This document shows, piece by piece, positions 1 through 34,527 of a DNA stretch of 34,527 bases; position 1 is the stretch's first letter, and every line of letters starts with the position of its first letter. Both the position numbers and the translations under genes were made by a program. The notes beneath the pieces were generated by a model. It had not been told where the DNA came from and made no database searches. It saw only the letters and a list, made by a program, of their open reading frames with translations. Origin of the DNA: a virus; IMG/VR virus record IMGVR_UViG_3300048592_000257, positions 1 to 34,527 of that record, one strand, 5' to 3'.

Positions 1-127
1 GCCGGCTGTTCAGTGTCTTGCTCGCGCCCGCCTGGAACAGTTCGACCTGCCGCGCCTTGCTGCGCAACCCTTCAGTCACGCCAAAGTCCACCGTGGACAC
101 CGCCAGCGCCGCGTGCGCGAGCCGCGC
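1..127. repeat. Left copy of 127-bp terminal direct repeat (circular junction)
   Basis: These 127 bases match the last 127 bases of the window exactly. A 127-base overlap equals the largest k-mer commonly used by short-read assemblers, so the simplest reading is a circular or circularly permuted molecule cut inside the endolysin gene. It is probably not a biological terminal repeat, because the endolysin reading frame continues correctly when the two copies are merged. Confidence 0.93.
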
Positions 128-187
128 GATGTCGGGATGCACGCCCATCAGGTGCCAGCGGCTACGGATGCTGAACTTGTACGGCAT
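1..187 (-). CDS. Endolysin (M15 L-alanyl-D-glutamate peptidase-like), 5' part
   Basis: This is the first 62 codons of the endolysin; the rest lies at the right end of the window. Starting from ATG at 187-185, the joined frame gives 153 aa beginning MPYKFSIRSR, with 462 nt adding up exactly across the merged 127-bp repeat. The N-terminus (GVHPDIARLAHAAL, then DFGVTEGLR) is the typical opening of phage M15 peptidases, which cleave the L-Ala-D-Glu bond of peptidoglycan stem peptides. The start lies inside the 3' ends of both Rz (stop at 162) and Rz1 (stop at 191), so lysis genes are tightly coupled. Catalytic residues are described with the 3' part. Confidence 0.88.
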   Translation of the reverse strand, partial: MPYKFSIRSRWHLMGVHPDIARLAHAALAVSTVDFGVTEGLRSKARQVELFQAGASKTLNSR

Positions 188-539
188 TGATCAGCGCTCC
201 GAGTTGCGCGGCGTAGTCGCGGCACTCGGCGAGGAGATCCCCAATATCTCGTCGAGCTGGCGGAGGAAGTCCGGCCGCGGCGGGATCAGCAGTTGCGCCG
301 GTGGCTGCGGGCAGGTCGGGACAGAGGTACACCCGGCGAGGAGGGCGATTGCGAGTGCGATCCAGCTCCGTCCGGTAGCTCTCGATGATGGTTCTGTTGC
401 TCGCATCCGCCGCCTCCCGTTGTTCTCGCTCCGCCCGCAGTATCCCGTTCTCGATCTGCCAGCCGTTGGTTTGCCATCCAGCACCGAATGCAGCCGCGAC
501 AACGACTGCACCAGCGACAGCCCGCCACGGGATGATCAC
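162..539 (-). CDS. Rz: Rz-like inner-membrane spanin
   Basis: A 125-aa protein with an N-terminal hydrophobic anchor (about residues 6-20) followed by a charged, helix-prone periplasmic region (EREQREAADASNRTIIESYR). This is the standard build of an i-spanin, which together with an outer-membrane lipoprotein fuses the two membranes in the last step of Gram-negative lysis. The call is strengthened by a lipoprotein ORF (191-406) nested inside it in another frame, as in lambda Rz/Rz1. The start is GTG at 539, overlapping the holin stop as GTGA. The sequence is not closely lambda-like, so the call rests on architecture and context. Confidence 0.82.
   Translation of the reverse strand: MIIPWRAVAGAVVVAAAFGAGWQTNGWQIENGILRAEREQREAADASNRTIIESYRTELDRTRNRPPRRVYLCPDLPAATGATADPAAAGLPPPARRDIGDLLAECRDYAAQLGALINAVQVQHP
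191..406 (-). CDS. Rz1: Rz1-like outer-membrane lipoprotein spanin, nested in Rz
   Basis: A 71-aa ORF wholly inside Rz in a different frame. From ATG at 406 it encodes a basic N-terminus, a hydrophobic signal segment (WIALAIALLAGC) and a lipobox ending at Cys26, where signal peptidase II would cut and acylate. The mature part is about 46 residues and starts proline-rich (CPQPPAQLLIPPRPDF), as Rz1 proteins do. It would sit in the outer membrane inner leaflet and bind Rz across the periplasm. Its stop at 191 is just upstream of the endolysin ATG at 187. An upstream in-frame start exists, but the ATG at 406 gives a proper-length signal peptide. Confidence 0.88.
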   Translation of the reverse strand: MRATEPSSRATGRSWIALAIALLAGCTSVPTCPQPPAQLLIPPRPDFLRQLDEILGISSPSAATTPRNSER

Positions 540-739
540 GGCTCGCGCTGCAACGGCAGCACGTTCTCGCGCTTGAGGTAGCCGACCAGCGCCGAGACGA
601 ACGTCACGGATGCCGCGACCAGCGTCGGGCGCAGCTCGATGCCGACCTGGGCGACCATCTCTGTTGCAAGCGTCATGCCCATACCGGCGAGCGTCGCCGC
701 GGTGATGGTGCTCGACGGTGGGCGCAGATTGTCGATCAT
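536..739 (-). CDS. Putative holin
   Basis: A 67-aa protein with two hydrophobic stretches (about residues 13-30 and 38-54) separated by a short polar turn and followed by a charged C-terminus (YLKRENVLPLQREP). This matches a small two-transmembrane holin, which makes the inner-membrane lesion that releases or activates the endolysin. It sits directly upstream of Rz/Rz1 and the endolysin, overlapping the Rz start by GTGA. No family-specific motif is visible, so the call is by topology and lysis-cassette position. The preceding membrane protein (751-1095) is the alternative holin candidate. Confidence 0.68.
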   Translation of the reverse strand: MIDNLRPPSSTITAATLAGMGMTLATEMVAQVGIELRPTLVAASVTFVSALVGYLKRENVLPLQREP

Positions 740-750
740 GGCCTGTACTC

Positions 751-1095
751 CTATTGCCTCTGTCGCAGCAGATCGGTGATGGTGCGCAGATCGTCCTTCA
801 GTTCGCGCCGCGTGGTGTCGATGGCGCCGCGCAGCTCGGCCACGGCCCGGTCGGTGCGATCGCGCCCCTCGGCCAGCTCCCGATGCAGACTGCCATGCAC
901 GGCCTCGTTGAGGTCGGCTTGCCGCTGGCAGTCGGCGCGGTTCGCCTTGGTGCGTTCCAGCTCATCGACCCGCACATCGACATCATCGAGCCTGCGCATC
1001 AGCACGTTCTTCGCGATCCAGCCCCACGCGCCGATGAGCAGCGCACCGAGCCAGCCGAACACCGTGGCCTGGAAGTGCGGCGATTGCTCATCCAC
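751..1095 (-). CDS. Membrane-anchored coiled-coil protein, lysis cassette
   Basis: A 114-aa protein with one N-terminal membrane segment (about residues 10-30, VFGWLGALLIGAWGWIA) followed by a long charged helix with heptad-like spacing (LDDVDVRVDELERTK and onward to the C-terminus). It lies between the spike-base-like gene and the holin, eleven bases from the latter. Similar single-TM plus coiled-coil proteins are common beside phage holins and are sometimes annotated as holin-like or lysis accessory proteins. I do not recognise a specific family. It could be a second holin or a holin regulator. Confidence 0.7.
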   Translation of the reverse strand: MDEQSPHFQATVFGWLGALLIGAWGWIAKNVLMRRLDDVDVRVDELERTKANRADCQRQADLNEAVHGSLHRELAEGRDRTDRAVAELRGAIDTTRRELKDDLRTITDLLRQRQ

Positions 1096-1101
1096 TGCGC
1101 G

Positions 1102-1362
1102 TCACTTGACCGCGACAATGCCGAGCGTCGCCGAGGCATCGCTGCCCGTGGCGAGAAAGCGCCGCGCGCTGTAGGGGTAATACGCCCCGCCGGTGACGAC
1201 CAGCGTGACGGTGCCGCCGGGCGCAGTGGCAGCATCCCACGGCTCGGCCGGCTCGATGACGAGCGTGCCGCTGCCGTTGACGTGGAACCCGCGGGCGCCG
1301 TCGTAGACCGTGGTGTCGGACAGCGTGACGGCGGTCAGCTTCTTGGCTGGGTCGGTTTTCAT
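1102..1362 (-). CDS. Small beta-rich protein, spike base-like (RCAP_Rcc01079 type)
   Basis: An 86-aa protein, rich in short beta-forming runs, with the pattern AVTLSDTT near the N-terminus, a central GTLVIEPA strand and the ending ATGSDASATLGIVAVK. The opening and the ATG-T-A-GIVAL-type ending resemble small phage proteins annotated as spike base protein, RCAP_Rcc01079 family. Its start overlaps the stop of the 1819-aa ejection protein by ATGA, so it is co-translated with virion genes. The family match is from memory of the pattern and should be treated as moderate. Confidence 0.66.
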   Translation of the reverse strand: MKTDPAKKLTAVTLSDTTVYDGARGFHVNGSGTLVIEPAEPWDAATAPGGTVTLVVTGGAYYPYSARRFLATGSDASATLGIVAVK

Positions 1363-4300
1363 GGTTGTTGCTCCTTGTTGCGCCCTTCGAGCGCGTCCCG
1401 GTATTGAGTGAGTTGTGTTGCGTCGAGCCCTTTGACGGCCCGCTCGAACAGCTCGTTCAGATCGGCCTGCAGGGCGTCCATGCGTGCGGTTTTCTGCTCC
1501 CCTGACAGCAGCGGGTCGCGCCGGATCGCCAACATGGCGGCGGAGATATCGCGCGCGGCATCCGCCACCTTCGCGCGGCCCCTGTCGAGAGCGAGTAACT
1601 GCGCCTTCTCGTCCTGTCCGAGGTAGCTGCCGAGGTCGTCGGTGCGGTTCTCGCGGCGGATTTTGGCGGCGGTCGCCACGACCTGAGTGACCTGGTCGGC
1701 CAGCTCGTAGAACCGCGTCTCGTAGGACGTGCGCCGATAGGGCGCCTCCCGCAGAAAGCGCCTGGCAATCGGCATCGTCGAGAGCTTACTGGCGGGATCC
1801 TCGCCGGCGCCGGGCGTCGTCACCAGCGAATCGGCCGCCATCAGTGCCCACTGACCGACCGTGCCGAGATAGCCGACGAGCAGCGCTTCAAGCCGCAGCG
1901 GCGACACACCGAACGCCCTGCCGATCGCCACCATGCTCTGCGCCGTCCACGGGCGATATTGCTCCTGCGGTTCGACGTTCTCCAATGAGCGCGGCACGAT
2001 CGGCGCGCCGGTCCAGTATTTGTTGCGGTAGAACACATCGATCAGCGGCTTGACAATTTGCGGTTCCGGGTCGAATGAGAACGTGTTGACCAGCGTGAAC
2101 AGGGCCGCATCCATCAGCGCCTTAGGCTGCCCCTCCTCCATGGCCCGCCACATCGCTTCGGGGATGGTCGAAAACAGCGCCCCCACCTCGAACGGCTTGG
2201 GGATCAGCGCAAAGGTGCTGGTGCCCGGCACCTTGATGGGCCAGTACAGCATCCTGGTTTCTTCCGGCAGCGCCTGGTAGTCGTCGTCGTCCTTGTTCAG
2301 CGCGTAGAGCAGCAGCGCCGGCAGGGTCACGCCGAGCAGCGAGCGCGTCGCGAACCGCAGCGCCCGATCGCCGCCCCAGCCCTGCCGCCCGTTGCGCTCG
2401 AACAGCTCGCGCTCAAGTCGATACAGCCCTTGCAAGCGCGCACCGAGGAACGGCACGGAGTTAGTGAAAAAACGCACGATCTCCGACGTGCCGCGCATGG
2501 CGAAGTCCGAAGATATTTCCCGGCCGGCAAAGGCGGCTTGCCGCTTGGTGGCGCCCTGCGACCGCAGCCGCTTGTACTCGGCCAGCCGCGTCGCCAGCTC
2601 GAAGCTCTGCCCCCACTGGTCCCAGAAGTCGGCAATCTTGGCGGGCGTGTCAAGCAGGTGGTGCCGGTCGATTCGATGCAGGGCCAGCACGAGCCGCTTG
2701 GTCTCGTCGCTCACGCTGTTGCCGAACCCGCCGCCGTTGGCGAGGAAATCTTTAAAGTCCTGGCTTTCCGTGAAGATGTCATAGAAGGCCGCGACGGAAT
2801 CCGTGACCGGCCACTGCCCGCCCCGCGAGAGCGTGTACGCCTGAAAGCTATCGCGCAGCAGGTTCGCGATTTGGAACTCTGGCGTGACAGTCACGCCGCG
2901 GGTCAGGACGCGCTTGGGCAGCCCGAGCGCCTGCTCGACCAGCGTCAGCGGGCGCGGATGATTGATCTCCTGCAGGCTTTGCCACAGCAGCGCGTCGCCG
3001 ATCTGGAACCATACCCGTTCACCGTTGATGAGAATCGAATCGACCTCGTCGATGTTCGGCGGGTGCCCGGTGGTGAAAAACGTCGCCTGCCGTTGCAGCG
3101 CATCGAGCGCCGCCCCGCCGCGGGCGTTGGCCGCGCCGGTCAGCACCGCGATCGCCGCACCCACTTGCAGGTAATGCATCCGGTCCTGCGCGGAAGCGTC
3201 GGGGGCCAAGGCGCGCGCCTCGGCCTCGTCGAGCAGCTTCCGCAGCGTCTCCTCGACCTGCATCATCTGCACCTTCACCACCTGCGTCGATGTCGGCACG
3301 CGCACCGCAAAGCGCGCGCCGGCCCGCCGCGACTCGATGAGCTTGAATAACTGGCGCTTCGCCATGTTTTTCAGACTGGCGTGGACGATCAGCGCCGTGT
3401 TGAGTGTGATGTTCTCAAGGGTGTCGTTGAGGTTTGTCGTGCCGCCGGTCAGCCGCTTGAACACCGACCCCACGGCGCGGCGCCCGGAATCGCCGGCGAA
3501 GGTCTCGCCGCCGAGCGATTCGGCGATGCGGTAAAACGGCACATAGTTCTGATACATCCGTTCCCAGATCGCGCGGGTCTCGCCCGAGACGATGCCGCTC
3601 TGCTGGGCAAAGTCCATCAGCCGCTTGGTGTATTCCTGATATTTGTAGAACGCGGTCTTGATTTCTGCGGCGCGCGGGCTGTTGTTGCCCTTGGCGAGCA
3701 GGGCGCGGATCTCGTCCTCACTGAACAGGTTCTCTTTCCCGTAACGCATCAGCTCGGCGGCCCGCCGCCCGACGAAGTACGCCATCGCGTCGTCCATGTA
3801 CTCGCCGACCGGCGCGAAGATCTGCCGCAGTCCCTCGCCGCTGAATTCCAGATCGCCGTTTGCCGACCACCGCAGGGTGCCGTAGTTGATGAACTGGTTG
3901 GCAATGTTGCGGGCGCCGGCGAGCAGCCGCACCGATTCGTACACGTTGCCGACGCGCCCGGTCACTTCGCGCTCGACCACCTTGATAGCGTGCATCCGAT
4001 CGACCATTGACTGCAGCGCTCGGTCGCCCCAGCCGGCGAGCAGTGCATCGAGCCGCTGGCGCAGCGGCGGGGCCTTGCCGCCGATCTTCGACAGCGCCCG
4101 CGCCTCGGCGCCCTGCAGATACCATTCGTGCATTCGCAGTTGCACGCGCGCGAGCTTGTCGTAAATGCCGAGCCGCTGCGTCTCGGCGACGAATGCCTCG
4201 AAGAAGGTCGGCGCCTTGGCGACCGCTTCGATCTGCTGCGTCAGAAACAGCCGGCCGAACTCGGCGAAGCCCTCATTGACCTTCTTGGCGTCGTAGCTGA

Positions 4301-6818
4301 TGCCCTTCAATTCGTCGGCAAACCGCCGCTCGTGGTAGAGCGTTCGCAGCGTCGGGAATTCCCGATCAATCCAGTGAAAAACCTCGTGCGCGGTGATTTC
4401 CAGGTCGTTGTGCTTCCTGATGCGCACTTCGCCTGTTTTTGGCCTATGGAACCCAAGCAGCGCCTTCGGCCCCTTGAATGGCTTGCCCTGATACACCTTG
4501 ACGCCGAACAGTCGCTGGAACAGATCCATGACATGCTCGCGGCGCACCGGCTCTTTCGGCGGGGCTATCGGCCGGGTCTGGCCGGCGATGGTGAACGGCG
4601 TCGGTTGCGCCGGCGCGCCCCTGGCCTGGTACAGCGACACATAGGCGGCGCCCGGCGCGTTCTCGCGCGGGGCGAGTGATGCCTCGAAGTCGGGCGGCGC
4701 CTCCTTTTGCGGCGCGGCGGGCTGGGTTTCTGTGACATCGTCCGATTGCTGACTGGTTCCTGCGGGGGCTACACTTGAGCCAGTAGGCGGTGCGCTGGAA
4801 GCCGTTTCGGACGTTAGGGACCGGGGGCCGTCAGGCAGCACGGGACCGTCCAGTTGGCCGCCTACGCTCTTTCCACCGCGCGCCGCATTGGTTTTCAGGT
4901 ACGACCGAACCGTATTTGGGTGATCCTTGAAGAAGGACACCACGGACAGCCGCTCGCCGTGTTTCTTCCCCGCCAGCACTTCCGCCACATAGGCGTAACC
5001 GCTCTTGGCATCGACGGCTGCGAGCGCGATGCGCGGCCCCTGATCGCCAGTTCCCTGCTTCAGCAGCACGGCGCTGTCATAGTTGGCCGTCAGCCACGGG
5101 AGGACGCGCCAGTCGTCTGACGTCAGCTCGGGATGATTGCCGTGAACATGGCGCACGGTATTCGCCCGGATCTGCTCGCGAGCGCTTGAGCCAACATCAA
5201 CGCCCGTCCGGGCAAGAAGATCCTGGCGCTTCTCCTCGCTGACCGGCGCAATGATCTCTACGCTTCGGTTGTCGCGCGGATTGGCGCCAACGCGCTGCAC
5301 AAACGACACCAGCTTGTCGGCAGCAAATCGGATCCTCTGGTCCGCCCGCCGAACCTCGTCAGCAATTCGCCTGCCAGGTGCCCCTGCAAGCCCCGCAGGG
5401 GCGGCCGCCGATACAGCGGGAGGAACGGCCGGGATCGGTGGCGTGTCCTCCTGCGGGGCCTGCGGGACGTCGGTTGTGGCGGCGGTGTCAATCCCCGTAA
5501 TTGGTCCCGTTTCGGGGGTAATTGTGGGGATAGACGCGGGCGGCTCCGGTTGGGTGGCTGCCGGCGCTGGCGCCGGACCTTCCTGGATTTCTGGCGTGGC
5601 GCGAGTTGGCGCGACAGGCGGCACTTCCGGGCTTTGCCGTCCAATGACGTCCGGGCCTTCCGGTACGCGAACGTCGCCGGCCTGCACGCCGGGCGGAGTG
5701 TACGGGGGTGCCGGGGATTCTGGCGCCGCAGTTGCGGTAGGCGCTGGCGGCTCCTCCTCGACCGGCGGCATCGCCGGCGGCGCTACGTCGATGCTGGGCT
5801 CCGGGCGCCGGCGGCGCCGCATCTCCACGGCACGCTCCTCGGCCCTGCGGTTGGCGCGCTCGCGGGCGGCGCGCATCAGCCCGCCGACGCTCAGTTGCGC
5901 GCCGCCGCCTGCGATGGTCGCCGCTGTGGTATCGCGCACGGCATCGAGAAAGTCCTTGGTGGTCACATCGTCGCGCAGCCCGAGCCGGTAGTCGTCTACG
6001 ATCTGCGCAATCGAGGTGATGTTCTCGCCCGGAAGCTCGGTCGCCGCGAACTTGATCAGCTCCTTGTAGAGCGGCAGGCTTCCCTTGGCGGCACCGTACA
6101 GGGCCTTACCGGGGCCGAACTCGGTAAGCCCTTCCAGAGCGCCGAGCGCCACTCCGCTGCCGAGTGCTTCGGCTTCGCTGCCGCCAGCGTCGAGCACTTC
6201 GCGCCGCCGCGACAAGCCACTACCGGCGGCCAGCGTAGAAGCGCCCACCACCGGGCCGCCGACCAGCGTAGCCGGCAGGGACACCGCCGCGCTGGAAAGC
6301 CCAGAGACCACGGCCCGCTCGATGAGCCCGGCATCCGCCGGCAATGCTTCCTGTTGACCTTCACGGGCCGCCCTTGCGATGCCGGCCTTTTCGGCCGACC
6401 GGCCGCGCTGGACTAGCGACTGCGTGAACTTGTCCGCCGCCTGCTCGCCGAGCCCGGCCTGCATGAACTGGCGTGCCTGGGTGTCGGCGACTTTCGCCTC
6501 GATGTCGTTCAGGGCACTGCCTGCGCTCGCCAGCCAGTCGGTCGTTGTTGCGCCGAGCATCTGTGCGGTTTCGCCCGGCATACGCGGCGCCACTCGTGAG
6601 ACCTCGTGCGCCTGCGCCGGCGACATGACCATGCCCGGCGCCGCCGTGCTGCGGTTGCCGAGCGCGGCCAGCTTCTCGCCGATGCGCTCCGTCCACGACT
6701 TGCCGGACCCCGCATCGACAGATACCAGATCGAATTCCTGCGGATCGTAGGCAACCGGCGCCCCCGGTTCTGATCCGACGACCTCGAACTCCTGCGGGTT
6801 GTAGGACAGTCCAGGCAT
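1359..6818 (-). CDS. Giant multidomain ejection/polyvalent protein (1819 aa) with zincin motif
   Basis: By position and size this is the internal virion protein expected to enter the cell with the DNA, the counterpart of P22 gp16 or T7 gp16. Visible parts in order: two short N-terminal repeats (YNPQEF at 6, YDPQEF at 24); a hydrophobic glycine/alanine-rich stretch around 165-235; a proline-rich linker around 340-480; a region around 490-660 with RHVHGNH at 556-562 that resembles phage barnase/EndoU-type (PBECR) nuclease domains; a zinc-peptidase motif HEVFH at 811-815 with a possible third ligand in NEGFAEF at 848-854; and a long C-terminal region (about 1250-1700, with DDDDY near 1510) resembling large polyvalent protein-associated domain LPD38. 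Start and stop overlap neighbours by ATGA. Domain names are inferred by pattern; the HExxH is directly visible. Confidence 0.82.
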   Translation of the reverse strand: MPGLSYNPQEFEVVGSEPGAPVAYDPQEFDLVSVDAGSGKSWTERIGEKLAALGNRSTAAPGMVMSPAQAHEVSRVAPRMPGETAQMLGATTTDWLASAGSALNDIEAKVADTQARQFMQAGLGEQAADKFTQSLVQRGRSAEKAGIARAAREGQQEALPADAGLIERAVVSGLSSAAVSLPATLVGGPVVGASTLAAGSGLSRRREVLDAGGSEAEALGSGVALGALEGLTEFGPGKALYGAAKGSLPLYKELIKFAATELPGENITSIAQIVDDYRLGLRDDVTTKDFLDAVRDTTAATIAGGGAQLSVGGLMRAARERANRRAEERAVEMRRRRRPEPSIDVAPPAMPPVEEEPPAPTATAAPESPAPPYTPPGVQAGDVRVPEGPDVIGRQSPEVPPVAPTRATPEIQEGPAPAPAATQPEPPASIPTITPETGPITGIDTAATTDVPQAPQEDTPPIPAVPPAVSAAAPAGLAGAPGRRIADEVRRADQRIRFAADKLVSFVQRVGANPRDNRSVEIIAPVSEEKRQDLLARTGVDVGSSAREQIRANTVRHVHGNHPELTSDDWRVLPWLTANYDSAVLLKQGTGDQGPRIALAAVDAKSGYAYVAEVLAGKKHGERLSVVSFFKDHPNTVRSYLKTNAARGGKSVGGQLDGPVLPDGPRSLTSETASSAPPTGSSVAPAGTSQQSDDVTETQPAAPQKEAPPDFEASLAPRENAPGAAYVSLYQARGAPAQPTPFTIAGQTRPIAPPKEPVRREHVMDLFQRLFGVKVYQGKPFKGPKALLGFHRPKTGEVRIRKHNDLEITAHEVFHWIDREFPTLRTLYHERRFADELKGISYDAKKVNEGFAEFGRLFLTQQIEAVAKAPTFFEAFVAETQRLGIYDKLARVQLRMHEWYLQGAEARALSKIGGKAPPLRQRLDALLAGWGDRALQSMVDRMHAIKVVEREVTGRVGNVYESVRLLAGARNIANQFINYGTLRWSANGDLEFSGEGLRQIFAPVGEYMDDAMAYFVGRRAAELMRYGKENLFSEDEIRALLAKGNNSPRAAEIKTAFYKYQEYTKRLMDFAQQSGIVSGETRAIWERMYQNYVPFYRIAESLGGETFAGDSGRRAVGSVFKRLTGGTTNLNDTLENITLNTALIVHASLKNMAKRQLFKLIESRRAGARFAVRVPTSTQVVKVQMMQVEETLRKLLDEAEARALAPDASAQDRMHYLQVGAAIAVLTGAANARGGAALDALQRQATFFTTGHPPNIDEVDSILINGERVWFQIGDALLWQSLQEINHPRPLTLVEQALGLPKRVLTRGVTVTPEFQIANLLRDSFQAYTLSRGGQWPVTDSVAAFYDIFTESQDFKDFLANGGGFGNSVSDETKRLVLALHRIDRHHLLDTPAKIADFWDQWGQSFELATRLAEYKRLRSQGATKRQAAFAGREISSDFAMRGTSEIVRFFTNSVPFLGARLQGLYRLERELFERNGRQGWGGDRALRFATRSLLGVTLPALLLYALNKDDDDYQALPEETRMLYWPIKVPGTSTFALIPKPFEVGALFSTIPEAMWRAMEEGQPKALMDAALFTLVNTFSFDPEPQIVKPLIDVFYRNKYWTGAPIVPRSLENVEPQEQYRPWTAQSMVAIGRAFGVSPLRLEALLVGYLGTVGQWALMAADSLVTTPGAGEDPASKLSTMPIARRFLREAPYRRTSYETRFYELADQVTQVVATAAKIRRENRTDDLGSYLGQDEKAQLLALDRGRAKVADAARDISAAMLAIRRDPLLSGEQKTARMDALQADLNELFERAVKGLDATQLTQYRDALEGRNKEQQP

Positions 6819-7825
6819 CAGAGCGGCACGAGGCTACCGTCAGGCTGTACTCGGAACTGCGCGCCGTCAGATTTGCGCCGCACGACGCTACCCGGCGGCG
6901 GCGGTTGCGGCGTGTCACCTCCCGGCGGCGCGGGGCTGCTGCCGGTCTGGTCGGGCGGCTGTAGCGCCTGATAGACGGCGGTGGAGTGGTCTAGCTCCCC
7001 CGCTCCGGCCATATACGCCTGCGATGCCCGAGACGCGATATCCTGCACGCGGACCGCCGTGTCCCGGTCCAGCCCGGCGATGACTTGCTTCTCGGGATCC
7101 CAGATCCCGCCAAAGAGCCCGGCCGCCTGCCGATAGATCGCATTGGTGTCGGATGCGGTGAAGCGAAACGGCTTCGGTTGCGCGCTCGCCGGCTTCGGTG
7201 CGCGGCGACCGACCGCTTGATCGGGGCTGGCATAGGTGATATTGCCGGCCTCGTCCTCGACCGGCAGCGGCCGCCCCGGTGTGCGCGGCTGCTGCGGGCG
7301 GATGGTGGTCACGCCGCCGACCTTGCCCGTGTTGCGGTCGCGCTGGCCGACAACCACGGCGCCGTCGGGACTGCGATACAGCTCCTCGAAGGCGCCGTAA
7401 GCGTCCTCAATCTTGTCGCCAGTGCGCGCCAGGTAGCTTTTGATCCACGCGGGATCGTACTGTTCCGGCATTGCGTTGGCCGGGAAGCCCACGCCCTCTA
7501 GCCCGGCGCGAAATTGGCTGTAATTTTTTTCGCTGAGGTATGGCAGCATCCGGTCAACGTAAGTCGCTGCCTTCGTCATGCCGTCGATCTGCCGGGTTAG
7601 CAGATCCTGCCCCGTCTGCGGATGGCCCGCCGCCGCGAGCGCACGCGCATGCGCCGCCGCGCTGTACTCGCCGGTCTGCGGGTCGATCGCCGCCCGGCCG
7701 GTCTCCTGCAGCACCTTCTGCAGGCCGACGCGCTGTTCCAGTAATTCGTTGCGCGACCGCTGCTCTTTGGCCGCGTCCGCCGCCGCGTAAATACGCGCCA
7801 GATCGAAAGTTTCACCTAATGCCAT
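6818..7825 (-). CDS. Putative ejection/virion protein (335 aa)
   Basis: A 335-aa protein with a helical N-terminal half (charged helix from about residue 5 to 45, then further amphipathic helices to about 160) and a low-complexity, proline-rich C-terminal third (PAPPGGDTPQPPPPG) ending in a small KSDGAQFRVQPDGSLVPL tail. I recognise no enzymatic motif. It lies between two other ejection-type genes, with ATGA coupling into the 1819-aa protein, which corresponds to the P22 gp7/gp20/gp16 position. A role as an internal or ejection protein is therefore inferred from synteny only. Confidence 0.72.
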   Translation of the reverse strand: MALGETFDLARIYAAADAAKEQRSRNELLEQRVGLQKVLQETGRAAIDPQTGEYSAAAHARALAAAGHPQTGQDLLTRQIDGMTKAATYVDRMLPYLSEKNYSQFRAGLEGVGFPANAMPEQYDPAWIKSYLARTGDKIEDAYGAFEELYRSPDGAVVVGQRDRNTGKVGGVTTIRPQQPRTPGRPLPVEDEAGNITYASPDQAVGRRAPKPASAQPKPFRFTASDTNAIYRQAAGLFGGIWDPEKQVIAGLDRDTAVRVQDIASRASQAYMAGAGELDHSTAVYQALQPPDQTGSSPAPPGGDTPQPPPPGSVVRRKSDGAQFRVQPDGSLVPL

Positions 7826-7834
7826 AGGACACCC

Positions 7835-8794
7835 TCAATTCCGCGCGTTGTAATAGACCCAGTTGCCGAGCCCGCCCTGGATTGAATTGTTGATGCCCTC
7901 GGCGCCGGCCAGATACGAGGAGGCGCGCTGCGCGCCCGAGGACATATTCGATTGCGAGATGACGTTGGCGGCGTTGGCGCCGGCCGCCGCCGTGCTGCCG
8001 GTCGCCGACTGGCCGACGCCGGCGAGCGACTGCAGGCCGGACAGCCATCTGCCCCACTCGTCGCTTGCCACGCCCTGCGCATAGTTCTCCGTCGCCTTGA
8101 GCGCGCCGCCGCTGAACAATCGGCCTCGCGCCGCGGCGCTGCGCTCGATTGCCTTCTGCCCCTCGCTCAGTCGGAAGCGGTAGCCGGGCGACTCGTAAAA
8201 CCCGCCCGTGCGATCGACTGGCTGGCCGGTCCCGCCGCCGGAGCTGAAACCCACGTCACCGATACTGTCACCGCCGCCGATATAGGCGCCGCCCTGCGTG
8301 GCTCCACCGGGCCGCGCGCCGCCGGTGTAAAAGCCCGCGCCCTGGCCGACGCCAGTATTGTCCTGACGGGTGATCTGCCGGTCGATGTAGGTGCGCATGT
8401 TTTGGTTGATGCCCTTCGGCCCCTGCGTCACCGCGTAGCCGGCGCCGAGGTAGTCGCCCACATACTTGTCCCAGTCGGCATCAGTCTTGCCGAGCTTCAG
8501 CCACTCCGCGGGGGCCGCGATGCGGCTGTACTTGGCGAGCGGCGACGCATCGGGGCTGCCGGGCGCGGCCGGCCTGGCAATGCCGTAGATGTCCGCGAGC
8601 GCGCCGAGCGCCCCGGTGCCGACCTCGCGATACGGACGAAAATCCTCGCGCGTGGTGTCGTACTGGCGGCGTTGCTCGCCCACGCTCGCCGCGTTGGCGT
8701 CCTTGCTCGCGTCGGCTGCCTTTTTCGAGCCAATGAAGCTGCTCGCGCCGCCGATAATGGCGCTTCCGGCTACCGCTGCTGCAATCCAAGACAT
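7835..8794 (-). CDS. Putative DNA ejection/transfer protein (319 aa)
   Basis: A 319-aa protein beginning MSWIAAAVAGSAIIGG, a hydrophobic Gly/Ala-rich segment, then a charged helix (KKAADASKDANAAS), a glycine-rich middle (about 160-200), and an alanine-rich helical C-terminus containing SPGYRFRLSEGQKAIERSAA and RGRLFSGGALKATENYAQG. The SPGYxFRLxEGxxAIExSAAARG block is widespread in podophage virion proteins annotated as DNA transfer or internal proteins. I chose ATG at 8794 because an AGGGAG site lies about ten bases upstream; GTG at 8803 is too close to it. It overlaps the cupin-like gene by 25 bases. Confidence 0.78.
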   Translation of the reverse strand: MSWIAAAVAGSAIIGGASSFIGSKKAADASKDANAASVGEQRRQYDTTREDFRPYREVGTGALGALADIYGIARPAAPGSPDASPLAKYSRIAAPAEWLKLGKTDADWDKYVGDYLGAGYAVTQGPKGINQNMRTYIDRQITRQDNTGVGQGAGFYTGGARPGGATQGGAYIGGGDSIGDVGFSSGGGTGQPVDRTGGFYESPGYRFRLSEGQKAIERSAAARGRLFSGGALKATENYAQGVASDEWGRWLSGLQSLAGVGQSATGSTAAAGANAANVISQSNMSSGAQRASSYLAGAEGINNSIQGGLGNWVYYNARN

Positions 8795-9234
8795 GGCCGG
8801 CACTCCCTGAAATTTTCGATCTGTTCGTTTGGCACGATGACATCAGCCTCGATCCTGTCGAGGTCGGTCTCTGTGGTTGGGTGGAACGTGGTCCACACCG
8901 CATCTGTGTGCGCGTACATCGCCCGCTTGGTGCCGGGCTCAGCGACGAAGGTGAACGGCGCCTCGACGGTGCGCATCCCGGATTCTGTCCATACGGTGAC
9001 CCGGCCGGCCGACAGGACACAAATATGCTGCTGCCGGTGCATCTTGCCGGTCAGCACGGTCCCCGCGCTCACCCGCATCTCCCGCGCATAGAGTCCTGCA
9101 GCGAAGTGATGAATAATCGGCGGATCGGTCTGGGGGTACTGCAACAGCTCCGCCTCCAAGCTTTGGATCTGTTGCAGCGTCGGCACGGCCGCCACGCTGG
9201 CCTGCTCGCTGATCGCCGGCGCGGTGGTGACCAT
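8770..9234 (-). CDS. Cupin-fold phage protein
   Basis: A 154-aa protein whose central part follows the double-stranded beta-helix pattern of cupins: MRVSAGTVLTGKMHRQQHI, then LSAGRVTVW, then FTFVAEPGTKRAMYAHTDAVW and TTFHPT. In cupins, histidines of motif 1 (here the pair in KMHRQQH) and of motif 2 often bind metal. Small cupin-like proteins of this type are common in phage late regions, with no established function. The start at 9234 overlaps the stop of the preceding appendage protein by ATGA and the end runs 25 bases into the next gene. It may be a virion decoration or an assembly aid; nothing in the sequence decides this. Confidence 0.72.
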   Translation of the reverse strand: MVTTAPAISEQASVAAVPTLQQIQSLEAELLQYPQTDPPIIHHFAAGLYAREMRVSAGTVLTGKMHRQQHICVLSAGRVTVWTESGMRTVEAPFTFVAEPGTKRAMYAHTDAVWTTFHPTTETDLDRIEADVIVPNEQIENFRECRPCLGLQQR

Positions 9235-10094
9235 CAACTCCACGCCCCCACGTATGAGTCGCCGCTTTCCCCGATCTGGCGCACCGCGAACCAGCTCCCG
9301 GCCGCCACCCTTGCGGCGGCGGCATCGGCGAGCGCAATGGCCGGCCTGATGTAGCCGGCGCTCGACACCCGAAACTGACCGCGTGCCGACACCACCATCC
9401 CGGTGCCGGTCGTCGGGGCGACCACCAGCAGGTTCGAGCTGATCGCTGCCGATCCCGTGCGCGTGGCGGCGTTGAGCGGCGAGGAATCGTCGATGCCCCA
9501 CGAGGCCCAGCCCCACCGATCCGTGACCGCGGTGCCCGCGCCGTCGATGTCGATCGTGGCGGCGCCCGAGGTGGCCGACATATCTAACAGGTACAGAAAC
9601 AGCGCGAACTCATAACACCCGGTCGCCAGCGTGACGCGCCCGTTGGCGCTCTGGTTGAATAACTGCTGCGCGCTGGTGGTGCTGGTCAGGGTGTAATCGG
9701 CCGCGTGCTGCGTCCAGAAGGTCGGATACAACGGATGCCAGCCGCGCGCCGCCGCCCCATCGGTGCCGTAGTAATGCCACTCCGCTGGGCCGGCTTCGTC
9801 GCCGGCGAGCTTGATGCCGTTCGCGTCCGATGTGAGCGACATCTGCAGCCGCGCGTCGATCGTCAGATCCTGCGAGGCCACCGTCACGTCGATGGTATCG
9901 GTGTCCGAGGCTGTGACGGCGCCGAGGCCCTCTATCACCGCCGGCGTGGTCGGCCCGCCCGACACCGTAATGCCGGACTGGCCGAGCGCGTTGCGGGCAT
10001 CGGCAGGCGCCAGCACGTCCCGCACGAAATCGCGGAACCACTTCGGATCCCACTGCTCCGGCACCCGCAGCGGCACCCGCTCGACGCCGCTCAC
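9234..10094 (-). CDS. Virion appendage protein with C1q/knob-like C-terminus
   Basis: A 286-aa protein. The N-terminus (VPEQWDPKWFRDFVRDVL, then DARNALGQ) looks like an attachment segment. A short middle region carries strand-rich repeats (VIEGLGAVTASDTDTIDVTV). The C-terminal half (TLTSTTSAQQLFNQSANG, then ATGCYEFALFLYLLDMSATSG) matches the trimeric C1q/TNF-like modules often found at phage fibre tips. It occupies the position of the P22 tail needle gp26, directly after gp10. GTG at 10094 overlaps the gp10-like stop as GTGA. A needle or appendage role is inferred. Confidence 0.7.
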   Translation of the reverse strand: MSGVERVPLRVPEQWDPKWFRDFVRDVLAPADARNALGQSGITVSGGPTTPAVIEGLGAVTASDTDTIDVTVASQDLTIDARLQMSLTSDANGIKLAGDEAGPAEWHYYGTDGAAARGWHPLYPTFWTQHAADYTLTSTTSAQQLFNQSANGRVTLATGCYEFALFLYLLDMSATSGAATIDIDGAGTAVTDRWGWASWGIDDSSPLNAATRTGSAAISSNLLVVAPTTGTGMVVSARGQFRVSSAGYIRPAIALADAAAARVAAGSWFAVRQIGESGDSYVGAWS

Positions 10095-11491
10095 GGCCCC
10101 ACCTCCACATCGGCATAGGCGCGTATCAGTGCGGTTTTGGTGGCCGATGAGCCGGTGAACCGGAAAGCGCGATTGCGCGAGGAACCGAGATTGGTCCAGC
10201 GGCAGCGTGTCAGGTTGTCGCCGGAGAAGCCCATGCCGCGGCTGTAGCTGCCCGACCATGTCCGCCCGTCGTCATCCGACCAGGCGAGCGTGATGGTCGG
10301 CTCGCTGCCCGACCCCTCGGCCGGGCCTTCCCCGGTATCGACCTCGATCTCTAGCGCGTTGAAGGTCACGACCTTGCCGGCATGCGTGACCGGCGGCGTG
10401 ACCGTCTCCCATGTCAGTGCTTGATTCATCTCCTGATGGCCGGCGCGGCTGAAATAGCCGATGCCGTTATCAGTGCCGACGAACACCCGACCGTAACAGG
10501 CTTCCGTGTGCGTCACCCGCCAGTCGGTGCGGCTCGGCGAGACCTTCTGCGACCAGAGCTGCGTCGATGCGTCGTAACGGAATGTTTTGTCGCCAGCGGT
10601 CAGTGCATAGTACGAATGACCGCCGAACGCCCACGCGATGCCCACGGCGGCGCTCGCCTGTGCTTCGGTGAGAGTGTCGAGCCAGTCATCCATTGCCGGC
10701 GTCGAGACCCGCATCGGGTTGTTGCCCGACAGGCGGCGCACGCTGCGCCCGCCCCGCTCCGAGGCGAGCCAGTAGGTCGTATTGTCGATGACCGCCGGCG
10801 AGTGCCGCGCCGCGCAGCCGACCTCAAGCACGCCACCCGGCGCGCGCTCGAACGGAAAATCGGCCAGCCCCGAGTTGTACCACAGTTCGGTCGATTCGGT
10901 GCCGAACAGGATCAGGTCGCGATGGTCGCGGACGCCGGCCACCAGCGAATCGGGATTGGCTTCCGGGGTCGCCACATCGAGCGCGTCATAAGATGTCGCG
11001 TCCGCGAGCGCGCTGATGCCGAACCCAGAGCCGTCGAGGAATCCGTAAACCATAAACTGGTCGAAGAACTCCACCCATGCGGCGGCCTGAAAATCCGGGT
11101 CCGTGATGGTCGCCAGCGTCGCCCCATCCCACACGTAGCCGGTGCCGGCCGAGTTGATAATGACCAGCTCGACGCCGTTGTGGGCCATCGACACGCGCCC
11201 GCTGCCGGCGATCGTGCCGAGGCTCGTGAACAGCCCGCCGCTGTCAACGCTGTAGAGCGTCGTTGCCCACACGACATGAAGCACGCCGCCCATGTTCTTC
11301 ATGCCGCGAATGGCGGCGCCGCCGGTGAACAGCAGCACGTAGATGCCTTCGTCCCGGAACAGCGGCGCCGGCGCCTTGGAGCCCGGCGGCTGGATCTCCG
11401 CGTGCATATTCACGCAGCGCGTGGCCGACGCCTGTGCGTGGCGTGACTCCCAGGACGACAGGCCAAGGGGGACAGGGATGCGCTTGGGCAC
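10091..11491 (-). CDS. P22 gp10-like packaged DNA stabilization / tail accessory protein
   Basis: A 466-aa protein, close in length to P22 gp10 (472 aa). It has the short-motif propeller-like composition typical of that family: GGVLHVVWATTLYSVD near the N-terminus, VEFFDQFMVYG, an ERGGRSVRRLSG segment and a C-terminal strand-rich domain with FRFTGSSATKTALIRAYADVEVG. In P22, gp10 extends the portal-gp4 channel and anchors the needle. It follows the gp4-like gene and precedes the needle-position gene, which is the P22 order. The start is GTG at 11491, six bases after the gp4 stop; no earlier start is possible without a long overlap. Confidence 0.84.
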   Translation of the reverse strand: MPKRIPVPLGLSSWESRHAQASATRCVNMHAEIQPPGSKAPAPLFRDEGIYVLLFTGGAAIRGMKNMGGVLHVVWATTLYSVDSGGLFTSLGTIAGSGRVSMAHNGVELVIINSAGTGYVWDGATLATITDPDFQAAAWVEFFDQFMVYGFLDGSGFGISALADATSYDALDVATPEANPDSLVAGVRDHRDLILFGTESTELWYNSGLADFPFERAPGGVLEVGCAARHSPAVIDNTTYWLASERGGRSVRRLSGNNPMRVSTPAMDDWLDTLTEAQASAAVGIAWAFGGHSYYALTAGDKTFRYDASTQLWSQKVSPSRTDWRVTHTEACYGRVFVGTDNGIGYFSRAGHQEMNQALTWETVTPPVTHAGKVVTFNALEIEVDTGEGPAEGSGSEPTITLAWSDDDGRTWSGSYSRGMGFSGDNLTRCRWTNLGSSRNRAFRFTGSSATKTALIRAYADVEVGP

Positions 11492-11496
11492 TTCGG

Positions 11497-11886
11497 TCAG
11501 CCGCCGTCGAAGTCGAACGCACCGCGGCGCGTGAGCATCGGCGAGAATCGCGGGACTTCCGGCCCCATCTCGCGCGCCACCAGCCGGTCCCACGATCGCT
11601 CGGCAATGGCTGCGGTGGCGCCTGGGATGGCGGCGTGCTCGTCGTTGCCGAGTTCCACGGCAAGGTTGTAGACGATGGCGCGCATGGCGCCACCATCCAC
11701 ATTGACCTCGTCGTCGATCGCGTATGGCCCGATGCCGAGATCGACACCGTTGTCGCGCCATTCTTCGAGCAGATCATTGAACGTGTCGAGCCCGGCGTCC
11801 ATCTGCTCGGTCGCCGGGGTCTCGCCGCGTGCCGTGACGTGGGCCTTCTGGAAAGCCCTGGTGATAATGGCGCGTGCCGTTGCCAC
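11497..11886 (-). CDS. P22 gp4-like tail accessory factor (head completion)
   Basis: A 129-aa protein beginning ATARAIITRAFQKAHV, then GETPATEQMDAGLDTFNDLLEEW. This helix pair is characteristic of the P22 gp4-type tail accessory factor, which binds below the portal dodecamer and closes the filled head. The rest carries the conserved ENxxxxLAxELG-like helix (AIVYNLAVELGNDEH). Start is GTG at 11886 with AAGGA about ten bases upstream. The neighbours (coat upstream, gp10-like downstream) fit exactly. The P22 protein is somewhat longer (166 aa); the shorter form is common in relatives. Confidence 0.82.
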   Translation of the reverse strand: MATARAIITRAFQKAHVTARGETPATEQMDAGLDTFNDLLEEWRDNGVDLGIGPYAIDDEVNVDGGAMRAIVYNLAVELGNDEHAAIPGATAAIAERSWDRLVAREMGPEVPRFSPMLTRRGAFDFDGG

Positions 11887-11898
11887 TTGGCGCAGTCC

Positions 11899-12216
11899 TT
11901 ACGCTGCGGCCTTCGGTCGGGCGGGCGGCGCCGGCGCGATAATGGTCTCGGTCGTGTCCACACCGTTGACGATGGTGGATGGCGCCGAATCCGGCGCGCC
12001 GAGCTTGGCCGGACTATCGACCCACTCCTTGCCGGGGTTGTCGCTCGCCGCGAAGGTGCGGGTCACGATCACGTCGGCGCCGTTGACGACCTTGCGCGCG
12101 TACAGCGCCACCATCGGCGGGCCGGGGTCGCCGAATAGTTGCAGGCGCTCCTCTGGGGTCAGGGATGATTCCGGCTTGCGGCGCAGTTCCGCCAGCGTTG
12201 CGGTTGGCCTGGTCAT
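11899..12216 (-). CDS. Small protein after coat gene, unknown function
   Basis: A 105-aa protein: a charged N-terminal helix (ATLAELRRKPESSLTPEERLQLFG), a middle with short strands (MVALYARKVVNGADVIVTR) and a disordered, proline/alanine-rich tail (APAPPARPKAAA). It is preceded by a strong ribosome site (AGGAGGA, four bases from ATG). It lies between coat and the gp4-like gene, where many P22-like phages carry a small head-associated protein. I do not recognise a family. It may be a decoration or head-completion factor. Confidence 0.74.
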   Translation of the reverse strand: MTRPTATLAELRRKPESSLTPEERLQLFGDPGPPMVALYARKVVNGADVIVTRTFAASDNPGKEWVDSPAKLGAPDSAPSTIVNGVDTTETIIAPAPPARPKAAA

Positions 12217-12242
12217 GGTTCCTCCTGTTGTCGCTTCGGAAA

Positions 12243-12273
12243 CCCGGCGGCCGCGATTCGTGCGGCCGCCGGG
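12243..12273 (-). terminator. Perfect 12-bp GC hairpin after the coat gene
   Basis: CCCGGCGGCCGC and its perfect complement flank a 7-base loop, 15 bases past the coat stop on the transcribed strand. Only three T residues follow, so it is not a full intrinsic terminator. A partial terminator or an mRNA 3' stabilising structure that raises coat expression over downstream genes is plausible. Confidence 0.6.
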
Positions 12274-12287
12274 GATGGTGTCGGCTA

Positions 12288-13487
12288 TCAGCCGAAGATC
12301 CGGCAGGCGAGTTCCGGGTACAGCGTCTTGGTGCCGTACAGGATGTCGAGCCGGATGATGTCGAGGTCGTCATCGACATCGTAGTCATTGATGATGCGCA
12401 CGCTCACGCCATGCGCCGAGGCGCGGGCCTTGAACGCCGCCCCCTTCGGCAGTTCCAGCGGGCACATGACCAGCGCGAACGCATCGCGGTGGAACATGAG
12501 ATTCGCCGGGTAGGCCGTCGAGGCCGAACCCATCAGTGCGATAGGCAGGTTATCCGCCGGGCTGGCGTTGACGGTCTGGTACGCCGTGGAGGTAGTGATA
12601 GCCGGCGAAATGGAAATCGTCGCCTGGCCCGAGCCGTTGGAGTTGGCGTCGGCCGTGACCACGAACTGCCGCGCCTGCCCGGTGCTCTGCTTGTTGACCG
12701 GGTTGACGGCATAGACAGTGTTCGCCGGAGTGCTGCCCAGGGTGATGATATCGCCCGCCTTCACGACGCCGGTAATGCTGTTGGACCAGCCATCAGTCAC
12801 CAGCGAGGAGCCGGTTTGCGACCCGCCATTGACGAGCGGCGTGCCGCCGCGTGCGCCCGTGGTGATACGCGAAACGTTTTGCGTCGAGTAGACCTCGGAG
12901 TTTGCAATGCGGCCAAGTGAGCCCTTGCGCACGAAGTCCTGATTCATCGACGGGTTGAGCAGGCCCTTCAGCGCGTCAGCAGTCGCCCAGTTTGCCGCCG
13001 GGTTGAACACCGTCGAGCGGTTCATCGACGGAGCGGCCTCGTTGTCGAGCTTGGCGGCCGCATCGCCGAGAATGCTGTAGGCGTTCGGAGTCGTGCCCGG
13101 CGTGCCGACAGCGTTGTGGACGTTGACCGCCTCGGCGAGCAGATCGACATCGACCTGATCGGCCAGCACTTCCATTGCCGGCTGGATGTAGCGCTCGGAG
13201 TATTTCTCGATGGTCAGCGTTAGATCGCTCGATGAGAAATCCCAAGAGACGTGTTTGCGCTTGTTGACGACGATGCTGGTCGAGTTCTCGGTCACGTCCT
13301 GATTGACGCGAGTCGCGCCATCCGACGCCGCGAACTTGACCGGCTTGCGGATCGTCAAGGTGTTGCCCACCTTGACGAACTCGTTCTTATACTCCCGATG
13401 AACGAGCGAGCCCGCCACCAGGTTGTTGGTCAGGATGCGAAGGCTTTCCTTCGCGATGACCGTTGGAGTAAGCAGTGTATCAGCCAT
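12288..13487 (-). CDS. Major coat protein, P22 gp5-like
   Basis: A 399-aa protein of the P22 coat (HK97-fold) family. Supporting segments: the opening TLLTPTVIAKESLRILTNNL with VHREYKNEF, the early GNTLTIRKPVKF, WDFSSSDLTLTIEKYSERYIQPAM, a middle containing NANxxxILGDAAAKLDNEAAP, then a strand-rich insert (VKAGDIITLGSTPANTVYAV) and the ending VSVRIINDYDVDDDLDIIRLDILYG. It forms the T=7 shell with the scaffold. AAAGGAG lies about twelve bases before the ATG. A strong hairpin follows the gene, consistent with high expression. Confidence 0.9.
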   Translation of the reverse strand: MADTLLTPTVIAKESLRILTNNLVAGSLVHREYKNEFVKVGNTLTIRKPVKFAASDGATRVNQDVTENSTSIVVNKRKHVSWDFSSSDLTLTIEKYSERYIQPAMEVLADQVDVDLLAEAVNVHNAVGTPGTTPNAYSILGDAAAKLDNEAAPSMNRSTVFNPAANWATADALKGLLNPSMNQDFVRKGSLGRIANSEVYSTQNVSRITTGARGGTPLVNGGSQTGSSLVTDGWSNSITGVVKAGDIITLGSTPANTVYAVNPVNKQSTGQARQFVVTADANSNGSGQATISISPAITTSTAYQTVNASPADNLPIALMGSASTAYPANLMFHRDAFALVMCPLELPKGAAFKARASAHGVSVRIINDYDVDDDLDIIRLDILYGTKTLYPELACRIFG

Positions 13488-13528
13488 GGCCCGATGCTCC
13501 TTTGAGCTTGCGGGCCGCGGGCGTCAGA

Positions 13529-14563
13529 TCATGCGCGGCGCCTCCTGGCTGCTTCCCTGCGGTTCATCTCCTCGATGTATTCCTCGTCGCTCAGATCTTC
13601 GAGCCGACGGGAACCAGCGCCAGAGCGACCGCCCGGAATCTGGCCCGGCACCGGCGCCGCCTTGGACACTCGCGACCCAGGTTGCGCCTTGGCTCGTGGG
13701 GCTGCGTCGTGCTCATCGTCGGCCTCGCCGTCCTGCGCTCCGGCAGGGGATTGGCTGGCCGCCGCTCGCTCGGCGCGCGTCTTGTCCACGAACCGCCAGA
13801 CCTCACGCTCTTGGGCTTTCGGCGACAGCCTGGCGACGCGGTCCAGCTCGGCGGGGTTTTGCCCCAGCAGATACAGCAGCTCGGCTGCATCGGCCTCCTC
13901 GCTCACGGCATCAGCCATGTGCCTCGTCCACGGCAGTTCAGGATCGAACAGCACCTCGTCGAGATCGGGGTACTTCGCGGCGGCTGCCAGATAGGATTTT
14001 GTCTCTGCGTCGGTGGGCTGCCGGGGTTGGCCGGCATCGCGCGGGGTGCTCGCCGTGGAGCCCTTCTGCTCCTGGCTGGCCGCCTGGTGCTGCGTGAGCT
14101 TCCAGTCGGTCAGGGCGTCCGCGAAATCTTCGACAGAGTCGTAATCGTCTATCTTCGGGCGGCCGTCGTCCTTACCTGCCTCAGTGCCCCCGGTCGGCGC
14201 GGGTTGCCCCTTGCCTTCCAGTGCTTCGAGACGGCCCCGCAGGTACGCGGTCTCCTGTTCCGTCTCGCGCAATCGTCGCGTGAGGGTATTGATGCGCATT
14301 TGCGGGGGCTTGCCCCGCCGAGCACCGGCATCCGGCTCGTGTTCGGCGCTGTCATCGCCCGAAGCGGGTTCGTCGGATCCTTTCGACCTGGCCTTGGAGT
14401 CAGCCTTGTCGGCGGGCGCCTTCTCCCGGCCCTGTATGGATGCGTCAGGGTTCGCCACCGTGTCGGGCAACGGATCGCGGGTAGAGTCCCCGGTTTCCTC
14501 CTCGGTCACGGCGACCGATTCAGCAAACTCCGCGCCTTCTTCCTGTCGCGTTGACTGTGTCAT
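13529..14563 (-). CDS. Scaffolding protein, P22 gp8-like
   Basis: A 344-aa, highly charged and largely disordered protein. It has an acidic N-terminus, a coiled coil around residues 88-117 (RINTLTRRLRETEQETAYLR), a central region with WRFVDKTRAER, and a basic helical C-terminus (LSDEEYIEEMNRREAARRRR). Phage P22 gp8 binds coat through just such a basic C-terminal helix-turn-helix, then exits and is reused. Position between portal and coat is diagnostic. No protease domain is present, so the scaffold is probably released intact. Confidence 0.87.
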   Translation of the reverse strand: MTQSTRQEEGAEFAESVAVTEEETGDSTRDPLPDTVANPDASIQGREKAPADKADSKARSKGSDEPASGDDSAEHEPDAGARRGKPPQMRINTLTRRLRETEQETAYLRGRLEALEGKGQPAPTGGTEAGKDDGRPKIDDYDSVEDFADALTDWKLTQHQAASQEQKGSTASTPRDAGQPRQPTDAETKSYLAAAAKYPDLDEVLFDPELPWTRHMADAVSEEADAAELLYLLGQNPAELDRVARLSPKAQEREVWRFVDKTRAERAAASQSPAGAQDGEADDEHDAAPRAKAQPGSRVSKAAPVPGQIPGGRSGAGSRRLEDLSDEEYIEEMNRREAARRRRA

Positions 14564-14595
14564 TCTCTCTGTCCCCGTTCAACCAAAAACCGTCA

Positions 14596-16668
14596 TTACG
14601 CAGGGATACTCGCGTTTCCAGCCCTGGCGGCGGCCAGCACCTCGGCGAGCGCTTCGGCAATCATCTCGCGCACCTGCTCGGGCGCCACTGCCTGCGCCTC
14701 GGCGAGCTTGGCCTCGGCCTCCATGAGCTTCGCGGTCGCTTCCTTCATGCGCGCTTCCAGCTCGATCCGCTGCGCCTGCTCGGCGGCTGCGGCCTGCGCC
14801 TGGGCAGCCTCGGCCTGCGGGTCCGATCCGGCCTCGCCATCGGACTGCTGGGCCAGCTCGGCGCGCTCGGACGCCTCAAGGAGCTGCGGCGGCACCATCT
14901 TGCGCAACCGCTTGGCTATCTCGTCGGCGCCGGGCCAGTCCATGTTTTGCACGACCTTGTCCATGACGCCGACGACGGCCTGCGGAGCCGCCTGCGCGAG
15001 TGTGCCCATGAGGTCCATCAGCGACTGCGCGGCCTCCATGCGCTGCGTGGTCATCGACGGGCCGGTGGTAACGGCCACGTCGTAACGCTGAGCGCCGAGG
15101 TCCGCCTTGACGGGCGCCCCGTCCTCGCCCTGGGTCTGGTAGTTGATGCGCACGAAGTCCTCGGCATCCTTGGCAGTCTTGACGCGCACCACCCGGTCGG
15201 TGTCATAGACCGCCGGAACCATATCGACCAGGATGCGCCCGACGTGCTCGACGGCCTTGGCGAGTGCGTCGTGCCACTCGAACGTCCCCACATCGCCCTC
15301 GCGCTGACGTGCGAGGATCGCTCTGCCGCTGCTCTCGTTGCTGCGCGCCCCGAGCGATGCGTCATACATACCAATCGTGTTTTTGATGTCGTCGTTGGCG
15401 TGCAGCGCTTGGGCGATCTCGGCAGCCGGGTTGCCGGCCATCGACACCCGCTGCGGCGGTGGCACGCCTTCGCGTGCGCGGTACTTCAGCAGCGTCCGGG
15501 GGCCTTCGCTGGCGGCGGTATAGTCGGACTCGAATCCCGCGATTGACTGCGCATCGGCCAACCACGGGGCTTTCGGCGCCAGCGCCACGGCCTCGGTGGC
15601 GGCCGAGCGCCAGTAGTTGTAAGACCGCTGCGCGTCGTGACTGTGGCGGAACAGCGACTCGTAAACCACCCGGCCATCGACGATCAGCTCGGGGCCGAGC
15701 ACGGGCGCCAGCGGGATATAGCCGCCGTCCCACGGATAGGGACCGTCGAGCACCCCGCCGCCGTCGATCAGCGCCCAGCGCACGTTGCGCTCGTGGCCGC
15801 GTCGATCGCGGTGGATCCCGACGCCAGCCGCCTCGAGCTCCGTCTGCACCTGCCGGTAGTCGCCGAGAGTCATTACCCGCCCATCGGTCAGCTGCACATA
15901 GATTGCGTTCTCCACATCGACGCGGAAATACTCTGCCACCCTGACCGAATCGCCCGGCGCCCAGAATGGCCGCGAGGCTTCCGGCAGGGAATCAATATCG
16001 GTGACATTCTTCCAGCGTTTTTCTGCGGCGCGCCTCGGCAGATCCACGTAGATGAACGCATAACTGGCGGCCGAGAAATCCGGTTCGTTGTCGAACATCC
16101 CGACCGGATCGACCATCACCGAGCACGGGTTTCGCACTGCCTGGATGCACAGCTCCTGCTCGAACCCGTCCGGGCGCGCGTATCGCTTGACCACCCGCAG
16201 CCAGCCGAACCCGCCACGCACGCAATGCTCCAACGCTTTGTCGTAGGCGCGTTCGGCGCGTGAGGTCGCCTCGATGTTCCTGATGATGCCCTCCATCACG
16301 GCGGCGTACGTGTAGTCCTGCGTGCCGGCGACGTTTTTCAGCGCCACCGTGACGGCGTTCGCCTCGATTGGACGGACTTTGATCTGCAGCCGGTTCTGCT
16401 TGCCGTCGCCGAGCACCTGCCGCTCAAACTTCGGCAGTTGGTTGATCGTCAGCTCGACCCGATCGGTGCCGCGGTCCTGGCGCACGCTTTCCGGCCACTG
16501 CGTCCGGCCGGCGCGAAATTCGGTGTCTTTCGCGTGGGCGTCGTACAGCTCGCTCCACACCGATTCGGCCTCGCGGGCCTGCTCGCGCGCTTCGGCGACC
16601 AGATCCGCGTGCTCTGCCTTCTCGTCGCGGGTGTCCTCGCCGCGATCAACGGTCATATCGACATCCAT
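14596..16668 (-). CDS. Portal protein, P22 gp1-like
   Basis: A 690-aa portal of the P22 type (P22 gp1 is 725 aa). Characteristic segments are LTINQLPKFERQVLGDGKQNR near residue 75, the DPVGMFDNEPDFSAASYAF region, a wing domain, IAGFESDYTAASEGPRTLLKY, and NESSGRAILARQREGDVGTF near the stem. The last 90 residues form an Ala/Glu/Gln helix like the long barrel of P22. The dodecamer is the DNA channel and docks terminase and gp4. GAGG lies a few bases before the ATG. The start overlaps the terminase C-terminal ORF by 16 bases. Confidence 0.91.
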   Translation of the reverse strand: MDVDMTVDRGEDTRDEKAEHADLVAEAREQAREAESVWSELYDAHAKDTEFRAGRTQWPESVRQDRGTDRVELTINQLPKFERQVLGDGKQNRLQIKVRPIEANAVTVALKNVAGTQDYTYAAVMEGIIRNIEATSRAERAYDKALEHCVRGGFGWLRVVKRYARPDGFEQELCIQAVRNPCSVMVDPVGMFDNEPDFSAASYAFIYVDLPRRAAEKRWKNVTDIDSLPEASRPFWAPGDSVRVAEYFRVDVENAIYVQLTDGRVMTLGDYRQVQTELEAAGVGIHRDRRGHERNVRWALIDGGGVLDGPYPWDGGYIPLAPVLGPELIVDGRVVYESLFRHSHDAQRSYNYWRSAATEAVALAPKAPWLADAQSIAGFESDYTAASEGPRTLLKYRAREGVPPPQRVSMAGNPAAEIAQALHANDDIKNTIGMYDASLGARSNESSGRAILARQREGDVGTFEWHDALAKAVEHVGRILVDMVPAVYDTDRVVRVKTAKDAEDFVRINYQTQGEDGAPVKADLGAQRYDVAVTTGPSMTTQRMEAAQSLMDLMGTLAQAAPQAVVGVMDKVVQNMDWPGADEIAKRLRKMVPPQLLEASERAELAQQSDGEAGSDPQAEAAQAQAAAAEQAQRIELEARMKEATAKLMEAEAKLAEAQAVAPEQVREMIAEALAEVLAAARAGNASIPA

Positions 16669-17387
16669 GATCCCTCACCTGCCTGTCGGCCCTTGCGGTG
16701 CGCCGGGCGTGTCTCCGGCAGCCACACGAGCACATCCTCTCGGGTGGCGACCAGGTAGCGCAGCGCGTCCATCAGATGATCGTTTTCCTTCACCACGCGA
16801 CCATGGTCGTCGCGCCGGTACAGGCGCAGCTCGGCCTGCATCATTGTCAGCGAGCGAAAGATCTTCAGCCGGCCGGTTGTCAGCCGGTTGTAGACCTCGA
16901 ACAAGCCTGCCTCGACGGCATTCTTCGCCTTGGCCAGCCGCAGCCCGCAGTCCTCGTATTCGCGCATCAGGGTTTTGCCGTCCACCTGGCTGCGCCCGCG
17001 TGACGCCGGATCAATCGCGCCCATCAGCTCCGCGCCGGGCGCCTTGATCGCCGCCGTGTGCACCGCCGGCTCGGCCTCGCCGCGCTTGTATTCGCGGAAG
17101 CAGTAGATGATGTCGTTATCGCGATCCCACGCGCCCCAAGCTGCCGCCGTGCTGCGCCACCCGACATCGAGCCCGTAGCCTCGGGGCCAGTGGCCCGGCA
17201 GCGCGAAGTCGTCGCACACCGCCTCATCGAGCGCCACCGGGTAGATGGCGCCGGCGCCGATGCGGGGGATCCCCTTGGACCGGGCATCGCGCAAATAGGG
17301 CGGCGTCGCTGCGAGCAGCCGCGCCTTTTCCGCCTCGCTCAGATGCGGCACGTCATCCCAACCCACCATCACCACGGATCGGCTCAC
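16653..17387 (-). CDS. terL: Terminase large subunit, C-terminal nuclease half (separate ORF)
   Basis: A 244-aa ORF carrying the RNase H-fold headful nuclease of a large terminase. The metal-binding aspartates are visible: D74 in YGLDVGW, D126 in AIDPAS and D207 in HLMDALRY. The N-terminal part (WDDVPHLSEAEKARLLAATPP, RDARSKGIP, GAIYP) is the usual linker between the two terminase domains. Its GTG start overlaps the TGA of the ATPase ORF as GTGA. A -1 slip at the junction would fuse the two into one normal-length protein of about 490 aa. All catalytic residues are kept, so either true two-chain terminase, frameshift fusion or a sequence error is possible. Confidence 0.88.
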   Translation of the reverse strand: MSRSVVMVGWDDVPHLSEAEKARLLAATPPYLRDARSKGIPRIGAGAIYPVALDEAVCDDFALPGHWPRGYGLDVGWRSTAAAWGAWDRDNDIIYCFREYKRGEAEPAVHTAAIKAPGAELMGAIDPASRGRSQVDGKTLMREYEDCGLRLAKAKNAVEAGLFEVYNRLTTGRLKIFRSLTMMQAELRLYRRDDHGRVVKENDHLMDALRYLVATREDVLVWLPETRPAHRKGRQAGEGSWMSI

Positions 17388-18130
17388 GGTGGCGCGTCTC
17401 CCGGCAGTTCGCCGCCGGGCATGAAGTACAGGACCGTCTCCGACAGCCCTTCAAGCGCGGTGAAGGTACAGAGAATCATGCCGCCGCGCACGCCCGGCGT
17501 GGTCGCAGCAGTGCGGATAAGGCATTCGTTGTACACGTCGAACGGCGGTTCCTCGTCCAGCCATATGACATCCTGCTCGACGCCCTGGAACGCGCGGCGG
17601 CCCTGGTCGTAAGACTTGAAGCCGAGGCGCGACCAGCCGCCCGACACGTGGCGCACCTGCGCCGTGTCGATGGCGTCGGCGATACCGGACTTCGGCCGCG
17701 TCCGCCCGAGACAGGCGCCGGGGATGAGGCCCGCGCCGCGATCGTCGGGGGGGCCGAGCAGTTTTCCCTGAATGATGTCGCGCGTCGTCTGCCCGGTATC
17801 GCCGGCGGCCCATGCGCGGATCGGCCTGTGGAACCTGAAGCCCGGCCACCATTCGGGATAAAGCCCGGTGAGGTGCAGGGTAAGCTCGTAACCGCCCACG
17901 GATTCGGTCTTGCCGACGCGGTTGGCGGCGAGCATACAGCGCTCCTCGTAGTCGAGGCCGCGGCGGAAAAACTCCATGTGTTTTCCGTACAGCTCGCGCC
18001 GCAACGGCCCGGCGTCCGGGTAATAGGTCCAGAGCTTCTTGAGTCGAGCACGGCGGCGCTTCTCAGTGAGTAACCGCAGGTATTCCCGCTTCGCGCTGCT
18101 GCTCGGCGATACGCTGGTCAAGCTCCTCAT
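17384..18130 (-). CDS. terL: Terminase large subunit, N-terminal ATPase half (separate ORF)
   Basis: A 248-aa ORF with the packaging motor ATPase. The Walker A-like motif ANRVGKT spans 69-75, Walker B with catalytic glutamate VIWLDEE spans 188-194, and a coupling motif CTFTALEGLS spans 221-230. The ORF ends DAPP then TGA, where related terminases read on into the nuclease linker. The nuclease is encoded by the next ORF in the -1 frame. The start ATG at 18130 overlaps TerS by 68 bases; no nearer start is evident. It should work with TerS and portal for headful packaging. Confidence 0.88.
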   Translation of the reverse strand: MRSLTSVSPSSSAKREYLRLLTEKRRRARLKKLWTYYPDAGPLRRELYGKHMEFFRRGLDYEERCMLAANRVGKTESVGGYELTLHLTGLYPEWWPGFRFHRPIRAWAAGDTGQTTRDIIQGKLLGPPDDRGAGLIPGACLGRTRPKSGIADAIDTAQVRHVSGGWSRLGFKSYDQGRRAFQGVEQDVIWLDEEPPFDVYNECLIRTAATTPGVRGGMILCTFTALEGLSETVLYFMPGGELPGDAPP

Positions 18131-18539
18131 CGGTCAGGCCATCCAGATCCCGCAGATTGACGTTATCGGTGAACATCGCGAAGTGCCGGCCGATCAGCTC
18201 GAGCGCACGGTTGGCGCCGGCCGCATCGAACTGGTATTGCCCGGTCGGCTCGCCGCGCCGGTCTCGCGCAGGCTCGGCCTGCAGGCACCGATCGACCACA
18301 ATCCGCAGCCGATCCAGCACCCACGCCTCGGATAAAGCCGTTTCTTCGCGCTGCCGCCTCATGCACTCCTCGATGGCGGCCCGCACGCGCTCCCGCGCCA
18401 TCAGCTTGGACCCCGCCACATCGGGCCGCCCCGGCCCGTAGCCGGCCGCCCGCGCGGCCTCGCCGACCCGCAGGTGGACGACGTAGTGATCGACGAAACG
18501 CCGCTGCTTGTCGGTGAGCTTCTTGTAGGCTTCGCCCAT
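18063..18539 (-). CDS. terS: Terminase small subunit
   Basis: A 158-aa protein with the Terminase_2-type N-terminus: LTDKQRRFVDHYV, then GEAARAAGYG (the helix-turn-helix alanine pattern), then GSKLMARERVRAAIEE. The middle helices (LDRLRIVVDRCL) and the C-terminal NRALELIGRHFAMFTD fit the oligomerisation region and tail of this family. It recognises the pac site and loads DNA on the large subunit. It sits immediately upstream of the ATPase ORF, as is normal. The pac site itself was not identified. Confidence 0.9.
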   Translation of the reverse strand: MGEAYKKLTDKQRRFVDHYVVHLRVGEAARAAGYGPGRPDVAGSKLMARERVRAAIEECMRRQREETALSEAWVLDRLRIVVDRCLQAEPARDRRGEPTGQYQFDAAGANRALELIGRHFAMFTDNVNLRDLDGLTDEELDQRIAEQQREAGIPAVTH

Positions 18540-18540
18540 G

Positions 18541-18783
18541 TCAGTGCGCCACCGCCAGAGTGGACAGCGTCATATCGCCGATCCTCGCGCCTTCCGGGCC
18601 GATGATCCGGCAGCGGCCGTATGGTGTGGCGTCCGCGATGGTCCACTCCCACGGGCCGGCGATGATCATGGGATATTCCAAAAAGTCGGTGAACGTCTGC
18701 CGGCTGCACACCAGGCGGCGCGCGTTAACGGCGCGCAGCGTGCCGTAGATCTCGGCGACATAGCTGCCGTCGCGGGCGTTCAC
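18541..18783 (-). CDS. Small beta-rich protein between fibre and terminase, unknown
   Basis: An 80-aa protein, from GTG at 18783 overlapping the preceding stop as GTGA. It is strand-rich (YVAEIYGTLRAV, IIAGPWEWTIADATPYG, RCRIIGPEGARIGDMTL). Two cysteines are present. It ends one base before the TerS start codon, so all are one transcript. I recognise no family. The position suggests a small virion or fibre-associated protein, but nothing more specific can be supported. Confidence 0.66.
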   Translation of the reverse strand: MNARDGSYVAEIYGTLRAVNARRLVCSRQTFTDFLEYPMIIAGPWEWTIADATPYGRCRIIGPEGARIGDMTLSTLAVAH

Positions 18784-20336
18784 TGCATCAGCCTCGGGTC
18801 GATTGACTTTATGCCGTTGCGCCACAGCCCTGTCATGTGGTCGGCCAGCGACTCCCACGACGCCAAAATACTTTTGCCAGGAAATTCAAGCATCACGTAA
18901 CCGTACATCGCGCTGATGCCCCACCGGAACCCGAGGAATTTGGGCAATTGCGCCGTGCGGACCACGCCGGCGGAGCTGTAATGCGTTTCGTCGAACAGCA
19001 CCGCGCCGGCCGCATCGTGAACGATCGCATGGGTGCCCCACAGTCGCAGGTTGTGATCCCACATCTGAAACAATCCCAAGGTCCGACCGGCCCCAGCGGC
19101 CGGCAGGCCGCTGTAGCTGTAGACGTATTCGCCAACGCCTGGATCACCTGTCCGCAGTGTAACCGTGATGCTGGCCCCTGCCCCGACTGACAACGAATGC
19201 TCCCAGTTACCCGGCACGCCCCCATAAGTGTCCATCAAGTTGTCAAACTGGTCGCCCGTGTTCCAGCCCATAACAACGCCGATCAGATATGACCGGCTGG
19301 TAAAATCACCTTGATGGCCGCTCGGGCCGCCCCATCCTGTCACTGGCTGGTATTCGCCGAACATCAACAGCCACGGGTCGTCGCCCGGCCAACGATCCAC
19401 TGGCTGCTCAACAATCGCGGTAGTGGTGCCGATCGCATAATCAGGAGCCCCGCCAGATGGGCCGAAGGTGTTAATCGTGGTCGTGCCACCGCTGCCCGCT
19501 GCCAGCGTGCCTTCCATGATGCTCTCGTAATACGCGCCGAGCGAATCCCCGACCACCACACGCCAGCGGTCGTGAGAATCGGCCCGCGTAACATCAGTCG
19601 CCGACACCGGCGCGTAAAGCACTTTATAGGTCGAGTCGATCAGCGGCGCGGTTTCGTAACTGGCCGCGTTCTGCACAGCGCTGACCGTGATGAATTGCCG
19701 CCAGCTCGTTCCGTTGTGTCGAGCCCAGCTCATGTCGAACGCCGGATTAAATGTTGGATTCGTCCCGTCCGGCACCACCACCAGCGTAATGGGATGGTCG
19801 GTCTCATCCCATTCGGGCGACAGCACCATCTCCCGAATGATCGCCGTGATATCGAACACGCAAGTTTGCCCCGCCAGACAATTCGCGGTATTGAGCTGGG
19901 TGTATTGAGTCGTGAGCTTGCCGGCGGAGATCCAGGCATCAATACCGTCCGACGGCGCCACCTGAGCCGTTGCCTGGTCAACTTTCTTGCCGTACACCTT
20001 CGCACCGGCAAAGGACGCGCCGCACGTTACGATGTCGAGCGACAGCGTGGCGGATGAAACGTAGCTATTGCGCAACAGGTCCATCGCGGCCGTTGTGGCC
20101 GGCAACCCGATGCACCAGTTGGTGTCGTCGCCATACGGTGATTGCGGCAATGAGCCGTCTAACGTGGTGGGAGCACTGACAATCACCCCACTTGTCGATG
20201 CGTAAGCCCCGTTTCTACCGATACCGCTGGCGGTGTATTGCACCGTCAGCGGTTCCGGCAGCGCCAGCGCATCGACTGATGCGCCGCCGCCGCCGCTGGC
20301 GTTGCCGCCGCTGATGCTGATGCTGAACCCGCTCAT
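18780..20336 (-). CDS. Putative receptor-binding / tail protein (518 aa)
   Basis: A 518-aa protein with a glycine-rich N-terminus (GGNASGGGGAS), several strand-rich segments with cysteines (CGASFAG, CLAGQTC) and a C-terminal part of alternating aromatic/hydrophobic residues (FQMWDHNLRLWGT, FRWGISAMYGYVML) like jelly-roll or lectin-type folds. It follows the fibre gene and precedes the terminase. I do not recognise a family. A role in host recognition or sugar binding is inferred from composition and position. No reverse transcriptase or variable/template repeat pair was seen, so it is not a diversity-generating-retroelement target. Confidence 0.68.
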   Translation of the reverse strand: MSGFSISISGGNASGGGGASVDALALPEPLTVQYTASGIGRNGAYASTSGVIVSAPTTLDGSLPQSPYGDDTNWCIGLPATTAAMDLLRNSYVSSATLSLDIVTCGASFAGAKVYGKKVDQATAQVAPSDGIDAWISAGKLTTQYTQLNTANCLAGQTCVFDITAIIREMVLSPEWDETDHPITLVVVPDGTNPTFNPAFDMSWARHNGTSWRQFITVSAVQNAASYETAPLIDSTYKVLYAPVSATDVTRADSHDRWRVVVGDSLGAYYESIMEGTLAAGSGGTTTINTFGPSGGAPDYAIGTTTAIVEQPVDRWPGDDPWLLMFGEYQPVTGWGGPSGHQGDFTSRSYLIGVVMGWNTGDQFDNLMDTYGGVPGNWEHSLSVGAGASITVTLRTGDPGVGEYVYSYSGLPAAGAGRTLGLFQMWDHNLRLWGTHAIVHDAAGAVLFDETHYSSAGVVRTAQLPKFLGFRWGISAMYGYVMLEFPGKSILASWESLADHMTGLWRNGIKSIDPRLMQ

Positions 20337-20342
20337 GCTTGC

Positions 20343-21539
20343 TTACAGCAAATAAGTGATCTGCCAATACCCCGGAATGCCCTTGGCGTTGGCGCCGACC
20401 GTTGAGAATCCGCTGCCATCGCCCTTCGCCGCTTCCGCGGCGAAGTGCATCAGCCCGCTATCCGAAAGCGCTTCAGCGTGCAGCGCGATTTTGCCGCTGC
20501 TATGGATGATGGCTTTGGCCGGGTTTTCGACTGCCAGATCCAGGCCGCCGATGGTCTGCTCACGTATTGCGACACACATCGCCATGCGTTTTCCCGCCGG
20601 CGTAATTGCCGCTGGCATCGAGCCAGAGAAAGAAAAAGTGTCTGCGTTGCTGGTGCCATTGCCGCCAGTTGTGGCCCGAAGCGTGACCCGGTTGCCGTGC
20701 CTCTCCCAGGTAAACGCATACGCCGGATCTGCGCTAAATCCTACGTAGGTCGTCGGCGTCCAGGTGCCGGTTTCGGTGTCCGGCACCGAAAGCGTGGTGC
20801 GCTGGGCAGCGGCGTTCGCGTCGTCGAGCAGCGCGCGACCGGCTGCGGTGCATATGATTTCCTCCCCGTCACCCGCGCCCGAGCTTTCCCGGCCCAGCAA
20901 TACATCGGATGCGGAAAAGGTGGTATGAACGGGCGCAACCTTCTGCAAGTTGAACGCATACGTGCCGGGGAACGGTTCCCACACGATTAACGACTTGTCG
21001 AGTTCACCGGCCCCTAGCGTGAGAGCGAGCCCGGTTCCGCCGCGCGCGAGTGTTACCAACCCGCTTGCGTTCAGGCCGCAATATCCGTTGTTGGCATTCT
21101 TTTCGCTTTCGAGCTGATAGCCGGTATGCGGATCGCCTGCCGCCACGTGATTCGCGACAGCGGTGGACGCGGTGCCCGCGGCATCGAACGCCGACGTGTT
21201 GGCGGTCGCCGCCGTGCCGAGCCCGAGCGTGGTCCGTTGCGCGCTGGCGTCAACATCGTCGAGCAGCGCACGGCCGGCTGGCGTCAGGTCGATTTCCTCG
21301 ATGACGCCGCTGCCGGCGCTGGCGCGGCCGAGCAGTTTATTGGTCGCCATGTCCGCAATTTTGGCGTAGGCGATCGACGCGGCTGGCATGTTAGCCGCGA
21401 ACCAGGCGGCGAGCGAGGATCCGGCGATGTTGAACGACGAGCCCGAGCCGCCGGCAGCCTCCTGCCCCGGAAAAAAATCGGTATCTGCCAGATCGGCATC
21501 GGTCTTAGTGGTCGTCGCATCCTTGATCTGCCGGCCCAT
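20343..21539 (-). CDS. Tail fibre protein with internal duplication (398 aa)
   Basis: A 398-aa protein with a short N-terminal segment, then two copies of a module: LLGRASAGSGVIEEI then TPAGRALLDD then QRTTLGLGTAA (first, around residues 69-120), and LLGRESSGAGDGEEI then TAAGRALLDD then QRTTLSVPDTETGTWTPT (second, around 215-270). Modules of this type are common in phage tail fibres. The C-terminus (WTPTTYVGF and on to GYWQITYLL) looks like a beta-sandwich tip. ATG at 21539 has AAGGGG upstream; the longer reading frame overlaps the preceding gene and is rejected. Confidence 0.78.
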   Translation of the reverse strand: MGRQIKDATTTKTDADLADTDFFPGQEAAGGSGSSFNIAGSSLAAWFAANMPAASIAYAKIADMATNKLLGRASAGSGVIEEIDLTPAGRALLDDVDASAQRTTLGLGTAATANTSAFDAAGTASTAVANHVAAGDPHTGYQLESEKNANNGYCGLNASGLVTLARGGTGLALTLGAGELDKSLIVWEPFPGTYAFNLQKVAPVHTTFSASDVLLGRESSGAGDGEEIICTAAGRALLDDANAAAQRTTLSVPDTETGTWTPTTYVGFSADPAYAFTWERHGNRVTLRATTGGNGTSNADTFSFSGSMPAAITPAGKRMAMCVAIREQTIGGLDLAVENPAKAIIHSSGKIALHAEALSDSGLMHFAAEAAKGDGSGFSTVGANAKGIPGYWQITYLL

Positions 21540-21549
21540 AGCTGCCCCC

Positions 21550-21963
21550 TTACGTGTACTCGATTTCCTCGGAGTCATCCCACAGCAGGGCTTCTCCGTC
21601 ATCCCACTCCAACGCTACCGGCGCACTGGTCCACTGCGCCCCTGCGGCCTCGGCGTGGAGCACGTCCACGGCGATGACGGCCTGCCGGGTCTCCCCGGCC
21701 GTGGTCTCGATCGTGTTGGTGATCCGGTAGCGGCGCCCGGCGCCTAAGCCCGACACAAAGGCGGCGGTTTTGCCAGTGGTCACATCATCGACGGTGACGG
21801 TCAGCGCCGCGTCGTCGGCGGCCCAGTTCGCGGCCGCAATTTGATCGCCCGGTTGCAGCACCCGAGTCCAGTCGAACCCGACCAACCGCGTCTCCCGCTC
21901 GGTGAACCGCGCCCGGTACTCCTGCACGCCGCGCCGGACGATAATGATCGCCGCCTGGCTCAC
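21550..21963 (-). CDS. Small fibre-tail adaptor-like protein
   Basis: A 137-aa beta-rich protein. The segment FDWTRVLQPGDQIAAANW then AALTVTVDDVTTGKTAAFVSG then RYRITNTIETTAGETRQAV follows the pattern of proteins annotated as phage fibre-tail adaptor (a short Ig-like domain that accompanies fibre genes). It lies immediately upstream of the fibre, with the ATG overlapping the previous stop (ATGA). The tail end is acidic (WDDGEALLWDDSEEIEYT). The adaptor name is a pattern-based guess; a virion role is likely. Confidence 0.65.
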   Translation of the reverse strand: MSQAAIIIVRRGVQEYRARFTERETRLVGFDWTRVLQPGDQIAAANWAADDAALTVTVDDVTTGKTAAFVSGLGAGRRYRITNTIETTAGETRQAVIAVDVLHAEAAGAQWTSAPVALEWDDGEALLWDDSEEIEYT

Positions 21964-22244
21964 GTCGATGCCCCGCGAAAAAACATCGTGACACGCTCCA
22001 ATTCCGCGATCTGCTCACGCAGCAGCACGATCCGCACCCGTAACCGCACCGGGCCGCGCCGGCGCCAGTAAATCAACCTGGTTCGGCAGCGATCGCCGCA
22101 CACTACCGAAGCGCGGCGACGGCGCCGGAACGGCTCACCGCACACTACGCACCCAGCCGCGTGCCAGCCACCATCTTCGCGCGATTCGGTCGCCGCGTGA
22201 CCGCAGGACTGCTCGTGCTTGCCGTCCGGCTCCGGGTCCGTCAC
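21960..22244 (-). CDS. Small zinc-ribbon, basic protein at late-control position
   Basis: A 94-aa protein from GTG at 22244 (overlapping the preceding stop as GTGA). It has a polar N-terminus, then a zinc-binding pattern C32-x2-C35-x13-C49-x3-C53 within CVVCGEPFRRRRRASVVCG, followed by a very basic helix (RLIYWRRRGPVRLRVRIVLL). DNA or RNA binding is likely. It lies between the replication module and the late genes, where lambdoid phages carry Q-type antiterminators. An antitermination role is inference only. A longer frame from 22514 continues into this ORF, but its middle looks like an out-of-frame shadow of the gene at 22241-22514. Confidence 0.6.
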   Translation of the reverse strand: MTDPEPDGKHEQSCGHAATESREDGGWHAAGCVVCGEPFRRRRRASVVCGDRCRTRLIYWRRRGPVRLRVRIVLLREQIAELERVTMFFRGAST

Positions 22245-22514
22245 GACAGCGGGATCTCCCGATAACCGTGCTCGCGCAGAATCTGTTGCGCCCGGCGGCG
22301 ATCGGCCATCGTTTCCGGCGTGGAGTAGCCGTGCGCCAGCGCGTGCAGGAGGACCGAGGCCACCAGCCGGGTAATCTCGATCTCGTGGCGCAGGCGCGCG
22401 ATCTCGGCCTGCTCGGCGGTCGGTGGCGGACGATACGGCGGCTTGCGCTGGTGCTGGTGCTGGTGCTGGTGCTGGTGCTGACACGGCCGGCGTGTCGATC
22501 TTGGTGGCCTTCAC
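22241..22514 (-). CDS. Small helical protein with (QH)5 tract; start in another frame (frameshift?)
   Basis: The minus strand in the frame ending at 22241 encodes a run of Gln-His pairs followed by a convincing helix (TAEQAEIARLRHEIEITRL, then LLHALAHGYSTPETM, then RAQQILREHGYREIPLS). The stop overlaps the next gene as GTGA, the rule in this operon. This frame has no ATG, GTG or TTG between the upstream stop and the repeat. The expected GTGA-coupled start (GTG at 22514, KATKIDTPAVS) is one frame away. So there is a frame change at or near the hexanucleotide repeat: a real shift, a contingency tract or a sequence error. Gene finders may instead call one 184-aa ORF 21960-22514. Confidence 0.45.
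22448..22480 (-). repeat. Hexanucleotide tandem repeat CTGGTG, 5.5 copies
   Basis: Five perfect CTGGTG units plus a half unit. On the minus strand it reads CAGCAC, coding Gln-His or Pro-Ala according to frame. Unit length is a multiple of three, so unit slippage alone changes length, not frame. Confidence 0.85.
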
Positions 22515-22819
22515 GCGGCGAGCACCCGCGCGAGCTGGGCAATATCGACCCGGCCGGTTTCGTAGCGCAGCACCCGCCAACCCAGCTCGGCGGCGAGATT
22601 GAGCTTCTCCATGTCGCGCAGGTAGCCGGCCGGGTGGTTATGCCGGCCGCGGATCCAGATCCCGCCATCCTCCTCGACCGCGATGCGCCGCTCCGGCCAA
22701 GCCCAGTCAAACCGGAACCGCCGCTCCTCGGCGAATCGGTACTCGGCCACCGGCTCGGGCAAGTCGAACGCGCGACACTGCTCGGCCAGCGGCAGGCGAA
22801 TGCGGCGGTTCACGGTCAT
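22511..22819 (-). CDS. Small DUF559/Vsr-like endonuclease
   Basis: A 102-aa protein with the restriction-endonuclease-like core: FRFDWAWPERRIAVEEDGGIW (strand with E/D then E-x-D-G-G) then GRHNHPAGYLRDMEKLNLAA, ending GWRVLRYETG. This is the pattern of small phage DUF559-type nucleases related to Vsr and very-short-patch enzymes; some act as Holliday junction or general recombination nucleases. Start is ATG at 22819, overlapping the preceding stop as ATGA. It is in the replication block and could process replication or packaging intermediates. The catalytic Glu/Asp set is intact by eye. Confidence 0.8.
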   Translation of the reverse strand: MTVNRRIRLPLAEQCRAFDLPEPVAEYRFAEERRFRFDWAWPERRIAVEEDGGIWIRGRHNHPAGYLRDMEKLNLAAELGWRVLRYETGRVDIAQLARVLAA

Positions 22820-23256
22820 GTACGGGGGGACTGCCCGGTTTCGGTTTTCTTCACCGCCAGCCCGAGCCTGGCAGCGGCTGCTGGGTCGTTTTCGCGCAGC
22901 CATTGCAGCGTCGCCTCGGGCATTGGATGGCCGTTGCGTTGCGCCCGGAACACCATCAGCTCGATGCCGGCGCGGATGGATTCGCGATCGGTTTCCGGGT
23001 AAGCCGGATGCGATTCGTGGAGCTGGGAGAGTGCGCGCGCCGCGCGGGCGTTGCGGAGCATGACACGGGCGAGCGCCTGGTCGTCGTTGGTGACGCGGCC
23101 CCAGCCGTGGTCGAACACGGGGATTCGCTGGGTCTCGCGCTTCGGGCAAGTGGGGCATCGGAACGCTGGTGGGCTCGGCCCGTCGCAGATACTGCATGTG
23201 GCAGCGCTGGCGACAGCCACGAGCCCGTCAGGCAGTGCGCTTCTGCGGCGTGCCAT
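22816..23256 (-). CDS. Zinc-ribbon protein of the replication module
   Basis: A 146-aa protein. Four cysteines (C21, C24, C34, C37 in CSICDGP and CPTCPKR) form a zinc ribbon near the N-terminus. After it comes a helical region (ALARVMLRNARAARALSQL) and another (ESIRAGIELMVFRAQRNGHPM, ATLQWLRENDPAAAARLG). I do not recognise a family. It overlaps the end of the replication protein by 29 bases and the nuclease start by ATGA, so it is translated with them. DNA binding in replication is a reasonable guess; no enzyme motif is visible. Confidence 0.75.
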   Translation of the reverse strand: MARRRSALPDGLVAVASAATCSICDGPSPPAFRCPTCPKRETQRIPVFDHGWGRVTNDDQALARVMLRNARAARALSQLHESHPAYPETDRESIRAGIELMVFRAQRNGHPMPEATLQWLRENDPAAAARLGLAVKKTETGQSPRT

Positions 23257-24010
23257 GTCGGCCTCCTGGTGGGTCTCGGGTGATCCAGTTTCGCCAAGCT
23301 CGGGTCCAGTCCGAGCGCGGTGAGGCGAACTCGTGATCGACGAATCGCTCGGTCTCGCGGCGCACGAACTCCGCGGTATAGCCCTGCTCCAGTGCCCAGT
23401 CGTAATCGGCGCGATCGAGCTGCCAGTCCTCGGGGACGAAATGCGCGAGATTGCCGCGGCGGGGGCGTTTCCCCTTCGGCGTAGCCCCGTTCGTGGGGGC
23501 GGGAGCAGCGCGAGCTGCGCCCGTTTCGGGCGTTAATCCGACCTCCCCCCCCAAGGGTTTTAGAGATCTTTCTGGAGAGTCTTTCTTGGATGGATTGGAT
23601 GGATTGGATGGATGGCCTAGCAAACCGAAAGCATTTGCTAAGCAATTGCTTTCCGTTTGCTCCGGCAAACGGTCAGGCATTTGCTTTGTCTTTTGCCCTC
23701 CTTTTGCTCCCGCCGCAGCCCGCTTCGCCGAGATCTCCTCGGCCCGTGCCCGATGCTGCTCAAGCCGGTCGTTCACCAGCCGTCCATCACGCGCCTGGAA
23801 TTTCGTGGCGACCATCGGCCAATGCTTGAGGAATAGCTTCCGGTCCCAGCTCACCAGCCGGCAGAGCTTCTCCGGGTCGGCGGGCAGCGAGCCGAGCGAC
23901 CACTGATACCCGAGCAGCAGCAGATACAGCGCCCGCTCCTCGCCCAGCCACTCAGCGGTGGCGGCGAGAAAATCGCCGAAGAAAAGCGGCATGTAGGCTT
24001 CGCGCCCCAT
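23228..24010 (-). CDS. Replication protein, YdaU (DUF1376) N-terminus with DnaT-like C-terminus
   Basis: A 260-aa protein. The N-terminal ~100 residues (YMPLFFGDFLAATAEWL, RALYLLLLGYQW, LPADPEKLCRLV, RDGRLVNDRLEQ) match the YdaU/DUF1376 winged-helix-like domain of phage replication proteins. A low-complexity linker (KGGQKTKQMPDRLPEQTESN, then PSNPSNPSKK) is encoded by an iteron-like DNA array, as in lambda O where the origin lies inside the gene. The C-terminus (FVPEDWQLDRADYDWALEQGY, then FVDHEFASPRSDWTRAWRNWI) resembles DnaT-type helicase-loading domains. No helicase or primase gene is present, so host DnaB/DnaG are probably recruited. Start at ATG 24010 overlaps the preceding stop. Confidence 0.83.
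   Translation of the reverse strand: MGREAYMPLFFGDFLAATAEWLGEERALYLLLLGYQWSLGSLPADPEKLCRLVSWDRKLFLKHWPMVATKFQARDGRLVNDRLEQHRARAEEISAKRAAAGAKGGQKTKQMPDRLPEQTESNCLANAFGLLGHPSNPSNPSKKDSPERSLKPLGGEVGLTPETGAARAAPAPTNGATPKGKRPRRGNLAHFVPEDWQLDRADYDWALEQGYTAEFVRRETERFVDHEFASPRSDWTRAWRNWITRDPPGGRHGTPQKRTA
23586..23612 (-). repeat. Three tandem 9-bp repeats in the replication gene
   Basis: TTGGATGGA occurs three times in a row (plus strand), giving Pro-Ser-Asn repeats in the protein linker. It adjoins the iteron-like array at 23619-23708 and may be part of the same origin. Confidence 0.85.
23619..23708 (-). other. Iteron-like array, candidate replication origin inside rep gene
   Basis: Direct copies related to CATTTGCT start at 23632, 23643, 23654, 23678, 23690 and 23701 (CATTTGCT, CAATTGCT, CGTTTGCT, CATTTGCT, CTTTTGCC, CTTTTGCT). 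They are spaced by 11, 11, 24, 12 and 11 bases, close to one helical turn. Inverted copies lie at 23619-23626 and 23664-23671; the second forms an 8-bp stem with its neighbour (CCGTTTGC...GCAAACGG). The stretch is AT-richer than its surroundings. Seen directly: the repeats and spacing. Known: lambda and related phages keep origin iterons inside their initiator gene. Inferred: this is the origin bound by the N-terminal domain of the same protein. Confidence 0.55.
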
Positions 24011-24342
24011 CAGCGGGGCCACCAGGTCAGTGACTCGGCGCCGGTCACATCGCACACCATGGCCTCGCCCTTGCGGATATGGATTGGGGATAGTTCCGGC
24101 AAGCGCCTGGCAACCATCGCCCGGTACTTGTGCCAGTGCGCGCCATCGCCATCACGAGCCAGCGCCATTTCATAGGCCAGTTCTGCCGAGGTGCGCCCCG
24201 GAAACTCCTCCACGTATGCCTTGACGATGCCCTGCTGGCGGCCGAGCGCGCCGCTCGCCTTGATGCGGGCCGCGGCCTTGTGGCTGGTCTCGGGATCCGA
24301 GACGCGGGCGCGCGGGCGGTCGGCGAACAGGTCAGGCTGCAC
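24010..24342 (-). CDS. Small winged-helix-like phage replication-module protein
   Basis: A 110-aa protein: DPETSHKAAARIKASGALGRQQ, then EFPGRTSAELAYEMAL, then HKYRAMVARRLPELSPIHIRKGEAMVCDVTG, ending TWWP. This pattern (SDPxTSHxAAxRI...GRTSxELA...RLPEL...RKG...TG...TWWP) is widespread in phage replication regions and looks like a small DNA-binding winged helix. GTG at 24342 follows a GTGAGGAC ribosome site. It overlaps the 60-aa ORF upstream by 11 bases and the replication protein by ATGA. Specific function is not known to me. Confidence 0.8.
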   Translation of the reverse strand: MQPDLFADRPRARVSDPETSHKAAARIKASGALGRQQGIVKAYVEEFPGRTSAELAYEMALARDGDGAHWHKYRAMVARRLPELSPIHIRKGEAMVCDVTGAESLTWWPR

Positions 24343-24514
24343 GGCTGTCCTCACCCGGATTGACGACGACGTGAGGCGCCGGCCAGACGCAGCCGCCGCG
24401 CTCGATGAGCGCCGGCGCCGGTTTCGGGCGTGGGATCCAGAGCCTGTTGAGCGCGCGCCGCAGCCGCATTGCGGCGGGCGCCAATCGCAGAAACCCACTG
24501 GCTGTCCCCAGCAC
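24332..24514 (-). CDS. Small basic protein, unknown
   Basis: A 60-aa ORF starting at GTG 24514 with GAGG a few bases upstream, or at an internal ATG sixteen codons in (MRLRRALNRLWIPRPKPAP). It is arginine-rich at the start and ends in a mixed tail (GCVWPAPHVVVNPGEDSRAA). It is the first ORF after the leftward terminator, overlapping the next gene by 11 bases. No family recognised. It could be spurious, but position, ribosome site and overlap support it. Confidence 0.5.
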   Translation of the reverse strand: MLGTASGFLRLAPAAMRLRRALNRLWIPRPKPAPALIERGGCVWPAPHVVVNPGEDSRAA

Positions 24515-24614
24515 CGCCTCATCCCTGCCCTGCTGCGCACACGCCGCGACATAACGCCAGCGGCTTAACTTTTACCCTGCACCCGTGGCGTCTTATGTCG
24601 CCCCGAGTTGCCCC

Positions 24615-24641
24615 AAAAAACCCGAGCCGGTAAAGCTCGGG
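24615..24641 (-). terminator. Intrinsic terminator after the Cro-like gene
   Basis: On the minus strand CCCGAGC, a 7-base loop and GCTCGGG are followed by six T residues. This is a textbook rho-independent terminator 40 bases beyond the Cro-like stop. Leftward transcripts would stop here unless antiterminated. Replication, virion and lysis genes lie downstream. Confidence 0.85.
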
Positions 24642-24654
24642 GTCGAAAATCCTT

Positions 24655-24676
24655 CGCCCGCGCACCAACGCGGGCG
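24655..24676 (-). other. Second perfect hairpin upstream of the terminator
   Basis: CGCCCGCG and its perfect complement CGCGGGCG flank a 6-base loop, between the Cro-like stop and the terminator. No T tract follows. It could be an mRNA end-stabilising stem, or an RNA site read by an antitermination factor. Confidence 0.6.
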
Positions 24677-24681
24677 GCGGG

Positions 24682-24921
24682 TTATGCGGCCGCAGCCTTC
24701 TCCCAAAGGTCCGGTCGCACGCCACTCAAGGTCAGCCAAGCCGACCGATCCGACGGGAACATGCGCTGGCTGGCCCTTACCAGGGCGCGAGCCTTTTTCG
24801 GGCTCGCCATTCGGTGCCCATGCACCAACTGAGACAGATAGGCACGGTTCGTCCCCGCCAACCGGCAGAAACGCTCCTTTTCCTCGGGCGCCAGCTTTTC
24901 CGTGAAGGTTCCTAAATCCAT
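24682..24921 (-). CDS. Cro-like helix-turn-helix regulator
   Basis: A 79-aa protein with an early charged helix (EKLAPEEKERFCRLAG), then the helix-turn-helix NRAYLSQLVHGHRMASPKKA, followed by RALVRASQRMFP and a short tail. It is the Cro/YdaS-type size and pattern and the first gene of the leftward lytic operon. It is expected to bind the TAGCAA-type operators and favour lysis. The leftward -10 is only about ten bases from the ATG and no ribosome site is visible, so translation is probably leaderless. A terminator follows the gene directly. Confidence 0.82.
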   Translation of the reverse strand: MDLGTFTEKLAPEEKERFCRLAGTNRAYLSQLVHGHRMASPKKARALVRASQRMFPSDRSAWLTLSGVRPDLWEKAAAA

Positions 24922-24930
24922 ACGGGGCAG

Positions 24931-24959
24931 ACACTAGCAACTTGCTATTGGATGGTCAA
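24931..24959 (-). promoter_or_regulatory. Leftward lytic promoter (Cro operon)
   Basis: On the minus strand TTGACC (24959-24954) and TAGTGT (24936-24931) are separated by exactly 17 bases. Operator 1 covers the spacer and reaches the -10; operator 2 touches the -35. The predicted start is only two or three bases from the Cro-like ATG, giving an essentially leaderless mRNA. Confidence 0.75.
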
Positions 24960-24990
24960 TAGCGTGTTGCTCATGTAGCAGATTGCTACG
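24933..24990. promoter_or_regulatory. Left operator cluster (three sites)
   Basis: Three 17-bp sites centred on 24941, 24966 and 24982: ACTAGCAACTTGCTATT, AATAGCGTGTTGCTCAT and TGTAGCAGATTGCTACG. The core TAGCAA-N-TTGCTA is palindromic. They lie between the divergent Cro-like and repressor genes, as in lambda OR. Site 3 adjoins the repressor start and could mediate autoregulation. The binding protein (repressor or Cro) is inferred. Confidence 0.78.
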
Positions 24991-25000
24991 GGGTTGCAAA

Positions 25001-25450
25001 ATGAACCGCATGAACCGGACGGCCCGTCAGCGCAAGCGGCTCCAAATCCTCATCGAGGAAATGGGCACCCAGGCCAGGCTCGCCTCCAAGGTCGGCACTG
25101 CTGACGCATACATCAGCCAGCTTTTGAATTCGCGCAACGGCATCGCTCGCAAGTTCTGCGAGAAGCTTGAAACCGCGACCGATAAGCCGGATGGGTGGAT
25201 GGACCAATGGCTGCCAGAAGAAACCAAAACCAGCGCATCGGCGGCTGCTCTACCACCCAAGCAGCACGCCCCGCAGATCCACGACCTGATCGGCCAGAAG
25301 GCGAAGCGGCTCGACCTATCCGTGCAAAAGGCCCTGCTGTTCCTCATCGAGTCGGCCATTACGGCCAGCGACCCGCGGGCGATCAACCTGGAGGCCGAGA
25401 ATCACCGCAAGGCGCTGGAGCGGCGGAAAACGCCGGCGGGGAAGTCGTGA
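25001..25450 (+). CDS. Phage repressor, helix-turn-helix, no peptidase domain
   Basis: A 149-aa protein from ATG at 25001. The N-terminal domain (LQILIEEMGTQARLASKVG, then TADAYISQLLNS) is a lambda/P22-type repressor helix-turn-helix, followed by KLETATDKPDGWMDQW, a segment typical of C2-like repressors. The remaining ~75 residues are helical (IHDLIGQKAKRLDLSVQ, LLFLIESAIT) and lack the S24 peptidase core with catalytic Ser/Lys. It is therefore not a self-cleaving LexA-type repressor by sequence. It is divergent from the Cro-like gene across the left operators and is coupled to a membrane protein. Maintenance of lysogeny is inferred. Confidence 0.82.
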   Translation: MNRMNRTARQRKRLQILIEEMGTQARLASKVGTADAYISQLLNSRNGIARKFCEKLETATDKPDGWMDQWLPEETKTSASAAALPPKQHAPQIHDLIGQKAKRLDLSVQKALLFLIESAITASDPRAINLEAENHRKALERRKTPAGKS

Positions 25451-25791
25451 ACACTGCCGCACGACGCCACCCTGCCTTACGTTGGCTGTTGGTCGCTGCG
25501 ATTGGCGGCGCCCTGATCGTGGCGGTCGCGCGCCTGACCCTGCCACGATACGAAATCTACGACCATAACCCGCTTTACTTGAAGCTCGATCGAATCACTG
25601 GTGAAATCGAGCCATGCGTTCTTGACAGTGTTGCTGAACAGATCATCGTGACATGCCAGAAAGCCAATCCACGCTCCCCGCTGGATAGCTTCCGCAACAT
25701 GTCAAATTCCTCTCCCACCCCATTGCAGCAGGACCCCATCTGGGAACCGGATGAGTACGAAGTGATAAGCGAGCCCGCCCCTGCAAAATAA
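25447..25791 (+). CDS. Membrane-anchored protein co-expressed with repressor
   Basis: A 114-aa protein from GTG at 25447, overlapping the repressor stop as GTGA. It has a short basic N-terminus, one membrane segment (about residues 10-30, ALRWLLVAAIGGALIVAVA), then a mostly polar exported region with two cysteines (EPCVLDSV, VTCQKA). It would be made in the lysogen together with the repressor. Lambda rexB and other prophage exclusion or lysogenic-conversion genes occupy this slot, so superinfection exclusion or host defence is a fair hypothesis, not shown by sequence. I recognise no family. Confidence 0.7.
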   Translation: MNTAARRHPALRWLLVAAIGGALIVAVARLTLPRYEIYDHNPLYLKLDRITGEIEPCVLDSVAEQIIVTCQKANPRSPLDSFRNMSNSSPTPLQQDPIWEPDEYEVISEPAPAK

Positions 25792-25866
25792 GCATCCCCA
25801 CAGCCCTCGCGCCAGCCCCCGCCCCTCGACTTCCATCCCATAAACCCCTGACATCGGCCTTCCTCC

Positions 25867-25883
25867 GCCGCGGGTGCGGCTTT
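25867..25883 (+). terminator. Weak hairpin ending the repressor operon
   Basis: GCCGC, loop GGGT and GCGGC, followed by TTTG, located 76 bases past the membrane-protein stop and just before the right operators. The stem is short and the T run weak. It may end the rightward immunity transcript. Bases 25792-25866 show nothing else. Confidence 0.4.
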
Positions 25884-25891
25884 GCTCAAGA

Positions 25892-25933
25892 AATAGCAAC
25901 TTGCTATTGACTGAGATATAGCAGGTTGCTAGT
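25892..25933. promoter_or_regulatory. Right operator cluster (two sites)
   Basis: Two 17-bp sites centred on 25900 and 25925: AATAGCAACTTGCTATT (a perfect palindrome around a central C) and TATAGCAGGTTGCTAGT. The first touches the -35 of the rightward promoter and the second sits in its spacer and reaches the -10. This is the same arrangement as operators 1 and 2 on the left side, so one repressor is likely to control both. Confidence 0.82.
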
Positions 25934-25935
25934 CT
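25907..25935 (+). promoter_or_regulatory. Rightward early promoter
   Basis: TTGACT (25907-25912), exactly 17 bases of spacer, then TAGTCT (25930-25935). Start of transcription is predicted near 25942. It mirrors the leftward promoter (TTGACC-N17-TAGTGT) in sequence, spacing and operator placement. It drives the operon from 26057 to the integrase. Confidence 0.75.
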
Positions 25936-25997
25936 CTCCCCATGCCCGCCGCCCGCCCCTGATGCCGGGGGTGGCACCGGGCGGCGGCGAGGGGAGA
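25935..25997 (+). promoter_or_regulatory. Structured early leader, extended hairpin
   Basis: Nested perfect stems: TCTCCCC/GGGGAGA (25935-25941 with 25991-25997), CCGCCGCCCG/CGGGCGGCGG (25946-25955 with 25978-25987) and CCCC/GGGG inside. Most of it would be in the 5' leader of the early transcript; the outer 5' arm falls at or just before the start. No T run follows, so it is not a terminator. Leader-encoded antitermination (as with HK022 put sites), mRNA protection or translational control are possible. The 115 nt between the predicted start and the first gene hold no other gene. Confidence 0.55.
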
Positions 25998-26056
25998 CGA
26001 AACGCATTGGCTGGCCCGGCCTTTCTCCCCGTGGCGCGAACTCAAGGAGAGACGAC

Positions 26057-26275
26057 ATGACGATCATCTACGACACCCCACCCGACGAGGATCGCGACGA
26101 GCTTTTTCGCTGCTGGTCGTGTTGGCGGCTGATGAACAACGGTCTGACCGCCGCCGGTCAGACCTGCCCGGAGTGCGAGGCCGCCGAGAAGGCCGCAGCC
26201 CGCGATGCCGTGCGCGCACGGCTCACCGAAACCATCACCGACATCGTGACCACGACCGCAAGGAGGATCGCATGA
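26057..26275 (+). CDS. Early zinc-ribbon protein, unknown
   Basis: A 72-aa protein, first gene of the rightward operon, with a strong ribosome site (AAGGAGAG, seven bases before ATG). Cysteines C19, C22, C37 and C40 (FRCWSCWR, TCPECEA) form a zinc ribbon, followed by a charged helix (AAEKAAARDAVRARL). A small DNA- or protein-binding early regulator or host-takeover protein is plausible. No family recognised. It is coupled to the next gene by ATGA. Confidence 0.75.
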   Translation: MTIIYDTPPDEDRDELFRCWSCWRLMNNGLTAAGQTCPECEAAEKAAARDAVRARLTETITDIVTTTARRIA

Positions 26276-26478
26276 GCCGGTTCACCGAGGACGAGATCGC
26301 CACGCTCTGCGCGCTCACCAATTACCACATCAAGAGCCTGGGGCAGTTGCTTCGCCAGTCCGACCTGACCGAGCGCGGCCGGGCGCAGCACGAGCGCTAT
26401 ATGCGCGAGGGCGAGGCGATCATCGCCAAGCTCCACGCGGAGGCCCGCCAGATTGCCGCCCCGAGGCTTGTGTCATGA
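26272..26478 (+). CDS. Small early helical protein, unknown
   Basis: A 68-aa protein, mostly helical: FTEDEIATLCALTNYHI, then SLGQLLRQSDLTERG, then HERYMREGEAIIAKLHAEAR. It begins with ATG overlapping the previous stop (ATGA) and ends in the same way. No motif or family is recognised. Its position, second in the early operon, suggests a non-essential takeover or regulatory role, but this is inference. Confidence 0.72.
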   Translation: MSRFTEDEIATLCALTNYHIKSLGQLLRQSDLTERGRAQHERYMREGEAIIAKLHAEARQIAAPRLVS

Positions 26479-26729
26479 ACACCCGCGATACCGACGCTGA
26501 TGCTCGCGCGCGCCGCGGAGCTGGCCCAGTGAACTCGTCGAGCCACGAGCAATCCGTATATCGCGAGCACGCGCTGCGGATCTATATGGCTGCCGGCAGC
26601 TACGCCGATGCGCGCCGCCGCCTGATCGCGCAGCGGGATCAATCGACGGCCGGCACTTTCACCCACGCATTCGGCAACGCCGCTATACGCGAGCTGGAAC
26701 GGCTGCGGGAGACGGGGGAAATATCGTGA
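26475..26729 (+). CDS. Small early protein, unknown
   Basis: An 84-aa protein. The first ~18 residues are polar and arginine-rich; then comes a helical part (VYREHALRIYMAAGSYADA, RRRLIAQRDQ, NAAIRELERLRETG). An alternative GTG at 26529, with GGAG upstream, would give a shorter protein starting NSSSHEQSVYREHAL, which is the well-formed part. I keep the ATG because it overlaps the previous stop as ATGA. No family recognised. Confidence 0.68.
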   Translation: MNTRDTDADARARRGAGPVNSSSHEQSVYREHALRIYMAAGSYADARRRLIAQRDQSTAGTFTHAFGNAAIRELERLRETGEIS

Positions 26730-26914
26730 CACTCACCGATGATGAATTGATCGAGGCGGGCTCGGCGCTGCTTGAGTGCGCGCTGGCGGCGCGCGCCGCG
26801 GCCCGCGACAAGTCTGTCACCGCCGAGCAGCGCGAGCGCCACGCCAGCCGCGCCGCGCTGCTGCTGGCCGCGCTCGCCAAACTGAAGGACACACGCCATG
26901 CGCAAGCAGCCTGA
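26726..26914 (+). CDS. Small Ala-rich early helical protein, unknown
   Basis: A 62-aa, almost wholly helical protein (TDDELIEAGSALLECALAA, then TAEQRERHASRAALLLAAL, then KLKDTR). It starts with GTG overlapping the previous stop as GTGA. The end overlaps the next small gene by 17 bases. Probably a small oligomeric or coiled-coil protein; function unknown. Confidence 0.65.
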   Translation: MTLTDDELIEAGSALLECALAARAAARDKSVTAEQRERHASRAALLLAALAKLKDTRHAQAA

Positions 26915-27008
26915 CCGCGACTGGGATTGCTGGGTGTCTTTCGTCGCCGGGCTGATCCTCGCCGAGCTGACGATTCTGGGCTGGCTGCATTTGACGGGTG
27001 GCGTATGA
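26898..27008 (+). CDS. Tiny single-TM early membrane protein (36 aa)
   Basis: ATG at 26898 opens a 36-aa frame: a polar start (MRKQPDRDWDCW) then one hydrophobic membrane segment (VSFVAGLILAELTILGWLHL) and TGGV. The positive N-terminus and single TM would insert it in the inner membrane. Its stop overlaps the next start (ATGA), and the start lies within the end of the preceding gene. It is shorter than most gene finders report. Small early TM proteins often act in superinfection immunity or inhibition of host functions; nothing here decides it. Confidence 0.62.
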   Translation: MRKQPDRDWDCWVSFVAGLILAELTILGWLHLTGGV

Positions 27009-27196
27009 CCGCCCCTGACTGGCGCGCCGAGACCATCGTCCTGGCCGTGGCCGCGCTCGACGCCGCCGAGGCGCTGGTGCGCGGCGACGTGCTGCCGGCG
27101 AAAACCACGGGCGGGCGCGCTGTCATGGCGGTGCCGGTGGAGTCTTTCAACGCATTGCGCGCCGCTCTGGTGGCGCTGAGAGGAGAACGGACATGA
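27005..27196 (+). CDS. Small early protein upstream of ERF, unknown
   Basis: A 63-aa protein: TAPDWRAETIVLAVAALDAA, then a turn with KTTGGRAVMAVPVESFNAL and a final helix (RAALVALRGERT). Both ends overlap neighbours by ATGA, the second being the ERF recombinase. No motif is recognised. It is co-translated with the recombination module. Confidence 0.68.
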   Translation: MTAPDWRAETIVLAVAALDAAEALVRGDVLPAKTTGGRAVMAVPVESFNALRAALVALRGERT

Positions 27197-27945
27197 GTAC
27201 CGCCAAGCAGGAGATTGTGGCGGCCGCCGCCGGCCGCGTCGTGGCGCAGGAAGCGCCCGTCGTCACGCCGATGCAGATGCTGCAGCTCGCGATGGAACGC
27301 GGCGCCGATTTGGATCGGCTGCAGCAGTTGATGGACCTGCAACAGCGATGGGAGGCCAACGAGGCGCGCAAGGCATACGTCGCCGCGATGGCGCGGTTCA
27401 AGTCGAACCCGCCGGAGCTGCGAAAAAACAAGCACGTGGCTTTTACGACATCGAAAGGCACCACCGAATACGATCATGCGACACTCGCCGACGTGTGCGC
27501 CGCCGCGACCACCGGCCTCGCCGCGGTCGGCATTTCTCACCGCTGGGATGTATCGCAGGATAGCGGCCTCATCACCGTGCGCTGCGTGCTGACCCACGAT
27601 CAAGGACACAGCGAGCGCGTGTCGATGACCGCCCCCGCCGACACCAGCGGGCAGAAAAACGCCATCCAGGCGATCGCATCCGCGGTGACGTACCTGCAGC
27701 GCTACACCCTGCTCGCCATCACCGGGCTGGCGGCGCGCGACATGGACGACGACGGGCGCGGCGCCGGGGCGTCGGTTGCGACGATCACCGCCGAGCAGGC
27801 GGCCGATCTGCAGGCGCTGATCGAGGAGGTCGGCGTCGATCGCGGGAAGTTCCTCGGCTGGCTCAAGGTCGAGACGATCGCCGACATCCCGGCAGCGCAG
27901 TACCGCAAGGCTATCGCGGCGCTGGAAAGCAAGAGGGCGAAGTGA
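27193..27945 (+). CDS. erf: ERF-family single-strand annealing protein
   Basis: A 250-aa protein of the ERF (essential recombination function) type, as in P22. The conserved core is visible: ARFKSNPPELRKNKHVAF, then TEYDHATLADVCAAATTGL, then WDVSQDSG, VRCVLTHDQGHSE, and the family signature with SAVTYLQRYTLLAITGLAA and DDDGRGAG. The C-terminal third (EQAADLQALIEEVG, FLGWLKVETIADIP) is a typical ERF extension. It anneals complementary single strands for recombination and genome circularisation, together with the exonuclease and SSB encoded just downstream. ATGA coupling on entry. Confidence 0.9.
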   Translation: MSTAKQEIVAAAAGRVVAQEAPVVTPMQMLQLAMERGADLDRLQQLMDLQQRWEANEARKAYVAAMARFKSNPPELRKNKHVAFTTSKGTTEYDHATLADVCAAATTGLAAVGISHRWDVSQDSGLITVRCVLTHDQGHSERVSMTAPADTSGQKNAIQAIASAVTYLQRYTLLAITGLAARDMDDDGRGAGASVATITAEQAADLQALIEEVGVDRGKFLGWLKVETIADIPAAQYRKAIAALESKRAK

Positions 27946-28565
27946 TGAACCTGCAAATCTACGACTGCGAGCAGGGCACGCCCGAATGGTACGCCGCGCG
28001 AGCCGGCATCCCGACCGCGAGCGAGTTCGCGACGGTCATGGGGAAGGGCCGCGGCGGCGGCGAGTCGAAAACGCGGCGCACGTACATGCTGAAGCTCATC
28101 GGCGAGCGCCTGACCGGGCAGCCGATGGAAAGCTACACGAATACGCACATGGAGCGCGGCAAGGCAATGGAGGCCGAGGCGCGCGACCTGTACGCCATGG
28201 TGCGCGGCGTCGAGCCGCAGCAGGTCGGGTTCATGCGCCGTGGCAACGCCGGCGCGAGCCCGGACAGTCTGATCGGCGCCGACGGGTTGGTCGAGATCAA
28301 GACCAAGCTGGCCCATCTACAGATCGAGGTGCTGCTCGCCAACCGCCTGCCGCCCGAGCACGTCGCGCAGGTGCAAGGCCAGCTCTGGATCAGCGGCCGG
28401 CAGTGGGTGGACTTTGTGAGCTATTGGCCCGGTCTCCCGCTGTTCGTCACCCGCGTCCAGCGTGACGAGACCTATATCGCCACCATCGCGGCCGAGGTCG
28501 ATGAGTTCCTCGCCGAGATGGCGGCCATCACCAACCAGGTCGAAAACTACAGGATCACCGCATGA
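27945..28565 (+). CDS. Lambda exonuclease-like (YqaJ) recombination nuclease
   Basis: A 206-aa PD-(D/E)XK nuclease. Signature parts are GTPEWYAARAGIPTASEF at the N-terminus, ERGKAMEAEAR (helix with the acidic residue), SPDSLIG, VEIKTK (the E-x-K of the active site), and QVQGQLWISGR. It resects 5' strands to feed the ERF annealase. I give ATG at 27945; GTG at 27942 (adding one residue) would overlap the ERF stop as GTGA. AGAGGG lies upstream. The adjacent ERF, coiled-coil protein and SSB make a complete recombination module. Confidence 0.9.
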   Translation: MNLQIYDCEQGTPEWYAARAGIPTASEFATVMGKGRGGGESKTRRTYMLKLIGERLTGQPMESYTNTHMERGKAMEAEARDLYAMVRGVEPQQVGFMRRGNAGASPDSLIGADGLVEIKTKLAHLQIEVLLANRLPPEHVAQVQGQLWISGRQWVDFVSYWPGLPLFVTRVQRDETYIATIAAEVDEFLAEMAAITNQVENYRITA

Positions 28566-29653
28566 GTACCGACATCGAACAAGTCAACCAGGCACTGGTG
28601 CAGTTCAGCGCCGTCGAGGCTGGATTGCAGGCTCTGCGCCAGCAGTACGAGGGCGTCGTCTACGACGTGACGACCGGCGACGGCATGGCCGAGGCGAAGG
28701 CGGCCCGGCTCGCGGTGCGCGAGCCGCGCTACGAAGTCGAGCGCATCAGGAAGGCCGCGAAGGCGCCGCTACTGGCAATCGGGAAGAAACTTGACGCCGA
28801 TGCCGCGCGCATCACGGCAGCGCTGGAGAAGCTGGAGGCGCCGATCGACGGCATGATCAAGGCCGAGGAAGCGCGCAAAGAGGCCGAGCGGCAGGCGAAG
28901 ATCGCCGCCGAGGCTGCCCGTGTCACGGCGATTCAGGAGCGACTCGCCGAGCTGCGCGGCAATCAGATGCTGACGCCGGCCAGCGGATCGGCGCTTATCG
29001 CCGAGCACATCGCCGACCTTGAGCGCATCGCCATCGATGATTCATTCGCTGAGTTCCGCGAACAGGCCGAGGATGCCAAGGCTGCCGGCCTGGCGCGGCT
29101 TGACGCCCTGCTGACCGCTGCTATCGCGCACGAGGACGAACAGGCCCGCATCAAGGCCGAGCGCGCTGAGCTGGAACGGCTGCGAGCGGAGCAGGAGGCC
29201 CGCGACAAGGCCGAGCGCGAGCGACTCGCGGCCGCGGAGCGCGCTGCCCGAGCGGCTCGCGAGCAGGCCGACCGAGAGGCTGCTGAGCGGCTGCGCCATG
29301 AGCGCGAAGCGCTGGATGCGCAGCGCCGGGAGCAGGAGGCGGCAGCGGCCGCGGAGCGCGCCCGACTGGACGCCGAGCGCCGCGCCCAAGAGCAAGCCGC
29401 AGCCGCCGAGGCCAAGCGCCTCGCCGACGAGCGCGCCGAGATCGAGCGCCAGCGGGCCGCGTTGGCTGTGCCGAATTCAACGGCGCAGTGCGTCGTAAAG
29501 TCCGACCCCGGCGAGGTGGCGGTTGTCGCCTCGCCGGGGAAGGCCGTGCCGCGCCCGAGCGACGACGAAATCATCACCGTGGTCGCCGAGCACTTCGGCG
29601 TGTCGCCGGCGGTCGCCGCCGGCTGGCTGTCCACCATTCGGGAGGCCGCATGA
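28562..29653 (+). CDS. Long coiled-coil protein between exonuclease and SSB
   Basis: A 363-aa protein. The N-terminal ~110 residues are mixed helices (VNQALVQFSAVEAGLQALRQ). Residues 100-300 are an Ala/Glu/Arg-rich coiled coil interrupted by a short helix pair. The C-terminal 50 residues form a small folded domain (SDDEIITVVAEHFG, SPAVAAGWLSTIREAA). Coiled-coil proteins occur beside exonuclease/annealase genes in many phages (some as DUF1351), without assigned function. Likely an organiser of the recombination complex; this is inferred. Both ends are coupled by ATGA. Confidence 0.75.
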   Translation: MSTDIEQVNQALVQFSAVEAGLQALRQQYEGVVYDVTTGDGMAEAKAARLAVREPRYEVERIRKAAKAPLLAIGKKLDADAARITAALEKLEAPIDGMIKAEEARKEAERQAKIAAEAARVTAIQERLAELRGNQMLTPASGSALIAEHIADLERIAIDDSFAEFREQAEDAKAAGLARLDALLTAAIAHEDEQARIKAERAELERLRAEQEARDKAERERLAAAERAARAAREQADREAAERLRHEREALDAQRREQEAAAAAERARLDAERRAQEQAAAAEAKRLADERAEIERQRAALAVPNSTAQCVVKSDPGEVAVVASPGKAVPRPSDDEIITVVAEHFGVSPAVAAGWLSTIREAA

Positions 29654-30042
29654 ACATCGCCACCTTTACGGGCCGCCTCGGCCGTGACGCCGACTCGCGC
29701 ACCACGCCGAGCGGCAAGCAGGTCGTCAATTTCTCGCTCGCCGTCGATGAGCGCCGCGGCGGGGAGAAACAAACGCTATGGGTCTCCTGCGGCCTGTGGG
29801 GCGAGCGCGGGCAGAAGCTCGCGCAATATTTGCTCAAGGGCTCGGTGGTGTCGGTCGCCGGCCCGGTGCGCGTCGAGACCTACACCAACAAGGCCGGTGA
29901 GGCCACCGCGAAACTCTGCTGCATGGTCAACGACATCAGCCTGCACGGCGGGCAGAACCAGGAGCCGAAGCCGGCTCAGAAGCCGGCTCAGAAGCCCGCG
30001 CCCCCGTCTGCCGATCCTTTCGACGACGATATCCCGTTTTAA
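29650..30042 (+). CDS. ssb: Single-stranded DNA-binding protein
   Basis: A 130-aa SSB. The OB-fold start MNIATFTGRLGRDADSR, then FSLAVDERRGGEKQTLWVSC, LWGERGQKLAQYLLKGS and VSVAGPVRVETYTNKAG are canonical. A repeated KPAQ linker is followed by the acidic tip DPFDDDIPF that recruits replication and repair proteins. It protects single strands during replication and recombination. It follows the coiled-coil gene by ATGA and ends in a TAATG junction with the next gene. Confidence 0.93.
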   Translation: MNIATFTGRLGRDADSRTTPSGKQVVNFSLAVDERRGGEKQTLWVSCGLWGERGQKLAQYLLKGSVVSVAGPVRVETYTNKAGEATAKLCCMVNDISLHGGQNQEPKPAQKPAQKPAPPSADPFDDDIPF

Positions 30043-30482
30043 TGTCCGCCGTCCTGATGAGGCGCACCGTGGCTGGGCTCACCGCCGACGACGAAGCGGC
30101 GCGCGACGTCATGCGCAAGGTGAAGATCGGTGATGTCGTGCGCGTGGACGTGCAGCGCCCGCGCAGCCACAAGAACCTGCGGCGCTGGTGGGCGCTGATG
30201 AATCTGATTGCGCAGAACAGCGAGGACATCAAAAGCCCGGAGGCTGCGCACGACCTCGTGAAGATCCTCGCTGGGCATTGCACCCACATCGTCAGCAAGA
30301 GCACGGGCGAGGTCTACCAGATCGCCGACTCAATCGCCTTCGGGCGATTGAGCGAGGACGAGTTTCAGGACGTATGGCAACGCGCCGTGAAAGCGGTCGC
30401 GGAGCACATCCTGCCCGGCGTCACCGACGCCGACATCGAGGCCGAGATCATGCAGATCATCGGCGCTGCCAGTTACCGATAG
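30042..30482 (+). CDS. DUF1367-like phage protein
   Basis: A 146-aa protein with a strand-rich N-terminus (GDVVRVDVQRPRSHKNLRRW, WALMNLIAQN) and helices after (AAHDLVKILAGHCTHIV, SIAFGRLSEDEFQDVWQRAV, LPGVTDADIEAEI). The arrangement RNxxxHxKxxALLNL and SIAFxxMDxDEFxxxY is that of DUF1367, a protein in lambdoid recombination regions of unknown activity. It follows SSB. The identification is by pattern; the role in nucleic-acid metabolism is inferred from neighbours. Confidence 0.72.
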   Translation: MSAVLMRRTVAGLTADDEAARDVMRKVKIGDVVRVDVQRPRSHKNLRRWWALMNLIAQNSEDIKSPEAAHDLVKILAGHCTHIVSKSTGEVYQIADSIAFGRLSEDEFQDVWQRAVKAVAEHILPGVTDADIEAEIMQIIGAASYR

Positions 30483-30491
30483 GAGGACTCC

Positions 30492-30971
30492 ATGATGCAC
30501 ATCACCAGCACCCTGACACTCGGCAAGTCGCTCGCCATCAAGCGCGAGAAGGGCGACGACGGCGAAGTCACCCGCGCACACCTGAAATTCACCGATCTGT
30601 TTCTGCACCGCGACCAGGTGAACGCGCTCTGCGGCCAGCGCGGCGGCTGGTCGGAAACCAGTTTCTTCGACGAGTACGACGCGCCGCTCGGGCTGTGGAC
30701 GCTGGTGCTGCACGAGAGCGCATGGAGCCTCGCCGGCGCGATTGATCGGCCGAACGGCGAAGGGCTGCGCCTGACCGATGCGACAGCGGTGCTCAGCGCG
30801 GTGGAGCTGACGTTTACCCCGCTCGGCGCGCTTGCCGCCGGGCAAATAACCTGGCTCGTGGCGGGCAACGAGGCCGGCGACATCGAGCCACTGCTTGGGC
30901 GCGAGTGCCACGCTGACCTGCACCTTTCCGGCGGCGAGCAGATCGACATGCTCAAGGGCCCGGCGGCGTGA
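30492..30971 (+). CDS. Early accessory protein, unknown (159 aa)
   Basis: A 159-aa protein with strong AGGAGG ribosome site. It is mostly beta (LTLGKSLAIKREKGDDG, HLKFTDLFLHRDQVNAL, GLWTLVLHESAWSLAG, AVELTFTPLGALAAGQITWLV), like a small sandwich domain. One cysteine pair and no catalytic motif. No family recognised. It is after DUF1367 and before a series of small coupled genes, so an accessory role in early growth is likely. Confidence 0.72.
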   Translation: MMHITSTLTLGKSLAIKREKGDDGEVTRAHLKFTDLFLHRDQVNALCGQRGGWSETSFFDEYDAPLGLWTLVLHESAWSLAGAIDRPNGEGLRLTDATAVLSAVELTFTPLGALAAGQITWLVAGNEAGDIEPLLGRECHADLHLSGGEQIDMLKGPAA

Positions 30972-31144
30972 GCAATTCAGAAACCCTGATCCGCGCCGCC
31001 GAGCTGCTGGAAGAACTGGCGCGGGATATCTACGACTGCAACACCTCCGATGATAAGTGGCCGGAGGACTCCAAGACCGAACTCAAGCAGCACGAAGAAC
31101 TGATCGACGTGGCCTGCGAGCTGCGGAGGATGGCGAAGTCATGA
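30968..31144 (+). CDS. Small acidic helical protein (58 aa), unknown
   Basis: GTG at 30968 overlaps the previous stop as GTGA and opens a 58-aa frame: SNSETLIRAAELLEELARDI, then a polar turn, then KTELKQHEELIDVACELRRM. It is clearly helical and acidic. The stop overlaps the next ATG (ATGA). It is too short for many gene lists. Function unknown. Confidence 0.7.
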   Translation: MSNSETLIRAAELLEELARDIYDCNTSDDKWPEDSKTELKQHEELIDVACELRRMAKS

Positions 31145-31419
31145 CCGACACCGAACTGATCGACTGGGCGCGGCGGGAGTGGATTTGCGATCCCGCCGAC
31201 CTCAACTCAGACCCGTTTCGATTCCCGCCGGACGAAGTGATTTCGGCGCTGCTGGACCTGCTGCCCGCCATCGCTGAGTGGGCTGACACATACCGGGTGT
31301 CCGAACCGGACGAGGAGCCGGATTGGGATTTCGGCACCTGCGGGCCGAGTATCCGGCTGTGTCAGCTCCACCTCGACGCCCTCGCCGCGATCTACGTGGC
31401 TAAGGGGGACAAGCCATGA
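31141..31419 (+). CDS. Small acidic early protein, unknown (92 aa)
   Basis: A 92-aa protein: TDTELIDWARREWICDPADL, then FPPDEVISALLDLLPAIAEW, then an acidic region (EPDEEPDWDFG) and a helix (LCQLHLDALAAIYVAKG). Strong negative charge suggests it may mimic DNA or bind a basic partner; this is inference. Start and end overlap neighbours by ATGA. No family recognised. Confidence 0.7.
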   Translation: MTDTELIDWARREWICDPADLNSDPFRFPPDEVISALLDLLPAIAEWADTYRVSEPDEEPDWDFGTCGPSIRLCQLHLDALAAIYVAKGDKP

Positions 31420-31817
31420 CCGCCTACCTGCACAATCTGGCCCGCTGGGCCCGTGGCGTCCGCTGGCTCTGGTCGCGGGACGTGACACGGCTGCCGCCAG
31501 GCGCGCCGCGACCGACGCACGCGATCCGCTACCGGCCGGGCTGGAATCCGTGGAAATTCCTGCCGTGGTATCTGCTCGACATCGGCCCGAACGTGCTGAC
31601 AGGCGGCGCCGTGGAAACGCTATCGGCCATGATGCACCGCCACCGCGACGGGTGGGCGTGGGACAAGATCCTCGACGTGATCGAGCACGTGGACCCGGAG
31701 CACGGGGAAACGGCCGCCAGCTATCGCCCGCTATGGGGCTCGGTGGAGTTGCCCGTGCGCCAGCGCGTCGCGATCTGCTGCGCCTGGGCCGTCGTCCTAT
31801 GGTGGGCGGCGTCGTGA
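31416..31817 (+). CDS. Trp-rich early protein, unknown (133 aa)
   Basis: A 133-aa protein rich in tryptophan: LHNLARWARGVRWLW, WNPWKFLPWYLLDIG, DGWAWDKILDVIEHVD, and a C-terminal hydrophobic run (VAICCAWAVVLWWAAS) that may be a membrane anchor. Two cysteines lie in that run. No family is recognised. Placed just before excisionase, whose GTG overlaps its stop. Membrane association is likely; role unknown. Confidence 0.68.
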   Translation: MTAYLHNLARWARGVRWLWSRDVTRLPPGAPRPTHAIRYRPGWNPWKFLPWYLLDIGPNVLTGGAVETLSAMMHRHRDGWAWDKILDVIEHVDPEHGETAASYRPLWGSVELPVRQRVAICCAWAVVLWWAAS

Positions 31818-32053
31818 CGCTCCTGACGCTGCAAAGCTGGGCCGCGGCCGTTTATGGTGAGGCCGCCCCCGCGGCTGCTACGCTAAGGCGATGGGCGCGG
31901 GACGGGCTGATCTGCCCGGCGCCTGAAAAACACGGGCGCAGCTATTTCGTGCAACCCAACGCCCGGTATCTCGACCATCGGAGTATCCGCCATGCCACCA
32001 CGCCGGCGCGCACCCTCACGGAGAAACTGGCCCGATCATCTGCATTGCCGTGA
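31814..32053 (+). CDS. xis: Excisionase, lambda Xis-like
   Basis: A 79-aa protein from GTG at 31814, overlapping the preceding stop as GTGA. LLTLQSWAAAVYGE then AATLRRWARDGLICPAPEKHG then RSYFVQPNARYLD follows the winged-helix pattern of lambda Xis (TLQEW, then TVRRWVRE, then KDGREYLF). It directs the integrase to excise the prophage. An upstream ATG at 31799 would add five residues (MVGGV). Its 3' end overlaps the integrase start by 62 bases, as xis/int do in lambda. Expression in the early lytic operon fits excision on induction. Confidence 0.85.
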   Translation: MTLLTLQSWAAAVYGEAAPAAATLRRWARDGLICPAPEKHGRSYFVQPNARYLDHRSIRHATTPARTLTEKLARSSALP

Positions 32054-33089
32054 CGGATATTGGAGCTGGCGCGACCCACTGACCGGCAAGGAATACGGGC
32101 TCGGGCGCGATCGCGCCTACGCATTCGCGCAAGCCGTCGAGGCGAATCTGCACACTGCCGGGCTGCGCCGCTCGCCCCGCCTCATCGACCGCATCAGCGG
32201 CGGCGCGGACTTTACGCTCGGCGCCTGGCTCGATCGGTACGGGGAGGCGTTGGCCTGCCGCGACCTGGCCGCCAACACCCGCAAGAGTTACCGCAGCCTG
32301 ATCGCTCGAGCGCGCCGCCAGCTCGGCGACGATACGCCACTACGCTCGATTACCGCGCTCGTCGTGACCGATGCCTGTCGCGCCATCGAGGCGGAAGGCA
32401 AGGGGCGACTCGCGCAAGCGTTCCGCTCGCTGCTAAAGGACTGCTTCCGTGAGGCAGTCGTCGCCGGCTGGCTCGATGACAACCCGGTGCGCGCGACTCG
32501 CCTGCAGCCGGTGGCCGTCAAGCGCGCTCGGTTGACCATCGAGATGTTCCGCGCCGTATACGCCAGCGACGTGCCGCTGTGGCTGCGCATCGCGATGGGG
32601 CTCGCCATTGTCAGCGCCCAGCGCCGTGACGATGTGGCTGCGGCGCAGTTCTCCGATTTCCATGACGGCGGCTGGTGGCTGGTGCAGCGCAAGACCGGCG
32701 CCCGGCTGATGCTGCCGCTGGCATTGCGCCTCGACGCCGTCGGATTGTCACTGGCCGACGTGCTCAGTCAGGCTCGCAAGACCGGCATTGTCTCCCGCCA
32801 CCTGGTCCATCAGACCCGGCCATACGGCAACAGTCCGCTGGGTGAGCAGATATGGGTGGACACCATCAGCCGGCGGTTCACTGATGCGGTCGGCCGGCTC
32901 GGTCACGACTGGCAGGGCAAGACTCCGCCGACCTTCCACGAAATCCGCTCGCTCGCAGAACGCCTGTATTCGCGTCAGGGCGCCGTTCACACCCAGGAGC
33001 TACTCGGCCACCGCGACCCCCGCACGACCGCGCTGTATGCCGATACGCGCGGCGCTGAATGGGTCCGGGTGCGGTTCGGTGAGGGATAA
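31992..33089 (+). CDS. int: Tyrosine-family integrase
   Basis: A 365-aa phage integrase. The arm-binding N-terminus (HCRDGYWSWRDPLTGKEYGLG, lambda-like) is followed by the core-binding domain (about 75-170) and catalytic domain. Active-site residues: R211 in VSAQRRDDV, K234 in RKTG, H316 and R319 in FHEIRSL, H340 in LLGHRD, and nucleophile Y349 in TALYAD. It carries out attP-attB recombination; the probable attP is just downstream. CGGAG precedes the ATG. It is the last gene of the rightward operon and overlaps xis. Confidence 0.94.
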   Translation: MPPRRRAPSRRNWPDHLHCRDGYWSWRDPLTGKEYGLGRDRAYAFAQAVEANLHTAGLRRSPRLIDRISGGADFTLGAWLDRYGEALACRDLAANTRKSYRSLIARARRQLGDDTPLRSITALVVTDACRAIEAEGKGRLAQAFRSLLKDCFREAVVAGWLDDNPVRATRLQPVAVKRARLTIEMFRAVYASDVPLWLRIAMGLAIVSAQRRDDVAAAQFSDFHDGGWWLVQRKTGARLMLPLALRLDAVGLSLADVLSQARKTGIVSRHLVHQTRPYGNSPLGEQIWVDTISRRFTDAVGRLGHDWQGKTPPTFHEIRSLAERLYSRQGAVHTQELLGHRDPRTTALYADTRGAEWVRVRFGEG

Positions 33090-33269
33090 ATTCGGGATGA
33101 ATACGGGACGACCCCAGCAACGGCGCAGTGTTTCACGTGGATCGGATATTGCCCATGCAAACCAGCAAGACCCTCGTAACCCGTTGTTGCGGCGAGACAT
33201 TGTCGCTTTTTCCCGGCGTTGTCGGTGCGTCTATCACGGCGCAAAACGTACCATTACGAGCCAATGCAT
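33090..33269. other. Convergent intergenic region carrying attP
   Basis: 180 bases between the integrase (rightward) and zinc-ribbon gene (leftward). It holds the probable attP core at 33145-33180 and a weak stem GCGA...TCGC followed by five T near 33193-33211, which may end the integrase transcript. No tRNA-like segment was seen. Arm sites for Int were not resolved by eye. Confidence 0.6.
33145..33180 (-). other. Probable attP core: fragment of a host LMW protein-tyrosine phosphatase gene
   Basis: On the minus strand the frame ending at 33145 reads VTRVLLVCMGNI. RVLLVCMGNI is the beta-strand and P-loop start of low-molecular-weight protein-tyrosine phosphatases (consensus continuing CRSPTAEG). 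Here it is followed by RST and a stop, so homology ends near 33145. Phage attP cores commonly carry a piece of the target gene next to int. I infer that the host attB is the 5' part of an LMW-PTP gene and that the recombination site lies in this segment. The exact core length needs the bacterial junction sequence. Confidence 0.55.
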
Positions 33270-33626
33270 TCAAACACTTACCGGCGGATGCGGGAGGGCC
33301 GCGGCGCACTGGTCCGTGCCGGCCCTGCGATGGCGCTGATAGGCGCGCTCGCACGCCTCCATCATCAGCCGATACGGTTCGCTCGCGTGCGCTGCCGCTA
33401 GGTCGTGGTCGATGCTGCCGTAAGCGCCCAGCGCTTCACTGATTCGCGCCGCCAGAGGTTTCTCGCGCCGCCGCTGGCGGCTGTTGTAGTCGCGGTTATA
33501 GGCGCGGTCGCACTCCCGGCAGTACCCGCGCTTGGGGCGGAAGTGAGCGCGGGCGAGTAACTGGCGGCAACGCGGGCACCACTTCAGCCCGGCCCCCAGC
33601 CGGGCGAGATCAAGCCGCTCCGTCAC
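33270..33626 (-). CDS. Zinc-ribbon protein, last gene of leftward operon
   Basis: A 118-aa protein from GTG at 33626. Cysteines C17, C20, C36 and C39 (KWCPRCRQL, YCRECDRA) form a zinc ribbon; then a basic stretch (NRDYNSRQRRREKPLAARI) and a helical end (SEPYRLMMEACERAYQRH). This pattern resembles small DNA-binding or HNH-remnant phage proteins, but the HNH catalytic residues are not evident. It is the last gene before attP, after the lysis genes. It could be a late regulator, homing-endonuclease derivative or lysogenic accessory gene. Confidence 0.68.
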   Translation of the reverse strand: MTERLDLARLGAGLKWCPRCRQLLARAHFRPKRGYCRECDRAYNRDYNSRQRRREKPLAARISEALGAYGSIDHDLAAAHASEPYRLMMEACERAYQRHRRAGTDQCAAALPHPPVSV

Positions 33627-33650
33627 CGCGCTGGCCCGGCCTGCCCGAGT

Positions 33651-33743
33651 TCATCGCCACGCTGCCACTGCGGGGCGCCTCGCGTGTCTGACGGCGGCAT
33701 TGCCGTGCGATGGCAACATCGGGACCAGCCGGACCAGCATCAT
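33651..33743 (-). CDS. Possible 30-aa ORF in gap between lysis-region genes
   Basis: The gap 33627-33739 has a 30-codon ORF starting MMLVRLVPML and ending PAVAAW-Arg. Its ATG overlaps the stop of the exported protein as ATGA, as most real genes here do. It is short, of ordinary high-GC composition and without motif. It may only be chance. Nothing else is seen in this gap. Confidence 0.25.
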   Translation of the reverse strand: MMLVRLVPMLPSHGNAAVRHARRPAVAAWR

Positions 33744-34129
33744 TTGCACGCCTGCGCAATTTTCCGCTGCCGGGTCATTTCCGGGGCTCGCGGCCCCTCG
33801 TCCTCAGCCCAGAGCTGCCAGCGGTCGCAGATCGTCACGCCCGGTTCCCACGCTTGATCGTTCGGCAGGCTCATCGGTGAGAGCGCCTGCCGGTCGGCCG
33901 CAATCCGGGCGAGCGCTGAGAGCCGAGTTAGCATCGCCGGGTACAGGCTCGCTGCTTCGGTCGTGCGCGCCTCGTCCGGCCAGGCGCAGCCCCACACCAT
34001 CCGGGTGAGGCCCTGGGCGTCCCTGTAGGCCGCCATCCGGCAGCCGTGATCCTCGGCTGCCTCGCCGCGTGCCGCCCAGAGCAGCGCGATGACGACCAGC
34101 ACTAGAAACAGCCCGATGTATTTGCTCAT
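33740..34129 (-). CDS. Exported or membrane-anchored protein, lysis region
   Basis: A 129-aa protein from ATG at 34129, overlapping the endolysin stop as ATGA. It has an N-terminal signal-like segment (MSKYIGLFLVLVVIALLWAA then RGEAAED) and a periplasmic part with four cysteines (HGCRM, VWGCAW, TICDRW, ACK at the end), probably two disulphides. No family recognised. Being downstream of holin, spanins and endolysin it may help lysis, or be a late envelope protein. An upstream in-frame start exists but lacks the signal peptide at the N-terminus. Confidence 0.72.
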   Translation of the reverse strand: MSKYIGLFLVLVVIALLWAARGEAAEDHGCRMAAYRDAQGLTRMVWGCAWPDEARTTEAASLYPAMLTRLSALARIAADRQALSPMSLPNDQAWEPGVTICDRWQLWAEDEGPRAPEMTRQRKIAQACK

Positions 34130-34527
34130 GCGTACACCCCGCTCTGCGGTAGTTGAAAATGCGGCCCATCGACCAGCGGCCGGCGCCCGCGGCCGCGACA
34201 GTAACCGACGTAATCGCCGACCAGCCGCGCGAGATCGGTCGCGCCGTCGATCCGCGACCAGCACCCGCCCCACTCCACCGGCAGATCAAGCTCGTCGCCG
34301 GCGCGTGCGAACGACTCGGCGATACGCCGGTACAAGTCAAATTCCCAGCGCACCGCGCCGCCGACGTAGGCGACGACGTCGATCGCATGGCCGGTCAGGT
34401 GCCGGCTGTTCAGTGTCTTGCTCGCGCCCGCCTGGAACAGTTCGACCTGCCGCGCCTTGCTGCGCAACCCTTCAGTCACGCCAAAGTCCACCGTGGACAC
34501 CGCCAGCGCCGCGTGCGCGAGCCGCGC
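34126..34527 (-). CDS. Endolysin, 3' part (M15 peptidase catalytic region)
   Basis: This part (with the duplicated 127 bases) holds the catalytic residues of the 153-aa endolysin: the SxHxxGxAxD motif as SRHLTGHAID (H63 and D70 bind zinc), VEWGG (E105, general base position) and DGPHFQL (H143, third ligand). It is the L-alanyl-D-glutamate peptidase type (T5, A500-like). About 25 extra residues (CWSRIDGATDLARLVGDYV and on) separate WGG from DGPHF, where most relatives have only a short loop. No signal or membrane segment, so holin dependence is expected. The window edge cuts the gene; see the 5' part. Confidence 0.9.
   Translation of the reverse strand, partial: ARLAHAALAVSTVDFGVTEGLRSKARQVELFQAGASKTLNSRHLTGHAIDVVAYVGGAVRWEFDLYRRIAESFARAGDELDLPVEWGGCWSRIDGATDLARLVGDYVGYCRGRGRRPLVDGPHFQLPQSGVYA
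34401..34527. repeat. Right copy of 127-bp terminal direct repeat
   Basis: Exact copy of bases 1-127. Removing one copy restores a single endolysin gene and a circle of 34,400 bp. Confidence 0.93.

Follow-up and report, generated by a model that had tools for sequence, protein, structure and literature searches.

A Probable Lambda-Type Phage Attachment Site within the P-Loop Codons of Tyrosine Phosphatase Genes

The integration module described here very probably recombines within the gene for a low-molecular-weight protein tyrosine phosphatase (LMW-PTP, hereafter PTP) of the host. In this reading, positions 33145-33159 of the window, which is the whole stretch of DNA analyzed (34,527 nucleotides), form the core of attP in a lambda-type module, the attB is formed by the P-loop codons (C-M-G-N-I-C) of the host gene, and the 5' end of that gene is supplied by the phage. 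The evidence comes from the window, from the attachment sites of other phages and from an integrated provirus, G032. The mechanism is supported by more than a single fragment, as G032 is a natural lysogen in which both junctions can be read. The features of the window are as follows.

Source record: IMGVR_UViG_3300048592_000257, 34,527 nt, IMG/VR virus
31814..32053, plus strand: xis, excisionase of 79 aa with a GTG start, overlapping the start of int (PF07825 Exc, E=5e-15; phrog_629, E=1.5e-19)
31992..33089, plus strand: int, lambda/HK022-type tyrosine integrase of 365 aa with an N-terminal arm-binding domain (Pfam)
33133..33144, minus strand: phage codons CGA TCC ACG TGA after the core, where the PTP frame ends as RST* (compare MAARFRVLMVCMGNIC-FPYERAVRVRNSCGMR* in G032)
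33145..33159, minus strand: probable attP core TGCATGGGCAATATC, encoding the P-loop residues C-M-G-N-I; 15 of the 18 bases of the G032 core
33160..33180, minus strand: PTP-like segment GTT ACG AGG GTC TTG CTG GTT (VTRVLLV), upstream of the core
33181..33237, minus strand: phage sequence preceding the core, in frame and open, where GTG at 33237-33235 is a possible start (VIDAPTTPGKSDNVSPQQR...)
33189..33206, plus strand: terminator-like hairpin and T run just past the core (consensus match alone; 1 found, 0.3 expected)

The integration module and its phosphatase segment

The window carries a perfect terminal direct repeat of 127 bp (1-127 = 34401-34527), which indicates that the phage genome can circularize and that the PTP segment is flanked by phage DNA on either side. 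The head and packaging genes are those of a P22/VvAW1-like podovirus, and the portal protein is 45% identical to that of Vibrio phage VvAW1. The closest relative of the window, L039/L040 (G001), is collinear with it and has a major capsid protein that is 85% identical; its contig ends on either side of the int-attP region. The window also encodes a polyvalent-type protein of 1819 aa (1359-6818, minus strand), which matches a phrog annotated as DNA methyltransferase.

The integrase (Int) possesses arm-binding (PF09003, E=1e-12), core-binding (PF22022, E=3e-7) and catalytic (PF00589, E=6e-12) domains and shares 42% identity with HK022 Int across 99% of its length. When aligned with the Ints of two viral contigs, L002 and L003, the catalytic residues R211/R212, H316/R319, H340 and Y349 are invariant. 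Based on these domains and on the R, H-x-x-R, H and nucleophilic Y residues, the protein can be classed as a lambda-type, arm-binding integrase. The arrangement of the module, with xis overlapping int and attP directly 3' of int, likewise appears to be the lambda-type xis-int-attP layout. Short direct and inverted repeats were also listed for the window, and the hairpin at 33189..33206 possibly ends int transcripts. Directly beyond attP, a short ORF on the minus strand (33270-33626) has weak similarity to endonuclease VII and HNH proteins.

The PTP segment begins 56 bp past the int stop (33089). Read on the minus strand from 33180 to 33145, GTT ACG AGG GTC TTG CTG GTT TGC ATG GGC AAT ATC encodes VTRVLLVCMGNI, and the codons that follow directly encode RST*. 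The earlier note had described an LMW-PTP start beyond int that diverges and then stops, and had considered it too specific to be chance in a gap of 180 bases. Both statements hold. For the P-loop motif, scored as [VI][LI][FLMVI][VIL]C[MLTVE]GN[ITVS], the number expected from the base composition of the gap is 6e-7 for the 180-bp gap and 1e-4 for the genome, against one observed. A complete PTP gene is absent from the phage, as the PF01451 profile has no match in the whole window. With its frame stopping three codons after CMGNI, the segment is not a phage-encoded LMW-PTP, which would have a full PF01451 match and a CX5R P-loop.

Upstream of the core, the PTP frame is open to at least 33354, a distance of at least 50 codons, and by analogy with G032 the codons at 33160..33180 would be the phage-supplied replacement for the PTP N-terminus. 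The earlier proposal that a phosphatase could be started by the phage at GTG 33237 stands in so far as this codon is in frame and the frame is open, but no Shine-Dalgarno sequence was found at the codon and no sigma-70-like promoter match was found. Nor does an ATG or another good start codon adjoin VTRVLLV in the window.

Both junctions of an integrated provirus

G032 (IMGVR_UViG_3300042362_000235, 59,826 bp) is an integrated provirus in which both junctions are visible. Its Int (736-1785, minus strand) is of the lambda type and 42% identical to the window Int. At the left junction, the end of uvrB is followed by the native PTP start, MAARFRVLMV, by the core TGCATGGGCAATATCTGC at 584-601 and then by phage sequence that stops the frame. 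At the right junction, the phage side reads ATG AGA AAA GCG GCT GTT TTG TTC GTC (MRKAAVLFV) and continues in frame into an identical 18-bp core at 58189-58206, beyond which the host sequence runs from CRSPTAEG... through the end of PTP to iscR and iscS. G032 is the case in which the core repeat is found at both junctions inside the target gene. The genes of the flanks were identified by Pfam as UvrB, LMWPc, Rrf2 and a class-V aminotransferase. When the host flanks are joined, they encode an intact LMW-PTP of 157 aa (PF01451, E=9e-37), and the hybrid PTP of the lysogen is likewise intact (PF01451, E=7e-38). As read from the DNA, the junctions of G032 show that the crossover lay in the P-loop codons and that the PTP N-terminus was evidently replaced in frame by phage codons.

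The window attP and the G032 core have 15 consecutive bases in common (TGCATGGGCAATATC within TGCATGGGCAATATCTGC), and the two elements share a layout in which the 3' end of int is followed by the core and then by PTP-coding sequence leading away from int. The earlier proposal that int targets a host LMW-PTP gene at its 5' end and replaces that end is therefore supported by the G032 junctions, not by the window phage's own host. The comparison of prophage junctions with an uninterrupted phosphatase gene is likewise provided by G032, with its 18-bp core, its in-frame hybrid and its flanks that rejoin into an intact PTP. The further idea that integration could alter capsule or receptor is unsupported, since the G032 target is the copy in the order uvrB-ptp-iscR-iscS, with no capsule gene adjoining. 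At the right end of G032, HicA/HicB-like toxin-antitoxin genes (L062:11666-12186) are located between a giant polyvalent-protein gene and the PTP junction.

Phosphatase starts at the attachment sites of other phages

An LMW-PTP gene start was found at the attachment site of eight other lambda-type phages: L002, L003, L050, L057, L059, L064, L092 and G032. L055 has a PTP start as well, but no Int is visible on its contig. Among 2.9 million viral contigs, the only relatives of the window Int were those of L002 and L003 (55% identity), and both share the layout of the window, in which the PTP start closely follows the 3' end of int and lies on the other strand. The attP of L003 reads ATG AAA TAT CGA ATC TTG TTT GTG TGC CTC GGC/AGC AGA (MKYRILFVCLG/SRCST), and that of L002 encodes (MNNKRK)VRILMVCLG/STWGC. 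A second tyrosine integrase gene is present directly beyond the L003 attP (L003:7393-8238).

A degenerate P-loop DNA pattern was found in 29 viral contigs, against an estimated 30 or so expected by chance, and for this reason the count itself was not used as evidence. Association with an integrase, similarity extending past the pattern and the two-ended provirus were used instead. A PF00589 match was present in only six of the 29 contigs (the scan did not catch the G032 Int), and in all six the site was near it. In the four that are of the lambda type (L050, L059, L064 and L057), the PTP frame is lost right after the P-loop, while in the two P4-type contigs (L061 and L070) the integrase is beside an intact PTP. 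The Int of L092 is 71% identical to that of L059, and the site is present there too, as VLFICMGNT.

Across nine attPs, pairwise differences in the codons for V-L-F-V-C-M-G number 69/8/135 at codon positions 1/2/3. Such conservation of second positions is what would be expected if the fragments derive from the PTP genes of different hosts. The similarity to PTP is also lopsided. On the 5' side of the core it extends through the beta-strand, keeping the PTP-type residues V-L-F/M/L-V/I, and an in-frame ATG is present in L002, L003, L055, L057 and L064. On the 3' side it is lost immediately or after a few bases. Such a pattern is expected if a functional 5' end has to come from the phage, whereas nothing 3' of the core has to.

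In the lambda-type phages with a PTP site, the fragment is mostly within about 100 bp of int. Its direction relative to int is reversed in L064. In L082/G018 (2580-2700), the PTP fragment and int run in the same direction, unlike in the window and every other lambda-type case, and after integration the PTP 5' end would come from the int side. The PTP-type attP of L083/G017 (15828-18793) is 1.7 kb from int, and a ClpP/SDH-like serine protease gene (PF01972) lies between them, apparently as cargo inserted between int and attP. Several candidates were rejected. The family of L053, L060, L068, L069, L072 and L073 (S/LVCMGNIRSNIRFK...) lacks both an integrase and PTP-like residues upstream and was attributed to chance. 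Of the INPHARED phages with a PTP start, the two records examined were also set aside, as neither shows the arrangement described here and the ruvB-ptp of Javan141 is host flank; most of the remaining INPHARED matches are to records that carry no annotation.

Integrase relationships and the search for a host site

Not all Ints related to that of the window use the PTP site. No PTP start or motif was found near int in lambda, HK022, Pseudomonas phi2 or a Burkholderia cenocepacia prophage, and no PTP start was found near int in one Stenotrophomonas and one Marinobacter element. A tree of 13 Ints groups the window with L002 and L003 (92/94), L059 with L092, and L064 with L057; the G032 Int is paired with an Int from Burkholderia that is not located at a PTP gene. 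A single clade of PTP-site Ints was rejected in a tree test of these 13 rows only (p-AU 0.0003). Together with the P4-type cases, the tree suggests that the PTP site may have been gained or lost more than once.

An exact match to GTYTTGCTGGTYTGCATGGGCAAYATC was found in none of 84,980 species genomes. This 27-base pattern overran the probable core of 15-18 bp into the part supplied by the phage, so its failure to match is weak evidence against a host site. The exact pattern of core plus flank, which extended beyond the 15-18 bp core as well, was also unmatched in viral contigs. No relatives of the window Int were detected in species genome contigs by the patterns used, and blastn searches of phages, plasmids and E. 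coli with the 68-bp att region gave matches at chance level alone.

Proposed mechanism and alternative readings

Int would recombine 33145-33159 (TGCATGGGCAATATC) with the same codons in the PTP gene of the host. In the resulting prophage, the host promoter, start and first PTP codons would run into phage DNA on the int side and stop (...CMGNI-RST*), so that the RST* at 33133..33144 would truncate the displaced native 5' end. On the far side, phage sequence from 33181 upward and then VTRVLLV, a PTP-like beta-strand, would form the new 5' end, joined in frame to the body of the host PTP (CRSP...). A lysogen could then produce a hybrid PTP whose 5' end comes from the phage, and the original gene would be restored on excision. 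An element-encoded start with an in-frame 5' end is present in G032, L002, L003, L055, L057 and L064, whereas the window has GTG 33237 alone.

Phages can acquire flanking host DNA, and the PTP fragment might be host DNA captured by imprecise excision, with the true attP elsewhere in the 33090-33270 gap. That no attL or attR of the window phage was found in the searched genomes agrees with such an origin. However, the fragment ends at the same P-loop codons in eight other, divergent lambda-type phages, and the core repeated at both junctions of G032 is exactly those codons, which contradicts capture and leaves it highly improbable. It is even harder to credit a target of the same fold but another function, such as a thioredoxin-coupled arsenate reductase. 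ArsC proteins of the LMW-PTP fold do have a similar P-loop, and no computed result favors them. Their P-loops read CTGNSCRS, whereas the C-M/L-G-N-I/T encoded by the attPs belongs to the PTP type. The target in G032, located in the order uvrB-ptp-iscR-iscS, matches LMWPc in full length, at 157 aa.

A more serious alternative, although still an unlikely one, accepts the site but holds that insertion inactivates the PTP gene, in which case the similarity on the phage side would be a relic and a lysogen of the window phage would make no phosphatase. The missing start and promoter signals of the window, namely an ATG by VTRVLLV, a Shine-Dalgarno sequence at GTG 33237 and a sigma-70-like promoter, favor this explanation. 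Against it, the hybrid ORF of G032 is intact and has a phage ATG, and an ATG is also preserved in five other attPs. The residues V-L-F/M/L-V/I are retained on the 5' side of the core, whereas similarity on the 3' side disappears immediately. The frame of the window is likewise open. Overall, these phages very probably recombine at PTP P-loop codons and supply a replacement 5' end. For the window phage, the matching attB of its host, the start codon after integration and the effect on phosphatase level and downstream genes are extrapolations from this mechanism.

Significance and comparison with known systems

The catalytic-loop sequence of a conserved signaling enzyme is apparently a new integration target for lambda-type phages. 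No published description of integration into PTP was found in the open literature searched, which does not include most subscription journals. The site predicts attB sites in the hosts of uncultured phages and makes available integrases whose attB is protein-coding and widespread, and the takeover of a tyrosine phosphatase and its neighbors' expression by a prophage becomes directly testable. More speculatively, the P-loop codons of housekeeping PTP genes may be a recurrent, tRNA-like anchor for several integrase lineages, of the lambda type on more than one occasion and also of the P4 type, whose phages keep a working promoter and N-terminus, with lysogeny placing the phosphatase, and perhaps iscR-iscS, under phage control; this broader picture is tentative.

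The modules of lambda and HK022 resemble that of the window in their arm-binding, core-binding and catalytic domains, in an xis that overlaps int and in an attP just 3' of int. In contrast, they have no PTP P-loop motif by int, and the core of the present module would lie inside a protein-coding gene. The attB sites of lambda and HK022 are intergenic in E. coli. The dusA-associated integrases and islands insert in the 5' part of a conserved gene at a 21-bp core and supply a new 5' end (Farrugia et al., 2015; PMC4482086). The short core (18 bp in G032) and the 5' end supplied by the element are features shared with G032, while the integrase family and the target gene differ. Here an LMW-PTP is targeted and int has its 3' end toward the core, whereas in the DusA-associated family the 5' end of int adjoins the 5' end of dusA.

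A prophage region of Xylella fastidiosa (xpd6/xop10/cvc-r4/al-r2), common to four strains, is bordered by 'epsP', and a phosphotyrosine protein phosphatase, XF2298, is listed in cvc-r4 (PMC2605562). That article does not identify attB with the phosphatase gene; by analogy, the region is possibly an unrecognized case of the PTP target. In the P4-type elements L061/L085 (G031) and L070/L084 (G039), the integrase is about 100-150 bp from the PTP start (first 1.3 kb of L084 and L085). They differ from the lambda-type cases in possessing an arm domain of the PF13356 type, an int that points away from PTP and a single visible junction. A second integrase lineage, of the P4 type, may thus use PTP genes.
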